Assembly (NCBI RefSeq): GCF_035593345.1
Contig: NZ_CP141606.1
Location: 2,356,001 to 2,420,000 of the forward strand
Direction of reading: 5' to 3'
DNA from: Lelliottia sp. JS-SCA-14
GTDB taxonomy: Bacteria > Pseudomonadota > Gammaproteobacteria > Enterobacterales > Enterobacteriaceae
Length of the DNA stretch: 64,000 bases
This document shows positions 1 to 64,000 of this stretch, one piece after another. Position numbers and translations under genes: made by a program. Below the pieces are notes generated by a model. That model searched no databases. It saw only the letters and a program-made list of their open reading frames with translations, and was not told where the DNA came from. Every line of letters starts with the position of its first letter. Positions within the stretch are counted from its first letter, which is position 1.

Positions 1-30
1 TAAAATCCCTCCCACCAGGCGGTGAGAGGG
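1..30 (-). terminator. Intrinsic terminator of azoR
   Basis: A 10-bp stem (positions 7-16 against 21-30, one mismatch) closes an AGGC loop. On the minus strand it is followed by a short T-rich tail at positions 6-1. It begins 8 bp past the azoR stop codon. Confidence 0.75.
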
Positions 31-38
31 GGAAATTC

Positions 39-770
<732 letters not shown>

Positions 771-846
771 TCAAAGCGGTGGTGTGGTACTCTATACCCA
801 TCATTCAAGTGAGATTTAGCCTGGCAGAGCACTGCCCCCTAACACT

Positions 847-3800
847 ATGACAGAACAACAAAAATTAACCTTCCCGATGCTGATGCAACAGCTCGATACG
901 CTGATGCTGCGCGACAAGCAGCGCTTCGCACGTCGCCTGCACGGGATTAAAAAGGTTAAAAATCCTGATGCACAACAGGCCATTTACCAGGAGATGGCGA
1001 AAGAGATTGAACAGTCAGCCGGGAAAGTCGTGCTGCGCGAAGCGGCACGCCCTAAGATTGAATACCCGCAAAACCTGCCCGTCAGCCAGAAGAAACAGGA
1101 AATCCTCGAAGCCGTGCGCGATCACCAGGTGGTGATTGTGGCCGGGGAAACGGGTTCCGGTAAAACCACGCAGCTGCCAAAAATCTGTATGGAGCTGGGG
1201 CGCGGGATCAAGGGCCTGATCGGTCATACCCAGCCGCGTCGTCTGGCGGCGCGTACCGTGGCGAACCGTATTGCTGAAGAGCTGCAAACGGAGCCGGGCG
1301 GTTGCATCGGCTATAAGGTGCGTTTCAGCGATCACGTCAGCGATAACACCATGGTCAAACTGATGACCGACGGTATTCTGCTGGCCGAAATCCAGCAGGA
1401 CCGCCTGCTGATGCAGTACGACACCATCATCATCGATGAAGCCCACGAGCGCAGTCTGAATATCGATTTCCTGCTCGGGTATCTGCGCGAGCTTCTGCCG
1501 CGTCGTCCGGATCTGAAAATCATCATTACCTCCGCGACCATCGATCCGGAGCGCTTCTCGCGCCACTTTAACAACGCGCCGATCATTGAAGTCTCTGGCC
1601 GTACCTATCCGGTAGAAGTGCGCTATCGCCCGATTGTGGAAGAGGCGGACGATGTCGATCGCGACCAGCTGCAGGCGATTTTTGACGCCGTGGATGAGCT
1701 GGGCCGCGAAAGCCCCGGCGACATCCTCATCTTTATGAGCGGTGAGCGCGAAATCCGCGACACCGCCGATGCCCTGAGCAAGCGCGATCTGCGCCACACG
1801 GAGATCCTGCCGCTCTACGCGCGCTTATCCAATAGCGAGCAGAACCGCGTGTTCCAGTCCCACAGCGGCCGTCGGATCGTGCTGGCGACCAACGTCGCCG
1901 AAACCTCGCTGACGGTGCCGGGCATTAAATATGTGATCGACCCCGGCACGGCGCGCATCAGCCGCTACAGCTATCGAACCAAGGTCCAGCGCCTGCCGAT
2001 CGAGCCGGTTTCACAGGCCTCGGCGAATCAGCGTAAGGGCCGCTGCGGTCGTGTCTCGGAAGGTATCTGTATTCGCCTCTATTCCGAGGACGATTTCCTG
2101 TCGCGCCCGGAATTTACCGACCCGGAAATTCTGCGTACTAACCTCGCATCCGTCATCCTGCAGATGACCGCGCTCGGTCTGGGCGATATTGCCGCGTTCC
2201 CGTTTGTCGAAGCGCCGGATAAACGCAATATCCAGGACGGCGTGCGCCTGTTGGAAGAGCTGGGTGCGATTACCACCGACGAACAGGTAACTGCCTACAA
2301 ACTGACGCCGATGGGCCGTCAGCTGAGCCAGCTGCCGGTGGACCCGCGTCTGGCGCGTATGGTGATTGAGGCGCAAAAACACGGCTGCGTGCGCGAGGCG
2401 ATGATTATCACCTCAGCGCTGTCCATTCAGGACCCGCGCGAGCGCCCGATGGACAAGAAGCAGGCGTCCGACGAAAAACATCAGCGCTTCCACGACAAAG
2501 AGTCGGATTTCCTCGCCTTTGTGAATCTGTGGAACTACCTCGGCGAGCAGCAAAAAGCGCTGTCGTCGAACCAGTTCCGCCGCCAGTGTAAGGTCGAATA
2601 TCTCAACTATCTGCGCGTGCGCGAGTGGCAGGATATCTACACCCAGCTGCGCCAGGTGGTGAAAGAGCTGGGCATTCCGGTGAACAGCGAACCGGCGGAG
2701 TACCGTGAAATTCACGTGGCACTGCTGACCGGGCTGTTGTCCCATATCGGCATGAAAGACGCCGATAAGCAGGAATATACCGGCGCGCGTAACGCCCGTT
2801 TCTCCATCTTCCCAGGTTCTGGCTTATTCAAGAAACCGCCGAAATGGACCATCGTGGCGGAGCTGGTGGAAACCAGCCGTCTGTGGGGTCGCATCGCGGC
2901 GCGCATCGATCCCGAGTGGGTCGAGCCGGTGGCGCAGCATCTGCTGAAACGCTCGTACAGTGAACCGCACTGGGAACGCGCGCAGGGTGCGGTGATGGCG
3001 ACGGAAAAAGTGACCGTTTACGGCCTGCCGGTCGTGGCGGCGCGGAAGGTGAACTACAGCCTGATCGACCCGGCGCTCTCCCGCGAGCTGTTTATCCGCC
3101 ACGCGCTGGTGGAGGGCGACTGGCAGACGCGTCACGCCTTCTTCCGTGAAAATCTGAAATTGCGCGCAGAAGTGGAAGAGCTGGAGCACAAATCCCGCCG
3201 TCGAGACATCCTCGTGGACGATGAAGCGCTGTTTGAGTTTTACGACCAGCGCATCAGCCACGACGTGGTTTCTGCGCGTCACTTCGACAGTTGGTGGAAA
3301 AAGGCCAGCAAAGAGTCGCCGGACCTGCTCAACTTTGAAAAGAGCATGCTGATTAAAGAGGGCGCGGAGCAGGTCAGCAAGCTGGACTACCCGAACTTCT
3401 GGCATCAGGGCAACCTCAAGCTGCGTCTGACCTATCAGTTTGAGCCAGGCGCGGACGCCGACGGCGTGACCGTTCACATTCCGCTGCCGCTGCTCAATCA
3501 GGTGGATGAGGGCGGTTTTGAGTGGCAAATTCCCGGCCTGCGCCGAGAGCTCATCATTGCACTGATTAAGTCCCTGCCGAAACCGGTGCGGCGTAACTTT
3601 GTTCCGGCCCCGAACTACGCCGAAGCCTTCTTGGGCCGCGTCACGCCGCTGGAGCTGCCGCTGCTCGACGCGCTGGAGAAGGAGTTGCGCCGTATGTCTG
3701 GCGTGACCATTGACCGCGAGTCCTGGCACTGGGATCAGGTGCCCGATCACCTGAAAATCACCTTCCGGGTGGTGGATGACAAAAACAAAAAGCTCAACGA

Positions 3801-4749
3801 AGGCCGCTCGCTGACGGAGCTGAAAGAGGCGCTGAAAGGCAAAGTGCAGGAGACGCTCTCGGCGGTAGCGGACGACGGTATCGAACAGAGCGGATTGCAC
3901 ATCTGGAGCTTCGGCAATCTGCCGGACCATTACGAGCAGAAGCGCGGCAACTATAAGGTGAAAGCCTGGCCTGCGCTGGTGGATGAGCGCGACAGCGTGG
4001 CGATCAAGTTGTTTGATAATCCGCAGGAGCAACAGCAGGCGATGTGGCGCGGTCTGCGCCGCTTGCTGCTGCTGAACATCCCGTCGCCGATCAAATATCT
4101 GCACGAAAAGTTGCCGAACAAAGCCAAGCTCGGACTGTACTTCAACCCGTATGGTAAGGTGCTGGATCTGATCGACGACTGTATCTCCTGCGGTGTGGAC
4201 AAGCTGATTGACGAAGCGGGCGGACCGGTGTGGACGGAAGAGGGCTTTGCCGCCTTGCACGACAAAGTGCGCGCCGGGCTGAACGAGACGGTGGTGACTA
4301 TCGCGAAGCAGGTCGAACAGATCCTGACGGCGGTGTTCAATATCAACAAACGCCTGAAAGGGCGCGTGGATATGACCATGGCGCTGGCCCTGTCAGACGT
4401 GAAAGCGCAGATGGGCGGGCTGGTGTATCGCGGGTTTGTCACCGGGAACGGCTTCAAACGTCTTGGCGATACCTTGCGCTATCTGAATGCGATCGAAAAA
4501 CGTCTTGAGAAACTGGCCGTCGATCCGCACCGCGATCGCGCGCAGATGCTGAAAGTGGAGAGCGTCCAGCAGGCGTGGCAGCAGTGGTTAAACAAACTGC
4601 CGCCCGCGCGCCGCGACGACGAAGATGTGCAGGAGATCCGCTGGATGATCGAAGAGTTGCGCGTCAGCTTCTTCGCGCAGCAGCTGGGAACGCCGTATCC
4701 GATCTCCGATAAGCGTATTTTGCAAGCGATGGAGCAAATTACAGGTTAA
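847..4749 (+). CDS. hrpA: ATP-dependent RNA helicase HrpA (DEAH box)
   Basis: This large DEAH/RHA helicase unwinds RNA using ATP. In E. coli it has been linked to mRNA processing and to dealing with stalled ribosomes. Visible motifs are Walker A GETGSGKT at about residues 100-107, the DEAH box at 197-200, SAT at 229-231, and the late helicase motif QRKGRCGR. A long C-terminal region of roughly 700 residues follows, including the HrpA-type extension. The 1300-residue length equals that of E. coli HrpA. The ATG at 847 is the only start that gives the conserved MTEQQKLTFPML opening. The gene is followed by a tandem REP array ending in a terminator-like hairpin. Nothing looks damaged. Confidence 0.97.
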   Translation: MTEQQKLTFPMLMQQLDTLMLRDKQRFARRLHGIKKVKNPDAQQAIYQEMAKEIEQSAGKVVLREAARPKIEYPQNLPVSQKKQEILEAVRDHQVVIVAGETGSGKTTQLPKICMELGRGIKGLIGHTQPRRLAARTVANRIAEELQTEPGGCIGYKVRFSDHVSDNTMVKLMTDGILLAEIQQDRLLMQYDTIIIDEAHERSLNIDFLLGYLRELLPRRPDLKIIITSATIDPERFSRHFNNAPIIEVSGRTYPVEVRYRPIVEEADDVDRDQLQAIFDAVDELGRESPGDILIFMSGEREIRDTADALSKRDLRHTEILPLYARLSNSEQNRVFQSHSGRRIVLATNVAETSLTVPGIKYVIDPGTARISRYSYRTKVQRLPIEPVSQASANQRKGRCGRVSEGICIRLYSEDDFLSRPEFTDPEILRTNLASVILQMTALGLGDIAAFPFVEAPDKRNIQDGVRLLEELGAITTDEQVTAYKLTPMGRQLSQLPVDPRLARMVIEAQKHGCVREAMIITSALSIQDPRERPMDKKQASDEKHQRFHDKESDFLAFVNLWNYLGEQQKALSSNQFRRQCKVEYLNYLRVREWQDIYTQLRQVVKELGIPVNSEPAEYREIHVALLTGLLSHIGMKDADKQEYTGARNARFSIFPGSGLFKKPPKWTIVAELVETSRLWGRIAARIDPEWVEPVAQHLLKRSYSEPHWERAQGAVMATEKVTVYGLPVVAARKVNYSLIDPALSRELFIRHALVEGDWQTRHAFFRENLKLRAEVEELEHKSRRRDILVDDEALFEFYDQRISHDVVSARHFDSWWKKASKESPDLLNFEKSMLIKEGAEQVSKLDYPNFWHQGNLKLRLTYQFEPGADADGVTVHIPLPLLNQVDEGGFEWQIPGLRRELIIALIKSLPKPVRRNFVPAPNYAEAFLGRVTPLELPLLDALEKELRRMSGVTIDRESWHWDQVPDHLKITFRVVDDKNKKLNEGRSLTELKEALKGKVQETLSAVADDGIEQSGLHIWSFGNLPDHYEQKRGNYKVKAWPALVDERDSVAIKLFDNPQEQQQAMWRGLRRLLLLNIPSPIKYLHEKLPNKAKLGLYFNPYGKVLDLIDDCISCGVDKLIDEAGGPVWTEEGFAALHDKVRAGLNETVVTIAKQVEQILTAVFNINKRLKGRVDMTMALALSDVKAQMGGLVYRGFVTGNGFKRLGDTLRYLNAIEKRLEKLAVDPHRDRAQMLKVESVQQAWQQWLNKLPPARRDDEDVQEIRWMIEELRVSFFAQQLGTPYPISDKRILQAMEQITG

Positions 4750-4755
4750 ACCCCG

Positions 4756-4962
4756 CCCGGTGGCGCTGCGCTTACCGGGCCTACAAAACCGTCGTGGGCC
4801 GGGTGAGGTTTGTGCGGTCTGGTGCCCGGTGGCGCTGCGCTTACCGGGCCTACAAAACCGTCGTGGATCGGGTGAGGTTTGTGCGGTCTGGAGCCCGGTG
4901 GTGCTGCGCTTACCGGGCCTACAAAACCATCGTAGGCCGGGTAAGGCGTAGCCGCCACCCGG
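4756..4962. repeat. Tandem REP array, three units of 69 bp
   Basis: Near-identical units start at 4756, 4825 and 4894, each opening with CCCGGTGGCGCTGCGCTTAC and running through a CCTACAAAACC linker. Units 1 and 2 end with a GGTGAGGTTTGTGCGGTCTGG stretch. Unit 3 diverges after about 50 bp into a classic REP, GCCGGGTAAGGCGTAGCCGC. The same GTGAGGTT(T/C)GTGCGGTCTGGAGCC stretch recurs near 5486-5508, tying the two nearby repeat clusters together. These are extragenic palindromic elements, not coding. Confidence 0.9.
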
Positions 4963-4968
4963 CTTTTT
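4936..4968 (+). terminator. REP-embedded terminator after hrpA
   Basis: The last REP forms a 7-bp GCCGGGT/ACCCGGC stem (4936-4942 with 4957-4963), with internal pairing, followed directly by five T residues. It could end hrpA transcription. Confidence 0.6.
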
Positions 4969-4987
4969 CTTCGGGCAGGATTGCAGC

Positions 4988-5344
4988 TTATCCTTTCCAG
5001 CGAGCCCGCTGACCGCGTACGTCGACGTGCGTGAACGTCTTATAACTTCCCAGCCCCAGCGTCTCCGGATAATGCTCATCAAACCAGCGATACACCGCTG
5101 ACGGCGTACTTCCTGCAATCACAATATCCGCCGCGATCCCCTGTAAATGCTGGCTATTCGGCACTCCACCAACGGCTTTATTATGCGTCGGACACCGGCA
5201 GCCGCAGTTAATGGTGACAGGCGCATCGAACGCGCATCGCGCTCTTTCCAGCACCGCGATAAGCTCCTGCGAAATACTCATAAAACCGCACCCGCACCGG
5301 CATGCAAACTCGCTGGTGCTGAAATGTTCAGAAAGATTCCCCAT
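4988..5344 (-). CDS. M15-family peptidase (D-Ala-D-Ala carboxypeptidase/endolysin-like)
   Basis: This 118-residue protein resembles the Peptidase_M15_3 domain found in phage endolysins and small D-Ala-D-Ala carboxypeptidases. These zinc enzymes cleave peptidoglycan peptides. The likely zinc ligands are His66 and Asp73 in NSQHLQGIAAD and His106 in THVDVR. An N-terminal SEFACRCGCG cluster is common in the family. There is no signal peptide, so an exported role would need a holin or other route. None is adjacent, and no other phage gene is seen. GGGGAA upstream supports the start at 5344. It stands alone between REP clusters, and its cellular role is unknown. Confidence 0.8.
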   Translation of the reverse strand: MGNLSEHFSTSEFACRCGCGFMSISQELIAVLERARCAFDAPVTINCGCRCPTHNKAVGGVPNSQHLQGIAADIVIAGSTPSAVYRWFDEHYPETLGLGSYKTFTHVDVRGQRARWKG

Positions 5345-5448
5345 GTGTGTTCCCCGTCGATAATCTCAATACCAGACAGAGTACGCGGTGAAAGAAAACA
5401 GAAGGGGGCAATAGGCAGGCGCGGGAGGGCATTAAATGATGAGCCCGG

Positions 5449-5480
5449 TAGGCCGGGTAAGGCGTAGCCGCCACCCGGCG
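5449..5480. repeat. Single REP element
   Basis: GCCGGGT (5452-5458) pairs with ACCCGGC (5473-5479) around AAGGCGTAGCCGCC. This is the same core as the final REP after hrpA. Confidence 0.8.
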
Positions 5481-5507
5481 CAGAGGTGAGGTTCGTGCGG
5501 TCTGGAG

Positions 5508-5539
5508 CCCTCACCCCAAGCCTCTCCCACGGGTGAGGG
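5508..5539. repeat. CCCTCACCC/GGGTGAGGG inverted repeat
   Basis: A perfect 9-bp inverted repeat (5508-5516 with 5531-5539) begins 12 bp past the stop of the outer membrane efflux gene on the minus strand. It resembles the CCCTCACCCC...CTCTCCC intergenic repeat common in enterobacteria and may also slow transcription. There is no clear T-run, so terminator function is uncertain. Confidence 0.6.
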
Positions 5540-5550
5540 AGATAATGCTT

Positions 5551-6924
5551 TTACCTCCATCCCCCGCCCAGCGCCTTATACAGATCAATCTGCGCCAGCA
5601 GCAGATTATTTTTCACCTGCACCACGCTGGTTTGCACTGAGAACAGCGTGCGCTGTGCGTCGAGGACGTCCAGATAGGACGAGTACCCGTTGCGATAGCG
5701 ATTTTGTGCGATGCGCAGGGTCTCTTGCGCTACGTCCTGCTGTGCTAGCAGCTCGGTCAGCTGTTCCTGATAGCGCGTGATGGCATCCAGACTGTCGTTC
5801 ACTTCCCGGAAAGCGTTGCGCACGGTTTTTTCATAGGCGTACAGCGCCTGATTGCGCTGGGACTGGGAAATATCCACCTGCGCGTTCAGCGCCTGGCGGT
5901 TCAGCAGCGGTGCCAGGATACTCCCGCCAAGACTCCAGAGCTGCAGGGGGTTATCCAGCAAGCCCGGCAAAGTGCGATCCTGTACCGATCCCGTGGCGGT
6001 GAGGTTGATCGACGGCAACAGGCTGGCGCGAGAGGCGGCGAGCGAGGCGTCGGCTGCAATCAGCTGGCGTTCCGCCTGCACGATATCCGGGCGGCGATTG
6101 AGCAGCGACGAGGGCAGCTGTGACGGGAGTTGCAGCGGCGTCAGCGAGCTGAAACTGTCGCTGCGCGCCACCTCGCCGGGATTGTCTCCCAGCAGCTGAC
6201 TGAGGGCATTTTCCTGCACGGCGATCTGGTGCTGAAGCAGCGGGATCTGCGCTCGCGTGGATCGCAGTTCGGAGTCGGACTGCATCAGCTCCAGCCGTGA
6301 GCTGTAGCCCGTTTCAAACTGGCGTTTAGCCAGCGCCAACGCATCTTCCCGCGATTTGACCGTCGACTGCGTCACGCGCAACTGCTCATCCAGTGAAAGC
6401 AGGGTGACATAGCCCGACGCCACCGACGACGCGACCGTAAGATCCGCGGCGGCGGCTGCCGCTTTTTGTGCTTCCAGCGTGGCTTCGGCGGCATTCGCGG
6501 TACTGCGGTTAACGCCCCAGATATCCACGTCATAGCTGGCGGTGAGACTGCCTTTGTACAAGGTGCTGTAAACCGGCAGCCCGGTGGCGGCGGACTGCGC
6601 ACGCGCCCGGGTGCCGCTCACGCCTGCATCGAGCGACGGAAACAGGCTGCTGTCGGCGGCGTAAACGCGCGCCTGATATTCGTTGATCCGCTCGCGGGCA
6701 ATCAGCACGTCGCTGTTATTTTGCAACGCCCGATCGACGTAGCGGTTGAGGTGGTTATCGTGAAAATTTCGCCACCACAGCTGTTCTGCCGGGCTGGCGG
6801 GGCCGGTGGCAGCGCGCCACTGGGCCGGGATTTGCAGCGAGTTTTTCGCCGGGGCGACATCTGCCGACTGACACCCGGCCAGCCACAGGGCGACGAGGGC
6901 GCAGGCCACGGGACGAAGCGTCAT
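5551..6924 (-). CDS. Outer membrane efflux lipoprotein (NodT/OprM type)
   Basis: This is the outer membrane channel of a tripartite exporter. The first 18 residues form a lipoprotein signal ending in the lipobox LAGC, with Cys18 as lipidation site. The rest has the duplicated TolC-like helical pattern typical of the NodT branch: PAEQLWWRNFHD, DVDIWGVNRST, NRRPDIVQAERQL and a final QRTLFSVQTSVVQVKNNLLLAQIDLYKALGGGW. Its 457 residues are usual for the family. Its start codon overlaps the stop of the HlyD gene by 4 bp (ATGA), so the two are translationally coupled. Substrates are not shown by the sequence. Confidence 0.9.
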   Translation of the reverse strand: MTLRPVACALVALWLAGCQSADVAPAKNSLQIPAQWRAATGPASPAEQLWWRNFHDNHLNRYVDRALQNNSDVLIARERINEYQARVYAADSSLFPSLDAGVSGTRARAQSAATGLPVYSTLYKGSLTASYDVDIWGVNRSTANAAEATLEAQKAAAAAADLTVASSVASGYVTLLSLDEQLRVTQSTVKSREDALALAKRQFETGYSSRLELMQSDSELRSTRAQIPLLQHQIAVQENALSQLLGDNPGEVARSDSFSSLTPLQLPSQLPSSLLNRRPDIVQAERQLIAADASLAASRASLLPSINLTATGSVQDRTLPGLLDNPLQLWSLGGSILAPLLNRQALNAQVDISQSQRNQALYAYEKTVRNAFREVNDSLDAITRYQEQLTELLAQQDVAQETLRIAQNRYRNGYSSYLDVLDAQRTLFSVQTSVVQVKNNLLLAQIDLYKALGGGWR

Positions 6925-8003
6925 TCTTTCGCCTCCCGCGTGTCAATGTTCACCTGCACGGACATCCCTGGGCGCAGCAGGGCGGTCTCTTCCGGTTTGC
7001 CGAGCACTTCAATACGCACCGGAATTCGCTGGGCAATTTTGACAAAGTTGCCGGTGGCGTTATCCGGCGTGATGGCGCTGAACTCCACGCCGGTCGCCGG
7101 AGAGATACTCTGCACGCGGCCCTGATACTTTTTATTGTTCAGTGCATCGACGGTAAAGGTGACCGATTGCCCGACGCGCAGATCCGCCAGCTGCGTCTCT
7201 TTGATGTTGGCGATGACCCAATGCTGCGGCGGAACCAGCGTCGTGAGATGCGTTCCGGCGGTGACGTACGCGCCGAGACGCACGGCAATCTGCCCGAGCT
7301 GACCGTCGCGCGGGGCGATAATCCGCGTGTTCTGCAGATCGATCTGCGCCAGCTCCAGCGCGGCTTTCGCACTCTCGACGTCCGCTTCCAGCGAGCCGCG
7401 ATTGACGATCACGGTTTGCAGATCCTGACGCGACATTTCCAGCGTGGCTTTGGCCTGGTCGATATCGGCGCTGCCCTGAGCGGCGCTGGCGAGAGCCGCG
7501 TCGCGCTCGCGAATGGAGAGCGAACCGTCGGCGGTGAGATCCTTCACGCGCTTTAAATCTGCCTGCGTTTTCAGGCTCTGGGCACGGGCGTTTTTCAGCG
7601 CCGCGTCGTTGCGGGCAATCACCGCTTCAGCGCTTTTCCGCTGCTGGAGATTGTTTTCCAGCGCCGCCTGTTTCATTGCCAGCTGGGCCTCGGCCTGATG
7701 CACGCGCTGGTGGTAGATGCGGTCGTCAATCTGCAGCAGCAGGTCGCCTTTTTTGACCTGCTCGAAATCCTGCACCTTCACTTCGGTGATGTAGCCGTTG
7801 ACCTGCGGACTGATAAAGGTGGTCTGCCCGCGCACGTAGGCGTTATCGGTAAACTGGGTGTGACGCGTGAAAGGCGGCAACTGCCAGGCGTAGAGGATCA
7901 CCAGTACCCCGACGATGCCGATGGCTGCCGCGGTAAAAATAGAAACAATGCGCAAGTTATTGCGGGTGTTGGCCTGCTCTTTGGCGGCATCCTGCTGACT
8001 CAT
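6921..8003 (-). CDS. HlyD/EmrA-family periplasmic adaptor
   Basis: This membrane fusion protein bridges an inner membrane MFS pump to an outer membrane channel. It has one N-terminal membrane segment at about residues 20-42, a lipoyl-like half (YVRGQTTFISPQVNGYITEVKVQDFEQVKKGDLLLQID), and a long alpha-helical hairpin at about residues 95-215. The second lipoyl half and beta-barrel follow (ARDGQLGQIAVRLGAYVTAGTHLTTLVP...). The form matches EmrA-type adaptors. GGGAGA precedes the ATG at 8003. It is the middle gene of a minus-strand operon, 45 bp downstream of the MFS gene and overlapping the channel gene. Confidence 0.9.
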   Translation of the reverse strand: MSQQDAAKEQANTRNNLRIVSIFTAAAIGIVGVLVILYAWQLPPFTRHTQFTDNAYVRGQTTFISPQVNGYITEVKVQDFEQVKKGDLLLQIDDRIYHQRVHQAEAQLAMKQAALENNLQQRKSAEAVIARNDAALKNARAQSLKTQADLKRVKDLTADGSLSIRERDAALASAAQGSADIDQAKATLEMSRQDLQTVIVNRGSLEADVESAKAALELAQIDLQNTRIIAPRDGQLGQIAVRLGAYVTAGTHLTTLVPPQHWVIANIKETQLADLRVGQSVTFTVDALNNKKYQGRVQSISPATGVEFSAITPDNATGNFVKIAQRIPVRIEVLGKPEETALLRPGMSVQVNIDTREAKE

Positions 8004-8048
8004 AACGTCTCCCGGGGTAAAGCCATGTTCATTATTGATTTTCTTCTG

Positions 8049-9701
8049 TTATTTGGTGCCCGTGGCGCGTTTTAGCGCCATCCGGGCGGTGATTCTCAGG
8101 CGCAGCAAGCGCCACAAAATCCAGACCAGCGTGGCGGTGGCAATCCCCGCCGTCAGCATATAGGTATCGTTATAGGCCAAAATATTGGCCTCCAGCGTGG
8201 TGACGGTTTGCAGCTGCAGCACGGCCTGAGTGCCAAGCAGGGCGCTGTCGCCAATCAAATTCTGGTACATCTGGCTGTACATTTGTAGCCGCTCGTTGAC
8301 CAGCGGATTCAGCGTGGTGAGCTGATCGGCTAATAAACTGGAGTGATATTTCTCGCGCCAGGTCTGAAAGGTGCCGAGGATCGCGGAACCGAGCAGGCCG
8401 CCCACATTCTGGCTCATGCCAAACAGCACCGAGAAGCTGACCAGGTTGCGCGGATCGGCAATCACGCCGCCAATTCCCGCCAGCATCGCCGGGGCGAGGA
8501 AAAACGCGCTGCCAAAGCCGAGCAAGAACTGGCTGAGCATCAGCTGATCCGGGCGGGTTAAGCTGGTGGACTGGCTGTCGAGCAGGGAGGCGACAATCAT
8601 CAGCAGCAGGGAGGTGACGATCGGCCAGGCCAGTTTGGTCGGCTTAATGGTCAGACAGCTGGCGACAATCCCGCAGGCGATCCCGGCGAAGATCGACCAG
8701 GCCAGGTGGGTCATTTGTTCGTTCTGCAACCCGACATACTGCAGCCAGCCGATCACCCCGGTGTTTTGCTCCGCCAGCACGATGCGGATCAGCAGCATAA
8801 TCAGCCCCAGGCGCAGAATGCTGCCGCTGGAGAGCCAGCGGGTATTGAGCAGCGGGTTGCTGCGGTTGTGTTCAAAGACGATGGCGGAGAGGATCAGCAC
8901 CAGCGAGGCCGCCAGCGCCCAGCCGATCCACGGCGCTTCAAACCACCAGTCGAGACGCCCGAGGGACAGCACCGCGCAGAGCAGCGCCATGCCCGGTGCC
9001 AGCAGGAAGAAGGTGATGAAATCTTTCTTCTCAAAGACTTTTTTTCGATCGCCGGGCGGGAGTTTCAGGGCGATCACGCACCCGAGCGAAATCAGCGCCA
9101 GGCCGAGCTCGAAGAAATAGAGCCCGCGCCATTCGTCGAGCTGCAACAGTTCGGTGGAGAACAGGCGGGCGATGGGGATGGCCAGCGAGGAGCCGGTGAT
9201 CCCGATGGTCAGCGCTTTAAGACGATGTTTCGCGGGCCAGGCCTGAATCTGATAGTAAATGCCCAGCGAGCTCAGGGCGGCGGCGACCATCCCGTGAGCG
9301 GCGCGGACCATCAGCGCGGAACTCAAATCGTTGACGAACAGGTGGAAAAAGGTCACCAGCACATAGAGCACCAGAAACCCTTCCGTAAAGGCGCGCAGCC
9401 CGAACTGCTGGCGAAATTTCACCAGCAGCAGGTTGATCGAGACGTTGGTCATCACGTAGACGGCGGGAAGCCAGGCGATCTCCGTCGACCAGACGGCAAA
9501 AGTGCCCTGCAAATTTTGCAGGTTGGCGGCGACCATCGCGTTGCCGAGCGCACCCGTCAGGCAGACCAGTAAACCCACCACGCCATAGGCCACGCGTTTT
9601 GGCGTGCTGTGAAGGGGTGTCGAAGGCGAACCGAGCAGGGCGGGTTTCTCATGTGGCTGCCACTCGCGAGGAGCATAAGGATCGCGTTGAGGCAGGCGCA
9701 T
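8049..9701 (-). CDS. MFS transporter, DHA2-like, of a tripartite efflux system
   Basis: This inner membrane pump of 550 residues has a cytoplasmic N-terminal tail of about 35 residues and then about 14 hydrophobic segments, as in EmrB-like DHA2 drug:H+ antiporters. Visible blocks include AWLPAVYVMTNVSINLLLVKF, the loop RAAHGMVAAALSSLGIYY, and FLLGFGSAFFLAPAMLAGIGG near the C-terminal half. It is the first gene of an operon with an HlyD adaptor and a NodT channel, which makes a complete envelope-spanning pump. No regulator gene is adjacent. The start at 9701 yields a family-like tail. Possible substrates include drugs, phenolics or bile compounds, but this is inference. Confidence 0.88.
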   Translation of the reverse strand: MRLPQRDPYAPREWQPHEKPALLGSPSTPLHSTPKRVAYGVVGLLVCLTGALGNAMVAANLQNLQGTFAVWSTEIAWLPAVYVMTNVSINLLLVKFRQQFGLRAFTEGFLVLYVLVTFFHLFVNDLSSALMVRAAHGMVAAALSSLGIYYQIQAWPAKHRLKALTIGITGSSLAIPIARLFSTELLQLDEWRGLYFFELGLALISLGCVIALKLPPGDRKKVFEKKDFITFFLLAPGMALLCAVLSLGRLDWWFEAPWIGWALAASLVLILSAIVFEHNRSNPLLNTRWLSSGSILRLGLIMLLIRIVLAEQNTGVIGWLQYVGLQNEQMTHLAWSIFAGIACGIVASCLTIKPTKLAWPIVTSLLLMIVASLLDSQSTSLTRPDQLMLSQFLLGFGSAFFLAPAMLAGIGGVIADPRNLVSFSVLFGMSQNVGGLLGSAILGTFQTWREKYHSSLLADQLTTLNPLVNERLQMYSQMYQNLIGDSALLGTQAVLQLQTVTTLEANILAYNDTYMLTAGIATATLVWILWRLLRLRITARMALKRATGTK

Positions 9702-9913
9702 AACGTCAGTTACCTTTGGAAAAATTGAATAGTTAGTGGGCTAACGATTCTACCTGTGGCAGAAATCATAATTCAAGTGAATATGAAATAGTTCATTAAA
9801 TCAAATATGATTGCCGCCATCTGCGGTAACGGGCGGGCGGCTTTCGGAGAGATCCTCTGTTTCGTCACGACATACGCGTTACTCTGAACATAACCTGATG
9901 TAAGGAGGTCACG

Positions 9914-10708
9914 ATGACGCTTAACCTTTTTCCCTGCCTGCCCGAGGCAACCCTCGCGGCGGTCAATAAGACCGGTGAGTGGCTGGCGCAGGACGATTAT
10001 CGTCACGGCCAGCCGTTTGATGCTGTGATACTTGCCGGGAACGCGGTGATCCCGGCCATCGACGCCGCCTGCCGGGTCGCGTCTGAGCAGGCGATTCCGC
10101 TGATCATTAGCGGGGGTATCGGCCACTCGACGACTTTTCTGTATGCGGCGACGGCTCGTCACCCGCGCTATAACACCGTTCCGACCACCGGACGCGCAGA
10201 GGCGGCGATTCTTGCCGATATCGCGCGCCAGTTCTGGCACATTCCCGATGAACGGATTTTGATTGAAGACCAGTCCACCAACTGCGGAGAAAATGCGCGG
10301 TTTAGCTGGAACATGCTCAAACATCATGCGCCAGTCCCGGAACGCCTTCTGGTGGTACAAGACCCGACGATGCAGCGTCGTACCATGGCGACCTTTGCGC
10401 GGGTGTGCCGCGACGAGCGCGTGCCGCCACACTTGACCAGCCATCCGGGCATTATTCCGCGTCTGCAAAACAGCGACGACGGTCTGGTGTTCAGCGGTGG
10501 CGGCGAGGGGCTGTGGCCGGTGGAGCGCTATCTGTCGCTGGTGCTCGGCGAACTCCCGCGCCTGCTTGATGATGCCAACGGTTACGGCCCGGCGGGGCGC
10601 GACTTTATCGCTCACGTGGATATTCCGCCTCGCGTCGAAGCCGCCTGGCAGATTTTACGCCATGACACCACGCTCACCGAGGCGCTGGTCAGCCGTTCCC
10701 TTCTGTAA
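9914..10708 (+). CDS. ydcF: YdcF, DUF218 ElyC/SanA-like protein
   Basis: This 264-residue protein has a DUF218 domain: [37 protein letters not shown] in the first half, then [13 protein letters not shown] and [15 protein letters not shown]. The fold is a Rossmann-like domain, and E. coli YdcF has been reported to bind S-adenosylmethionine, but its cellular role is unknown. Length and position next to aldA match E. coli ydcF. A strong AAGGAGGT Shine-Dalgarno sequence sits 5 bp before the ATG at 9914. It is followed at once by a strong terminator, so it is probably a single-gene unit. Confidence 0.92.
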
Positions 10709-10713
10709 CCTTT

Positions 10714-10749
10714 GCCCGTTTGCGCAGCCTGCGTCGCAAACGGGCATTT
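10714..10749 (+). terminator. Intrinsic terminator of ydcF
   Basis: A perfect 11-bp stem, GCCCGTTTGCG (10714-10724) with CGCAAACGGGC (10735-10745), is followed by ATTTTAT. Confidence 0.85.
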
Positions 10750-10795
10750 TATGTTGCTCGTCTGTAATCAAAATGTTTTGCTGACGCGATTCTTT

Positions 10796-10811
10796 TTTGA
10801 GATATCTCACA
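10796..10811. promoter_or_regulatory. CRP-type site upstream of aldA
   Basis: TTTGA-GATATC-TCACA matches the CRP consensus TGTGA-N6-TCACA at 9 of 10 positions, and its centre is a 12-bp palindrome. It lies about 95 bp before aldA, and E. coli aldA is known to be under catabolite control. Binding here is inferred. Confidence 0.65.
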
Positions 10812-10905
10812 AAAACAGCGCGATACCATGAGTCTCCTGAAACCTCACTGTAATTTTTAACAATAATTTCACGTGTTAAAAACAGTGCAACCACAGGAGC
10901 AGGTC

Positions 10906-12345
10906 ATGACAGTACCCGTACAACATCCTATGTATATCGATGGACAGTTTGTTGCCTGGCAAGGTGACGCCTGGATTGATGTCACCAATCCGGCCACCGA
11001 AGAGGTCATTTCCCGTATTCCCGATGGGCGTGCCGAAGACGCCCGCAGAGCGATAGAGGCTGCTGACCGCGCGCAGCCGGGCTGGGAAGCGCTTCCGGCG
11101 ATTGAGCGTGCGAACTGGCTGCGCAAAATCTCCGCCGGGATTCGCGAGCGCGTGAGTGAAATCAGCGCCCTTATTGTCGCCGAGGGCGGCAAAATTCAAC
11201 AGCTGGCGGAAGTGGAAGTCAATTTCACCGCCGATTACATCGACTACATGGCCGAGTGGGCGCGTCGTTACGAAGGCGAGATTATCCAGAGCGATCGTCC
11301 GGGCGAAAATATTCTGGTCTTTAAACGCGCCCTCGGCGTGACGACCGGCATTCTGCCGTGGAACTTCCCGTTCTTCCTGATTGCCCGCAAGCTGGCGCCT
11401 GCGCTGCTGACGGGCAACACCATCGTTATCAAACCGAGCGAATTCACGCCGAACAACGCCATCGCGTTTGCCAAAATCGTCGATGAAATTGGTCTGCCGA
11501 AAGGGGTCTTTAACCTGGTGCTCGGGCGCGGTGAAACCGTCGGCCAGGAGCTGGCGGGCAACCCGAAAGTGGCGATGGTCAGCATGACCGGCAGCGTCAC
11601 CGCCGGTGAGAAGATCATGACCGCCGCGGCGAAAAACATCACCAAAGTGTGTCTGGAGCTGGGCGGCAAAGCGCCTGCGATCGTGATGGACGATGCGAAT
11701 CTGGAGCTGGCGGTGAAAGCGATTGTCGACTCGCGCGTCATTAATACCGGGCAGGTGTGTAACTGCGCCGAGCGCGTGTATGTTCAGAAAGGTATCTACG
11801 ACCGTTTTGTGAACCGTCTGGGTGAGGCGATGAAAGCGGTGCAGTTTGGCAATCCGGCGGAGCGCACAGATATCGCGATGGGCCCGCTGATTAACGCCGC
11901 GGCGCTGGAACGCGTCGAGCAGAAAGTGGCGCGCGCGGTGCAGGAGGGGGCGCGAGTGGCGCTCGGCGGCAAGGCGGTGGAAGGCAAAGGCTACTACTAT
12001 CCGCCGACCCTGCTGCTGGATGTGCGCCAGGAGATGAGCATCATGCACGAAGAGACCTTCGGCCCGGTGCTGCCGGTGGTGGCGTTTGATTCTCTCGAAG
12101 ACGCGCTGGCGATGGCGAACGACAGCGAGTACGGCCTGACCTCTTCGGTGTATACCCAGGATCTGAACGTGGCGATGAAAGCCATCAAAGGGCTGAAATT
12201 CGGCGAGACCTACATCAACCGCGAAAACTTCGAGGCGATGCAGGGCTTCCACGCGGGCTGGCGCAAGTCGGGTATCGGCGGGGCGGACGGGAAACACGGT
12301 CTGCATGAATATCTGCAAACTCAGGTGGTTTATCTCCAGTCGTAA
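10906..12345 (+). CDS. aldA: Lactaldehyde/glycolaldehyde dehydrogenase AldA
   Basis: This NAD-dependent enzyme oxidises L-lactaldehyde to L-lactate and glycolaldehyde to glycolate. It serves fucose, rhamnose and related sugar breakdown in the cytoplasm. The catalytic Cys285 sits in NTGQVCNCAER and the general base Glu251 in LELGGKAP. The NAD-binding PWNFPFFLIARKLAPALLTGN and TGS motifs are present. Starting at the ATG at 10906 gives 479 residues and the known MTVPVQHPMYIDG opening. The upstream in-frame residues lack a ribosome site, whereas AGGAG lies 8 bp before this ATG. A CRP-type site upstream fits carbon regulation. It converges with gapC. Confidence 0.97.
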   Translation: MTVPVQHPMYIDGQFVAWQGDAWIDVTNPATEEVISRIPDGRAEDARRAIEAADRAQPGWEALPAIERANWLRKISAGIRERVSEISALIVAEGGKIQQLAEVEVNFTADYIDYMAEWARRYEGEIIQSDRPGENILVFKRALGVTTGILPWNFPFFLIARKLAPALLTGNTIVIKPSEFTPNNAIAFAKIVDEIGLPKGVFNLVLGRGETVGQELAGNPKVAMVSMTGSVTAGEKIMTAAAKNITKVCLELGGKAPAIVMDDANLELAVKAIVDSRVINTGQVCNCAERVYVQKGIYDRFVNRLGEAMKAVQFGNPAERTDIAMGPLINAAALERVEQKVARAVQEGARVALGGKAVEGKGYYYPPTLLLDVRQEMSIMHEETFGPVLPVVAFDSLEDALAMANDSEYGLTSSVYTQDLNVAMKAIKGLKFGETYINRENFEAMQGFHAGWRKSGIGGADGKHGLHEYLQTQVVYLQS

Positions 12346-12356
12346 TATTGTGATTA

Positions 12357-12377
12357 GCGGGCAGCGAGGCTGCCCGC
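12357..12377. terminator. Hairpin between convergent aldA and gapC
   Basis: A perfect 9-bp stem GCGGGCAGC/GCTGCCCGC surrounds a GAG loop in the 38-bp gap between the convergent genes. Neither side has a good T-run, so it may act on both strands weakly. Confidence 0.5.
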
Positions 12378-12383
12378 AACCAA

Positions 12384-13385
12384 TTAAAGCGCGGCGAACT
12401 TATCCAGCGTGCGCACCAGTTGGGTGACAAAGCCGTACTCGTTGTCATACCAGGCCACGGTTTTCACCAGCTGTACGTCTCCCGCCTCGGACACTTCCGT
12501 CTGCGTGGCGTCAAAGATTGATCCAAAGTGCGAGCCGATCACATCTGAGGAGACGATCTCCTCGTCCGTATAGCCAAAGGATTCATTGCCCTCGGTCGCT
12601 TTTTTCAGCGCGGCGTGGATCTCATCGACGGTCACCTTTTTCTCCAGAATCGACACCAGCTCGGTCACCGATCCGGTTTTCACCGGCACGCGCTGGGCGT
12701 GACCTTTCAGCTTGCCACTGAGCGCCGGGATGACCAGCCCAATCGCTTTCGCCGCCCCGGTGGTATGCGGAATGATATTCTCCGCCGCCGCACGCGAGGC
12801 GCGCAGGTCTTTCCCGCGCGGGCCATCGACCAGCGCCTGGGTGCCAGTGTAGGCATGGATGGTGGTCATGGTGCCGACCTTAATGCCGAAGGCGTCGTGC
12901 AGCACTTTCGCCAGCGGAGCCAGGCAGTTAGTGGTGCAGGATGCCACCGAAATAATGGTGTCGCTGGCGTCAATGGTGTCGTCGTTGACGTTAAAGACGA
13001 TGGTTTTCATCTCGCCAGCGGGCGCGGAGATCAGCACTTTTTTCGCCCCGGCGTCGAGGTGGGCTTTCGATTTCTCCTCCGAGGTATAGAAACCGGTGCA
13101 TTCCACCACCAGATCCACGCCCGCCGAGGTCCATGGAATGTGTTTGGCCTCTTTTTCGGCGTACACGGAGATCGATTTGCCATCGACAATCAGCGAGTCT
13201 TCGGTGAAATCGACGCTCCACGGGAAAGGACCGTAGTTCGAGTCGTGTTTCAGCAGATAGGCCAGCACTTTGGGGGAGGTGAGATCGTTAATCGCCACGA
13301 CGGTGTTGCTGTCCTGAGTTTCAAGCAGACGGCGCAGGACGAGACGCCCGATGCGGCCAAAACCATTAATGCCAATTTTACTCAT
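12384..13385 (-). CDS. gapC: Glyceraldehyde-3-phosphate dehydrogenase GapC
   Basis: This is an NAD-type GAPDH of 333 residues. It has the Rossmann opening [18 protein letters not shown], the active site SCTTNCLAP with Cys150, the catalytic partner His177 in [10 protein letters not shown], and the C-terminal WYDNEYGF. The reaction is glyceraldehyde-3-phosphate to 1,3-bisphosphoglycerate. Asp33 in INDLTS fits NAD preference. In E. coli K-12 the gene at this place is a broken pseudogene, but here it is full length with every motif intact. CAGGAG precedes the ATG at 13385. It is a second GAPDH besides the expected gapA elsewhere, with a role still unclear. Confidence 0.95.
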
Positions 13386-13579
13386 GGTTGACTCCTGTAT
13401 GAACTGAACGATGCGACAGTTTGAAAACTCCTCCAGGCTTAGACCATGACGGCGGGTGAGGCAATTGAAGATGATTCATGCGCGGGCGAAGTTTTTGAAA
13501 AACCATAAAGAAAAGTTAATGAATTTTTAAGTAAAGCCCGTTATGTTGACCCTTTGTTCGACTTTATCCAGGAAATCAT

Positions 13580-14110
13580 ATGCGTAATAAATATACTGGC
13601 CTGCAAATTGGCATTCACTGGCTGGTGTTTCTGCTGGTTATCGTGGCCTACGCGGCGATGGAGTTACGCGGATTTTTCCCGCGCACCGCGCGTCCGGTGA
13701 TCAATATGATTCATGTTTCCTGCGGGATTTCGATCCTGGTGCTGATGGTCGCGCGTCTGCTGGTGCGCCTCAAATTTCCGGCACCGCCGATTCAGCCTAA
13801 GCCAAAACCGATGATCACCGGGATGTCGCATCTGGGGCACCTGGTGGTTTATCTGCTGTTTATTGCGCTGCCGCTCATTGGCCTGGTGATGATGTATAAC
13901 CGCGGCAACCCGTGGCTGGCCTTCGGTCTGGTGATGCCGCACGCCGCAGAAGCGAATTTCGACTTAGTCGACACCCTGAAATCCTGGCACGTGACGCTGG
14001 CAAACATCGGCTATTTCGTTATTGGGATCCACGCCTTTGCGGCGCTGCTGCACCACTATTACTGGAAGGACAATACGCTGCTGCGCATGATGCCGAAAAA
14101 GCGTTCCTGA
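13580..14110 (+). CDS. cybB: Cytochrome b561 CybB
   Basis: This inner membrane di-haem b-type cytochrome has 176 residues, as in E. coli, and four hydrophobic helices. In E. coli it works as a superoxide:ubiquinone oxidoreductase. Histidines expected to bind haem lie in IGIHWLVFLL (His13), NMIHVSCGIS, and the C-terminal helix IGIHAFAALLHHYYW. CAGGAAATCAT precedes the ATG at 13580. It is a single gene followed by a terminator. E. coli has ydcA, hokB and the small RNA rydC next, but none of these is seen here. Confidence 0.95.
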   Translation: MRNKYTGLQIGIHWLVFLLVIVAYAAMELRGFFPRTARPVINMIHVSCGISILVLMVARLLVRLKFPAPPIQPKPKPMITGMSHLGHLVVYLLFIALPLIGLVMMYNRGNPWLAFGLVMPHAAEANFDLVDTLKSWHVTLANIGYFVIGIHAFAALLHHYYWKDNTLLRMMPKKRS

Positions 14111-14120
14111 TAGTCTGCCA

Positions 14121-14146
14121 AACCCGCTTCCGAGAGCGGGTTTTTT
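14121..14146 (+). terminator. Intrinsic terminator of cybB
   Basis: Stem AACCCGCT (14121-14128) pairs with AGCGGGTT (14135-14142), followed by TTTT. It begins 10 bp past the stop. Confidence 0.88.
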
Positions 14147-14346
14147 GTCTGCGTTGCCGTCAAACATCCAGAAACAGATTAAGTGAATAAACATTCGCTC
14201 TTAAGGTGGGCTTTAACCTGATGATTTGCTTTAAGTCTGTTTAATTTCAATGATGAATATATCCATGACAAACACAGGGTGACAGATTATAAATGCACTA
14301 TCCAACGGACAGGGTGTATTCAAATCTGCAGTGCTGTGTGTTTACG

Positions 14347-14371
14347 GGACCTGACCGATGTCGGCAGGTCC
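14347..14371. terminator. Hairpin downstream of the AraC-GH39 gene
   Basis: GGACCTG (14347-14353) and CCGA pair with TCGG and CAGGTCC (14365-14371), with one bulged A. It lies 18 bp past the stop of the minus-strand regulator gene. A T-run (ATTTT) occurs only on the plus-strand side, so function is unsure. The rest of 14147-14388 is AT-rich, with nothing else recognised. Confidence 0.4.
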
Positions 14372-14388
14372 TGGATTTTCCTGGCGAC

Positions 14389-16752
14389 CTATGGCGTAGT
14401 AATTCTATTGATCTCAAATAGACAGAGCGCGTTGACATCCATTTCGACACAGATCTTCCAGCAGGTATTGATATTTTCATCATAGAGATGCAGATCGGGT
14501 GAAGAATGAAGGTCAATAAACTGCATGACTTCACTGTCGCGGCCATAACGGGTTGGCTGGCATTCGAATTGATGAAAGAGCGCGCCGTGCTGTTGGTCAA
14601 AGAGATGCCGTTTAATCTGGTACGTGCCAGGCTCCATCCCAGATATCGTCACGCTGAGCTGTTTGCGAAAGCCCTTCATAAGATGCTCCTGTAGCGACAG
14701 ACAGGGATTAAACGTCACGCTATTTGTCAGCAGCACCCGATACCCCTGACCCTCGCGGGTCACCAGATAGTTTTCCCCCTTTGCCGCGACCGCACCCGTA
14801 AGCCGCTCGCGCAGTCGCAGTACGTGAAACATCGGGCGACGGGTGGGACCGACAAAAAAGAGCGAAAGGCTGCTGGTGTCGATGTGCTTCTCTTCCCGCA
14901 TTTCATGCTGCACCTCTGAATTAATCCAGAAGCCGACACAAGTCACGTGTTCCGTTAGCGAAAGCAGAGTGTTCATTAGCAAGGCTCCGCGAAAAAATGC
15001 ACCATTGGTCTGACGCGTATCGCCTGTCAGTGTGTTCCAGGTTTCCAGGAACAATGGCGTTGTCAGGCCATTCTTGTTGAGCTGTTCGACGATTGTTAAT
15101 GCCTGGCGCTGAACGAAAAATTCGGTGTCCGCCATATCCTCTTTCCCGAATCCTTTACGACGGATCTTGTCGTTGGCGTTGGCCGAAAACCCCAGGAAAT
15201 CGATCTGCTTTGCAAGGTTGCTCGCAAAGAAAGGGATTTCAGCCATCGCTTTTTTCTCATGGGGAAAAGGGTAATAAATGCCGGTTTGCATCCGGGGCAA
15301 AATCGCTTTTAGCGCGTTACGTAGCCGCAGGAACCGGGTTTCGGACTCCTCAGGATAATCCACGTTCGGGTGGTAGCTCAGCGCCCAACTGCTGACATAA
15401 TCCTCACCAAACAGGGTCATGTTGTGCGCGATAAAATCGAGGAATCGAATGGATATCGTGCGCATTTCCTCTTCCGTCGCCTGAAAGTGGAGGCTGATCA
15501 GCAGTGCAACACCCTGCTGTCTGAGAAACGCTACGGCGGTATCGGCGCAAGCGTAGTGTGAAAAAGAGGGCCAGGGTTCATCCGTCAGTAAGTGTGTCGG
15601 CAGGGTTTTCTCAGCAAAGATCTGATCAACCTGGATGTATTTCAGCGGCATTTGCTGGCGGGCGCTGATGATCTGCTGTTGTACCGTGCTTTTGAGCAGC
15701 TCTTCAAGATGGCCCACTTTTGCCATATAGACCGGATGTGGCAGAGGGGCGGTGGTATCTCTTTTTTCGCCCAGGGTGATGGTAACCTTTTCCGTGGTCA
15801 TCTGTTCAATATCGACCATCTGCTCGTGTGTGCTCATACTGCTCGCCAGTAGAGACAGGAGTTCTGCTGGATGTACCTCGCCAAAGCGTGGCGGGCGTGT
15901 CGCTGGCGCTTGTTTGGGCAGGTCATAAATCACGTGAGCCGGTGATTTGCCCGCGCGAGACAACGCGCGGTACTGATGGGGGGTCATGGCATATTTGGAT
16001 TTAAACAGGGCGGTAAAATGGCGCGTATCGCTAAAGCCATTCTCTTCCACAATTTGATAGAGCGGCTTTTGGCTTCTGGACAGTGCCTCAATACAGAACA
16101 TAAAACGCAACTGCGTCAGATACGTTTTAAAGCTGATGCCGACCTCACGTGAGAACAGCCGAGAAAAGTAAGCTTCGGACGTGTGGTTTATTTTAGCCAG
16201 TAAGGAAAGGGATAAGGGTTTGTTGTAATTCTCCTGCAGGTAAATCAACGTATTTTCAATTCGGGATGAGTAGCCCGTTTGTGACTCTTTCTCGGCGTGA
16301 GGTTTTTTCCGCTTAAAATACATGATGAGCAAACTTAATAAACTGGAAAGCAGGGCGTTTATCTCCAGCAGTCCGGTCTCTTTGTGACTTTGTAATTTGC
16401 TGATGGCCAGTTGCGTGATAATTTCGCGTAACATTTTCAGGTGCTGATGGTTATCATCAAATTCGATGCTAAATCTGGCAGCGGCATAGTGGGTGTAGTA
16501 GCGAGAGAAATAGCGATGAGATATCGCGACTCTGACAATAATATTGTCCCCAAGGCTGGTGAGATGGTAATTCTCATATTGATTAATGAGCAACAAATCC
16601 TGCGGATTTAACGTAACCTTTTCGCGCGAAGTTTGCACCGCCACGACGCCTTTCAGCAAATAAAACAGAGTCACGCCGTCATAGCCCCGACTCTCTTCGT
16701 CGAGAATATTTACAATATCCACAGAGTAGTTTTGAAATGTCATTTTCTGCAT
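14389..16752 (-). CDS. AraC-type regulator fused to a GH39-like domain
   Basis: This 787-residue protein has three parts. Residues 1-110 look like an AraC-type cupin (DGVTLFYLLKGVVAVQ). Residues 165-264 are a double helix-turn-helix (SLLAKINHTSEAYFSRLFSREVG, then GFSDTRHFTALFKSKYAMTPHQYR). Residues from about 320 to the end resemble a glycoside hydrolase 39 barrel plus beta domain. The motif that would be WNEPN reads SYHPN after SSWAL, and the nucleophile region reads LETWN rather than TEW. Both catalytic glutamates therefore appear missing or shifted. It likely senses a sugar or glycoside rather than cutting it. GGAAGG precedes Met1 at 16752, and Met4 is an alternative start. It is divergent from an amidohydrolase-MFS pair that it probably controls. 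Confidence 0.85.
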   Translation of the reverse strand: MQKMTFQNYSVDIVNILDEESRGYDGVTLFYLLKGVVAVQTSREKVTLNPQDLLLINQYENYHLTSLGDNIIVRVAISHRYFSRYYTHYAAARFSIEFDDNHQHLKMLREIITQLAISKLQSHKETGLLEINALLSSLLSLLIMYFKRKKPHAEKESQTGYSSRIENTLIYLQENYNKPLSLSLLAKINHTSEAYFSRLFSREVGISFKTYLTQLRFMFCIEALSRSQKPLYQIVEENGFSDTRHFTALFKSKYAMTPHQYRALSRAGKSPAHVIYDLPKQAPATRPPRFGEVHPAELLSLLASSMSTHEQMVDIEQMTTEKVTITLGEKRDTTAPLPHPVYMAKVGHLEELLKSTVQQQIISARQQMPLKYIQVDQIFAEKTLPTHLLTDEPWPSFSHYACADTAVAFLRQQGVALLISLHFQATEEEMRTISIRFLDFIAHNMTLFGEDYVSSWALSYHPNVDYPEESETRFLRLRNALKAILPRMQTGIYYPFPHEKKAMAEIPFFASNLAKQIDFLGFSANANDKIRRKGFGKEDMADTEFFVQRQALTIVEQLNKNGLTTPLFLETWNTLTGDTRQTNGAFFRGALLMNTLLSLTEHVTCVGFWINSEVQHEMREEKHIDTSSLSLFFVGPTRRPMFHVLRLRERLTGAVAAKGENYLVTREGQGYRVLLTNSVTFNPCLSLQEHLMKGFRKQLSVTISGMEPGTYQIKRHLFDQQHGALFHQFECQPTRYGRDSEVMQFIDLHSSPDLHLYDENINTCWKICVEMDVNALCLFEINRITTP

Positions 16753-16950
16753 GCTGAACCTTCCGATGTGTATTTTTCTGAACGCCGAAAACAGACGTCA
16801 AAAATGAGTGCATCATTTTTTAACGTGGCCGACTGGTGAGCCCGAAAGTGCGCAAATTTTGCTATCTATTGGGAAAGTAATCTCCTGTTTCGGTTTTTGG
16901 CTCGCTTTATAATACGGATATTAACCACACAGACATGAAGGAAAAATGCG

Positions 16951-18120
16951 ATGACTGACATGATGAAAACCCTCGTAGAAAGCCAGGCAAGATATATCGC
17001 GTTAAGACATCAATTACATAGCCATCCCGAAATCGGTCTGGAGGAGTATCACACCAGCGATCTGGTTGCAGAGAAATTGAGCTCCTGGGGCTATAAGGTG
17101 AATCGAGGACTTGCCCAGACCGGCGTGGTAGGGAGTCTGACGGTCGGAGACGGAAAAAAAGTGCTGGGATTGCGGGCTGATATGGACGCGTTGCCGATGC
17201 AGGAGCAGAGCGGTAAAGCCTGGGCCAGCAGTGAGGCAGGGAAATTTCATGGCTGCGGGCACGACGGACACACCACGATCCTGCTTTGTGCCGCAGAATA
17301 TCTGGCCAAAACCCGCAATTTTAACGGCACCCTTAATCTGATTTTCCAGCCAGGTGAAGAGTTGCTTTATGGCGGACGAGTCATGCTGGACGACGGTCTG
17401 TTTGCAACATTTCCCTGTGATGCCATTTTCGCGCTGCATAATATGCCTGGCCTGAAGAAAGGCACTTTCCATTTCAAAAAAGGGCCGATGATGGCCTCTT
17501 CAGACACCATCGTCATTGACGTCAACGGCGTGGGCGGCCACGGTGCGTATCCTGAAAAGACCATTGATGCAGGGATGATTGCGTGTTACATCGCCGTGGC
17601 TTTGCAGACGATCGTCTCGCGTAATGTGGTGCCTTTCCAGCCCGCAGTGGTCACTGTTGGCAGTATCCAGTCAGGGCTTGCGCCGAATATTATCAATGAA
17701 CATGCCCGGCTTCAGCTGAGCGTGCGCGCGCTAAATGCGGATGTTCGCCGCTTGATGGTGGAAAGGATCACCGAAATTGCACAAGGACAGGCGAAGAGCT
17801 TTGGTGCGACGGTCAAAGTCGACCATGTCAATGGCTGCCCGGAGTTGGTCAATGGCCGCGAGGCGACCGATTTTGCCATTAGCGTGGCGAAAGAATTAAT
17901 GGACCCGTCGATGATCTGCGAGGATACCCACGCGATGATGGGAAGCGAAGACTTCGCCTTTATGCTCGAACGAAACCCCAACGGCAGCTATTTGATGATC
18001 GGTGCTGGCGATGAACCGGATCTCTGCCCGGTACACCACCCTGGGTTTGATTTTAATGACGAACTCATCATTCCTGGCGCTCGCTATTGGTGCACGTTAG
18101 CCGAGAAGTTCCTCAAGTAA
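16951..18120 (+). CDS. M20 amidohydrolase (hippurate/N-acyl-amino-acid hydrolase-like)
   Basis: This 389-residue cytoplasmic metallohydrolase belongs to the M20D group, which releases amino acids from N-acyl, benzoyl or indoleacetyl conjugates. Metal and active-site motifs are LRADMDALPMQE, HGCGHDGHT, the catalytic QPGEE, ALHNMPG and GSEDFAFM. The lid domain motif GGHGAYPEKTIDA is also present. GAAGGAA precedes the ATG at 16951. It is 29 bp upstream of an MFS transporter gene and divergent from the AraC-GH39 regulator. It is thus probably part of a regulated uptake-and-hydrolysis unit. The exact substrate cannot be told from sequence. Codon use is visibly more AT-rich than the flanking backbone genes. 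Confidence 0.9.
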   Translation: MTDMMKTLVESQARYIALRHQLHSHPEIGLEEYHTSDLVAEKLSSWGYKVNRGLAQTGVVGSLTVGDGKKVLGLRADMDALPMQEQSGKAWASSEAGKFHGCGHDGHTTILLCAAEYLAKTRNFNGTLNLIFQPGEELLYGGRVMLDDGLFATFPCDAIFALHNMPGLKKGTFHFKKGPMMASSDTIVIDVNGVGGHGAYPEKTIDAGMIACYIAVALQTIVSRNVVPFQPAVVTVGSIQSGLAPNIINEHARLQLSVRALNADVRRLMVERITEIAQGQAKSFGATVKVDHVNGCPELVNGREATDFAISVAKELMDPSMICEDTHAMMGSEDFAFMLERNPNGSYLMIGAGDEPDLCPVHHPGFDFNDELIIPGARYWCTLAEKFLK

Positions 18121-18149
18121 CCCCCATCCATCTATGGCGAGATATGATT

Positions 18150-19547
18150 ATGTCTTCAATAGGATACAACGTCACTCAGGTACAATTTAAAGGGAATGAT
18201 CGCCTGACACTGGGTATTGTGTTAGGTGTATTAACGTTCTGGCTATTTGCTCAATCTATGATGAATATTGCCCCTGCTATTCAACAGGACATTAATATTC
18301 CGTCAGCCTCATTAAATCTGGCCATCAGTCTGACTTCACTCTTATCGGGCTGTTTTATTGTGGTGGCCGGTGCTGTCGCAGATAAAATTGGCCGGGTCAA
18401 AATGACTTATATTGGGTTTGTTTTAAGTATTGTGGGCTGTTTGCTTATTATTTTCGCCAGCAACACGGTGATTTTTGCCGCTGGAAGAGTGGTTCAGGGG
18501 CTTTCCGGAGCCTGTATTATGCCCGCCACGCTGGCGTTGATGAAGACCTATTATGAGGGAAAGGCGCGTCAGCGAGCATTGAGCTTCTGGTCTATTGGTT
18601 CGTGGGGCGGTTCGGGCATCTGCTCACTGTTTGGCGGGGCGGTTGCGACATCGATGGGCTGGAAATGGATATTTATTTTTTCGATTATTTGCGCCTTAGT
18701 GGGGATGTTGTTAATTCACGGTACGCCAGAAAGTAAAGTTGTCGAGAAGGGGAGACATCGCTTCGACTATTTAGGCCTGTGCGCATTTGTGGTAATGCTC
18801 ATCTCTCTTAACCTGATCATTACTAAAGGCAGTACTCTGGGCTGGAAAAGTCAGCCGATGCTGATCTTGTTTGCCGTATTTGTGGTGTCAGCGATTGTAT
18901 TTGGCAAAGAGAGTTATTTTAAAAGGCAGAACGGGTTTATCGATTTGTCTTTGTTTAAAAATAAACCTTATGCGGCGGCAACGTTTTCTAACTTTATGCT
19001 TAACGCAGCGGCGGGAACGCTATTGGTGGCGAGTTTGTACGTTCAGCAAATTCGGGGATTTACGGCTTTTCAGTCCGGTATGCTGACCATTGGTTATTTG
19101 ATTGCGGTACTGGCGATGATCAGAGTGGGAGAAAAATTGCTGCAAAAAATCGGTGCCAAAAAACCTATGCTGTTAGGGAGTTTTATGACGGGAATTGGCA
19201 TTGCTTTAATGGCGCTCACCTATTTATCAAACACAGCGTACGTCGTAGCTGTGCTGCTGGGCTACATCCTGTTTGGTCTGGGCCTCGGATTTTATGCCAC
19301 GCCCTCCACGGACACTGCTATTTCTAATGCGCCAGCGGATAAAGTCGGCATTGCCTCCGGGATATACAAAATGGCCAGCTCTCTGGGCGGCGCATTCGGA
19401 GTGGCTATTTCTGCTTCTGTCTATACGGCGCTGCTCTCCTCTGGTGGCGCGACGGCAGCGACAATCGGCCTGCTGGTCAACGTGTTGTTTTGCCTGCTGT
19501 CGTTTATCGCGGTCCTCATTATGGTACCGAGGAATGCCGGGAAGTAG
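18150..19547 (+). CDS. MFS transporter, DHA2/QacA-like
   Basis: The protein has about 465 residues and roughly 14 hydrophobic segments. MFS motif A is AGAVADKIGRVKM, and motif C-like residues lie in RVVQGLSGACIMPATLALM. WSIGSWGGSGICSLFGGAVATSMGWKWIF follows the DHA2 pattern. The start at 18150 was chosen because GGCGAG lies about 8 bp before it. An ATG at 18144 is too close to that site, and the reading frame running back into the amidohydrolase gene has no ribosome site. It is cotranscribed with the M20 amidohydrolase. Such pairs often move the substrate or the product of the hydrolase. The gene is AT-richer than its surroundings, which suggests transfer. Confidence 0.85.
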   Translation: MSSIGYNVTQVQFKGNDRLTLGIVLGVLTFWLFAQSMMNIAPAIQQDINIPSASLNLAISLTSLLSGCFIVVAGAVADKIGRVKMTYIGFVLSIVGCLLIIFASNTVIFAAGRVVQGLSGACIMPATLALMKTYYEGKARQRALSFWSIGSWGGSGICSLFGGAVATSMGWKWIFIFSIICALVGMLLIHGTPESKVVEKGRHRFDYLGLCAFVVMLISLNLIITKGSTLGWKSQPMLILFAVFVVSAIVFGKESYFKRQNGFIDLSLFKNKPYAAATFSNFMLNAAAGTLLVASLYVQQIRGFTAFQSGMLTIGYLIAVLAMIRVGEKLLQKIGAKKPMLLGSFMTGIGIALMALTYLSNTAYVVAVLLGYILFGLGLGFYATPSTDTAISNAPADKVGIASGIYKMASSLGGAFGVAISASVYTALLSSGGATAATIGLLVNVLFCLLSFIAVLIMVPRNAGK

Positions 19548-19575
19548 ACTGTAACCGGTAGTATGATTGTCGACA

Positions 19576-19605
19576 AAAACCTGGCTGCTGACGGCCAGGT
19601 TTTTA
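19576..19605 (+). terminator. Intrinsic terminator of the amidohydrolase-MFS unit
   Basis: AAAACCTGGC (from 19576) pairs with GCCAGGTTTT (to 19603). The seven G/C-rich pairs are 19579-19585 with 19594-19600, and the T-run follows. Confidence 0.85.
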
Positions 19606-19659
19606 CCGTTTATATATCGGACCCATCATTCAGATTTTCATCTCGAAGATAAATCGGCT

Positions 19660-19679
19660 ACTATACCCCCCTACAGTAT
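19660..19679. promoter_or_regulatory. FrmR-type operator
   Basis: ACTATACCCCCCTACAGTAT is an AT-rich inverted repeat around a six-C tract, 16 bp before the frmR start. This is the layout of operators bound by CsoR/RcnR-family repressors and, as I recall, of the E. coli frmR operator. Confidence 0.8.
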
Positions 19680-19694
19680 ATTTAAGGAGGGCGC

Positions 19695-21118
<1,424 letters not shown>

Positions 21119-21124
21119 TTATTC

Positions 21125-21148
21125 TGCCAGCGGTTTTTGCCGCTGGCA
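21125..21148 (+). terminator. Hairpin after frmA
   Basis: TGCCAGCGG (21125-21133) pairs perfectly with CCGCTGGCA (21140-21148). The T residues sit in the loop, not after the stem, so strength as a terminator is doubtful. Confidence 0.5.
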
Positions 21149-21198
21149 CTTCCTGCATATTCTTCTCTAAAGTGTGACCTGTCTGGCGATTTTAGCCG

Positions 21199-21225
21199 TA
21201 ATCAAATTTCGTCGCGTGCCGATGA
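21199..21225 (+). promoter_or_regulatory. Possible flagellar sigma-28 promoter of trg
   Basis: GCCGATGA at 21218-21225 matches the FliA -10 consensus GCCGATAA at 7 of 8. The 8-mer located 11 bp upstream (TAATCAAA) is a poor -35. Chemoreceptor genes are normally FliA-dependent. Confidence 0.4.
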
Positions 21226-21278
21226 CTCTTTTACAGGCGTGTGTTTCACGCATTTACCTATAAAGAGAGTCGACGGTC

Positions 21279-22970
21279 ATGGACAACAACAAAACGATGC
21301 GCAGCCCGCAAACGCTGAGCTTCCTGCATCATATCCGGCTGGTTCCGCTGTTTTCCTCAATTCTCGGTGGCATCATTTTGTTATTCGCGATGAGTTCGGG
21401 CCTGGCGGGGTATTTCCTGCTGCAGGCTGATACGGACCTGCAGGATGTCACGTCAGAAATTCAGGTGCGCACGGGGTTATCGAATAGCTCGAACCATTTG
21501 CGTACCGCCCGAATTAATATGATCCATGCCGGTGCGGCCAGCCGTATCGCCGAGATGGACGCGATGAAGCAAAACATCGCCGAAGCCGAAACCCGCATTA
21601 AGCAGTCGCAGGAGGGTTTTGCCGCCTACATGAAACGTCCGGTGCGTACCCCTGCCGACGAAGCGCTGGACGGTGAACTCAAAACCCGCTTTGACGCCTA
21701 TATCACCGGCCTGCAGCCGATGCTCAAATATGCCAAAAACGGCATGTTCGAAGCCATCATCAACCATGAGAACGAGTCCGCGCGTCCGCTGGATGATGCG
21801 TACAATGAAGTGCTGCTGAAGGCGATTAAGATCCGTACCGATCGCGCCAATGCCCTGACGACTCAGGCGCACAAGCGTACCCAGCTCGGCCTGATGTTTA
21901 TGGTCGGGGCTTTTGCGCTGGCGTTGCTGTTGACTGCCATGACCTTTGTCGTCTTGCGCCGCACGGTGATTCATCCGCTGCAACGCGCTGCCCGTCGCAT
22001 CGAGCAGATTGCGAAGGGGGATTTGACCATGGCTGACGACCTGACCGGGCGCAGCGAAATCGGGCGTTTGACCCGCGATCTGCAAACCATGCAGCACTCG
22101 CTGGTGAACACCGTCGGCACCGTTCGTGAGGGCGCGGAACAGATTTATCGTGGTACCAGCGAGATTTCCGCCGGTAACACCGATCTCTCTTCACGCACCG
22201 AGCAGCAGGCGGCCGCCATCGAGCAGACCGCCGCCAGCATGGAAGAGCTGACCGCCACCGTGAAGCAAAACGCCGATAACGCCCATCACGCGAGCAAACT
22301 GGCGGAAGACGCCTCCGGCAAAGCCAGCCGCGGCGGCCAGATGGTCTCCGGCGTGGTGAAAACCATGAGCAATATTTCGACCAGCTCGAAGAAAATCTCT
22401 GAAATCACCGCGGTGATTAACAGCATCGCTTTCCAGACCAACATCCTGGCGCTGAACGCCGCCGTGGAAGCGGCGCGCGCGGGCGAACAGGGGCGCGGAT
22501 TTGCGGTGGTTGCCAGCGAAGTGCGCACCCTGGCAAGCCGCAGTGCCAACGCGGCGAAAGAGATCGAAGGGCTGATTCATGAATCCGTCAGCCTTATCGA
22601 CCAGGGTTCAGGCGAAGTGGTTGCCGCCGGTAACACCATGAATGAAATCGTCGAAGCGGTTAAGCGCGTGACGGACATCATGCTGGAGATCGCGGCGGCG
22701 TCTGACGAGCAGAGCCGGGGTATCGTCCAGGTGAGCCAGGCGATTTCTGAGATGGATAAAGTGACCCAGCAGAACGCCTCGCTGGTGGAGGAAGCCTCTG
22801 CGGCGGCGGCATCATTGGAAGAACAGGGCGCGCGTCTGACAGAAGCTGTGGGTGCGTTTCGTCTGAATGGGGTAGCGGCAGGGCGCGGGAGTAAGAGTGC
22901 GCCAGTGGCTCAGCCAGCGCCATTGCGCCAGGCAGTGGTGACCGGTGGGGATAACTGGGAAACGTTCTGA
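21279..22970 (+). CDS. trg: Methyl-accepting chemotaxis protein Trg (ribose/galactose receptor)
   Basis: This inner membrane receptor signals to CheA through CheW. E. coli Trg responds to ribose- and galactose-bound binding proteins. The periplasmic half follows E. coli Trg closely (FLHHIRLVPLF, LRTARINMIHAGAASRIAEM, QPMLKYAKNGMFEAIINHE). Membrane segments are at about 22-47 and 202-225, then a HAMP domain, then the signalling hairpin SIAFQTNILALNAAVEAARAG. The protein ends NWETF (559-563), the CheR/CheB docking pentapeptide, which E. coli Trg lacks. Location before ydcI fits, although gcd is inserted. AAAGAGAG precedes the ATG at 21279. Confidence 0.93.
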   Translation: MDNNKTMRSPQTLSFLHHIRLVPLFSSILGGIILLFAMSSGLAGYFLLQADTDLQDVTSEIQVRTGLSNSSNHLRTARINMIHAGAASRIAEMDAMKQNIAEAETRIKQSQEGFAAYMKRPVRTPADEALDGELKTRFDAYITGLQPMLKYAKNGMFEAIINHENESARPLDDAYNEVLLKAIKIRTDRANALTTQAHKRTQLGLMFMVGAFALALLLTAMTFVVLRRTVIHPLQRAARRIEQIAKGDLTMADDLTGRSEIGRLTRDLQTMQHSLVNTVGTVREGAEQIYRGTSEISAGNTDLSSRTEQQAAAIEQTAASMEELTATVKQNADNAHHASKLAEDASGKASRGGQMVSGVVKTMSNISTSSKKISEITAVINSIAFQTNILALNAAVEAARAGEQGRGFAVVASEVRTLASRSANAAKEIEGLIHESVSLIDQGSGEVVAAGNTMNEIVEAVKRVTDIMLEIAAASDEQSRGIVQVSQAISEMDKVTQQNASLVEEASAAAASLEEQGARLTEAVGAFRLNGVAAGRGSKSAPVAQPAPLRQAVVTGGDNWETF

Positions 22971-22980
22971 GTGGGTGAAA

Positions 22981-23056
22981 GTCGGGTGGCGGCTGCGCCT
23001 TACCCGACCTACAAAATACGAGACCGTAGGCCCGTGCAAGCGTAGCGCCGCCGGGC
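22981..23056. repeat. REP pair (BIME) after trg
   Basis: GTCGGGTGGCGGCTGCGCCT and the inverted AGCGTAGCGCCGCCGGGC flank a short spacer. This is the typical two-REP arrangement. Confidence 0.8.
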
Positions 23057-23058
23057 AA

Positions 23059-23082
23059 AAAAGGGGCCAATCGGCCCCTTTT
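23059..23082. terminator. Bidirectional terminator between trg and gcd
   Basis: AAAAGGGGCC (23059-23068) pairs with GGCCCCTTTT (23073-23082) around an AATC loop. A- and T-runs on both sides suit the two convergent genes. Confidence 0.85.
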
Positions 23083-23093
23083 GCATTAGATCG

Positions 23094-25478
23094 TTACGCC
23101 TTATCTGGCAGGGCGTAGGCGATAATGTAATCGCCGCGATCCGGCGACTGGCGCGCGCCACCCGCGTTGATAATGATGTACTGTTTCCCGGTTTTCGGGG
23201 AGACGTAAGTCATCGGACCGGACTGGCTGCCCACCGGCAGACGGTCTTTCCAGATCTCTTTCCCTGTCGCAGTATCAAACGCGCGCAGGTAGAAATCCTG
23301 AGTGCCCGCGAAGAACAGCAGACCAGACTGAGTTGAAAGCGACGCGCCCAGGGTTGGCATGCCGATTGGGATTGGCATGTGCATACGAATGCCCAGCGGA
23401 CCCGTGTCTTCAACGGTACCGACCGGAACCTGCCACACCAGTTTGCCACTTTTCAGATCCACGGCGGACATGGTGCCGAACGGTGGTTTCTGGCATGGAA
23501 TGCCCAGCGGAGAGAGGAAGCGCTCGCGCATGGCGCCGAACGGTGTCCCGTCCATCGGTACGATACCCATCTCGATCCCGCTCGCGTTTTTAGCCACGTT
23601 AGCGCGCGGCACCATGTAGTTCGCCAGGCCCAGACGCATATCGTTGACGAACATCAGACCGTTGTTCGGATCAACCGACACGCTGCCCCAGTTCATCCCG
23701 CCCAGAGAGCCAGGGAACTGCAGAGAACGGTCCAGACCCGGTGGGGTGAAGACACCCTGATGACGCATCTCTTTAAACTGGATACGGCACAGCAGCAGAT
23801 CGACCGGTGTCGCGCCCCACATATCGGATTCGGTCAGCGTCTGGTTGCCAATCATCGGCATGCCAACGGAATACGGCTGCGTCGGGGAGTAACGTTCACC
23901 TTCAATGTTGCCCGCCGGGACAGGGCGCTCTTCCACTTTCGCCACCGGTTTACCGGTTTCACGGTTGAGCATAAAGATCATGCCCTGTTTGCTGGTTTGC
24001 ACCAGCACCGGCGTGGTGCCGCCTTTGCCGTCTGGCAGATCGTACAGCAGCGGCTGGGAAGGCAGGTCAAAGTCCCACAGATCGTGGTGGGTGGTCTGGA
24101 AATGCCAGCGCACCTGACCGGTGGTGGCGTCGACGGCCACAATTGAGGAGCTGTACTTATCGTCCAGCGCGGTACGTTCGCCTGCGTAGAAATCTGGCGT
24201 CGCGTTGCCGGTCGGAAGATAGATCAGGTTCAGTTTGGCGTCGTAAGACATCGCAGACCAGACGTTCGGCGTACCGCGCGTATAGGTCTGACCTTCCGGC
24301 GGCAGGCCGGTCAGTTCAGGGTTGCCTGGATCCCAGGCCCACGCCAGTTTACCGGTGTGAACGTCATAGGCACGCACCACGCCCGGCGGTTCACCGGTGG
24401 AGAAGTTATCCGCCACACGGCCACCAACGACCACCACATTCCCCGCCACCAGCGGCGTCGAGGTTTGCTGGTAGTAGCCTGGCTTGATTTCACCCATACC
24501 AACGCTGAGATCGACAATACCGCGATCGCCGAAATCTTCGCAGACTTTACCGGTATCGGCGTTGATGGCGATCAGACGCGCATCGGTGGTCGGCAGGAAC
24601 AGACGACGGGAGCAGGCGGCAGGTTGAGATTCGGTTTGTGACGTTGTCACGACACTGTGATCTTCAAAGAAGCCCAGCCCACGGCAGCGCTGCCAGTTGG
24701 GTGCGGTGGCTTTGGAATCGTAGCGCCATTTCTCTTTGCCGGAATCGACGTCCAGGGCCAGCACTTTACTGTACGGCGTGCAGACAAACAGGGTGTCGCC
24801 GATCTGCAGCGGGGTGTTCTGGTCTTCTGCACCGGAGCCGTTGCTCACCGGGATATCACCCGTGTGTGCGGTCCATGCCACTTTCAGCTCACCGATATTC
24901 TGCTTGTTGATCTGGTCAAGCGCAGCAAAACGGTCGCCGTGGGTCGTGTTGCCCCAGTGCTCCCAGTTTTTCTGCTCTTCGCCTGGCGCGACGGGTTTCA
25001 CCGGCACCGCTTCATTAGCGGCCACCAGGGTTTGCGGCTTAAACATCCAGCCGAAGCTTACCAGCATGGCGACGGCCAGCAGCGCGGCCAGGGCAAATGC
25101 CGGTTTGGTGTTAGCCGGTTGACGGCTGTTTGCCGCGCGCAGGAACGGCCAGACGATGGCACACAGGAAGGCCAGCACGGCGAGGGTAAACAGGCGCGAG
25201 AAGAGCGGCCAGAAATCCCAGCCAGCATCGCTAACCGCCCAGAACAGGGAAGCGACAAACGCGATAGCATAAAGGACGATACCGCTGGTGCGATTCGTCA
25301 GGATTAAAAAGGCGGAGACCAACATCACCACGCCCATGATCAGGAAGTACCAGGTGCCGCCTACGGTGGCGAGCTTCAGGCCCAGTCCGCCGATCGCCAG
25401 TCCGATGAGTGCCATCAGGACGACCAGGAGCCACTGCAGAAGTCTTGGGACCCCGCGTGGCGCGCTGCCAAATGCCAT
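23094..25478 (-). CDS. gcd: Membrane-bound PQQ-dependent glucose dehydrogenase
   Basis: This quinoprotein oxidises glucose to gluconolactone in the periplasm and passes electrons to ubiquinone. About five membrane helices occupy residues 1-135, followed by an eight-bladed propeller (NWEHWGNTTHGDRFAALDQIN, then NVWSAMSYD). The block HHDLWDFDLPSQP near residue 460 contains the expected catalytic aspartate. The start at 25478 (MAFGSAPRG) has AAGGAGA before it, and the longer upstream frame is not family-like. Its length of 794 residues is close to the 796 of E. coli Gcd. E. coli gcd lies elsewhere, beside hpt, so this is either a moved gene or a second copy. PQQ synthesis genes are not in the window. 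Confidence 0.93.
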   Translation of the reverse strand: MAFGSAPRGVPRLLQWLLVVLMALIGLAIGGLGLKLATVGGTWYFLIMGVVMLVSAFLILTNRTSGIVLYAIAFVASLFWAVSDAGWDFWPLFSRLFTLAVLAFLCAIVWPFLRAANSRQPANTKPAFALAALLAVAMLVSFGWMFKPQTLVAANEAVPVKPVAPGEEQKNWEHWGNTTHGDRFAALDQINKQNIGELKVAWTAHTGDIPVSNGSGAEDQNTPLQIGDTLFVCTPYSKVLALDVDSGKEKWRYDSKATAPNWQRCRGLGFFEDHSVVTTSQTESQPAACSRRLFLPTTDARLIAINADTGKVCEDFGDRGIVDLSVGMGEIKPGYYQQTSTPLVAGNVVVVGGRVADNFSTGEPPGVVRAYDVHTGKLAWAWDPGNPELTGLPPEGQTYTRGTPNVWSAMSYDAKLNLIYLPTGNATPDFYAGERTALDDKYSSSIVAVDATTGQVRWHFQTTHHDLWDFDLPSQPLLYDLPDGKGGTTPVLVQTSKQGMIFMLNRETGKPVAKVEERPVPAGNIEGERYSPTQPYSVGMPMIGNQTLTESDMWGATPVDLLLCRIQFKEMRHQGVFTPPGLDRSLQFPGSLGGMNWGSVSVDPNNGLMFVNDMRLGLANYMVPRANVAKNASGIEMGIVPMDGTPFGAMRERFLSPLGIPCQKPPFGTMSAVDLKSGKLVWQVPVGTVEDTGPLGIRMHMPIPIGMPTLGASLSTQSGLLFFAGTQDFYLRAFDTATGKEIWKDRLPVGSQSGPMTYVSPKTGKQYIIINAGGARQSPDRGDYIIAYALPDKA

Positions 25479-25717
25479 GTCTATCTCCTTAAAGACCTCG
25501 TATTCACTCCACAGCAAGGATGTTTTGCCTGTACCAAATGGGTAATTGAATACGGATTTAATGATGATTTATACGATGAATACCGTTTGTACGGCTTTTA
25601 AACCCACTGAGTGAAAGAGGGTGTGAACCATTTGGTGAATTCGCGGCTATGATAAATCTGTTAAATTGTTTTGCGCAATTGTTAATAAATAATTTCGCAT
25701 TATTTGATTAAACAGAC

Positions 25718-25743
25718 GAAAAACCCGTCAGGTTGACGGGTTT
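25718..25743 (-). terminator. Intrinsic terminator of ydcI
   Basis: AAACCCGTC (25721-25729) pairs with GACGGGTTT (25735-25743). On the minus strand it is followed by TTTTTCG. The flanking 25479-25765 interval also holds the gcd promoter region and is AT-rich. Confidence 0.85.
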
Positions 25744-25765
25744 GAAGGAAGACGAAGAAAAGATC

Positions 25766-26689
25766 TTAGCCTGGCATCGACTTGCGGATCGCGCTCAGGA
25801 GCGACTGCGCGCCGGAAGAGAGCTGCGTGTCGACGCGAGTCAAAATGCCGATAGGCTCACCGGCCCCAGGAGAGGCAATCGGCAGAGAGGTGAGCGAGCC
25901 CTGGCGCAGATCTTCTTTTACCGCACCGGACGGCACAAACCAGACGTAGTCATAGTCCACCGTCAGCTGACGCGATAGCGACGCCGAAAGGGTTTCGATG
26001 CACCCGGACGGCAGCTTGCAGCCCTGCATTTGCAGCATCACTTCAGCGTTATGGCGCGGGGCGGTGCCTTTCGGCGATACCACCACCGGCCACTCCATCA
26101 CCCGGCTCAGTGTCACCGTATCGTGAAGCAGCGGATGATTCGGGCGAACCACCAGTTTCAGCGATTCCAGGAACAAGAGTTCATAATTCAGGCCGCCCAT
26201 CAGCTCAGGATCGGACATGCGCCCGATCCCCAGATCCAGCTCGCCCGACTTTAATCCCGCCAGCAGCATGGTGTTGCTCATGGTCGCCACCTGCAGGGTG
26301 GTGTTTTTTTGCTGCTTATGAAACTGCCCAATAGCCGCAGGCAAAATGCCGAGCGCTGCCGTGGGCAGGGCACCCACGCGCACCACGTCGCCGGGATGAT
26401 CGTCTTTACGATTCAGCGCCTGACCGGCGGTATTCAGGGCATCCAGTACTTTGACGGCATGGGTCAGAAACTGCTCGCCGACTAAGGTCAGCTGCGCGCC
26501 AAGACGCCCGCGATCGAAAAGACGAGTTCCGGTCAGTTGTTCCAGTTCGTTCAGCGTTTTTGAAAGGGCCGGCTGGCTAAGATTAAGAGTTTCAGCCGCA
26601 CGCCCCAGCGTTCCCTGTTGAGCGACGGCCACAAAAGTGTGCAGATGGCGCAAGCGTATGCGCTGACTAAACAAACCATTTTTTTCCAT
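25766..26689 (-). CDS. ydcI: LysR-type regulator YdcI
   Basis: This 307-residue LysR regulator equals E. coli YdcI in length. The winged helix at residues 10-70 reads RLRHLHTFVAVAQQGTLGRAAETLNLSQPALSKTLNELE. The effector domain follows (GDVVRVGALPTAALGILPAAIGQF). YdcI has been linked to acid and stress responses in Salmonella and E. coli. It is divergent from ydcJ across 277 bp of AT-rich DNA, where an autoregulatory site is likely, as in most LysR systems. A terminator follows. Nothing is unusual. Confidence 0.94.
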   Translation of the reverse strand: MEKNGLFSQRIRLRHLHTFVAVAQQGTLGRAAETLNLSQPALSKTLNELEQLTGTRLFDRGRLGAQLTLVGEQFLTHAVKVLDALNTAGQALNRKDDHPGDVVRVGALPTAALGILPAAIGQFHKQQKNTTLQVATMSNTMLLAGLKSGELDLGIGRMSDPELMGGLNYELLFLESLKLVVRPNHPLLHDTVTLSRVMEWPVVVSPKGTAPRHNAEVMLQMQGCKLPSGCIETLSASLSRQLTVDYDYVWFVPSGAVKEDLRQGSLTSLPIASPGAGEPIGILTRVDTQLSSGAQSLLSAIRKSMPG

Positions 26690-26966
26690 GATGCGATGTT
26701 ATGAAGATAGCCATGGGAGTGACAAGGAAAGATGTTTAATTTTGATAACCTGATAGCAAAATATTTTTAACATTTGATCTATTTGAGTTACAAGAAAATT
26801 TTCACAGGCGGACGATGCATTCCTCTTATGACGTTTCGTGATAATCAGTGACAAAAAGCGCAGGGAATAACCACTTGCCTGTCAGGATCACAAATCGCAA
26901 ATTCTTCCCCCCAACGAGGACGGCCTTCTCTACACTCCAGGTAATATTCACTGGAGGCATGACATC

Positions 26967-28310
26967 ATGGCGAACACCATCACGGCTGATGACATTCGGG
27001 AACACTTTTCGCAGGCTATGTCAGGGATGTACCAGCAGGAAGTTCCGCAGTACGGCACATTGCTGGAGCTGGTTGCGGATGTGAATCTGGCGGTACTGGA
27101 AAACAACCCGCACTTACATGAACAACTCGCCAACGCCGATGAGCTGGCGCGTTTGAATGTCGAGCGCCACGGGGCGATCCGCGTGGGCAGTGCGCAGGAA
27201 CTCTCTACGCTGCGGCGGATGTTTGCCATTATGGGCATGTATCCCGTCAGCTATTACGATCTCTCCCAGGCAGGCGTCCCGGTGCACTCCACGGCGTTTC
27301 GCCCTATCGATGACGCCGCGCTGTCCCGCAATCCGTTCCGCGTTTTCACCTCGCTGCTGCGCATGGAGCTTATCGAGAACGTGGATATGCGCAAACGCGC
27401 GACGGAAATCCTCGCCCAGCGCAATATCTTCACGCCGCGTTGCCTGGAGCTGATCGCGCTGCATGAGTCGGAAGGGCACTTTACTGAAACGCAGGCGCGC
27501 GAGTTTGTTCGTGAAGCGCTGGAAACCTTCCGCTGGCATCGCCACGCCACCGTCGATCAGGAAACCTATTTGGCGCTGCACAATGAACATCGTCTGATCG
27601 CCGACGTGGTCTGCTTCCGCGGCTGCCATATCAATCATCTTACGCCGCGCACCTTAGATATCGACCGGGTGCAGGAGCTGATGCCGAAGTACGGCATTGA
27701 ACCGAAGATTTTGATCGAAGGCCCGCCGCGTCGTGAGGTGCCGATTTTACTGCGTCAGACCAGTTTTAAAGCGCTGGAAGAGCCGGTGCTGTTTGCCGGA
27801 GAACATAAAGGCACGCACACGGCGCGCTTTGGCGAGATCGAGCAGCGTGGGGTGGCACTCACACCGAAAGGCCGAGAACTTTATGATCGGCTGCTTACCG
27901 AAGCAGGCACCGGCAGGGACAATCTGACCCATCAGCTGCATCTGCGTGAAGTGTTCCAGACCTTCCCGGACAGCGAAATGTTCCTCCGCCGTCAGGAGCT
28001 GGCCTATTTCCGCTACCGTCTGACGCCTGCGGGCGAGGCGCATCGGCAGGCATTTCGTCCGGGCGACGATCCGCAGCCGCTGATTGAGCGCGGCTGGGTC
28101 GTGGCGCAGCCGATCACCTATGAAGATTTTCTGCCGGTGAGTGCGGCGGGGATTTTCCAGTCGAATCTGGGGAATGAAACCCAGACGCGGAGCCACGGGA
28201 ATTCCAGTCGGGAAGCATTTGAAACCGCGCTCGGCTGCCCGGTGTACGACGAGTTTGAGCTCTATCAGCAGGCGGAAGACCGCAGTAAACGGCGTTGCGG
28301 TTTGCTCTGA
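26967..28310 (+). CDS. ydcJ: YdcJ, 2-oxoadipate dioxygenase/decarboxylase family (HglS-like)
   Basis: This 447-residue protein belongs to the DUF1338/HglS family. These Fe(II) enzymes have a vicinal-oxygen-chelate-like fold, and the best known member converts 2-oxoadipate to D-2-hydroxyglutarate in lysine breakdown. Likely iron ligands are His68 (VERHGAIR), His224 (CHINHLTPR) and Glu290 (ARFGEIEQRG), spaced as in characterised members. The arginine-rich FRPID and RRQELAYFRYRL are also visible. CTGGAGGC precedes the ATG at 26967. The downstream carboxylesterase begins 42 bp later and is probably cotranscribed. The physiological substrate in this organism is not established. Confidence 0.9.
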   Translation: MANTITADDIREHFSQAMSGMYQQEVPQYGTLLELVADVNLAVLENNPHLHEQLANADELARLNVERHGAIRVGSAQELSTLRRMFAIMGMYPVSYYDLSQAGVPVHSTAFRPIDDAALSRNPFRVFTSLLRMELIENVDMRKRATEILAQRNIFTPRCLELIALHESEGHFTETQAREFVREALETFRWHRHATVDQETYLALHNEHRLIADVVCFRGCHINHLTPRTLDIDRVQELMPKYGIEPKILIEGPPRREVPILLRQTSFKALEEPVLFAGEHKGTHTARFGEIEQRGVALTPKGRELYDRLLTEAGTGRDNLTHQLHLREVFQTFPDSEMFLRRQELAYFRYRLTPAGEAHRQAFRPGDDPQPLIERGWVVAQPITYEDFLPVSAAGIFQSNLGNETQTRSHGNSSREAFETALGCPVYDEFELYQQAEDRSKRRCGLL

Positions 28311-28352
28311 AATCGCTACTCTGCTGGGGTGTGATGGAAAAAGAAGGTGATT

Positions 28353-29861
28353 ATGGAACATTCCACTCCCCCGGTGGTGACGACGCGCCAGGGTGCGCTC
28401 TGCGGTTTTACGGATGAAGATATTCATGTCTGGTGCGGTATTCCCTATGCCGCACCGCCCGTCGGCGCACTGCGCTGGCGATCGCCGCAACCTCCTGAAC
28501 CCTGGGACGGTATTCGTCTGGCCGATACGATATCGGCATCCAGCTGGCAAAACAGCGACTACTGCCGGGAACTGGGCGGGGGCGACCCTGGGGGGTTCTC
28601 GGAGGATTGTCTCTATCTCAACGTCTGGTCTCCCGCAAAACGCAATGCGCAGCTGCCGGTGATGGTCTGGCTACACGGCGGCGGGTTTACGATCGGCGCG
28701 GGCGGATTGCCACCGTACAATGGTAAGGCGCTGGCGCAACGGGACGTGGTTGTCGTGACCATCAACTATCGTCTGGGCCATCTCGGTTTCTTCGCCCATC
28801 CAGCGCTCGCCGGTGAAGAAGCGTCGGTTGTGCATAATTTTGCGCTCTACGATCAAATCTCGGCCCTCAACTGGGTGCGCGACAACATTGCCGCGTTTGG
28901 CGGCGATCCGGATAACGTGACCTTGTTCGGTGAGTCTGCCGGGGCGCGCAGCGTGCTGTCATTGCTCGCGTCTCCGCTGGCAAAAGGGCTGTTTCATAAG
29001 GCGATTGTCCAGAGCGGCTACACGCTGCCCGATACTCCACGCGAGCAGGCGTTGCAAAAAGGTGAGGCGCTGGCGGCGCATTTTGGTATTGAGAATGCCA
29101 CGGCAGAACAGCTGCGGGCGATCCCGGCGGACGCCTTCTGGTGCATGGCTGCACCCCTGAACATCGCGCCGACGCCGATTGTTGGCGACAGCGTGTTGCC
29201 GGAGCCGATGCTGGATGTGTTCTTTGCCGCCCGCCAGCACCCTGTGCCGCTGATGATTGGCTCTAACAGCGACGAAGCCAGCGTGATGGCGGTGTTTGGC
29301 ATCGATCTCGCCGGGCAAATTCAGAAGCTGCGCCGCGAACGGCGATTGGGTCTGGGACTGATCAAGCTGCTTTATCCTGGTGTGAAGGGCGACGAAGAGC
29401 TGGGGCGGCAGGTGTGCCGCGATATGGCGTTCACCACCATGGGATTTGTGGTGATGCAGGCCCAGCAGCGCGTCGGCGAGCCCTGCTGGCGCTACTGGTT
29501 TGATTATGTCGCGGAAGCGGAACACGATACCTATCTCAACGGCGCGTGGCACGGGAATGAAGTGCCGTATGTTTTTGATACGCTGGGGAACATTGAGCCT
29601 TCACGCCAGTATGTGAACGAGCGCGATCTGGCGTTTGCCGCGCAGGTGGCGGATTACTGGGTCAACTTTGCCCGTCATGCGAGCCGAACCTGCGATGCGC
29701 TACAGGGCCCGACGCGCTGGCCTGCCTGTCGTAAAGGGCGGGACGTGTTGCTGCGTATCGGTTTGAATAAACATGCAGGTTTTCGGCTGGAAAACCGCTT
29801 TATGCGCGCCCGAATGAGCCTGTTTAAACGGGTGATGAAGCACCATGTGAGTCTTGATTGA
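28353..29861 (+). CDS. Type-B carboxylesterase (PnbA-like)
   Basis: This is an alpha/beta-hydrolase of 502 residues in the carboxylesterase/cholinesterase family. The oxyanion hole is in WLHGGGFTIGAG and the nucleophile Ser195 in GESAGARS. The acid is likely in SNSDEASVMAVFG and the histidine in AWHGNEVPYVFD. It hydrolyses carboxylic esters in the cytoplasm, with natural substrate unknown. No signal peptide is seen. The ATG at 28353 follows AAGAAGG at a good distance; a GTG six bases earlier overlaps that site. It follows ydcJ by 42 bp. Its last 38 bp overlap the 3' end of a convergent LysR gene. Confidence 0.9.
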   Translation: MEHSTPPVVTTRQGALCGFTDEDIHVWCGIPYAAPPVGALRWRSPQPPEPWDGIRLADTISASSWQNSDYCRELGGGDPGGFSEDCLYLNVWSPAKRNAQLPVMVWLHGGGFTIGAGGLPPYNGKALAQRDVVVVTINYRLGHLGFFAHPALAGEEASVVHNFALYDQISALNWVRDNIAAFGGDPDNVTLFGESAGARSVLSLLASPLAKGLFHKAIVQSGYTLPDTPREQALQKGEALAAHFGIENATAEQLRAIPADAFWCMAAPLNIAPTPIVGDSVLPEPMLDVFFAARQHPVPLMIGSNSDEASVMAVFGIDLAGQIQKLRRERRLGLGLIKLLYPGVKGDEELGRQVCRDMAFTTMGFVVMQAQQRVGEPCWRYWFDYVAEAEHDTYLNGAWHGNEVPYVFDTLGNIEPSRQYVNERDLAFAAQVADYWVNFARHASRTCDALQGPTRWPACRKGRDVLLRIGLNKHAGFRLENRFMRARMSLFKRVMKHHVSLD

Positions 29862-30690
29862 GCAAACATGCGCGAAACGCGGCCAGCCCGGCGGCTTTCG
29901 CGCGCGATTCCCGTAAAACCAGACGGTAGCTGGCCCCGGTTTTGACGCTGGTATCAAAAGGACGCGCGAGACGTCCGGCACGAATATCCTCTTCGACCAG
30001 CGTTTCATCTGCAATCGCCACGCCCAGCCCCTGCATCGCGGCGGTGATCGCCAAATCCATAGTGTCGAAATGCTGATTTCTCTGCATCGTCAGGGCGAGT
30101 TCAGCCTGTCTGGAGAGCCAAAGCGACCAGTCCGTTTTGTCCCGAGTAGGGTGAAGAAAGGTCAGGGTTTCCAGCGGGGCATTCAATCGTAGTGGGCTCA
30201 TCACCGGCGTTAGCGCCTCCTCAAACAGCAGATCGCCCGCATTTAAATGGGTGCCGAACACGATCGCCGCGTCGTAGGATTCGGTTTTGAAGTTCACCGT
30301 GTGATCGGTAGAGGTAGTGAGCGCAATTTGCAGCTCGGGCTGTTCGCGCTCGACCTGTAGCAGCCGCGGGACCAGCCAGCGCATGGCACAGGTCGGGACT
30401 TTCAGGCGCACGACCGTTTGCTGCGCGCGCGCCTGCTCGGCCACCGTTAACAGATGTTCGAACGCGGCCTGCAGGTCAGGCAGCAGGGCGCTTCCCTGTG
30501 AGGAAAGTCTCAAACCACGTGCGTGGCGCTCAAAAAGCGGGAAGCCGAACCAGCTTTCCAGAGTGGCAATTTTCCGGCTCACGGCTCCCTGAGTCAGGCA
30601 CAGCTCTTTTGCCGCATGGGTGAGATTCAGATGACGGGCGGTGACCAGAAAGGCGTCTACAGCATTGTGTGGGAAGGTACGGCGCGACAT
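29824..30690 (-). CDS. LysR-type regulator (GcvA-like)
   Basis: This 288-residue regulator has an N-terminal winged helix (NAVDAFLVTARHLNLTHAAKELCLTQGAVSRKIATLESWFG) and an effector domain with the GcvA-group pattern (RLKVPTCAMRWLVPRLLQVEREQP, ITAAMQGLGVAIADETLVEEDI). The start at 30690 has GGAGAG before it. The upstream in-frame Met five codons earlier lacks a site. It is convergent with the carboxylesterase, overlapping it by 38 bp, and reads toward it from beside a porin gene. The target could be the esterase or the porin, but no evidence decides. Confidence 0.85.
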   Translation of the reverse strand: MSRRTFPHNAVDAFLVTARHLNLTHAAKELCLTQGAVSRKIATLESWFGFPLFERHARGLRLSSQGSALLPDLQAAFEHLLTVAEQARAQQTVVRLKVPTCAMRWLVPRLLQVEREQPELQIALTTSTDHTVNFKTESYDAAIVFGTHLNAGDLLFEEALTPVMSPLRLNAPLETLTFLHPTRDKTDWSLWLSRQAELALTMQRNQHFDTMDLAITAAMQGLGVAIADETLVEEDIRAGRLARPFDTSVKTGASYRLVLRESRAKAAGLAAFRACLLNQDSHGASSPV

Positions 30691-30757
30691 AAACTCTCCA
30701 GGCATGCGTTTTTATCATGTCGTCCATCACACATGAGCTGGCGGAGTCTGTCAATCG

Positions 30758-30787
30758 GCGAAAAAAAACCCGCCGGGTGGCGGGTTT
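30758..30787 (-). terminator. Intrinsic terminator of the porin gene
   Basis: AAACCCGCC (30766-30774) pairs with GGCGGGTTT (30779-30787) around GGGT. On the minus strand it ends in a run of eight T residues. It lies 16 bp past the porin stop. Confidence 0.9.
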
Positions 30788-30803
30788 TTCATGATGCGTA
30801 GAA

Positions 30804-31940
30804 TTAGAACTGGTAAACCAGACCCAAGGCTACGATATCGTCTGTAGAGATGCCAGCATCTTTATAGAACTGATCGTCGTTGTCCAGCAGGTTGATTTTA
30901 TAATCAACGTAGGTGGACATGTTTTTGTTGAAGTAATAGGTTGCGCCAATGTCAGCATATTTAACCAGATCTTTATCTGTGTTATTGCCGTTATAGCCCA
31001 GGTCCTTACCTTTAGACTGCAGGTAAGAAATCGCAGGACGCAGACCGAAGTCGAACTGGTATTGTGCAGTCACTTCGAAGTTCTGAGTTTTGTTGGCGAT
31101 ACCGCCATTATCATCGCTACCGTAAATGGTCATGTTACGGGTTTCAGAATACATGGTTGCCAGGTAGACATTGTTCGCGTCGTATTTCAGACCTGCGGTC
31201 CATGCGTCTGCTTTATCGCCACCAGCATATTGGTTATTTTGTGCGCGACCAGCATTAACCTGGTCATTCGTACGGTCTGAAGAAGAGTAAGCCGCACCCG
31301 CGCTGAAGCCCATGCCGAAATCATAGGTTGAAGAGATACCGAAACCGTCACCGTTTTGTTTACGGAAACTACGACCACTGTTATTGGTACCTTCGTTATC
31401 GTTGTTGCCATTTTCGTTGTTACCCTGATACTGCAGGGCAAAATTCAGGCCATCAACCATACCAAAGAAGTTAGTGTTACGGTAGGTGGCTACTCCGTTG
31501 GTACGGCTGGTCATATAGACATCAGACTGTGCCCAAGTATCGCCACCGAATTCTGGCAGCATATCGGTCCAGCCTTCTACGTCGTACAGAACGCCGTAGT
31601 TACGACCGTAGTCGAATGAACCGTAATCACCCACTTTCAGGCCCGCGAATGCCAGACGGGTAAAGGCGGTGTTTTGGTCTTCGGTGCTGTTACCCATGAC
31701 CTGGTATTCCCACTGACCGAAACCAACCAGCTGATCGTTAATCTGAGTTTCGCCTTTGAAACCCAGACGAGCATAAGTCTGATCACCGTCTTTAGAGGCG
31801 TCATCAGAGAAATAGTGCAGACCATCGACTTTGCCGTAAAGGTCAAGTTTGTTACCGTCTTTGTTATAAACTTCAGCTGAGTGAGCTGCACCTGCTGCCA
31901 GAAGCGCAGGAATGACCAGTGCCAATACTTTTCTATTCAT
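30804..31940 (-). CDS. OmpC/OmpN-family trimeric porin
   Basis: This outer membrane general porin of 378 residues passes small hydrophilic solutes. It has a signal peptide of 21 residues ending AAHSA, and a mature start [19 protein letters not shown] typical of OmpC and OmpN. The constriction loop L3 motif PEFGGD and [12 protein letters not shown] are present, with the C-terminal strand ending in Phe (VALGLVYQF). Loops carry Asn- and Gly-rich stretches ([15 protein letters not shown]) unlike OmpC of E. coli. AAGGAATG precedes the ATG at 31940. It is divergent from the aminotransferase gene. Whether it is OmpN, OmpS or another paralogue cannot be settled by eye. Confidence 0.92.
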
Positions 31941-32378
31941 TTTTTCATTCCTTAGAAAGGTTTTTATTATGATTTGAGATGAACTTTTGCCCATAACAAG
32001 AATCGGAGGAATCGTAATATTGTTTCGAATGCGGCGGCAATTAATATGAATCGGTAAAATGTTAATATTTACGTCAAAAGTTACGCATTGAAACCTTAAT
32101 TATATTGAGTGATATATTTCGTTTATTTATTCATGGCGTTTATTTGTTTTTAATTAACAGTGGTGAATATTTGTTCTTGTTTTTATATTTCAGGGGACGT
32201 CATTTGATATTTGTGATCGCTGATTGAGTTTTTAAGCAAAAAATCAAAGTGTCTCTTTTACCCTCAAAAACGTACAAGTTATGCATTTTCGTCATGGCTA
32301 CTATGACAACAATTCGGTTGTCCCCGCGGTGTCCTTCTTGTTGAATAGTTATGCAATATCCACGCAAAAGGATTGATG
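31941..32378. other. AT-rich divergent control region, porin/aminotransferase
   Basis: This 438-bp gap without a gene is strongly AT-rich, especially 32030-32200, as is common upstream of porins controlled by OmpR and H-NS. I looked for a MicC- or MicF-like antisense RNA and found no match. A TTGTTGAA-type -35 near 32339 could serve the aminotransferase. No operator can be assigned with confidence. Confidence 0.5.
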
Positions 32379-33548
32379 ATGACTCTGCATACGCCCGTGC
32401 AAACCCGTTCAAAACTGCCTGACGTTGGCACGACGATTTTTACCGTGATTGGCCAACTCTCCGCTCAACATAACGCCATCAATCTTTCTCAGGGAGCGCC
32501 CAACTTTTCCTGCGATCCTAAACTTATCGCGGGCGTCACGCGGGCGATGGAAGCGGGGCATAACCAGTATGCCGCGATGACAGGCCTGCAGCCGCTCAAA
32601 GAGCGCATCGTCGATAAAATTGCCACGCTGTATGGCACCCGCTACGACGCCAGCAGCGAAGTCCTGATCACCGCCAGCGCCAGCGAAGGGCTCTATTCAG
32701 CCATCAGTGGGCTGGTGCATCCCGGTGATGAAGTTATCTATTTTGAACCCTCTTTCGACAGCTACGCGCCGATTGTCCGCTTGCAGGGCGCGACGCCTGT
32801 GGCGATTAAACTCACGGTGCCAGATTTTGCCGTCGACTGGGACGAAGTCCGCGCTGCGGTCACACCCCGCACCCGCATGATCATCATTAACACGCCGCAC
32901 AACCCGAGCGGGCAGGTCTTTTCTGCACAAGACCTGGAACAGCTGGCGGCGATCACCCGCCAGACTGACATCATTATTTTGTCTGATGAAGTGTACGAAC
33001 ACGTGGTGTTTGACGGACAGCCGCATCACGGCATGGCCACGCATCCGCAGCTGGCGGAGCGTAGCGTGATCATCTCATCATTTGGAAAAACCTATCATGT
33101 CACCGGCTGGCGCGTAGGGTATTGTGTGGCTCCCGCTGAGCTGATGGACGAAATCTGCAAAGTGCATCAATTTCTGATGTTTTCTGCCGATACTCCAATG
33201 CAGTACGCCTTTGCGGAGCACATGGCCGATCCGCAAACCTGGCTGTCGCTGTCGGCGTTTTACCAGCGCAAGCGCGATCTTCTGCAAAATTTACTGGCGG
33301 AATCGCCCTTCCGTCTGCTGCCGAGCGCCGGGTCGTTCTTCCTGCTGGCTGATTACAGTCATTTCAGCGACGAAAGCGACAGCGAGATGGTTAAACGTCT
33401 GATCGTCGATTCCGGTGTGGCAACCATTCCGCTGTCGGCGTTTTATACGGACGGAACAGATAACAAATTGATCCGCCTCTCTTTTGCCAAAGACGAGGCA
33501 ACATTACGGGCAGGTGCGCAGGCCCTGTGTCGGGTTAAACCACGCTAA
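32379..33548 (+). CDS. YbdL-like PLP aminotransferase (methionine/aromatic preference)
   Basis: This class I/II aminotransferase of about 389 residues is close in pattern to E. coli YbdL, which transaminates methionine and aromatic amino acids with 2-oxo acids. Motifs are INLSQGAPNFSC, NQYAAMTGLQPLKERI, NTPHNPSGQVFS, SDEVYEHVVFDG, and the PLP lysine in SSFGKTYHVTGWRVGYC. Three start codons in a row (TTG 32373, ATG 32376, ATG 32379) follow AAAAGGA. The last has the best spacing. An amino-acid binding protein gene follows after 11 bp, so the pair may handle uptake and salvage of the same amino acid. Confidence 0.88.
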   Translation: MTLHTPVQTRSKLPDVGTTIFTVIGQLSAQHNAINLSQGAPNFSCDPKLIAGVTRAMEAGHNQYAAMTGLQPLKERIVDKIATLYGTRYDASSEVLITASASEGLYSAISGLVHPGDEVIYFEPSFDSYAPIVRLQGATPVAIKLTVPDFAVDWDEVRAAVTPRTRMIIINTPHNPSGQVFSAQDLEQLAAITRQTDIIILSDEVYEHVVFDGQPHHGMATHPQLAERSVIISSFGKTYHVTGWRVGYCVAPAELMDEICKVHQFLMFSADTPMQYAFAEHMADPQTWLSLSAFYQRKRDLLQNLLAESPFRLLPSAGSFFLLADYSHFSDESDSEMVKRLIVDSGVATIPLSAFYTDGTDNKLIRLSFAKDEATLRAGAQALCRVKPR

Positions 33549-33559
33549 GGAGTGTTGAG

Positions 33560-34333
33560 ATGAAATTTAACGCATTAGTTGTCGGCATGGGATTGCTGTG
33601 TTCATTTTCTTCCTTTGCTGCGACCGAGCTGCGCTATGGCCTGGAAGCGGAGTATCCGCCGTTTGAAAGCCGCAATGCGTCGGGAGAACTGGAAGGTTTT
33701 GATATCGATCTGGGTAAGGCGATCTGTAAAGCTGCCGAACTGAAATGCAGCTGGGTTGAGACCTCCTTTGACGCGTTGATCCCGGGCTTAATGGCGAAGA
33801 AATTTGACGCCATTAACTCGGCGATGAACATCACCGATCAGCGCCGTCAGAGCATTGACTTCACCCAGCCGATCTACCGTATTCCTTCCCAACTGGTGGG
33901 CAAAGAAGGGAGCGGCGTTGAAGCGACGCCGGAAGGGTTAAAAGGCAAAACCATCGGTGTTCTGCAGGGTTCCATCCAGGAAACCTATGCCAAAGAGCAC
34001 TGGGAGAAGCACGGTGTCACCGTGGTGTCTTATAAAGATCAGAATATGGCCTGGGGTGACTTGCTAAATGGTCGTATCGACGCCTCGCTGGTGATGTCAG
34101 CGGCCGGGCAGGCAGGTTTCCTCAGTAAGCCGCAGGGGAAAGGATTTGGCTTTATTGGCAAACCAGTGTCGGACGACACTATCCTCGGTAGCGGGATCGG
34201 CTTCGGGCTGCGTAAAGGTGATGAGGCCACCAAAAAACAGCTCGATACGGCCATTGAGAAAGTCCGCGCTGACGGAACGATCGACCAGCTTGCGAAGAAA
34301 TACTTCCCGGGTATCGATGTCAGCGTAAAATAA
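33560..34333 (+). CDS. Amino-acid ABC transporter binding protein (HisJ/ArgT-like)
   Basis: This periplasmic solute-binding protein has 257 residues and a signal peptide of about 20 (ending SSFA, mature ATELRYGLEAEYPPFE). It has the family pattern for cationic or polar amino acids: GFDIDLGKAICKAAELKCSWVETSFDALIPGLMAKKFDAI and TDQRRQSIDFTQPIY. It lies 11 bp after the aminotransferase gene with GGAG before the ATG. No permease or ATPase gene is nearby, so it must use a membrane complex encoded elsewhere, as ArgT and HisJ share one. Ligand is unknown, but the operon suggests an amino acid that the transaminase uses. Confidence 0.88.
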   Translation: MKFNALVVGMGLLCSFSSFAATELRYGLEAEYPPFESRNASGELEGFDIDLGKAICKAAELKCSWVETSFDALIPGLMAKKFDAINSAMNITDQRRQSIDFTQPIYRIPSQLVGKEGSGVEATPEGLKGKTIGVLQGSIQETYAKEHWEKHGVTVVSYKDQNMAWGDLLNGRIDASLVMSAAGQAGFLSKPQGKGFGFIGKPVSDDTILGSGIGFGLRKGDEATKKQLDTAIEKVRADGTIDQLAKKYFPGIDVSVK

Positions 34334-34351
34334 TAATATTGCGCCTGATTT

Positions 34352-34390
34352 GCCCCTGATGCAGATGTCCTTCAGGGGCTTTTTATTTTT
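34352..34390 (+). terminator. Intrinsic terminator of the aminotransferase operon
   Basis: GCCCCTGA (34352-34359) pairs with TCAGGGGC (34372-34379), followed by TTTTTATTTTT. The next 190 bp to opgD show nothing else clear. Confidence 0.85.
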
Positions 34391-34580
34391 GATGCATACA
34401 TAACTTTACCGTCAATTCAGCCCATTCCCCTCGACAGAAAATATTTCTCGCTTTGCTCAGATTATCGCCGCTCAACAATTGGATTCTTAACCGTTTTTGT
34501 TTAGGCTGTGCGTTCTTTCTTGCCGTCGTTTCGCTGCGTGCGAAACTCATTCACACGACCATAAGGACGTTTTCTCAGGC

Positions 34581-36236
34581 ATGAATCGCAGACGTTTTTT
34601 AAAAGGCTCGCTGGCCATGGCTGCCCTGAGCGGTACCGCTGGACTCTCATCGCTCTTTTCCCGTGCAGCCTTTGCTGCCGAGTCGGACATTGCCGACGGT
34701 CAGAGCCGTCGTTTTGACTTCTCTGTCCTGCAATCCATGGCGCACGATCTGGCGCAAACGCCGTGGGGCGGCGCGCCGCGTCCGTTGCCCAATACGCTGG
34801 CGACCATGACGCCGCAGGCCTACAACGCCATCAAATACGACGAAAAACAGTCCCTGTGGAACAATATCGAAGACCGTCAGTTAGACGTGCAGTTCTTCCA
34901 TATGGGGATGGGTTTCCGCCGCCGTGTGCGTATGTTCTCCCTCGATTCTGCGACGTCCCAGGCGCGTGAGATCCACTTCCGCCCGGAGCTATTTAGCTAC
35001 AACGATACGGATGTCGACACCAAACAGCTGCAGGGGCAGAGCGACTTAGGCTTTGCCGGTTTCCGCGCTTTTAAAGCGCCAGAGCTGGCGCGTCGCGACA
35101 TCGTCTCCTTCCTCGGGGCCAGTTATTTCCGTGCCGTGGATGATACTTATCAGTACGGCCTGTCCGCGCGCGGCCTGGCGATTGATACCTTTACCGATAC
35201 GCCGGAAGAGTTCCCGGATTTCACCTCGTTCTGGTTCGAAACCGTCAAGCCGAACGACACCACCTTTACCGTCTATGCGCTGCTCGACAGCCCAAGCATC
35301 ACCGGTGCCTATAAGTTCGTGATCCACTGCGAGAAGAGCCAGGTGATCATGGAGGTGGATAACCACCTGTATGCGCGCAAAGACATCAAGCAGCTCGGCA
35401 TTTCGCCGATGACCAGTATGTTCAGCTGCGGTAATAACGAACGCCGCATGTGCGACACCATTCATCCACAAATCCACGACTCCGATCGCCTGGCGATGTG
35501 GCGCGGTAACGGGGAGTGGATCTGCCGTCCGCTGAATAACCCGCAAAAACTGCAGTTCAACGCTTTCCAGGATAAAAACCCGAAAGGCTTTGGCCTGCTG
35601 CAGCTGGACCGCGACTTCTCCCACTATCAGGACATCATGGGCTGGTACAACAAGCGTCCAAGCCTGTGGGTCGAGCCGCGCAATCAGTGGGGCAAGGGTA
35701 GCGTCGGCCTGATGGAGATCCCGACCACCGGCGAAACCCTGGATAACGTGGTCTGCTTCTGGCAGCCGGAAAAACCGGTCAAAGCGGGCGACGAGCTGGA
35801 CTTCAAATATCGTCTTTACTGGAGCGCGCAGCCGCCGGTTCGCTCGCCGCTGGCGAACGTCTTTGCGACCCGCACCGGCATGGGCGGTTTCCCGGAAGGC
35901 TGGGCACCGGGCGAAAACTACCCGAAAGTGTGGGCGCGCCGTTTTGCCATCGACTTCGTGGGAGGCGATCTGAAAGCCGCTGCGCCGAAGGGCATCGAGC
36001 CGGTCATTACGCTCTCGAACGGCGAAGCGAAGCAGGTTGAGATCCTCTACGTCGAACCCTTCGACGGCTACCGCATTCTGTTTGACTGGTATCCAACGGA
36101 CGACTCCACCGATCCGGTGGAAATGCGCATGTTCCTGCGCTGCCAGGGGGATGCGATCAGTGAAACCTGGCTGTATCAGTATTTCCCGCCTGCGCCGGAT
36201 AAACGCAACTACGTTGACGACCGCGTGATGCGCTAA
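34581..36236 (+). CDS. opgD: Glucan biosynthesis protein OpgD (MdoD)
   Basis: This periplasmic protein shapes the backbone of osmoregulated periplasmic glucans and is paralogous to OpgG. A twin-arginine signal is visible at the start ([18 protein letters not shown]), with cleavage likely after SRAAFA. The mature part begins [21 protein letters not shown] and runs closely parallel to E. coli OpgD to its end ([19 protein letters not shown]). The start at 34581 gives 551 residues, equal to E. coli. The longer upstream frame is not family-like and would bury the Tat signal. E. coli has ydcH next; here rimL follows directly. Confidence 0.96.
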
Positions 36237-36283
36237 CGCTCAAATCCCTCTCCCTTCGCGGGAGGGGGAAAATATGAGGACTC

Positions 36284-36832
36284 ATGACCGCGACCTCCGT
36301 TGAAATCATTCCCGTTACCGACCGCATCGAACTCCGGTCCGTCGACGAGCGCTACACCAGCGAACTTCACGCCCTGGTGATAAAAAACAAAACCTGGCTG
36401 CAGACCGCCTTTGACTGGGCGCAGTATGTGGGCACGGAAGACGATACGCGCAAAAACGTGCTCAGCAATCAGATGCTGCACCAGCGCGGATACGCGAAAA
36501 TGTTCCTGATTTTTCAGGATGAGACGCTGAAAGGCGTGCTGTCATTCAATTCCATCGAGCCGACAAATAAGACGGGCTATATCGGCTACTGGCTGGATAA
36601 AGGCAGTCAGCGGCAGGGTATTCTGTCGCTCTCGTTGCAGGCGTTTATGGGCTACTACGCAGAGCGCGGGGAAATTCGTCGCTTCGTCATTAAGTGCCGC
36701 GTGGCGAATATGCAGAGTAACCGCGTGGCCGTGCGCAACGGTTTTACGCTGGAAGGGTGCCTGAAAGAGGCCGAGTTTTTGAACGGCGAATTTCAGGATG
36801 TGAACACTTACGCGAAAATCATCCGCCTATAG
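36284..36832 (+). CDS. rimL: Ribosomal-protein L7/L12 serine N-acetyltransferase RimL
   Basis: This GNAT acetyltransferase of 182 residues converts L12 to L7 by acetylating its N-terminal serine with acetyl-CoA. Recognisable blocks are KNKTWLQTAFDWAQYV, DDTRKNVLSNQMLHQRGYAKMFLIF, the acetyl-CoA region GYWLDKGSQRQGILSLSLQAFM, and IKCRVANMQSNRVAVRNGFTLEG. A GAGGA ribosome site precedes the ATG at 36284. It begins 47 bp after opgD. A GGGAGGG-rich hairpin lies in that gap. Its last 6 bp overlap the end of the convergent ydcK. Confidence 0.94.
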   Translation: MTATSVEIIPVTDRIELRSVDERYTSELHALVIKNKTWLQTAFDWAQYVGTEDDTRKNVLSNQMLHQRGYAKMFLIFQDETLKGVLSFNSIEPTNKTGYIGYWLDKGSQRQGILSLSLQAFMGYYAERGEIRRFVIKCRVANMQSNRVAVRNGFTLEGCLKEAEFLNGEFQDVNTYAKIIRL

Positions 36833-37807
36833 CGCCCCGAGCAGCGGCGTGCGGGTGATGCGCTGCTGTCCGTTTATCACTTTCTCCCCGCGCAGATGAA
36901 TATTGTCCCCGCCAAAGGCTTCAATCACCGCATCGTCGGTGATTTCAATTCGATGCTCGATCAGCACATCGCCGCTGATTCTGGCGCGCCCCTGAATCAC
37001 CACTTTGTCGTCAATCATGATCGGGCCGCCGCGCAGCCACGCCTGGCCGCCAATCAGCACGTGATGTTTGATAATCACATTCCCCTCAACGACGGCGTTT
37101 TCGGCCACCTGCGAACTGTAGCGCAGGGTGGGAATCGCATCGTCCTCTAGGCCTGCGACCAGTCGGGCGTTACCGTAGACTTTGGCGCAGTCGCAGATCC
37201 AGACGTTGTTCACCTCATTGCCTTCGATAAGAGCGTTCTCAAATACCTCAGCGCGGTGCTCGATGAAGGCGAAATTGACCATCGCATCGCCGTATAATTG
37301 CGCCTGATGGACAATGCGGGACTGGCTGACGGTGGCGTTATCGTAGATTTTGAGCACCTGTTCGCGATCGGGCGTCATGCCAGTGGCTGCTATCACCGTA
37401 CTCTCATGCAGAATGCGCGCGTTGCCGTAAAGGTGGCAGATGCCGCGCACGACGGAGGACTGAACGGTGACGTTGTCACTTAACTGTGCGCCGTGGCTCA
37501 CCTGAGAACCGTCCACCCAGCTGTTGTCGCGGATGTTTGCCGCATGGCTGATCACGCAGGGCTGGGTAATGCGCGCATTATCGCAAATTTGTGCCTGGCC
37601 GAAGACGACGCTGTTCTCATCGTATACCCAGCAATTTCCGTCATGCGACAGGGCGCTTTCATCCTCCAGCCAGCCGCCTTTGGTCCCGGCGGTGACATCG
37701 CTGAAATCACGTTCGGCGATGATCTGGCGCAGGGTGACGCTGGCTTTTCCCTCTATGTTCTGAAAGTGATAAAGGCGGGTCTCGTCGCTGAGTCGGTATT
37801 TTTTCAT
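36827..37807 (-). CDS. ydcK: YdcK, left-handed beta-helix protein of unknown function
   Basis: This 326-residue protein, the same length as E. coli YdcK, is built of hexapeptide-like repeats (QICDNARI, NIRDNSWVDGSQVSHGAQLSDNVTVQSSVVRG, AKVYGNARLVAG). These should fold as a left-handed beta-helix as in acyltransferases. No catalytic histidine pattern is certain, and the function is not known. The start at 37807 (MKKYRLSDETRL) mirrors E. coli MTKYRL. An open frame continues upstream but is not conserved. It converges on rimL with a 6-bp overlap, and is divergent from tehA. Confidence 0.93.
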   Translation of the reverse strand: MKKYRLSDETRLYHFQNIEGKASVTLRQIIAERDFSDVTAGTKGGWLEDESALSHDGNCWVYDENSVVFGQAQICDNARITQPCVISHAANIRDNSWVDGSQVSHGAQLSDNVTVQSSVVRGICHLYGNARILHESTVIAATGMTPDREQVLKIYDNATVSQSRIVHQAQLYGDAMVNFAFIEHRAEVFENALIEGNEVNNVWICDCAKVYGNARLVAGLEDDAIPTLRYSSQVAENAVVEGNVIIKHHVLIGGQAWLRGGPIMIDDKVVIQGRARISGDVLIEHRIEITDDAVIEAFGGDNIHLRGEKVINGQQRITRTPLLGAL

Positions 37808-37929
37808 GAGGGTCTCTCTGCTCATCGTCTTCATTAAACGTAGCAAACTTTACGCCTTCTGAAGTACTGGCAACCGAGTCTGAAACCCCTTAAACTAGCA
37901 TTTCAAATATAATTTATACTTTAAAATTA

Positions 37930-38934
37930 ATGCATAAAAGTCACAAATCCAAACAAGTTCTTAACTTACCCTTCGGCTACTTCGGCATGGTATTAGGGAC
38001 TATTGGCATGGGTTTCGCCTGGCGTTACGCCAGCACCCTCTGGCCGGTTTCCCGCTGGCCGGGTGAGATTCTGGTGTCGCTTGCCACTCTGATCTGGTTT
38101 TTGCTGACCCTGGCTTTCATCACCCGCGCCGTGCGTTTCCCGCAGAGCGTGCTGGTGGAGATGCGCCACCCGGTGATGAGCAGTTTTGTCAGCCTGTTTC
38201 CGGCCACCACGATGCTGGTGGCGATTGGTTTTGTCCCCTGGTGTCGTCCCGTTTCGCTGGTGCTGTTTGGCATTGGCGTAGTGGTGCAGCTGAATTATGC
38301 CGCCTGGCAAAGCGCCGGATTGTGGCGGGGAAAACACCCTGAAGAGGCCACCACGCCGGGTCTGTATCTCCCGACCGTCGCCAATAACTTTATCAGCGCG
38401 ATGGCCTGCGGTGCGCTCGGGTTCCACGATGCGGGGCTGGTGTTTTTAGGCGCTGGGGTTTTCTCGTGGCTGAGCCTCGAACCGGTGATTTTGCAGCGCT
38501 TGCGCAGCGCCGGTGAACTGCCGACGGCACTCAGAACGTCGCTCGGCATTCAGCTGGCGCCCGCACTGGTGGCCTGCAGCGCCTGGTTTAGCGTCAACGG
38601 CGGCGAGGCGGATACCTTCGCCAAAATGCTGTTTGGCTACGGCCTTTTGCAGCTGCTGTTTATGCTGCGCCTGATGCCCTGGTATCTCTCCCAGCCGTTT
38701 AACGCCTCTTTCTGGAGCTTCTCGTTCGGCGTCTCCGCGCTCGCGACCACCGGGCTGCATCTTGGGCAGAGCAGTCCGTCGGGCTTTTTTCACGCCATCG
38801 CGGTTCCGCTGTTTATTTTTACCAACGCCATCATTGCGCTCCTGCTGGTGCGCACCTTCATTTTACTGGTGCAGGGAAAGCTTTTAGTTCGTTCAGATAA
38901 AGCCACACTTATGCACGCTGAGGAAAAGAAATGA
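37930..38934 (+). CDS. tehA: Tellurite resistance/SLAC1-family channel TehA
   Basis: This inner membrane protein has about ten helices in 334 residues and belongs to the SLAC1/TDT anion channel family. It confers tellurite resistance with TehB when overproduced. Stretches nearly identical to E. coli TehA include [58 protein letters not shown] and [20 protein letters not shown]. The N-terminus, [19 protein letters not shown], is slightly longer than in E. coli. Its stop overlaps the tehB start by 4 bp (ATGA), which couples translation. Confidence 0.96.
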
Positions 38935-39527
38935 CTCACTTTGATGAAAACTACTTTACCGAAAAATATGGCCTGACCCGCACCCACTCGGAGGTGCTCT
39001 ACAGCGCCGGGATTGTCAAACCGGGCAAAACCCTGGATCTGGGCTGCGGCAATGGCCGCAACAGCCTGTATCTGGCGGCGAATGGCTACGACGTCACCGC
39101 CTGGGATAAAAACCCGATGGGCATCGATAACATCGAGCGCATCAAGGCGGAAGAAGGGATTCACAATTTGCAGGCGTCGGTTCAGGATCTGAACAGCCTG
39201 AGCTTCGACGGTGAGTACGATTTTATTCTCTCGACCGTGGTGATGATGTTCCTGGAAGCCAAAACCATTCCGGGACTGATTGCCAACATGCAGCGCTGCA
39301 CCGTGCCTGGCGGTTACAACCTGATTGTGGCGGCGATGGATACGGAAGATTACCCGTGCACCGTCGGGTTCCCGTTCGCGTTCAAAAGCGGCGAACTGAG
39401 CCGCTATTACGAAGGCTGGGAGCTGCTGAAATATAACGAAGACGTCGGGGAGTTACACCGCACCGACGCCAACGGAAACCGCATCAAATTGCGTTTCGCC
39501 ACTATGCTGGCGCGCAAACCGGCCTAA
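38931..39527 (+). CDS. tehB: Tellurite methyltransferase TehB
   Basis: This S-adenosylmethionine-dependent methyltransferase of 198 residues detoxifies tellurite, probably by methylation to volatile forms. The SAM-binding motif is [27 protein letters not shown], followed by the acidic [17 protein letters not shown] motif. It overlaps tehA by 4 bp and is its operon partner. It ends with a 4-bp overlap of the convergent PepT-like gene. Length and sequence match E. coli TehB. Confidence 0.96.
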
Positions 39528-40753
39528 CGGGCGGCCAGCAGGCAGAGTTGCAGGGCCGTTTTGTAGGACGCCTCGAACGACGACAGTGGCAGGAACTCAA
39601 ATTTTGAGTGGAAGTTATGCGCGCCGGTGAAGAAGTTCGGGGTCAGCAGGCCTTTTGCCGACAGAGCTGCACCGTCGGTACCACCGCGCATTGGCGTCGG
39701 TTTTGGCGTGATGCCGAGGGATTCCATCGCCTCAAACATCAGGTCGATGGCGCGGCGATCTTCGCCAATCGCATTGCTGATATTGCTGTAGGTGTCTTCG
39801 ATGTGATGCTCGACGCGGGCGGTGGGGTGCTGCCCGGCAATTTTGCGCGCGACGTCGGCGATCTGCTGTTTGCGCGCGGCGAAACTGGCGGTGTCGAAAT
39901 CACGGATATTGGCTTTGAGCACCGCTTCGTTTTGTCCGGCCTGAATACCGTTGAACCAGATATACCCCTCGCGCCCCTCGGTGCATTCCGGGGTCTCCTG
40001 ACGGTCGAAATGGCTGATGAAATCCATCGCCATCAGCAGCGGATTGACCAGCACGCCTTTCGCCGACATCGGGTGGGCGGTCACGCCGGTGAAGCGGATT
40101 TCTGCCGCGGCGGCGTTAAAGTTCTCGTACACGATCTCGCCAATTTCGCAGCAGTCGATGGTCCAGGCGAAATCGACGTCGAAGCGTTTCAGATCCAGCG
40201 CTTTCGCGCCGCACAGACCAATCTCTTCATCCGGCACAAAGGCGACCACGATATCCCCGTGCTGATGCTCCGCCGTCAGGTTTTCCAGCACCGTCATCAC
40301 CACCGTCACGGCGGCTTTATTATCTGCGCCTAATACGCTGGTCCCGTCGCTGAAAATAATCTCTTCGTCAGGGTAAGCCAGTATTTCCGGATGCTCTTTT
40401 ACGCGTAACCAGATCTGTTTCTCTTTATTCAGACAGAGGTCTTCTCCTGCAAATCTTAATATTTGTGGATGAATATCCGGTGATAATCCGACGTCTACCG
40501 TATCGATATGGGTAATAAATCCGATGCGCGGCGCGCCGCTGACCGTGCCTTTTTTGACGGCGGTAACGGTGGCGAATTCGTCGATCACGATGTCGCTCAA
40601 CCCCAGTGATTCCAGCTCCTTAGCCAGTTCGCGCGCCATCTCGTGCTGGCCCGGCGTGGAAGGGAGCGTTTTGCTTTTCGGATCGCTCTGACTGGTGATG
40701 GCCAGATAGCGATAAAAGCGTTGGGTTAATTGACTGGAGAGTGAGTTCGCCAT
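39524..40753 (-). CDS. PepT-like M20B tripeptide aminopeptidase
   Basis: This zinc aminopeptidase of 409 residues has the PepT pattern: [29 protein letters not shown], metal site [25 protein letters not shown], catalytic [33 protein letters not shown] and [10 protein letters not shown]. It releases N-terminal residues from tripeptides in the cytoplasm. The sequence differs enough from E. coli PepT that it is probably a paralogue, not the main pepT. AAGGAA precedes the ATG at 40753. It is divergent from a DppA-like peptide-binding protein, which supports a shared peptide-use role. Confidence 0.88.
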
Positions 40754-40864
40754 AGTGATTCCTTCTTTATTTGTATTATCAGGTGTTTGCATAATCACTT
40801 TAATGGTATTTGTGTATCGGCAAAAGAATTAATTAGCCGTCGAATAAAAAGACAGGAAAATGCG

Positions 40865-42457
40865 ATGAACAGCAAACTGACAAAATTAACCCTGGCCATT
40901 GCCGCATTAACGGTAAGTTCCACCGTGGCGGCAAAAACACTGGTGTATTGCTCGGAAGGATCGCCGGAAAATTTTAACCCTCAGCTTTACACCTCTGGCA
41001 CCAGCGTGGATGCCAGCGCGGTCCCGGTCTATAACCGACTGGTGGATTTTAAACCTGGCACCACGGAGCTGGTGCCAAGCTTGGCCGAAAGCTGGGACGT
41101 GAGTGAAGACGGCAAGGTTTACACCTTCCATCTGCGCAAAGGCGTGAAATTCCAGAGCAACAAATTCTACAAGCCGACGCGCGACTTCAACGCCGATGAC
41201 GTGATCTTCTCCTTCATGCGGCAGAAAGACGTCAATCACCCGTACCACAACGTCTCGAACGGCAGCTATTCCAACTTTGAAAGCCTTGAATTTGGCAGCC
41301 TGATCACCGCCATCGACAAGGTGGACGACCACACCGTGCGCTTTACGCTCGCGCACCCGGAAGCGCCGTTTGTGGCGGATTTGGCCTGGTATTTTGCCTC
41401 GATCCTCTCAGCAGAATACGCCGACGCGATGCTTAAAGCGGGCACGCCGGAAAAGGTGGATATGGACCCGATCGGCACCGGGCCGTTTAAGCTGACGCAG
41501 TACCAGAAAGATTCACGCATCCTCTTCACCGCGTTCCCGGAATACTGGCAGGGCAAGTCGAAGCTCGACCGGCTGGTGTTCAGCATCACCCCGGACGCCA
41601 GCGTGCGCTTTGCCAAAATCGAGAAAAACGAGTGTCAGGTGATGCCGTTCCCGAATCCGGCGGATCTGCCGCGCATGAAGGCCAACAAAGATATCAACCT
41701 GATGAGCAAAGCGGGGCTGAACACCGGTTTCCTGGCGTTTAACACCCAGAAACCGCCGCTGGATAATGTGAAAGTGCGTCAGGCCCTGGCGATGGCGATC
41801 AACAAACCGGCGATCATCGATGCCGTATTCCACGGCACCGGCACCGCGGCGAAAAATCTGCTGCCGCCGGGCGTCTGGAGCGCGGATAGTGAGCTGAAGG
41901 ATTACGACTACGATCCGGAAAAAGCCAAAGCACTGCTTAAGGAAGCCGGGTTCGCCGACGGCGTGAGCATCGAGCTGTGGGCGATGCCGGTGCAGCGCCC
42001 TTATAACCCGAACGCCAAACGGATGGCCGAAATGATTCAGGCCGACTGGGCGAAAATCGGCGTGCAGGCAAAAATCGTCACCTATGAGTGGGGCGAATAC
42101 CTCAAGCGCGTGAAGGGCGGTGAACACCAGGCGGCGCTGATGGGCTGGACCACAGCGACGGGCGATCCGGATAACTTCTTCGGCCCGCTGTTTACCTGTA
42201 CCTCAGCCAACGGCGGCTCGAACTCGGCGAAATGGTGTTATCAGCCGTTTGATAAAATCATCAACGAAGCAAAATCGATAACCGATCACGATAAACGCGT
42301 GGCGCTGTACAAAGAGGCGCAGCAGATGATGCACGATCAAATGCCCGCGGTGATGATTGCCCACTCCACCATTTTTGAGCCGGTGAGAAAAGAGGTGACG
42401 GGCTACGAAATCGATCCGTTCGGCAAACATCTGTTCTGGCAGGTGGATATTAAATAA
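40865..42457 (+). CDS. DppA-like dipeptide-binding protein
   Basis: This periplasmic binding protein of 530 residues in the DppA/OppA (SBP_bac_5) family has a 22-residue signal peptide ending TVAA. The mature start KTLVYCSEGSPENFNPQLYTSGTSVDASAVP is almost that of DppA. Later blocks (NPIGTGPF-like DPIGTGPFKLTQYQKDSRI, AMPVQRPYNPNAKRMAEMIQADW, YEWGEYLKRVKGGEHQ) also agree. It is an orphan: no dppBCDF membrane or ATPase genes follow, only a terminator, so it probably feeds the Dpp permease encoded elsewhere. AGGAAAA precedes the ATG at 40865. It is divergent from the PepT-like gene. Confidence 0.9.
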   Translation: MNSKLTKLTLAIAALTVSSTVAAKTLVYCSEGSPENFNPQLYTSGTSVDASAVPVYNRLVDFKPGTTELVPSLAESWDVSEDGKVYTFHLRKGVKFQSNKFYKPTRDFNADDVIFSFMRQKDVNHPYHNVSNGSYSNFESLEFGSLITAIDKVDDHTVRFTLAHPEAPFVADLAWYFASILSAEYADAMLKAGTPEKVDMDPIGTGPFKLTQYQKDSRILFTAFPEYWQGKSKLDRLVFSITPDASVRFAKIEKNECQVMPFPNPADLPRMKANKDINLMSKAGLNTGFLAFNTQKPPLDNVKVRQALAMAINKPAIIDAVFHGTGTAAKNLLPPGVWSADSELKDYDYDPEKAKALLKEAGFADGVSIELWAMPVQRPYNPNAKRMAEMIQADWAKIGVQAKIVTYEWGEYLKRVKGGEHQAALMGWTTATGDPDNFFGPLFTCTSANGGSNSAKWCYQPFDKIINEAKSITDHDKRVALYKEAQQMMHDQMPAVMIAHSTIFEPVRKEVTGYEIDPFGKHLFWQVDIK

Positions 42458-42467
42458 CCATAAAATC

Positions 42468-42497
42468 ACTGCCCGTAACTATTACGGGCAGTCTGTT
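42468..42497 (+). terminator. Intrinsic terminator of the DppA-like gene
   Basis: A perfect 11-bp stem, ACTGCCCGTAA (42468-42478) with TTACGGGCAGT (42482-42492), has a 3-nt loop and a trailing CTGTTTT. Confidence 0.88.
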
Positions 42498-42597
42498 TTC
42501 TGAATTGTGCGTCGAGCACCTTTTTTGTCACAACAGACCCCTGATACTTTTGCTATAACTTCATATGCATATCTGCACATAACAGGGATCCACAACC

Positions 42598-43266
42598 ATG
42601 CGTACTCAGACTTTTTTTAAAGTTGCAGCGCTTACCGGCCTGCTGGCATTAGCCGGCTGTGCGTCCAAAGTGGCGCAACCCGATCAGTTCTCGGGCTTTT
42701 TGAAAGATTATTCAGGCTTGCAGCAAACAACGTCAGCGACCGGCAAACCGACGCTGCGCTGGGTCGATCCATCCTACAACCCGTCTAATTACGACAGTAT
42801 TGTCTGGAATCCAATTACCTATTATCCAACGCCTAAACCTTCCACCCAGATAGGGCAAAAAACCCTCGATGGGCTGCTGACTTATGCTAACAATAAAATG
42901 AAACCTGCCATCGGTTCCCGTAAACCGCTGGTGGCGACGCCAGGGCCACGTAGCCTGATTTTCCGCGGCGCGATTACCGGTGTGAGTTCGAAAGAAGAAG
43001 GGTTGCAGTTCTATGAAGTGGTCCCTGTTGCCTTAGTCGTTGCCGGTACGCAAATGGCGACCGGACATCGCACCATGGATACTCATCTCTTCTTTGAAGG
43101 TGAGTTGATTGATGCGGCAACGGGCAAACCTGTTGTTAAAGTCGTTCGTAAAGGCGAAGGGAAAGAGCTCAATAACGAAAGCACGCCGATGGCGATGTCG
43201 AACCTGACACACGTTATCGATGACATGGCGACAGATGCCACCATGTTTGACGTGAAGAAAAAATAA
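42598..43266 (+). CDS. DUF3313 lipoprotein
   Basis: This 222-residue lipoprotein has the lipobox LAGC at the end of a 20-residue signal (MRTQTFFKVAALTGLLALAGC). The mature part has the DUF3313 pattern: FLKDYSGLQ, LRWVDPSYNPSNYDSIVWNPITYYP, then SRKPLVATPGPRSLIFRGAITGV and EGELIDAATGKPVVKVVRKGEG. The family is widespread in Gram-negative bacteria, and its function is unknown. The residue after Cys is Ala, not Asp, so transport to the outer membrane is expected. It stands alone, with a terminator on each side. Confidence 0.85.
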   Translation: MRTQTFFKVAALTGLLALAGCASKVAQPDQFSGFLKDYSGLQQTTSATGKPTLRWVDPSYNPSNYDSIVWNPITYYPTPKPSTQIGQKTLDGLLTYANNKMKPAIGSRKPLVATPGPRSLIFRGAITGVSSKEEGLQFYEVVPVALVVAGTQMATGHRTMDTHLFFEGELIDAATGKPVVKVVRKGEGKELNNESTPMAMSNLTHVIDDMATDATMFDVKKK

Positions 43267-43273
43267 TGCCCGT

Positions 43274-43301
43274 ACCGGCGGTATCCACCGCCGGTTTTTT
43301 T
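43274..43301 (+). terminator. Intrinsic terminator of the DUF3313 gene
   Basis: A perfect 9-bp stem ACCGGCGGT/ACCGCCGGT with an ATCC loop is followed by seven T residues. The T-run reaches the stop codon of the convergent EamA gene. Confidence 0.9.
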
Positions 43302-44196
43302 ACGCCGTCCGCAGTCGCTTAAACCAGGTTTCTGGTTTCGTGAACATCACCATATTTCCCGTCAGAATCAGCAGCAATCCTGCCACGGCATTCATGTGCC
43401 AGACGTAGCCTTCGTACACCGTTGAAATCGACAGCGCGACCAGCGGAAACAGCAGCGTGCTATAAGCCGCTTTGCCAGCCCCGATGCGCCCGACCAGCGT
43501 AAAGTACACGCCAAAGGCAATGACCGAGCCGAAGATCGCCAGGTACAGCAGGGCACCGATGTAGCTCACCGTCCACTGCGGCATAAAGTTGTCGCCGCGA
43601 ATCAGCGCAATCGCGCCCATCACCAGCGTGCCGTACATCATCGCCCAGGCGTTGGTGGTCATGGTTTCCAGGCCGTTACGCTGATGTCGCAGGCTGATCA
43701 TATTTCCCAGCGAGAAACCGTAGGTCCCGAGCGCCGACAGGCCGATGCCGAGGAGCAGTTCATGGCTCCAGCCGCTCGCCAGCAGATCGTCCCAGAAGAG
43801 GGTGATGATCCCCAGCAGGCCCAGCGCCGCTGCGGTCCAGAAACGCGCCGGTGGACGCTGACCAAAGAAGATAAAGCTGTTAATGGCGTTATACAGCACC
43901 GCCATTGAGAAAATGACCGACTCAAGACCGGTATTGATAAACTTCGCTGCCGTGTAAAAACACCAGAAGTTAAAGCAGAACACGCAGCAGCCCTGAATCA
44001 TGCAGAACAGATGATCGCGCAGGACCATTTTACGCAGGCGTCTCAGCGCCAGCAGAACCAGCATCATGGTGGCGCTCGCCACGGCAAAGCGCCAGAAGAT
44101 GGACACCGGCGCGGCGACCGGTCCTTGTTGCAGGAAAATCGCAATCCAGGTGGTTCCCCAGATCACCACCACCAGCCCATACAAAAATGCGTTCAT
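43300..44196 (-). CDS. EamA/DMT-family transporter
   Basis: This inner membrane protein has 298 residues and ten predicted helices in two EamA repeats. Repeat 1 starts MNAFLYGLVVVIWGTTWIAIFLQQG and repeat 2 starts near ELLLGIGLSALGTYGFSLGNMIS. A conserved proline and glycine pattern (FGSVIAFGVYFTLVGRIGAGKAAYSTLLFPLVAL) closes it. Members export metabolites such as amino acids. It is divergent from an AraC-type regulator across 171 bp, which is the usual arrangement of an exporter with its own activator. The substrate is unknown. Confidence 0.87.
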   Translation of the reverse strand: MNAFLYGLVVVIWGTTWIAIFLQQGPVAAPVSIFWRFAVASATMMLVLLALRRLRKMVLRDHLFCMIQGCCVFCFNFWCFYTAAKFINTGLESVIFSMAVLYNAINSFIFFGQRPPARFWTAAALGLLGIITLFWDDLLASGWSHELLLGIGLSALGTYGFSLGNMISLRHQRNGLETMTTNAWAMMYGTLVMGAIALIRGDNFMPQWTVSYIGALLYLAIFGSVIAFGVYFTLVGRIGAGKAAYSTLLFPLVALSISTVYEGYVWHMNAVAGLLLILTGNMVMFTKPETWFKRLRTA

Positions 44197-44367
44197 TTTT
44201 CTCTCTTATCTAAGCGCAAAAGAGCAGTGTGACCTGGCTTACGCGCGCCTGCTTTCAGCACCTTGCGGCAGACTTGCAAATTCTTGCGCTTTTTTCTTGC
44301 CTCATCTCTGGTATCAGGCGGCAACACTTCTTAGACTGTCTCTCTGTTTACTTGCCAGCTACCGGTT

Positions 44368-45240
44368 ATGTCTCGCGCTTACGACACCTTTGAAACTCTT
44401 CGCCAACAGAATGCCGTGCTGCGGGAGACGGTCGCCCTCAATTCGGGCATCCAGCTGGCGGCGTGGTACAACAAGCACGATACGGTGACGGTCAAAAGCA
44501 ATCATCACACCCTGAGCCTGTACGTGGCGGACGGCTATGAGAGCTACCACAAAACCGCCAGCGGCTGGAAAAACGGCGGTGGCCCGGATCGTTTCTGCCT
44601 GATGCCAAAAGAGAGCGAGTCGAGCTGGGATATCCGCGACGATTTGTCCTTTGTGCATCTGTATTGCACCGACGAGCATCTGCGTGAACTGGGTGAGAAA
44701 ATCTGGGACAAAAGCCCGGCCGGGATTTCACTGGACGAAAAAACCTTCGCCAGCGATCCCAAAATTGCCATGCTCTATCGCCAGTTTTTGCTCGGCTGCG
44801 ACTGGCAGCAGCAGGCCAATCAGCTGACCCTCAGCACCGCCAGCACCCTGTTGCTGACCCATCTGATCCAGAACTACTCCAGCGTGCAGTGGAAGCTGCC
44901 GGTGGTGACGGGCGGTCTCTCGCCGTTTGTGCTGCGCAATGTGCTGGAGTACGTCGACAACCATCTCTCAGAGCCCTTAACTCTCGCGGAACTGGCGGCA
45001 GTGGCAGCACTGAGCGAATACCATTTCGCGCGGATGTTCCGCCAGTCGATGAACATGGCGCCGCATCAGTATGTGATGCAGCAGCGCATGGACAAGGCAA
45101 AACAGCTGGTGCAGTTCACTCAGCAGCCGTTGACGGACATCGCGCTGGCCTGCGGGTTTAGCTCGGCCAGCCATTTCAGTAATCGCTTTAAAGCCACTAT
45201 CGGATTAACGCCTTCGCAGCTACGCGCGGCGAAAGCGTGA
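44368..45240 (+). CDS. AraC-family regulator next to the EamA exporter
   Basis: This 290-residue regulator has a C-terminal AraC double helix-turn-helix (VDNHLSEPLTLAELAAVAALSEYHFARMFRQSMNMAPHQYVMQQRM and FSSASHFSNRFKATIGLTPSQLR, about residues 190-287). The N-terminal part of about 180 residues is a putative ligand or dimer domain. No strong ribosome site precedes the ATG at 44368, so the start is less sure. It is divergent from the EamA transporter, its likely target. Its last 21 bp overlap the 3' end of ydcO on the other strand. Confidence 0.87.
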   Translation: MSRAYDTFETLRQQNAVLRETVALNSGIQLAAWYNKHDTVTVKSNHHTLSLYVADGYESYHKTASGWKNGGGPDRFCLMPKESESSWDIRDDLSFVHLYCTDEHLRELGEKIWDKSPAGISLDEKTFASDPKIAMLYRQFLLGCDWQQQANQLTLSTASTLLLTHLIQNYSSVQWKLPVVTGGLSPFVLRNVLEYVDNHLSEPLTLAELAAVAALSEYHFARMFRQSMNMAPHQYVMQQRMDKAKQLVQFTQQPLTDIALACGFSSASHFSNRFKATIGLTPSQLRAAKA

Positions 45241-46386
45241 CAACACGGCGAAGCAGATTCCGCCCGCGATAAGCCCCCAGAACGCCGACCCAATCCCCAG
45301 CAACGTTACGCCGCTGGCGGTCACCAGAAAGGTGACGATCGCCGCGTCGCGCTCCGTCTCATGCTGCAGCGCCTGAAACAGACTGCCGCTAATGGTCCCA
45401 AGCAGCGCCAGCCCGGCCAGCGTCTGGATCCAGCTGAGCGGCAGCGCCGCCATCAGGGCAGTAAACGAACCGCCAAAAATCCCCGCCAGCAGATAAAACA
45501 CGCCCGCCGCGGCCGCCGCCATCCAGCGTTTATCGGCGTCCGGATGGGCGTCAGGGCTTTGGCAGATCGCGGCGGTAATGGCGGCGATGCAGATGGAGTA
45601 GACGCCAAACGGCGAGAACAGCAGGGCCAGCGCGCCGGTAAAGATGATCAGCGGTGAAACGGCCACCGGATAACCGGAGGCTTTCATGGTGGCGAAGCCG
45701 GGGGCGTTTTGGGAGGCCATCGTCACCAGGAAGAAGGGCAGACCAATACTGACGAGCGTGGTAAAGGTAAATTTTGGCGCGATAAATTCAGGCATCACCA
45801 GATTAAATGCCAGATTGTCCGTGACAACGTCACCTCCCGCCCAGGCCGTGACGCTCCCGACCAGCAGTGTGGCGACAATCGCATAGCGCGGCGCAAAGGC
45901 TTTTGCAATCAGCCACGCCAGCAGCATGCTGCCGCACAGCAGGAAATGCTCCTCAAGATTAATGAATGCCTGCAGGCCAAAGCGCAGCAGCACACCCGCG
46001 AGCATCGCCGCCGCCAGGGTGTGGGGGATGATTTTCATCAGCCGGGCAAAGAGTCCCGTCACGCCACAAAGCAAAATTAGCGCATTGGCGAAGATAAAAA
46101 TGCCGATGGTTTCGGCGAGCGTCACCCCCTGCAAACTGGTGGCAAGCAGCGCTGCGCCGGGCGTAGACCAGGCGGTGAGCACCGGGGATTTGTACCACAG
46201 GGAAAGGGCGAGCGTGCTCACCCCCATGCCCAGCCCGAGCGCGGTCATCCAGCCGGCTATCTGATGGGGCGTGGCCCCTGCGGCGGCAGCGGCCTGCCAG
46301 ATAATGGCGGCAGAGCTGGCGTAGCCCACCAGCACGGCGACGAAACCGGCCAGCACCGCCGGGAAGAGTGAGGAGGAAGGGCGCAT
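45220..46386 (-). CDS. ydcO: YdcO, BenE-family benzoate:proton symporter-like
   Basis: This inner membrane transporter of 388 residues has 11-12 helices in the BenE family (AGFVAVLVGYASSAAIIWQAAAAAGA, WYKSPVLTAWSTPGAALLATSLQG, FLVTMASQNAPGFATMKASGY, SPFGVYSICIAAITAAICQSPDAHPD). The family moves benzoate, but the substrate in enterics is unproven. The start at 46386 (MRPSSSLFPAVLAG) matches the E. coli protein start and has CGGAG upstream. It is divergent from ydcN/sutR, with two matched palindromes between them, so SutR is a likely controller. Confidence 0.93.
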   Translation of the reverse strand: MRPSSSLFPAVLAGFVAVLVGYASSAAIIWQAAAAAGATPHQIAGWMTALGLGMGVSTLALSLWYKSPVLTAWSTPGAALLATSLQGVTLAETIGIFIFANALILLCGVTGLFARLMKIIPHTLAAAMLAGVLLRFGLQAFINLEEHFLLCGSMLLAWLIAKAFAPRYAIVATLLVGSVTAWAGGDVVTDNLAFNLVMPEFIAPKFTFTTLVSIGLPFFLVTMASQNAPGFATMKASGYPVAVSPLIIFTGALALLFSPFGVYSICIAAITAAICQSPDAHPDADKRWMAAAAAGVFYLLAGIFGGSFTALMAALPLSWIQTLAGLALLGTISGSLFQALQHETERDAAIVTFLVTASGVTLLGIGSAFWGLIAGGICFAVLSRFRRA

Positions 46387-46401
46387 GAAAACTCCGTTGT
46401 G

Positions 46402-46443
46402 CGTTATAGCGTCCGGAGGAATGTAGCACTGTGCGCTATAGCG
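46402..46443. promoter_or_regulatory. Twin palindromic operator between ydcO and sutR
   Basis: CGTTATAGCG (46402-46411) and CGCTATAGCG (46434-46443) have the same core and lie exactly 32 bp, about three helical turns, apart. Their position between divergent ydcO and the HTH regulator gene suggests binding by that regulator. Confidence 0.65.
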
Positions 46444-46478
46444 TACAAGTGGTACACTTCGCCGCAACGGGAGGATCT

Positions 46479-47006
46479 ATGAATATCACTCAACATCTTG
46501 CTTCAACGCTGAAAAACGAGCGTCAGGCGCGCGGCTGGAGCTTATCGAAGCTCGCCGACGAGACGGGCGTGTCGAAAGCAATGCTCGGGCAGATCGAGCG
46601 CAACGAGTCCAGCCCGACGGTCTCGACCCTGTGGAAAATCGCCACCGGTCTGAACGTCCCTTTTTCCGCATTCATCACGCCGCAAGCCGATCCTCAGCCA
46701 GTATTTGACCCCCAGCAGCAGGCGATGGTAGTCAAGCCACTTTTCCCGTGGGATGAGCAGCTTAAGTTTGATCACTTTTCCATTACTCTCGCGCCCGGCG
46801 CGCTCAGCGAATCGTCGCCGCACGAAGCGGGAGTCATTGAACACGTGGTGGTGATAAGCGGTGAGCTGGAGATGTGTCTCGACGGCGTCTGGCACACCCT
46901 CTCGGCGGATTCCGGCGTGCGTTTCGCGGGCGACAAACCCCACGCCTATCGCAACAGCAGCGGCCAGACGGTGCACTTTCATTCGCTGATCCATTATCCC
47001 CGTTAA
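46479..47006 (+). CDS. sutR: SutR/YdcN, HTH-cupin regulator
   Basis: This regulator has 175 residues. Residues 6-65 are a Cro/CI-type helix-turn-helix (LKNERQARGWSLSKLADETGVSKAMLGQIERNESSPTVSTLWKIATGLNVPF). A C-terminal cupin (EHVVVISGELEMCLDGVWHTLSADSGVRFAGDKPHAYRN) probably senses a small ligand. The E. coli gene was renamed sutR for a role in sulfur use. The start at 46479 follows GGGAGGA. The longer frame upstream covers the twin operator and is not conserved. It is divergent from ydcO and probably autoregulated. Confidence 0.93.
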   Translation: MNITQHLASTLKNERQARGWSLSKLADETGVSKAMLGQIERNESSPTVSTLWKIATGLNVPFSAFITPQADPQPVFDPQQQAMVVKPLFPWDEQLKFDHFSITLAPGALSESSPHEAGVIEHVVVISGELEMCLDGVWHTLSADSGVRFAGDKPHAYRNSSGQTVHFHSLIHYPR

Positions 47007-47086
47007 AGGTACGCAAAACGGTTTCGCTGTCGTAGACTTCTGACTACAATAGCCGCCATTTTGACCATAACGGATAACGACGAAGT

Positions 47087-49051
47087 ATGCGCCTGCAATC
47101 CCATCATCTTGAACTCTTAAGCCCAGCCCGTGACGCCTCTATTGCCCGCGAGGCAATTCTGCACGGTGCGGACGCGGTCTATATCGGCGGTCCTGGCTTT
47201 GGCGCTCGCCATAACGCCAGCAACAGCCTGAGCGATATCGCCGGGCTGGTGCCATTTGCCCACCGCTATGGTGCAAAGGTGTTCGTGACCCTGAACACCA
47301 TTCTTCATGATGATGAACTTGAGCCTGCCCAGCGTCTGATCACCGACCTCTACCAGACCGGCGTTGATGCCCTGATCGTTCAGGACATGGGCGTGCTGGA
47401 GCTGGATATTCCGCCGATTGAACTGCACGCCAGCACCCAGTGCGATATCCGTACCGTCGAAAAAGCGAAATTCCTCTCAGACGTTGGCTTTACCCAGATT
47501 GTGCTGGCGCGTGAGCTGAATCTGAACCAGATCCGCGATATTCACCAGGCGACCGACGCCACCATCGAATTCTTCATCCACGGCGCGCTTTGCGTGGCGT
47601 ACTCCGGGCAGTGCAACATTTCCCACGCCCAGACCGGGCGCAGCGCCAACCGTGGCGACTGCTCTCAGGCGTGCCGTCTGCCGTACACCCTGAAAGACGA
47701 TCAGGGCCGCGTCGTGGCGTTCGAAAAACACCTCCTGTCGATGAAAGACAACGACCAGACCGCCAACCTGGCTCAGCTGATCGACGCGGGCGTGCGCTCC
47801 TTCAAAATTGAAGGACGCTACAAAGATATGAGCTACGTGAAGAACATCACGGCGCACTATCGTCAGATGCTGGATGCGATCATTGAAGATCGCGGCGATC
47901 TGGCACGCGCCTCTGCCGGGCGCACCGAGCACTTCTTCATTCCGTCTACCGATAAAACCTTCCACCGCGGCAGCACGGATTACTTCGTCAATGCGCGCAA
48001 AGGCGATATTGGCGCGTTCGACTCGCCGAAGTTTATCGGTCTGCCGGTAGGTGAAGTGCTGAAAGTCTCCAGAGAGCACCTTGATGTGAAAGTGACGGAG
48101 CCGCTGGCGAACGGCGACGGTCTGAATGTGATGATCAAGCGTGAAATTGTTGGCTTCCGCGCCAATACGGTGGAGAAAACCGGCGAAGACCAGTATCGCG
48201 TCTGGCCGAACGAAATGCCTGCCGATCTGTATAAGGCGCGTCCGAACGCGGCGCTCAATCGTAACCTGGACCACAACTGGCAGCAGGCGCTGCTGAAAAC
48301 CTCCAGCGAACGTCGCATCGCCGTGGATATTGAACTGGGCGGGTGGGAAGAGCAGCTGATCCTGACCATGACCAGCGAAGATGGCGTGAGCGTGACTCAT
48401 ACCCTGGACGGACAGTTTGAAGAGGCCAACAACGCCGAGAAAGCGCTGAACAGCCTGAAAGACGGTGTGGCGAAGCTCGGGCAGACCATTTATTACGCGC
48501 GCGATATTCAGGTGAATTTACCTGCGGCGCTGTTTGTGCCGAACAGCCTGCTGAACCAGTTCCGCCGCGAAACGGCAGAGATGCTCGATGAAGCGCGCCT
48601 GGCAAACTATCCTCGCGGCAGCCGCAAAGCGGTTTCCGTGCCTGCGCCGGTCTATCCTGATACGCACTTGTCGTTCCTGGCGAACGTCTATAACCACAAA
48701 GCGCGGGCGTTTTACCATCGTTACGGCGTGCAACTGATTGATGCCGCGTATGAAGCGCACGAAGAGAAGGGCGATGTGCCGGTGATGATCACCAAACACT
48801 GCCTGCGCTTTGCCTTTAACCTCTGTCCAAAACAGGCGAAAGGCAGCATCAAAAGCTGGAAAGCGACCCCGATGCAGCTGGTCAATGGCGACGAAGTGCT
48901 GACCCTGAAATTTGACTGCCGTCCGTGCGAAATGCATGTCATCGGCAAGATGAAAAATCATATCTTCAAGATGCCACAGCCGGGAAGCGTGGTGGCCTCT
49001 GTCAGCCCTGACGAGCTGATGAAAACCCTGCCGAAGCGCAAAGGCGCTTAA
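47087..49051 (+). CDS. rlhA: 23S rRNA C2501 hydroxylase RlhA (YdcP)
   Basis: This U32-family protein of 654 residues is needed for 5-hydroxycytidine at position 2501 of 23S rRNA. Early blocks are HHLELLSPARDASIAREAILHGADAVYIGG and HASTQCDIRT. The U32 signature EFFIHGALCVAYSGQCNIS, with cysteines here and in GDCSQACRLPY, is likely an iron-sulfur or metal site. The C-terminal FDCRPCEMHVIGKMKNH adds further cysteines. The length is close to that of the E. coli protein (653). Its stop is directly adjacent to the stop of the convergent yncJ. Confidence 0.96.
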   Translation: MRLQSHHLELLSPARDASIAREAILHGADAVYIGGPGFGARHNASNSLSDIAGLVPFAHRYGAKVFVTLNTILHDDELEPAQRLITDLYQTGVDALIVQDMGVLELDIPPIELHASTQCDIRTVEKAKFLSDVGFTQIVLARELNLNQIRDIHQATDATIEFFIHGALCVAYSGQCNISHAQTGRSANRGDCSQACRLPYTLKDDQGRVVAFEKHLLSMKDNDQTANLAQLIDAGVRSFKIEGRYKDMSYVKNITAHYRQMLDAIIEDRGDLARASAGRTEHFFIPSTDKTFHRGSTDYFVNARKGDIGAFDSPKFIGLPVGEVLKVSREHLDVKVTEPLANGDGLNVMIKREIVGFRANTVEKTGEDQYRVWPNEMPADLYKARPNAALNRNLDHNWQQALLKTSSERRIAVDIELGGWEEQLILTMTSEDGVSVTHTLDGQFEEANNAEKALNSLKDGVAKLGQTIYYARDIQVNLPAALFVPNSLLNQFRRETAEMLDEARLANYPRGSRKAVSVPAPVYPDTHLSFLANVYNHKARAFYHRYGVQLIDAAYEAHEEKGDVPVMITKHCLRFAFNLCPKQAKGSIKSWKATPMQLVNGDEVLTLKFDCRPCEMHVIGKMKNHIFKMPQPGSVVASVSPDELMKTLPKRKGA

Positions 49052-49282
49052 TCACTGAAAATGGGTATCCGGTTTGCGCGATTTCTGCCAGGAATGGTGC
49101 TCGCGCAAACCCTCCGCTGACTCCTCCGCAACACTTCTCAGTTCGTCGCTGTCCGCGCTATGGCGCAGCTGGTGGTCGGCGTTCTGCACCCACAGATATT
49201 CATGCCACTTATGACCGGCCATTAATTGACCAGAAAATAAAGCACAGGTTAACAGTATGAATACTAAAGATGATTTAACCAT
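49052..49282 (-). CDS. yncJ: YncJ, small exported protein
   Basis: This 76-residue protein has a signal peptide of about 22 residues (MVKSSLVFILLTCALFSGQLMA). The mature part GHKWHEYLWVQNADHQLRHSADSDELRSVAEESAEGLREH is nearly that of E. coli YncJ. In E. coli the gene is linked to the Cpx envelope stress response, and the function is unknown. It converges with rlhA without a gap between stops. No Cpx box could be placed confidently upstream. Confidence 0.92.
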   Translation of the reverse strand: MVKSSLVFILLTCALFSGQLMAGHKWHEYLWVQNADHQLRHSADSDELRSVAEESAEGLREHHSWQKSRKPDTHFQ

Positions 49283-49528
49283 TTTGTTACCGCCTGTTCA
49301 CAAGTTGCGGCCATAATGCCAATAGTTACGTCTTGTTATTATTCGCAAATTAAAACTATCGCAAATAAATTGTCAGTTTTTGCGGCGTGTTGGCGTCAAG
49401 TCCAAATATAGACCCCTGATTTAGCCTCTAAATTCTGGTGGTTGTCATTTTGAGGGGATAATACGGCTGGGCATTTAAGATGAATCCGATATAATATTCT
49501 TTTGACTATGGACTAAGTCGAGTAGTAA

Positions 49529-49906
49529 ATGAATAAAGTCATCACTCTTTCCACACTGTGTATTGCCGCGGTTGCGACAGCTTATATCAGTTACGCTTCC
49601 TTCCTCGATAAACCAGAATATCTGCAGGCGGCAGAGACCCGCGTTGGATCCTATCTGACCAGTGATTACGGGCACGTCTCCTGCAACAGCACCAAAATGA
49701 CAGACCAGCAGTGGCGACTCGATTGCCACAACAAAATGAAAGGGAAAAGCTTCGAATACTCAGTCTATCCCGCAGAGCAAGCGCCTTACGCCGTCTCAAG
49801 GCCATTCTATCTGGAGGCCGTTAACGATAACGCCATTCAGAGCGCCAGACAGGGATTGATGCAGTATCTGCAAATTAATACTGAAACGACAAATATTCAG
49901 TCCTGA
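49529..49906 (+). CDS. Small exported or membrane-anchored protein, unknown
   Basis: I do not recognise this 125-residue protein. It begins with a hydrophobic segment (MNKVITLSTLCIAAVATAYISYASFL) that could be a signal or a single membrane anchor. The remainder is soluble, with two cysteines (VSCNST and LDCHNK, about 18 residues apart) that may form a disulfide in the periplasm. Upstream DNA is AT-rich. A terminator stands about 125 bp downstream. It is flanked by yncJ and an FtrA-type regulator, neither of which suggests a role. The E. coli map has no counterpart at this place as far as I recall. Confidence 0.7.
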   Translation: MNKVITLSTLCIAAVATAYISYASFLDKPEYLQAAETRVGSYLTSDYGHVSCNSTKMTDQQWRLDCHNKMKGKSFEYSVYPAEQAPYAVSRPFYLEAVNDNAIQSARQGLMQYLQINTETTNIQS

Positions 49907-50032
49907 CGGAAAACTGCGCCATTGGTTTAATATTCGTTTACCTTACGAATGTTAGGTTTAATGTCGATCCGCATCCGTCAGGGAATGACGGAACGTAGAT
50001 ACCAAAATACAAATCTATCCATGCAAGCATTT

Positions 50033-50058
50033 ACCGCCAGTTTATGGCGGTTTTTTTT
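50033..50058 (+). terminator. Intrinsic terminator
   Basis: ACCGCCA (50033-50039) pairs with TGGCGGT (50045-50051), then eight T residues. It lies well past the 49529 gene and just before the stop of the minus-strand FtrA gene. Confidence 0.85.
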
Positions 50059-50067
50059 GCTTTAGAT

Positions 50068-51066
50068 TCAGGGTATTTCTGCCAGGCGATGGCCTGATAT
50101 AAATTGTTTTCGGTACTGCGCGGGAGACATATTGTACTGCTGGCGGAAATGGTGGCGTAAGGTCGCCGAATGACCCAATCCGGTCTGCTCAGCGATGCTG
50201 TCGATACTTAAGCGGCTGGTTTCCAGATACTCTTTTGCCCGCAGAAGCCGCTCCGTCAGCAACCAGCGCGCGGGCGTGGTCCCGGTGGCGCTGGCAAAGC
50301 GACGCAGGAAGGTGCGCTCACTCATTCCCACGCGCCGGGCCAGAGAACTGACCGTGTGATTGACCGCCAGCTGCTGGTGCAGGAAATCAAACAGCTGTCC
50401 AAAGCGCTGGCTTTCGCGCAGCACCGCCACCGGGCGGCTGATCTTCTGGGTTTGCCCCCCATCGCGGTGGGGCGGGATGACCAGACGACGCGCAACACAG
50501 TTTGCGGCCTCGGTTCCATAGTCACGGCGTACCACGTGCAGACAGAGGTCGATCCCCGCGGCACTGCCCGCTGAAGTCAAAATCGTTCCTTCATCCTGGT
50601 ACAGCACATCCTCGATCACCTTAATGGCCGGGAAACGCGTCTTCAGCGTCTGCGTGTAGCGCCAGTGCGTCGTGGCTTTGCGCCCGTCGAGCACCCCTGC
50701 GGCAGCGAGGACGAACACGCCGGAGCAGATCGAGAGCAGATGGCAGCCGCGCCGATGAGCGCTGCGTAGCGCCTCGCATAATGCAGGCGGAACCGCTTCT
50801 TCCACGCCGCGCCAGCCGGGAACCACAATCAGGCTGGCCTGTTCAAGGAGCGTCAGATCGCCGTCGGCCACCATCCTAATCCCGCCGGTGGCCCGCAGTT
50901 CACCCTCATCGACGGCAGCAATGCCAAAGCGATACCACTCATCGCCCATCTCCGGGCGCGGCAGGCCAAAAACTTCCACCGCCACGCCAAACTCGAAGGT
51001 GCACAGGCCGTCATATGCCAGGACCACCACCAGCGGGCGCGATGTTTGTCGTAAGTTTGTCATCAT
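50068..51066 (-). CDS. ftrA: FtrA-like regulator (DJ-1/PfpI domain plus AraC HTH)
   Basis: This regulator has about 332 residues. The first part is a glutaminase-like DJ-1/PfpI domain (VVVLAYDGLCTFEFGVAVEVFGLPRP, LIVVPGWRG, and ICSGVFVLAAAGVLDGRKATTHW with the elbow cysteine). It is followed by an AraC double helix-turn-helix (VSSLARRVGMSERTFLRRFASATG, then GLGHSATLRHHFRQQYNMSPAQYR). The family is annotated FtrA. No clear ribosome site marks the start; 51066, 51084 and 51096 are all possible, and I chose the one nearest the conserved domain. It is divergent from a rhodanese gene 91 bp away. Confidence 0.85.
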   Translation of the reverse strand: MMTNLRQTSRPLVVVLAYDGLCTFEFGVAVEVFGLPRPEMGDEWYRFGIAAVDEGELRATGGIRMVADGDLTLLEQASLIVVPGWRGVEEAVPPALCEALRSAHRRGCHLLSICSGVFVLAAAGVLDGRKATTHWRYTQTLKTRFPAIKVIEDVLYQDEGTILTSAGSAAGIDLCLHVVRRDYGTEAANCVARRLVIPPHRDGGQTQKISRPVAVLRESQRFGQLFDFLHQQLAVNHTVSSLARRVGMSERTFLRRFASATGTTPARWLLTERLLRAKEYLETSRLSIDSIAEQTGLGHSATLRHHFRQQYNMSPAQYRKQFISGHRLAEIP

Positions 51067-51157
51067 TTTGCTGTTTTCTGGCATAACCGCAGGCATTCAC
51101 TGACTGAATTTTTGGATAACGTACTGTTAACACAAACGCCAAACTGGAGAAAGCACC

Positions 51158-51556
51158 ATGAGTTACGTCACTGAATTTCCCGCCGCCGACCCGCAGGAGT
51201 CCGTTGCCCATTTTCTGCGCCGCCTGAGCGTTGAAACCGACTGTGCCGACGTGCACCACGCGCTGGCAAATCATCAGCAGGATTTCGTTTTGCTGCACGT
51301 GGTGGGCCGCCCGGAGCAATTTGCCCGCCGTCATCTGCCGGGGGCTGTCCATTTACCCTGGTCAGCAATGACTGCCGAAACCATGGCGCAATGGCCGCAG
51401 GACACGCTGTTCGTGGTCTATTGTGCCGGGCCACACTGCAACGGCGCGGATCGGGCGGCACTAAAGCTCTCTCGCCTGGGTCTGCCGGTCAAAATCATGA
51501 TCGGCGGCATCACCGGCTGGGAAGATGAAAACTTCGCTTTTGCCAGTGAGGATTAA
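51158..51556 (+). CDS. Single-domain rhodanese-like sulfurtransferase
   Basis: This 132-residue cytoplasmic rhodanese has Cys89 as the likely sulfur-carrying residue in a CAGPHCN loop. The domain opens with FVLLHVVGRPEQFARRHLPGAVHLPW and closes with LPVKIMIGGITGWEDENF. It could transfer sulfane sulfur to thiols or cyanide. A clear CTGGAGA site precedes the ATG at 51158. It is divergent from the FtrA-type regulator, its probable controller, and lies before a methionine-synthase-like gene, which hints at sulfur metabolism. Confidence 0.87.
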   Translation: MSYVTEFPAADPQESVAHFLRRLSVETDCADVHHALANHQQDFVLLHVVGRPEQFARRHLPGAVHLPWSAMTAETMAQWPQDTLFVVYCAGPHCNGADRAALKLSRLGLPVKIMIGGITGWEDENFAFASED

Positions 51557-51630
51557 GTCAAAGATGAATTAAATTCATCATGCATGAAATTTTCTCGTTT
51601 GCTGCAACGCAGAGGTTATGACATCTTTTT

Positions 51631-51654
51631 GGACATATAGCCATCCAGAAGTCT
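51631..51654. promoter_or_regulatory. Possible tandem MetJ boxes
   Basis: Three contiguous octamers, GGACATAT, AGCCATCC and AGAAGTCT, match the met box AGACGTCT at 5, 5 and 7 of 8 positions. They lie 63 bp before a MetE-like gene. This is weak but well placed. Confidence 0.35.
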
Positions 51655-51716
51655 AAATGTTCAATTTATGAATTATCACTGTGGGCAATCAATTGCCGGC
51701 AGCAAAGGAGAGAATC

Positions 51717-52820
51717 ATGCAGCGACAACACGCCCCGTACCGTGCCGATGTGGTAGGCAGCTTTTTACGCCCTGATGCGATTAAACAGGCGCGACTGCAG
51801 TTTGCCAGCGGGGAGATTGACGCCGGTCAGCTGCGCGCCGTTGAAAACGACGCGATCCGCCAGGTGGTTGAGCAGCAGTGCGCCTGCGGCCTGCACGTGG
51901 TGACGGACGGGGAGTTCCGCCGCGCCTGGTGGCACTTCGACTTCTTCGACGGTTTACAGGGCGTGGAGCGTTACGACTCAAATCAGGGCATCCAGTTCAA
52001 CGGTGTACAGACCAAAGCCCACGGCGTGCGCGTCACCGGCAAACTGGGCTTTGGCGACCACCCGATGCTGGAAGATTTCCGCTATCTGAAAAGCATTAGC
52101 GGCAACGCCCAGCCGAAAATGACCATTCCCAGCCCGAGCGTGCTGCATTTCCGCGGCGGGCGTAAAGACATCGACGCGACGGTTTACCCGGATCTGGACG
52201 CCTATTTCGACGATCTGGCGACCACCTGGCGCGATGCGATCCATGCATTCTATGAAGCAGGCTGCCGCTATCTGCAGCTGGACGACACGGTCTGGGCCTA
52301 TCTCTGCTCCGACGATCAGCGCCGCCAGATCGCCGAGCGCGGTGACGACGCGGACCAGCTGGCGCGCACCTATGCCCGCGTGCTGAACAAAGCGCTGGAA
52401 GGCAAACCGGAGGATCTGACCATCGGCCTGCACGTCTGTCGCGGCAACTTCCGATCCACCTGGATTTCAGAAGGCGGCTACGAGCCGGTGGCCGAAGTGC
52501 TCTTCGGTTCCGTGAACGTGGATGCTTTCTTCCTCGAGTACGACAACGACCGCAGCGGGGATTTCGCGCCGCTACGCTTCGTTCGTCCGGGCAAACAGCA
52601 GGTGGTGCTGGGCCTGATCACCACCAAAAACGGCGAGCTGGAGAACCCGGAAGGGGTGAAAGCGCGTCTGGAAGAGGCGGCACAATACGTGGCGAAAGAG
52701 CAGATTTGCCTCAGCCCGCAGTGCGGTTTTGCCTCAACGGAAGAGGGCAACAGCCTGAGCGAAACCCAGCAGTGGGACAAAGTCCGTCTGGTGACGCAGA
52801 TCGCTGACGAAGTCTGGTAA
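51717..52820 (+). CDS. MetE-like cobalamin-independent methyltransferase (short form)
   Basis: This 367-residue protein resembles the C-terminal catalytic half of MetE and the YxjG/YxjH family. The likely zinc site has His and Cys in GLHVCRGNF and Cys in SPQCGFAS. The acidic LQLDDTVWAYL and the substrate loop HVVTDGEFRRAWWHFDFF are also visible. Such short enzymes methylate homocysteine or related thiols from a methyl donor that is often not the usual folate. AAAGGAG precedes the ATG at 51717; the longer frame upstream is not conserved. It follows a rhodanese gene at 160 bp and has candidate MetJ boxes. The true substrate is unproven. Confidence 0.85.
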   Translation: MQRQHAPYRADVVGSFLRPDAIKQARLQFASGEIDAGQLRAVENDAIRQVVEQQCACGLHVVTDGEFRRAWWHFDFFDGLQGVERYDSNQGIQFNGVQTKAHGVRVTGKLGFGDHPMLEDFRYLKSISGNAQPKMTIPSPSVLHFRGGRKDIDATVYPDLDAYFDDLATTWRDAIHAFYEAGCRYLQLDDTVWAYLCSDDQRRQIAERGDDADQLARTYARVLNKALEGKPEDLTIGLHVCRGNFRSTWISEGGYEPVAEVLFGSVNVDAFFLEYDNDRSGDFAPLRFVRPGKQQVVLGLITTKNGELENPEGVKARLEEAAQYVAKEQICLSPQCGFASTEEGNSLSETQQWDKVRLVTQIADEVW

Positions 52821-52837
52821 TTTTTCGGGCACAACGT

Positions 52838-52854
52838 TGCACTTTATTAATGCA
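52838..52854. promoter_or_regulatory. NtrC-type enhancer site upstream of urtA
   Basis: TGCACTTTATTAATGCA is a 17-bp site with the TGCAC-N7-(G/A)TGCA layout of NtrC boxes. It lies about 75 bp upstream of the sigma-54 promoter. A further half-site, TGCACC, starts at 52911. Confidence 0.7.
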
Positions 52855-52927
52855 GCGCTGTGCCATGTTGAGTCGTTCCCCGCCCTAAACCGCATTTACA
52901 CCCCTGATATTGCACCGTTTTCCATTC

Positions 52928-52943
52928 TGGCATCCTTTTTGCT
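52928..52943 (+). promoter_or_regulatory. Sigma-54 promoter of urtABCDE
   Basis: TGGCATCCTTTTTGCT fits the RpoN consensus TGGCAYR-N4-TTGCW, with GG at 52929-52930 and GC at 52941-52942, the required 12-bp step. Transcription should begin near 52954. Confidence 0.85.
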
Positions 52944-53023
52944 CTCCTGAAGCTGACACGTTTGATTCTGCGTCCACATGGTTACGGACGTTTTCGCACA
53001 GCTTTCTTTTCAGGAGTGAAAAT

Positions 53024-54295
53024 ATGCATCGTCGTACCTTAATCAAAGCTTTCGCGCTGTCGGCCTCCGTTGTGGCAATGGGGATGAGTTTTGGCGTCCA
53101 GGCCGCCGAGACGATCAAAATCGGCATCATGCACTCGCTCTCCGGGACGATGGCGATCTCTGAAACGCCGCTGAAAGACGTGGCGCTGATGACCATTGAC
53201 GAAATCAACGCCAAAGGTGGCGTGCTGGGTAAACAGCTCGAACCGGTGGTGGTCGACCCCGCCTCGAACTGGCCGCTGTTCGCCGAAAAAGCCCGCCAGC
53301 TGTTGAGCCAGGATAAGGTCGCGGCGGTGTTTGGCTGCTGGACTTCCGTCTCGCGCAAATCGGTCCTGCCGGTCTTCGAGGAGCTGAATGGCCTGCTGTT
53401 CTACCCGGTGCAGTATGAGGGCGAAGAGATGTCGCCGAACGTGTTCTACACCGGCGCGGCGCCGAATCAGCAGGCGATCCCGGCGGTGGAATATTTGATG
53501 GGCGAAGACGGCGGGAACGCGAAACGCTTCTTCCTGCTTGGGACGGATTACGTTTATCCGCGCACCACCAACAAAATTCTGCGTGCGTTCCTCCATTCCA
53601 AAGGTGTGCAGGACAAAGATATCGAAGAGGTCTACACCCCGTTTGGTCACAGCGATTACCAGACCATTGTCGCCAATATCAAAAAATTCTCCGCGGGCGG
53701 CAAAACGGCGGTGGTCTCCACCATCAACGGCGACTCCAACGTGCCTTTCTATAAAGAGCTGGCCAACCAGGGCGTAAAAGCCACGGATGTGCCGGTCGTC
53801 GCCTTCTCCGTCGGCGAAGAAGAGCTGCGCGGGATCGACGCCAAACCGCTGGTCGGCAACCTCGCCGCCTGGAACTACTTCGAATCTGTCGATAACCCAA
53901 CCAACCAGACCTTCGTGGCGGCCTACAAAGCCTACGCGAAAGCGCACAAACTGCCGAACGCCGACACCGTCGTAACTAACGATCCGATGGAAGCGACCTA
54001 CGTGGGCATCCACATGTGGGCGCAGGCCGTGGAGAAAGCCGGGACCACCGACGTGGACAAAGTGCGCGCCGCGATGGCCGGTCAATCCTTCAAAGCCCCG
54101 TCAGGGTTCACGCTGACCATGGACGCCACCAACCACCATCTGCATAAGCCGGTGATGATTGGTGAAATCGAAGGTAACGGTCAGTTCAACGTCGTCTGGC
54201 AGACCGAAGAGACCGTCCGCGCCCAGCCGTGGAGCCCGTTCATTCAGGGTAACGACAAAAAACCTGACCAGCCGATGAAAACCGCCAGTAACTAA
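53024..54295 (+). CDS. urtA: Urea ABC transporter substrate-binding protein UrtA
   Basis: This periplasmic binding protein has 423 residues and a signal peptide of about 27 (MHRRTLIKAFALSASVVAMG... ending VQA). The mature protein opens with AETIKIGIMHSLSGTMAISETPLKD, and has the UrtA pattern GVLGKQLEPVVVDPASNWPLFAEKA, VAAVFGCWTSVSRKSVLPVFEE and YPVQYEGEEMSPNVFYTGAAPNQQ. It delivers urea to the UrtBC permease. CAGGAG precedes the ATG at 53024. A sigma-54 promoter and NtrC site lie upstream, so nitrogen limitation should switch on the operon. No urease gene is in the window. Confidence 0.95.
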   Translation: MHRRTLIKAFALSASVVAMGMSFGVQAAETIKIGIMHSLSGTMAISETPLKDVALMTIDEINAKGGVLGKQLEPVVVDPASNWPLFAEKARQLLSQDKVAAVFGCWTSVSRKSVLPVFEELNGLLFYPVQYEGEEMSPNVFYTGAAPNQQAIPAVEYLMGEDGGNAKRFFLLGTDYVYPRTTNKILRAFLHSKGVQDKDIEEVYTPFGHSDYQTIVANIKKFSAGGKTAVVSTINGDSNVPFYKELANQGVKATDVPVVAFSVGEEELRGIDAKPLVGNLAAWNYFESVDNPTNQTFVAAYKAYAKAHKLPNADTVVTNDPMEATYVGIHMWAQAVEKAGTTDVDKVRAAMAGQSFKAPSGFTLTMDATNHHLHKPVMIGEIEGNGQFNVVWQTEETVRAQPWSPFIQGNDKKPDQPMKTASN

Positions 54296-54319
54296 GCCTT
54301 AATCGCACGGAGAAAAGCC

Positions 54320-55894
54320 ATGAGCGTAATGCGAATGTTTGTCGCAATAGTCTGGCTTGCCGGTCTGCTGCCAGGGATGGCGCAGGCGTCGGATGCGGAC
54401 ACCTTTGTCGCCGCAAGCCGCAGCCAGCAAACCGCACTGCTGGAAAAGTGGGCTGTCGCCCCGGATGAGAAGCGTCTGCCGCTGTTGCAGGCGCTGCAAA
54501 AAGAGAATCTGTTTGCCGACGGACAGAAGCACGCTTTTGCCCGCGTGAAGGGGGAAATGGTGGCGCTGGGGGATTCGCCGACGGCGGAGGGCGACCCGAA
54601 AGCGGTGCGCCTGACCAACCGCCTGCGGGTGCTGGCCTCTGCGGCGCTGGCGACGCATCAGCTTGCAAGTGACAACGTCACACAACGCAAGGGCGCAGCG
54701 CTCCAGTTACAGCGCGATGCCACACCTGAAATGCTGAATATGTTGCAGCAGCGTCTGCAGGTGGAGAAGGACGAGGGCGTGCGTCAGGCGCTGGAAGTGG
54801 CGCTGGCCAATTTACAGCTCGTCAGCCCCATCGCGGAGGTGCGTTTGCAGGCCATCGAACTGTTAGCGCACTCATCCGATCCCGAAACGCAGACCCGGCT
54901 GTTGCCCTTCACCCAGGCGCAAACCGAACCCGACGCCCGCGTGCGCGAGGCGGCGGAAAACAGTCTCAGCAAAATCCAGCATCGACTGCTGGTAAGCGAT
55001 CTGCTGGGGCAGGCGTTTATGGGACTGTCGCTGGGGTCTGTCCTGCTACTGGCGGCGCTGGGGCTTGCGATCACCTACGGTCTGCTCGGGGTAATCAATA
55101 TGGCCCACGGCGAAATGCTGATGCTCGGGGCGTACAGCACCTGGATGGTCCAGCAGGCGATGGCGCAGTTTATGCCTCAGTGGCTGGCGTTCTATCCGGT
55201 GGTGGCGCTGCCGGTGGCGTTTATCGTGACCGCCGGTATTGGGATGGCGCTGGAGCGCACCATTATTCGCCATCTCTACGGTCGTCCGCTGGAGACGCTG
55301 CTCGCCACCTGGGGCATCAGCCTGATGCTGATCCAGATCGTGCGCATGACCTTTGGCGCACAAAACCTGGAAGTGGCTAACCCGGCGTGGCTCTCGGGCG
55401 GCGTGCAGGTCTTTGCCAATCTGATCCTGCCGTGGAACCGCATTGTGGTGCTGGGGTTTGTGCTGCTGGTGCTGTTCTTCACCTGGCTGATTCTCAACAA
55501 AACCCGGCTGGGGCTGAACGTGCGGGCGGTGACGCAAAACCGCAGCATGGCCGCCTGCTGCGGCGTGCCGACCGGTCGCGTCGATATGCTGGCGTTTGGT
55601 CTGGGCTCGGGAATTGCGGGGTTAGGCGGCGTGGCGCTGTCGCAGCTTGGCAACGTCGGGCCGGAGCTCGGTCAGGGCTACATCATTGATTCGTTCCTGG
55701 TGGTGGTGCTGGGCGGCGTCGGACAGCTGGCCGGCAGCGTGGCGGCAGCGTTTGGCCTCGGGATCTTCAACAAAATTCTCGAACCGCAGATGGGTGCCGT
55801 GCTCGGCAAAATTTTGATTCTGGTGGCGATTATTCTGTTCATTCAGAAACGCCCGCAGGGACTCTTTGCGCTTAAAGGGAGGGTGACAGACTGA
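54320..55894 (+). CDS. urtB: Urea ABC transporter permease UrtB
   Basis: This 524-residue protein has a signal-like start and about 230 extra residues before the permease part. This long periplasmic N-terminal extension is known in many proteobacterial UrtB proteins. The LIV-H type membrane domain begins near LGQAFMGLSLGSVLLLAALGLAITYGLLGVINMAHGEMLMLGAY. The EAA-like region AVTQNRSMAACCGVPTGRVDMLAFGLGSGIAGLGG contacts the ATPases. It follows urtA by 24 bp. Its stop overlaps the urtC start by one base (TGATG), a coupled arrangement. Confidence 0.94.
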   Translation: MSVMRMFVAIVWLAGLLPGMAQASDADTFVAASRSQQTALLEKWAVAPDEKRLPLLQALQKENLFADGQKHAFARVKGEMVALGDSPTAEGDPKAVRLTNRLRVLASAALATHQLASDNVTQRKGAALQLQRDATPEMLNMLQQRLQVEKDEGVRQALEVALANLQLVSPIAEVRLQAIELLAHSSDPETQTRLLPFTQAQTEPDARVREAAENSLSKIQHRLLVSDLLGQAFMGLSLGSVLLLAALGLAITYGLLGVINMAHGEMLMLGAYSTWMVQQAMAQFMPQWLAFYPVVALPVAFIVTAGIGMALERTIIRHLYGRPLETLLATWGISLMLIQIVRMTFGAQNLEVANPAWLSGGVQVFANLILPWNRIVVLGFVLLVLFFTWLILNKTRLGLNVRAVTQNRSMAACCGVPTGRVDMLAFGLGSGIAGLGGVALSQLGNVGPELGQGYIIDSFLVVVLGGVGQLAGSVAAAFGLGIFNKILEPQMGAVLGKILILVAIILFIQKRPQGLFALKGRVTD

Positions 55895-56967
55895 TGAGCC
55901 AGCCGCTGACGTTAACTCTGGCGCGTAAAGCGCCGCGCGTGACCCAACTGTTTGGCAGCCTGATCCTTGCCATTCTGCTGGTCCTGCCGTTTCTGGCGCT
56001 GCTTCCGGCCAGCCACCCGCTGGCGGTTTCTACCTGGATGCTGACGCTGGTCGGTAAAATCCTCTGCTATGCCATCGTCGCCGTGGCCCTCGATCTGGTG
56101 TGGGGCTACGCCGGGATGCTGTCGCTCGGACACGGGATTTTCTTCGCCCTTGGCGGCTATGCGATGGGGATGTACCTGATGCGTCAGGCGTCGGGCGACA
56201 GTCTCCCGGCGTTTATGTCGTTTCTCTCCTGGAGTGAACTGCCGTGGTTCTGGTGGGGCACCCAGCATTTCGCGTGGGCGATGCTGCTGGTGGTGATGAT
56301 CCCCGGCCTGCTGGCGCTGGTGTTCGGCTGGTTTGCCTTTCGCTCGAAAATCAAAGGGGTCTACTTTTCGATCATGACCCAGGCGCTGACCTACGCAGGA
56401 ATGCTGCTGTTCTTTCGCAACGAAACCGGCTTTGGCGGCAACAACGGGTTTACCGGTTTTACCACGCTGCTGGGCTTTTCGGTGACGGCGACAACAACGC
56501 GTATCGCGCTGTTTCTGGCGACCGTCGCGCTGCTGGTGGCCACGCTGGCGATCGGCTTCGCGCTGGCGAAAAGCAAATTTGGCCGCATCCTGACGGCAGT
56601 GCGCGATGCGGAAAACCGGCTGACGTTTTGCGGCTACGATCCGCGTGGTTTCAAACTGCTGGTGTGGACGCTTTCCGCTGTGCTGTGCGGGCTGGCCGGG
56701 GCGCTGTACGTCCCGCAGGTGGGGATAATCAACCCCGGTGAAATGTCGCCGACCAACTCTATTGAGGCCGCTATCTGGGTCGCGCTCGGCGGGCGCGGCA
56801 CCCTGGTCGGCCCGGTGATAGGCGCGGCGCTGGTCAACGGCGCGAAAAGCTACTTCACCGTGGCGATGCCGGAGTACTGGCAGCTGTTTCTCGGGCTGAT
56901 TTTCATCGCCGTCACGCTCTTTTTACCGCGCGGCGTCTACGGACTGTTTCGTAAGGGAGAGAAATAA
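55894..56967 (+). CDS. urtC: Urea ABC transporter permease UrtC
   Basis: This is the second permease subunit, LIV-M type, with 357 residues and about nine to ten helices. Conserved blocks are VALDLVWGYAGMLSLGHGIFFALGGYAMGMYLM, FRSKIKGVYFSIMTQALTYAGMLLFFRNETGFGGNNG and the ATPase-coupling loop RILTAVRDAENRLTFCGYDPRGFKLLVWTLSAVLCGLAGALY. It dimerises with UrtB. Start and stop each share one base with the flanking urtB and urtD genes. Confidence 0.95.
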   Translation: MSQPLTLTLARKAPRVTQLFGSLILAILLVLPFLALLPASHPLAVSTWMLTLVGKILCYAIVAVALDLVWGYAGMLSLGHGIFFALGGYAMGMYLMRQASGDSLPAFMSFLSWSELPWFWWGTQHFAWAMLLVVMIPGLLALVFGWFAFRSKIKGVYFSIMTQALTYAGMLLFFRNETGFGGNNGFTGFTTLLGFSVTATTTRIALFLATVALLVATLAIGFALAKSKFGRILTAVRDAENRLTFCGYDPRGFKLLVWTLSAVLCGLAGALYVPQVGIINPGEMSPTNSIEAAIWVALGGRGTLVGPVIGAALVNGAKSYFTVAMPEYWQLFLGLIFIAVTLFLPRGVYGLFRKGEK

Positions 56968-57764
56968 TGCAGCCAGCCGAAGGACTTTTTACCCGCCAGT
57001 TGCCCGGCGATCGCTATCGCGATCAGACCGACCCGGTGCTTCAGCTGGAGTCGATTAACGTCAATTTCGACGGTTTTCAGGCGCTGACCGATCTGTCGCT
57101 GAACATCGGCGTCGGCGAGTTACGCTGCGTGATCGGCCCCAATGGGGCCGGAAAAACCACGCTGATGGACGTGATCACCGGCAAAACGCGCCCCCAGAGC
57201 GGGCGGGCGATTTACGACCAGTCCATCGATCTTATGGAGCTGGATCCCGCGGCAATTGCGCGTCAGGGCATCGGGCGTAAGTTCCAGAAACCCACGGTGT
57301 TTGAAGCGCTGACGGTATGGGAAAACCTCGAGCTGGCGATGAAAGGCGATAAGTCCGTGTGGGCCAGTCTGCGCGCGCGATTAACCTCGGAGCAGAGCGA
57401 TCGTATCAGCGAGATGTTAACCCTCCTGCGCCTGAGCGCCGAGCGCGACCGTTGCGCCGGAATGCTCTCCCACGGGCAAAAACAGTTTCTGGAAATCGGC
57501 ATGCTGTTGGTGCAGGAGCCGCATTTGCTGCTGCTCGATGAGCCCGCCGCCGGGATGACCGACGCGGAAACCGAATATTCGGCGGAACTGTTTCGCCAGC
57601 TTGCCGGGAAACACTCGCTGATGGTGGTGGAGCACGATATGGGCTTTGTCGAAACCATCGCCGATCACGTCACCGTTTTGCATCAGGGCCGGGTGCTGGC
57701 GGAGGGCTCGCTGAGGGAAGTGCAGGCCAACGAGCAGGTGATCGAAGTCTATCTGGGACGCTAA
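56967..57764 (+). CDS. urtD: Urea ABC transporter ATPase UrtD
   Basis: This cytoplasmic ATPase of 265 residues is in the LivG group. Walker A GPNGAGKT is at residues 57-64, the signature LSHGQKQ at 167-173, and Walker B LLLLDEP at 187-193. The switch histidine is in VVEHDMGFV. The signature reads LSHGQ, not LSGGQ, as is usual for UrtD and LivG. It pairs with UrtE to power urea import. Its ATG overlaps the urtC stop codon. Confidence 0.95.
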   Translation: MQPAEGLFTRQLPGDRYRDQTDPVLQLESINVNFDGFQALTDLSLNIGVGELRCVIGPNGAGKTTLMDVITGKTRPQSGRAIYDQSIDLMELDPAAIARQGIGRKFQKPTVFEALTVWENLELAMKGDKSVWASLRARLTSEQSDRISEMLTLLRLSAERDRCAGMLSHGQKQFLEIGMLLVQEPHLLLLDEPAAGMTDAETEYSAELFRQLAGKHSLMVVEHDMGFVETIADHVTVLHQGRVLAEGSLREVQANEQVIEVYLGR

Positions 57765-57773
57765 GGAGCCGTC

Positions 57774-58472
57774 ATGCTACAGGTGAACGAACTGAATCAA
57801 TATTACGGCGGCAGCCACATTTTGCGCGGCGTGAGCTTCGATGCGCCGGGCGGAGAAGTGACCTGTCTGCTCGGGCGTAACGGCGTGGGGAAAACCACGC
57901 TGCTGAAATGCCTGATGGGGCTGATTCCGGCGCGCAGCGGGGAGATCGTCTGGCAGGGCAAAACCATCACCCACGCAAAACCGCACCACCGGGTACAGTC
58001 CGGCGTGGCCTATGTTCCGCAGGGGCGCGAGATTTTTCCGCGTCTGACGGTAGAAGAAAATCTGCTGCTGGGGCTGTCGCGCTTTGCGGCGCGAGAGGCA
58101 AAAAGCGTTCCGGAGGATATCTGGCAGCTTTTTCCGGTGCTGAAAGAGATGAAGCACCGCCGCGGGGGCGATCTCTCCGGCGGACAACAGCAGCAGCTGG
58201 CGATTGGTCGCGCGCTGGCGAGCCGCCCGCAGCTGTTGATCCTTGATGAGCCAACGGAGGGGATTCAGCCGTCGGTGATTAAGGAGATTGGCCTCGTGAT
58301 CCGCCAGCTCGCCAGCCGGGGCGATATGGCGATTTTGCTGGTGGAGCAGTTCTATGATTTCGCGGCGGAGCTGGCGGATAACTACCTGCTGATGTCGCGC
58401 GGGAGCATCATCCAGCGCGGTCGCGGGGAGAACATGGAGCAGGAGGGCGTTCGCGGCCTGGTGGCGATCTAG
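57774..58472 (+). CDS. urtE: Urea ABC transporter ATPase UrtE
   Basis: This second ATPase has 232 residues and is in the LivF group. Walker A GRNGVGKT is at residues 34-41, the signature LSGGQQQ at 134-140, Walker [11 protein letters not shown] follows, and the switch region is [12 protein letters not shown]. It follows urtD by 9 bp with AAGGAG before the ATG. It is the last gene of the operon; a Zur-box and zinT follow closely, with no clear terminator between. Confidence 0.95.
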
Positions 58473-58487
58473 GGTTATTGTGTTTTG

Positions 58488-58508
58488 AAATGTTATACTA
58501 TAACATTT
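58488..58508. promoter_or_regulatory. Zur box upstream of zinT
   Basis: AAATGTTATA and TATAACATTT form a perfect 10-bp dyad around a single C. This agrees with the Zur consensus GAAATGTTATANTATAACATTTC. It lies 33 bp before the zinT start. Confidence 0.92.
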
Positions 58509-58540
58509 GCATCCTCATAACATGGAGTGAGGATCGCACT

Positions 58541-59182
58541 TTGGCTTTACACATTGGAAAATTTGCAATGACTCTGGGGGCGCTGCTGGTCAGCGGCCAA
58601 CTGTTTGCCCACTCGCACGGCCATCAGATGACCGAAGCGGAACAAAAAGCGGCGAACGGGGTATTTGAAGATAAAGACGTTAAGGACCGTAAGCTTTCCG
58701 ACTGGGACGGCACCTGGCAGTCGGTTTATCCTTTCCTGCTGGACGGTTCGCTGGATCCGGTTTTTAAAAAGAAAGCTGAAAAAGACCCGAGCAAATCCTT
58801 CGACGAGGTGAAAGCTTATTACCGTAAGGGCTACGCCACGGACGTGGAAACCATCGGCATCGAAAACAACGTGATGGAGTTCCACACCGGCAAATCGGTG
58901 GCGAGCTGTCAGTACGATTACAGCGGCTATAAGATCCTGACCTACGCATCAGGCAAGAAAGGCGTGCGTTACCTGTTTGAATGTAAAGACGCCAGCTCGA
59001 AAGCGCCGAAATTTGTGCAGTTCAGCGACCACACCATCGGCCCGCGCGCCTCGGCGCATTTCCATATCTTTATGGGCAACACCTCGCACGAGGCACTTCT
59101 GAAAGAGATGGACAACTGGCCGACCTATTACCCGAACGAGATGTTTAAGAAGCAGGTGGTGGAGGAGATGTTGCACCATTAA
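58541..59182 (+). CDS. zinT: Periplasmic zinc/cadmium-binding protein ZinT
   Basis: This periplasmic protein binds zinc and helps ZnuA deliver it under zinc limitation. The 213-residue protein from a TTG start ([23 protein letters not shown]) has a signal peptide and then [43 protein letters not shown], nearly E. coli ZinT. Metal-binding histidines are in [19 protein letters not shown]. No ATG gives a full signal peptide: the next one, at 58568, would shorten it by nine residues. AGTGAGGAT is near the TTG. A perfect Zur box upstream implies repression by zinc. Confidence 0.94.
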
Positions 59183-59194
59183 GCCGTGTTTTTT

Positions 59195-59494
59195 GCCGGG
59201 TGGCGGCTTCGCCTTACCCGGCCTACGATTTCGACATCTTTTGTAGGCCCGGTAAGCGTAGCGCCACCGGGCATTTAGCCCGCACCGTCGCTTGTTGCCG
59301 GGTGGCGGCTTCGCCTTACCCGGCCTACGATTCCGACGTCTTTTGTAGGCCCGGTAAGCGCAGCGCCACCGGGCATTTAGGCCGCACCGCCGCCTGTTGC
59401 CGGGTGGCGGCTTCGCCTTACCCGGCCTACGATTCCGACATCTTTTGTAGGCCTGGTAAGCGCAGCGCTACCGGGCATTTCAGACCGCACCAGC
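59195..59494. repeat. BIME array, three 102-bp units
   Basis: Units begin at 59195, 59297 and 59399, exactly 102 bp apart. Each holds two inverted REPs (GCCGGGTGGCGGCTTCGCCT and AAGCG(T/C)AGCGC(C/T)ACCGGGC) around a GATT(T/C)CGAC(A/G)TCTTTTGTAGG linker. It fills the whole gap between zinT and ydeE. Copies differ at only a few bases. Confidence 0.93.
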
Positions 59495-59496
59495 CA

Positions 59497-60690
59497 TTAC
59501 GCCGTTTCCACCCGTTCGGCATAGGGTTCCACGCTCATCCCGCGCAAAATCATCAGCCACGCGACCACAATCGCGACCATCATAATCACAAACAGCGACC
59601 AGTGCGGCAGGTGGGTCAGGATCAACCCGGTAATCATCGGGTTCGCCGCCGCCCCCAGCCAGCCGAGCGCCTGTGCGGAGAAATAGCTCGCTTTCATCCC
59701 CGGCGGGGCGATGTTATCAATCAGCAGGTATTCACCCGGTGCATAAATAATCTCCCCGATGGTAAACACCGCCGAAGCAATACCCCAGTAGATCAAATTG
59801 GTGCCGGAAAGCATAAACCCGCCCAGCCCGAGCAGGAAAAAGAGCGTGCCGATAGCCATGAGCGGGCGAATATTGCTGGCCTTGATTTTACGGCCAATGA
59901 AATACTGCAGCGACACCACCATCGCGGCGTTAGCGGGTAGCACCACGGCCACCACTTTTTCGGCGAACTCACTGGTGTAATCCGCCGCCAGCACATACTG
60001 AGAAATACAGCTCGCAAACGAGCCGCCCACGTAGGAAGCCAGCAGGCCGGAGAGCGTATACCAGAACAGCGCTTTATCCCGCAGCAAAACCGATGGCTGC
60101 CACGGAACGGTGACGTTGTCACTATCCGCCGCAATGCTTTTCTGCACATACATCTGAATAAACACCAGCGGCAGCGCGGCGCAGAAGGCCGCCAGCCAGA
60201 ACGGCAGCTGCAGGCTGTACATCACCAGCAGCGTGCCAATCGGCGGGCCGATCGTCCAGCCGATGTTCAGAAAACTGTAGTTAAGGGAAAATACGCGCGC
60301 TTTCTCGCCCGGCGTCAGCACGTCCGCGAACCAGGCTTTGAGCACCGTCGAGAATACGGAATACGCGCAGTTAATCAGGGCAAAGAACAGCACCACCAGC
60401 GTGACATTATTCACCAGCGGGATCGCCACGAAACCGGCGATAAACGCCAGTATCGACAACATCATGTAGCGCTTTTTGTCGAACTTGTCCGCCAGGATGC
60501 CAAAGCCCATGCTGAACACCACGCCAATCGTCAGGGCGATGGTCAGGGCATAGCCGATGTTCGCGACGCTCATCTGATAAACGCGCGTGAGATAGATGGT
60601 CATAAAGGGCAGCGTCGCGCCACGGCCGATGGTTAATAACAACGACGAAGCCAGCAACGCTGCGGTTGAGCGCCTGAGTGATGATTTCAT
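59497..60690 (-). CDS. ydeE: MFS transporter YdeE
   Basis: This 12-helix MFS exporter has about 397 residues. E. coli YdeE exports dipeptides when overproduced. Matching stretches are LRRSTAALLASSLLLTIGRGATLPFMTIYL, FGILADKFDKKRYM (motif A), FFALINCAYSVFSTVLKAWFAD and GEIIYAPGEYLLIDNIAPPGMKASYFSAQALGWLGAA. The ATG at 60690 was chosen because MKSSLRRS aligns with the E. coli start; an in-frame ATG at 60705 lacks a ribosome site. It is divergent from eamA. Its stop abuts the BIME array. Confidence 0.93.
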   Translation of the reverse strand: MKSSLRRSTAALLASSLLLTIGRGATLPFMTIYLTRVYQMSVANIGYALTIALTIGVVFSMGFGILADKFDKKRYMMLSILAFIAGFVAIPLVNNVTLVVLFFALINCAYSVFSTVLKAWFADVLTPGEKARVFSLNYSFLNIGWTIGPPIGTLLVMYSLQLPFWLAAFCAALPLVFIQMYVQKSIAADSDNVTVPWQPSVLLRDKALFWYTLSGLLASYVGGSFASCISQYVLAADYTSEFAEKVVAVVLPANAAMVVSLQYFIGRKIKASNIRPLMAIGTLFFLLGLGGFMLSGTNLIYWGIASAVFTIGEIIYAPGEYLLIDNIAPPGMKASYFSAQALGWLGAAANPMITGLILTHLPHWSLFVIMMVAIVVAWLMILRGMSVEPYAERVETA

Positions 60691-60878
60691 TTTCCTGTCC
60701 GACATATGCTTATGCTTTTTTTATGTCTCAATGATTATCACGCCATCAGGGGGGTTGTATACCACCCAATTTTTCCATCAGTGCTTTGTCTGATTGGCAG
60801 AATGAATGATCTTTTCCTCCTTCGTTTTTTTCGTTACCTTGAATCTGTTTACAAAAATTTAATAATCAGGGGCAAGGT

Positions 60879-61778
60879 ATGACGCGCAAAGACGGACTGC
60901 TGGCGTTGCTGGTGGTCGTGGTATGGGGACTGAATTTTGTGGTCATCAAAGTGGGGCTGCACAACATGCCGCCGCTGATGCTGGCCGGTTTGCGCTTTCT
61001 ACTGGTGGCCTTCCCGGCGCTATTTTTCGTCGCTCGCCCAAAGATCCCGTTTCGTCTGCTGCTCGGCTACGGCCTGACCATCAGCTTCGGGCAGTTCGCC
61101 TTCCTGTTTTGCGCGATCAAATTCGGCATGCCTGCGGGGCTGGCCTCGCTGGTGCTGCAGGCGCAGGCGTTCTTTACCATCATTCTGGGCGCGTTTGTGT
61201 TTGGTGAGCGTCTGCAGGGCAAGCAGCTGGCGGGGATTACGCTGGCGGTATTTGGCGTACTGGTTCTGGCCGAAGCCAGTCTGAACGGTCAGCACGTGGC
61301 GATGCTGGGCTTTATGCTGACCCTGGCGGCAGGTTTGAGCTGGGCGTGCGGGAATATCTTTAACAAGCTGATCATGCAGCACGAGGCGCGTCCGGCGGTG
61401 ATGTCGCTGGTGGTCTGGAGTGCGCTGATCCCCGTGGTGCCATTTATGCTTGCGTCCCTGATGTTTGACGGCCCGGCGTTGATGGTGAAAAGCCTGATTG
61501 AGATCGACCTGACCACCATTTTATCACTGGTCTATCTGGCGTTTGTCGCGACGATTGTCGGGTATGGCATCTGGGGTACGCTGCTCGGGCGCTACGAAAC
61601 CTGGCGCGTGGCGCCGCTGTCGCTCCTGGTGCCGGTGGTGGGGCTGGCGAGTGCGGCGATTTTGCTGGGCGAAAAACTGACGACGTTACAGCTGATTGGC
61701 GCAGTGCTAATCATGGCCGGGCTGTACATCAACGTGTTTGGATTGCGTTTGCGTCGGACGACGCGAGTCAGGGGATGA
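60879..61778 (+). CDS. eamA: Cysteine/O-acetylserine exporter EamA
   Basis: This DMT-family exporter has 299 residues, as in E. coli, and ten helices. It exports O-acetylserine and cysteine. MTRKDGLLALLVVVVWGLNFVVIKVGLHNMPPLMLAGLRF and GYGIWGTLLGRYETWRVAPLSLLVPVVGLASA are nearly identical to the E. coli protein. CAGGGG and AAGG lie before the ATG at 60879. It converges with marB across a terminator hairpin. Confidence 0.96.
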   Translation: MTRKDGLLALLVVVVWGLNFVVIKVGLHNMPPLMLAGLRFLLVAFPALFFVARPKIPFRLLLGYGLTISFGQFAFLFCAIKFGMPAGLASLVLQAQAFFTIILGAFVFGERLQGKQLAGITLAVFGVLVLAEASLNGQHVAMLGFMLTLAAGLSWACGNIFNKLIMQHEARPAVMSLVVWSALIPVVPFMLASLMFDGPALMVKSLIEIDLTTILSLVYLAFVATIVGYGIWGTLLGRYETWRVAPLSLLVPVVGLASAAILLGEKLTTLQLIGAVLIMAGLYINVFGLRLRRTTRVRG

Positions 61779-61802
61779 AAAAAGCCCCGCAATACGCGGG
61801 GC
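61778..61802 (-). terminator. Intrinsic terminator of marRAB
   Basis: GCCCCGC (61784-61790) pairs with GCGGGGC (61796-61802). On the minus strand it is followed by TTTTTTC. The plus side has A residues only, so it serves mainly the mar operon. Confidence 0.85.
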
Positions 61803-61811
61803 AAAAACGAA

Positions 61812-62030
61812 TCAGAGGTCGTGCTGATTGTAATACGGCACGCCTAATTCGTCGGATTTGTCGCTGCCCGCACCCATATGATTGAAATCATACGGTGATT
61901 GTTCGTGTGCGGTCGGCAGAATCATCGCGGTACGCGTGTTCTGCTGGTTAGCGTGAGTGGTTTGCTCCGCAAAAGTCTGGCCGGAGACCAGCACCAGTAA
62001 GGTGAGGGCGGCGGAGGCGATAAATTTCAT
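61812..62030 (-). CDS. marB: MarB, small periplasmic protein of the mar operon
   Basis: This 72-residue protein equals E. coli MarB in length. A signal peptide of about 21 residues (MKFIASAALTLLVLVSGQTFA) is followed by EQTTHANQQ and the conserved tail FNHMGAGSDKSDELGVPYYNQH. E. coli MarB has been reported to lower marA expression by an unknown route. It is the last gene of marRAB, 31 bp after marA. Its middle part diverges from E. coli. Confidence 0.93.
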   Translation of the reverse strand: MKFIASAALTLLVLVSGQTFAEQTTHANQQNTRTAMILPTAHEQSPYDFNHMGAGSDKSDELGVPYYNQHDL

Positions 62031-62061
62031 GATTTCCTCGGTTACGTCTTAAAACAGGCGA

Positions 62062-62451
62062 TTAGCAGTTACAGTGTGTTAGCGGATGCAGATAACGGGA
62101 TTCACCGGGCATACTGGTGATTCGGTATTTGTGCGGCGGCACGTCGAAATAGTTCTTGAACGTGCGGGTCAGGGTCTGTTGCGATTCAAACCCGTAACGC
62201 TCGGCCAGATACAGAATCGGCTCGTTGCTCTCTTTCAGCTTCTGCGCAATTTCCGTCAGCTTGCGGCTGCGAATATATTGCCCTAAAGAATGACCGGTCT
62301 CTTTTTTGAACATCCGTTGCAGGTGCCATTTTGAGTAACCTGAACGCTCGGACACTTTCTCAAGTGAGAGCGGCGATTCCAGGTTCTCTTCGATCCAGTC
62401 CAAAATGCTATGAATAGTGATCGCGTCATTATTGCGTCTGGACATCGTCAT
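62062..62451 (-). CDS. marA: Multiple antibiotic resistance activator MarA
   Basis: This AraC-family activator has 129 residues and no ligand domain. It binds marboxes and turns on acrAB, tolC, micF and other resistance genes. The two helix-turn-helix units are [25 protein letters not shown] and [29 protein letters not shown], essentially as in E. coli. The start may be at 62451 or two codons later. It is 12 bp after marR in the operon. Confidence 0.97.
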
Positions 62452-62463
62452 ACCTCTTTCTGT

Positions 62464-62898
62464 TTACGGCAGGATTTTCTTCAGCAAATGCTCAAGCGTG
62501 ACCACTTCATCCGCCGTTAAGTTTTTTGTTAGTTCCTGGTGCAGGGTTTGTCCTACTAACTCATGACAACGTTCGCACATGGCCGCACCATCGCTGGTGA
62601 GCTGGACCAGTACGCCGCGTTTGTCATTGGGGTTAGGTCGCCTTTCAATCCATCCTTTGCAGACAAGACGATCGAGCATGCGCGTGAGCGCGCCAAGGTC
62701 GACAGAGAGCACCTTTTTCAGCTCAACCGGGGTGATGCACACTTCGCAGCGAATGGAGCACAGCACTTTGAACTGGGTCGCGGTGATGTCCATCGGAGAC
62801 AGATAGTCGTTGAGCAGGCGATCTTTTTTCTGGTTCACCATATGAATAAGACGGCCCAGTGGAATAATTTCATTGAAGAGATCACTGGTGCTTTTCAC
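62464..62898 (-). CDS. marR: MarR repressor of the mar operon
   Basis: This winged-helix repressor has 144 residues from a GTG start (KSTSDLFNEIIPLGRLIHMVNQKKDRL), as in E. coli MarR. It binds two sites in marO and lets go with salicylate, or on copper-driven cysteine oxidation. DNA-binding residues lie in SVDLGALTRMLDRLVCKGWIER. The copper-reactive cysteine region CERCHELVGQ is present. An extra in-frame ATG ten codons upstream lies across MarR site II and is not the usual start. CAGGGCAACC precedes the GTG. Confidence 0.95.
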   Translation of the reverse strand: MKSTSDLFNEIIPLGRLIHMVNQKKDRLLNDYLSPMDITATQFKVLCSIRCEVCITPVELKKVLSVDLGALTRMLDRLVCKGWIERRPNPNDKRGVLVQLTSDGAAMCERCHELVGQTLHQELTKNLTADEVVTLEHLLKKILP

Positions 62899-62903
62899 AA
62901 TGG

Positions 62904-62998
62904 TTGCCCTGGCAAGTAGTTTAGTCACGGCAGATATTATTGCTCAGGCAAGTATAAGTCAACCGAATGTAATGTCCGATGCCACGATTTGCTAAAAC
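62904..62998 (-). promoter_or_regulatory. marO: mar promoter, two MarR sites and marbox
   Basis: MarR site II is TTGCCCTGGCAA (62904-62915) and site I is TTGCTCAGGCAA (62940-62951). The -35 TTGACT (complement of 62957-62962) and -10 TAATAT (complement of 62934-62939) are 17 bp apart, with site I between them. Upstream, AGCAAATCGTGGCATC (complement, about 62979-62994) is a marbox for MarA, SoxS and Rob. The layout copies E. coli marO. Confidence 0.92.
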
Positions 62999-63155
62999 GT
63001 TTCATGAACTTTTTTTGAGCCTTTTAAAATCATAAACATAACGTCTGGTTATCTGTCTGCAGCGGAAAATACTGCTTACGTTCTCATCATGGCTGTGTCC
63101 GGCCATTTCACCGTATACTGTGAGGGTTGATTATGGATAAGGACGACAACGCACT

Positions 63156-63821
63156 ATGGTGGAATTATTTCAGGCAATAGGACTTGGGCTGGTGGTGCTG
63201 TTGCCGCTGGCGAACCCGTTAACAACCGTGGCGTTGTTCCTGGGGCTGGCAGGGAACATGAACAGCGCCGAACGTAACCACCAGTCGTTAATGGCCTCGG
63301 TGTACGTTTTCATCATCATGATGGTGGCCTATTACGCCGGGCAGGTGGTGATGAACACCTTCGGAATTTCGATTCCCGGGTTACGTATTGCGGGGGGCTT
63401 GATCGTCGCCTTTATCGGTTTCCGCATGCTGTTCCCGGCGCATAAAGCGCATGAATCGCCGGAAGCGAAAAGCAAATCGGAAGAGATGGAGTCTGAACCT
63501 TCCGCCAATATCGCCTTTGTTCCGCTCGCCATGCCAAGCACGGCGGGGCCAGGGACGATTGCGATGATCATCAGCTCCGCGTCAACGGTGCGTGACGGCA
63601 CGACGTTTTCGGCGTGGGTGGTCATGGTGGCGCCGCCGCTGATCTTCGCGATTATCGGCGTGATTTTGTGGGGATGTTTGCGCAGTTCCGGCGCGATCAT
63701 GCGCTGGGTCGGCAAGGGTGGAATCGAGGCGATTTCCCGCCTGATGGGCTTCCTGCTGGTCTGTATGGGCGTGCAGTTTATTATTAACGGCGTGCTGGAA
63801 ATTATTAAGACTTACCCTTGA
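63156..63821 (+). CDS. marC: MarC, UPF0056 inner membrane protein
   Basis: This integral membrane protein has 221 residues and six helices. It is nearly identical to E. coli MarC across [35 protein letters not shown] and [28 protein letters not shown]. Despite its name it is not needed for multiple drug resistance, and its function is unknown. It is divergent from marRAB. A REP pair follows its stop by two bases. Confidence 0.96.
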
Positions 63822-63823
63822 TT

Positions 63824-63891
63824 GCCCGGCGGCGCTACGCTTGCACGGGCCTACGTGTTTTGTAGGCCGGGTAAGCGCAGCGCCGCCCGGC
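63824..63891. repeat. REP pair (BIME) between marC and sotB
   Basis: GCCCGGCGGCGCTACGCTTG and the inverted AAGCGCAGCGCCGCCCGGC are separated by CACGGGCCTACGTGTTTTGTAGGCCGGGT. Its REP cores resemble those of the zinT-ydeE array. Confidence 0.85.
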
Positions 63892-63898
63892 AAAAAAA

Positions 63899-64000
63899 CT
63901 ACCCTCGATCCGTCTGCTCTTCCAGCGCCACCGGCCATTTGCGGAAGATCAGAATCGACCAGATCAACGCCGCCAGCGCCGGAATCGCCCCGAGATAGCC
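63899..64000 (-). CDS. sotB: Sugar efflux transporter SotB (YdeA), 3' end only
   Basis: The last 33 residues of a minus-strand gene run off the window end. They read [19 protein letters not shown] then [14 protein letters not shown] and stop. This agrees with the C-terminal membrane helix and tail of E. coli SotB, the MFS exporter of arabinose and IPTG that lies next to marC. Only the C-terminus is visible, so identity rests on this short match plus gene order. Confidence 0.85.

Follow-up and report, generated by a model that had tools for sequence, protein, structure and literature searches.

The locus and its regulator

The window, by which we mean the whole 64,000-nucleotide stretch of DNA that was analyzed, contains a three-gene block (14389–19547) that sits between cybB and an alcohol-dehydrogenase-like gene. 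The block comprises a regulator gene and, divergent from it, genes for an M20D amidohydrolase and a NorC-like transporter (Table 1). The transporter start, ATG 18150, was our choice; the open reading frame is listed from TTG 18087. Six related genomes were observed to keep gap-cybB, with no module gene following within the stretch fetched.

Table 1. Features of the regulator–amidohydrolase–transporter block in the window.
Feature	Position	Strand	Basis
AryK-type regulator, 787 aa	14389..16752	-	ORF call; Pfam; NF047455; tree
AraC DNA-binding part, residues 164-266	15955..16263	-	HTH_18 185-263, HTH_AraC 172-213; PDB AraC-type matches 160-270
GH39-fold barrel without catalytic glutamates, residues 320-787	14392..15795	-	
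SYHPN, residues 459-463, region of lost acid/base Glu	15364..15378	-	
Thr571, place of nucleophile Glu (E277 of 1px8)	15040..15042	-	Alignment; family columns
WNTLTGDTRQTNGAFFRGAL, residues 572-591, loop after lost nucleophile	14980..15039	-	Conservation; secondary structure
Candidate operator, imperfect palindrome ACGTCAAAAATGAGTGCATCATTTTTTAACGT	16795..16826	.	
Second block AAAGTGCGCAAAnTTTGCT..CTATTGGGAAAGTAA, between palindrome and TATAAT	16845..16880	.	Kept only between window and Rahnella L003
TATAAT, possible -10 of amidohydrolase operon	16908..16913	+	By eye
M20D amidohydrolase, 389 aa, divergent from regulator	16951..18120	+	TIGR01891 over cut-off; nearest solved 1ysj (YxeP), 4ewt
NorC-like DHA2 transporter	18150..19547	+	7d5p, E 1.5e-164

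The regulator is made up, in order, of a cupin-like part, an AraC HTH and a GH39-fold barrel. The AraC-type double HTH is clear (HTH_18 at 65.4 bits against a Pfam cut-off of 33.6), and the cupin-like part is seen as sub-threshold Pfam matches at residues 24–139 and as strands at residues 9–78 of the structure model. The C-terminal domain has the barrel fold of the GH39 beta-xylosidases 1px8 and 2bs9 over its whole length, which bears out the preliminary description of an AraC regulator fused to a GH39-like domain. The GH39 profile search suggested in that description gave no PF01229 match over cut-off for the window regulator; PF01229 matches 16 of 32 of its relatives at E ≤ 0.01.

The model for AryK, the staphylococcal AraC/XylS regulator (NF047455, PMC3922988), aligns with the window regulator at residues 7–783 with the same domain order over the full length. 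The score of 349.3 bits does not reach the curated AryK equivalog cut-off of 850 bits, and identity to AryK is 21–24%; the two proteins fall in the same clade (100/100). The regulator's architecture therefore belongs to an already known regulator type, defined by the AryK domain order, and an AraC-like domain on some GH39 xylosidases is already in print (PMC8543862). The earlier interpretation, in which an enzyme fold has become the sensor of a transcription factor, is supported in part, for its GH39 fold, AraC fusion and lost glutamates; the ligand-sensing role is putative, and the architecture is not new. The features that set this regulator apart and make it worth testing are the dead-enzyme nature of the barrel, the conserved module and the common cis element.

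Catalytic residues and the conserved loop

In 1px8 we take E160 to be the acid/base and E277 the nucleophile. E277 aligns to the residue preceding the invariant Trp572, which is Thr571 in the window regulator and Asn or Lys in AryK. E160 aligns to His461, Pro462 or Asn463, depending on the placement of a short gap, so that its exact partner is uncertain by two residues; neither Glu nor Asp occurs at residues 460–464. The His228 equivalent is also absent in the alignment. The window regulator thereby differs from the GH39 beta-xylosidases and from four intact AraC-GH39 fusions (L157–L160) in having lost both glutamates and His228. The original reading of the sequence was a good one, and its observation that both catalytic glutamates are gone is confirmed by the alignment to 1px8 and by the family columns. 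The nucleophile column of a 160-row alignment reads S in 102 rows, T in 28, N in 20, A in 5, E in 3 (L005, L026 and P0055) and R in 2. P0055, which lies outside the AryK-type family in the tree, was dropped, leaving the nucleophile Glu in 2 of 159 family rows; 51 other rows lack it but retain Glu at position W+6 or W+7.

Residues 572–591, which come after the strand that bore the nucleophile, are the best-conserved 20 residues of the whole protein. When the 159 rows were reduced to 69 non-redundant ones, their mean conservation was 0.89 and that of the best HTH stretch 0.64; many of these loci had been fetched by patterns drawn from this same loop. In 38 rows obtained by other routes (25 non-redundant), 6 of which came via genomes of pattern-fetched loci, the loop again ranked first, at 0.81 compared with 0.64. 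Without those 6 (32 rows, 21 non-redundant), residues 569–588 were first at 0.81 and residues 572–591 second at 0.80, with the HTH at 0.64. The window regulator has a WNTLTG-TNG-FFRG loop in place of the GH39 enzyme loop, and residues 577–585 have a model confidence below 50.

Stronger constraint on this loop than on the DNA-binding part would be expected of a ligand pocket, and would also fit a contact surface. The barrel could accordingly be a structural, oligomerisation or protein-contact module, with the ligand sensed by the N-terminal cupin-like part as in AraC. Both the presence of a cupin-like part, as judged from the Pfam matches and model strands given above, and the low model confidence of a loop that would suit protein contact speak for this arrangement. 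The top conservation, however, lies at the end of the old catalytic strand and not in the cupin, and we consider a purely structural barrel unlikely.

Linkage to an amidohydrolase and a transporter

The neighborhood is the best clue to the function of the regulator. Among the best 80 of 131 genome loci, with flanks of up to 8 kb, both partners were found at 66 and at least one partner at 75, compared with 1, 4, 3 and 5 of the 80 loci for four other window genes used as controls. Neither partner was found at 5 of these 80 loci, including L023, which has full flanks; the 14 loci that lack the complete pair include L007, L016 and L040, in which the sequence ends nearby. In the same 80 loci the genes are divergent in 18, on the same strand with the transporter first in 35, and with the amidohydrolase first in 13. 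At L008 (Listeria newyorkensis), positions 10372–14198 lack a NorC-like gene; the regulator is followed there by an MFS gene of another kind and two genes for M20 amidohydrolases.

The window has the linkage of the AryK-type clade, an M20D amidohydrolase with a NorC-like transporter, and its neighbors are those of AryK (an M20 peptidase and a NorC-like transporter), although the window module is divergent and the AryK module is on the same strand. In Bacilli, the class of genome G101, NF047455 has matches at E ≤ 1e-60 in 18 of 398 genomes, 11 of them above the AryK cut-off. Neighborhoods were available for 17 of these 18, and both partners were present in 15, the amidohydrolase only in 1, and neither in 1 (L133, at a contig end); for the matches above the AryK cut-off, both partners were present in 11 of 11. 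The best solved matches of the transporter and amidohydrolase at L118 and L120 are NorC (7d5p) and 4ewt. The window transporter is likewise a close homologue of NorC, the protein described under 7D5P in PMC8257674. In the available text of that paper an amidohydrolase is reported to adjoin most NorC relatives and the natural substrate of NorC is given as unknown, and the same text has zero counts of the term "AraC" and mentions no AraC regulator or operator. In the available text of the AryK paper (PMC3922988) the count of "norC" is also zero.

The regulator is rare in the order, with 6 of 394 genomes having it, the window genome included. The G+C contents of the regulator, amidohydrolase and transporter genes are 49.5, 53.2 and 47.5%, compared with 55–62% for seven flanking genes. 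Because of this rarity and lower G+C, horizontal transfer of the three-gene block is likely. Among 99 relatives of the window genome, itself included, 16 have the regulator and the same 16 have the NorC-like gene (each at E ≤ 1e-60), although these genomes are related and do not represent 16 independent events. One locus, L053, comes from a record with Chryseobacterium in its title, yet its module resembles those of enterobacteria: the amidohydrolase is 61% identical to that of the window, and the regulator and intergenic DNA resemble Enterobacter loci. Contamination of that assembly is possible.

A candidate operator in the intergenic region

The imperfect palindrome between the divergent genes lies 42 bases from the regulator start codon and 124 from that of the amidohydrolase, and palindromes of the same type are found at AryK loci. 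The usual AraC sites are direct half-sites, not inverted repeats. The palindrome was first spotted by eye in divergent intergenic regions of these same loci, and a hand-made half-site score was clear in most divergent loci and mostly not significant in Firmicutes. Two separate de novo searches, one of 45 non-redundant Firmicutes regions between the regulator and target operon and the other of 16 non-redundant divergent regions plus the window, returned 30-bp motifs that are almost identical (AgGtaAAAAATcAACCGTnntTTTTTtaCc and gacAAAAAATaAcggGcTgTTTTTTGTCAT).

Each matrix was cross-tested on both strands of whole loci of 8–20 kb, in which the target region averages 1.3 and 2.0% of the locus. 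The 26-bp Firmicutes matrix had its best match in the module intergenic region in 14 of 17 loci, the window included (12 of 17 with the 30-bp matrix), and the divergent-trained matrix placed it first in 25 of 43 Firmicutes loci (30-bp: 24 of 43). Sixty column-permuted controls reached at most 7 (30-bp: 8) of the 17 and 4 (30-bp: 6) of the 43, and 60 block-permuted controls at most 12 (30-bp: 10) and 18 (30-bp: 19), respectively. The element was not first in 3 of the 17 and 18 of the 43 loci; the misses include Listeria L014 and L027 and Rahnella L003 (rank 62; 30-bp: 42), the closest relative outside the genus. Twelve staphylococcal-type loci lay outside both training sets; two of them, L120 and L122, share the same coordinates and could be near-copies of each other. 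In 8 of the 12 the second matrix gave the regulator-target gap its top rank, and in 10 it ranked the gap first or second; the first matrix did worse. At L125, the element reads TAATGACAAAAATTAATCATTAATTTTTGTCATTA.

The second block is a possible further contact of the regulator; it emerged from a comparison among three sequences, of which one is nearly identical to the window. The TATAAT has no good -35, and the promoter scan did not call it. On the minus strand a promoter-like match, TTGACG at 16801, overlaps the palindrome (2 such matches against 0.7 expected), which hints weakly at autoregulation.

These data also bear on whether the regulator is dedicated to the adjoining operon at all, as the linkage could stem from joint transfer on an island. 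The patchy distribution in the order and the lower G+C of the three genes would agree with such an origin, as would the many genes affected by AryK, which is described in S. aureus as activating toxin expression and strongly affecting central metabolism (PMC3922988). However, the linkage survives the changes in gene order and orientation noted above, and the element stays with the upstream region of the target operon across those changed arrangements. When up to two mismatches are allowed, its pattern matches the window genome at 4 sites, including the module. We regard linkage by joint transfer alone as improbable.

Family tree and intact fusions

Of 299 genomes from the phylum of G101, 22 gave PF01229 matches at E ≤ 1e-10. 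Four of the matching proteins, L157–L160, are fusions of AraC and GH39 that have both catalytic Glu residues, and they align almost end to end with the family profile (E 2.5e-73 to 1.4e-96). P0055 and L161 are fused proteins outside the AryK-type family in which only the nucleophile Glu is retained. In a 53-row tree the AryK-type family (40 rows: the window, staphylococcal AryK, Listeria, Bacillaceae and others, Proteobacteria) forms one side of a branch with 100/100 support, and the intact fusions and free GH39 enzymes are on the other. The tree has hand-chosen representatives and a midpoint root, so that its deep root is not fixed; the branch of L161 is long, and 21 rows deviate in composition. 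The simplest history would be one in which the fusion preceded the loss of catalysis. The proteins also form a series that runs from AraC-GH39 fusions retaining both glutamates to a transcription factor that has neither. Proteins named beta-xylosidase for this domain (as in the source names of P0014 and P0050) are probably regulators.

Some family members have Glu in catalytic positions. L005 has Glu at the nucleophile place and at W+7, the acid/base place if there is no gap, and L134 reads like L005 at both places; judging by these residues, both may be active, with active sites retained or regained. L114 and L115 likewise have Glu at the nucleophile place. In all of these and in L026 the WNTLTG signature is kept as in the dead members. 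In a fosmid study, weak activity on pNP-xyloside (xylosidase activity) was surmised to come from an AraC/GH39 gene related to Klebsiella (PMC4730625). The catalytic places of the Klebsiella family members in our set have WHWSP and LLSWN, so we would expect no xylosidase activity from them. That the barrel of the window regulator is a still active glycosidase using other residues, in a bifunctional enzyme-regulator, would be in keeping with the intact fusions, with L005 and with the surmised Klebsiella-related activity, but is highly improbable given that the acid/base, nucleophile and His228 equivalents are all missing and in view of the motifs of the Klebsiella members.

Two observations concern individual family members. 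The regulator frame of L064 (Aquibacillus; ORF end 9809) ends after 626 aa though the match goes on, and L064 was kept out of the protein alignments. Genome G100, that of L014, has two more, weaker matches to the AryK model, one of them in an 881-residue frame.

Proposed working of the module

Computation supports the GH39 fold, the loss of both glutamates, the AryK clade, the dedicated linkage and the shared cis element, and from these we propose, with a probability of roughly 0.66, an AryK-type regulator whose dead GH39 barrel has kept its pocket-side loop for binding, dedicated to the divergent amidohydrolase/transporter operon through the candidate palindrome and a small metabolite. The barrel, having lost both glutamates, would bind instead of cut. 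The regulator would sit on the palindrome at the shared promoter region, and a pathway metabolite in the barrel, presumably the substrate or product of the M20D enzyme and NorC-like transporter, would alter transcription of the operon and of the regulator's own gene, in whichever direction. Because of the M20D partner, we guess that the metabolite is an N-acyl amino acid or a related amide conjugate.

Several points count against this explanation. An inverted repeat is atypical for AraC proteins, the palindrome was discovered by eye before any search, loci were missed in the cross-tests, and the cupin is a possible sensor. L023 is without partners despite full flanks, and L005 and L134 have Glu at both catalytic places or nearly so. 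From what is reported of central metabolism and toxin genes in PMC3922988, the AryK regulon may also be wider than the neighboring operon.

A broader and more tentative reading, to which we give slightly less than even odds, is that NorC-type transporters have their natural substrate sensed by the dead barrel of AryK-clade regulators, and that a single module of regulator, enzyme and exporter, with a single operator sequence, has been kept across Firmicutes and Proteobacteria. If true, the inducer would reveal what NorC and its M20D partner act on. A dedicated regulator, a conserved pocket-side loop and a candidate operator lend themselves to a reporter screen, in which barrel-dependent inducers would be candidate substrates. 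Elsewhere in the 64-kb window, the element match at 32234–32263, flanked by a porin-like ORF and an aminotransferase-like ORF, ranks second with two of three matrices and ties for first with the 30-bp matrix.
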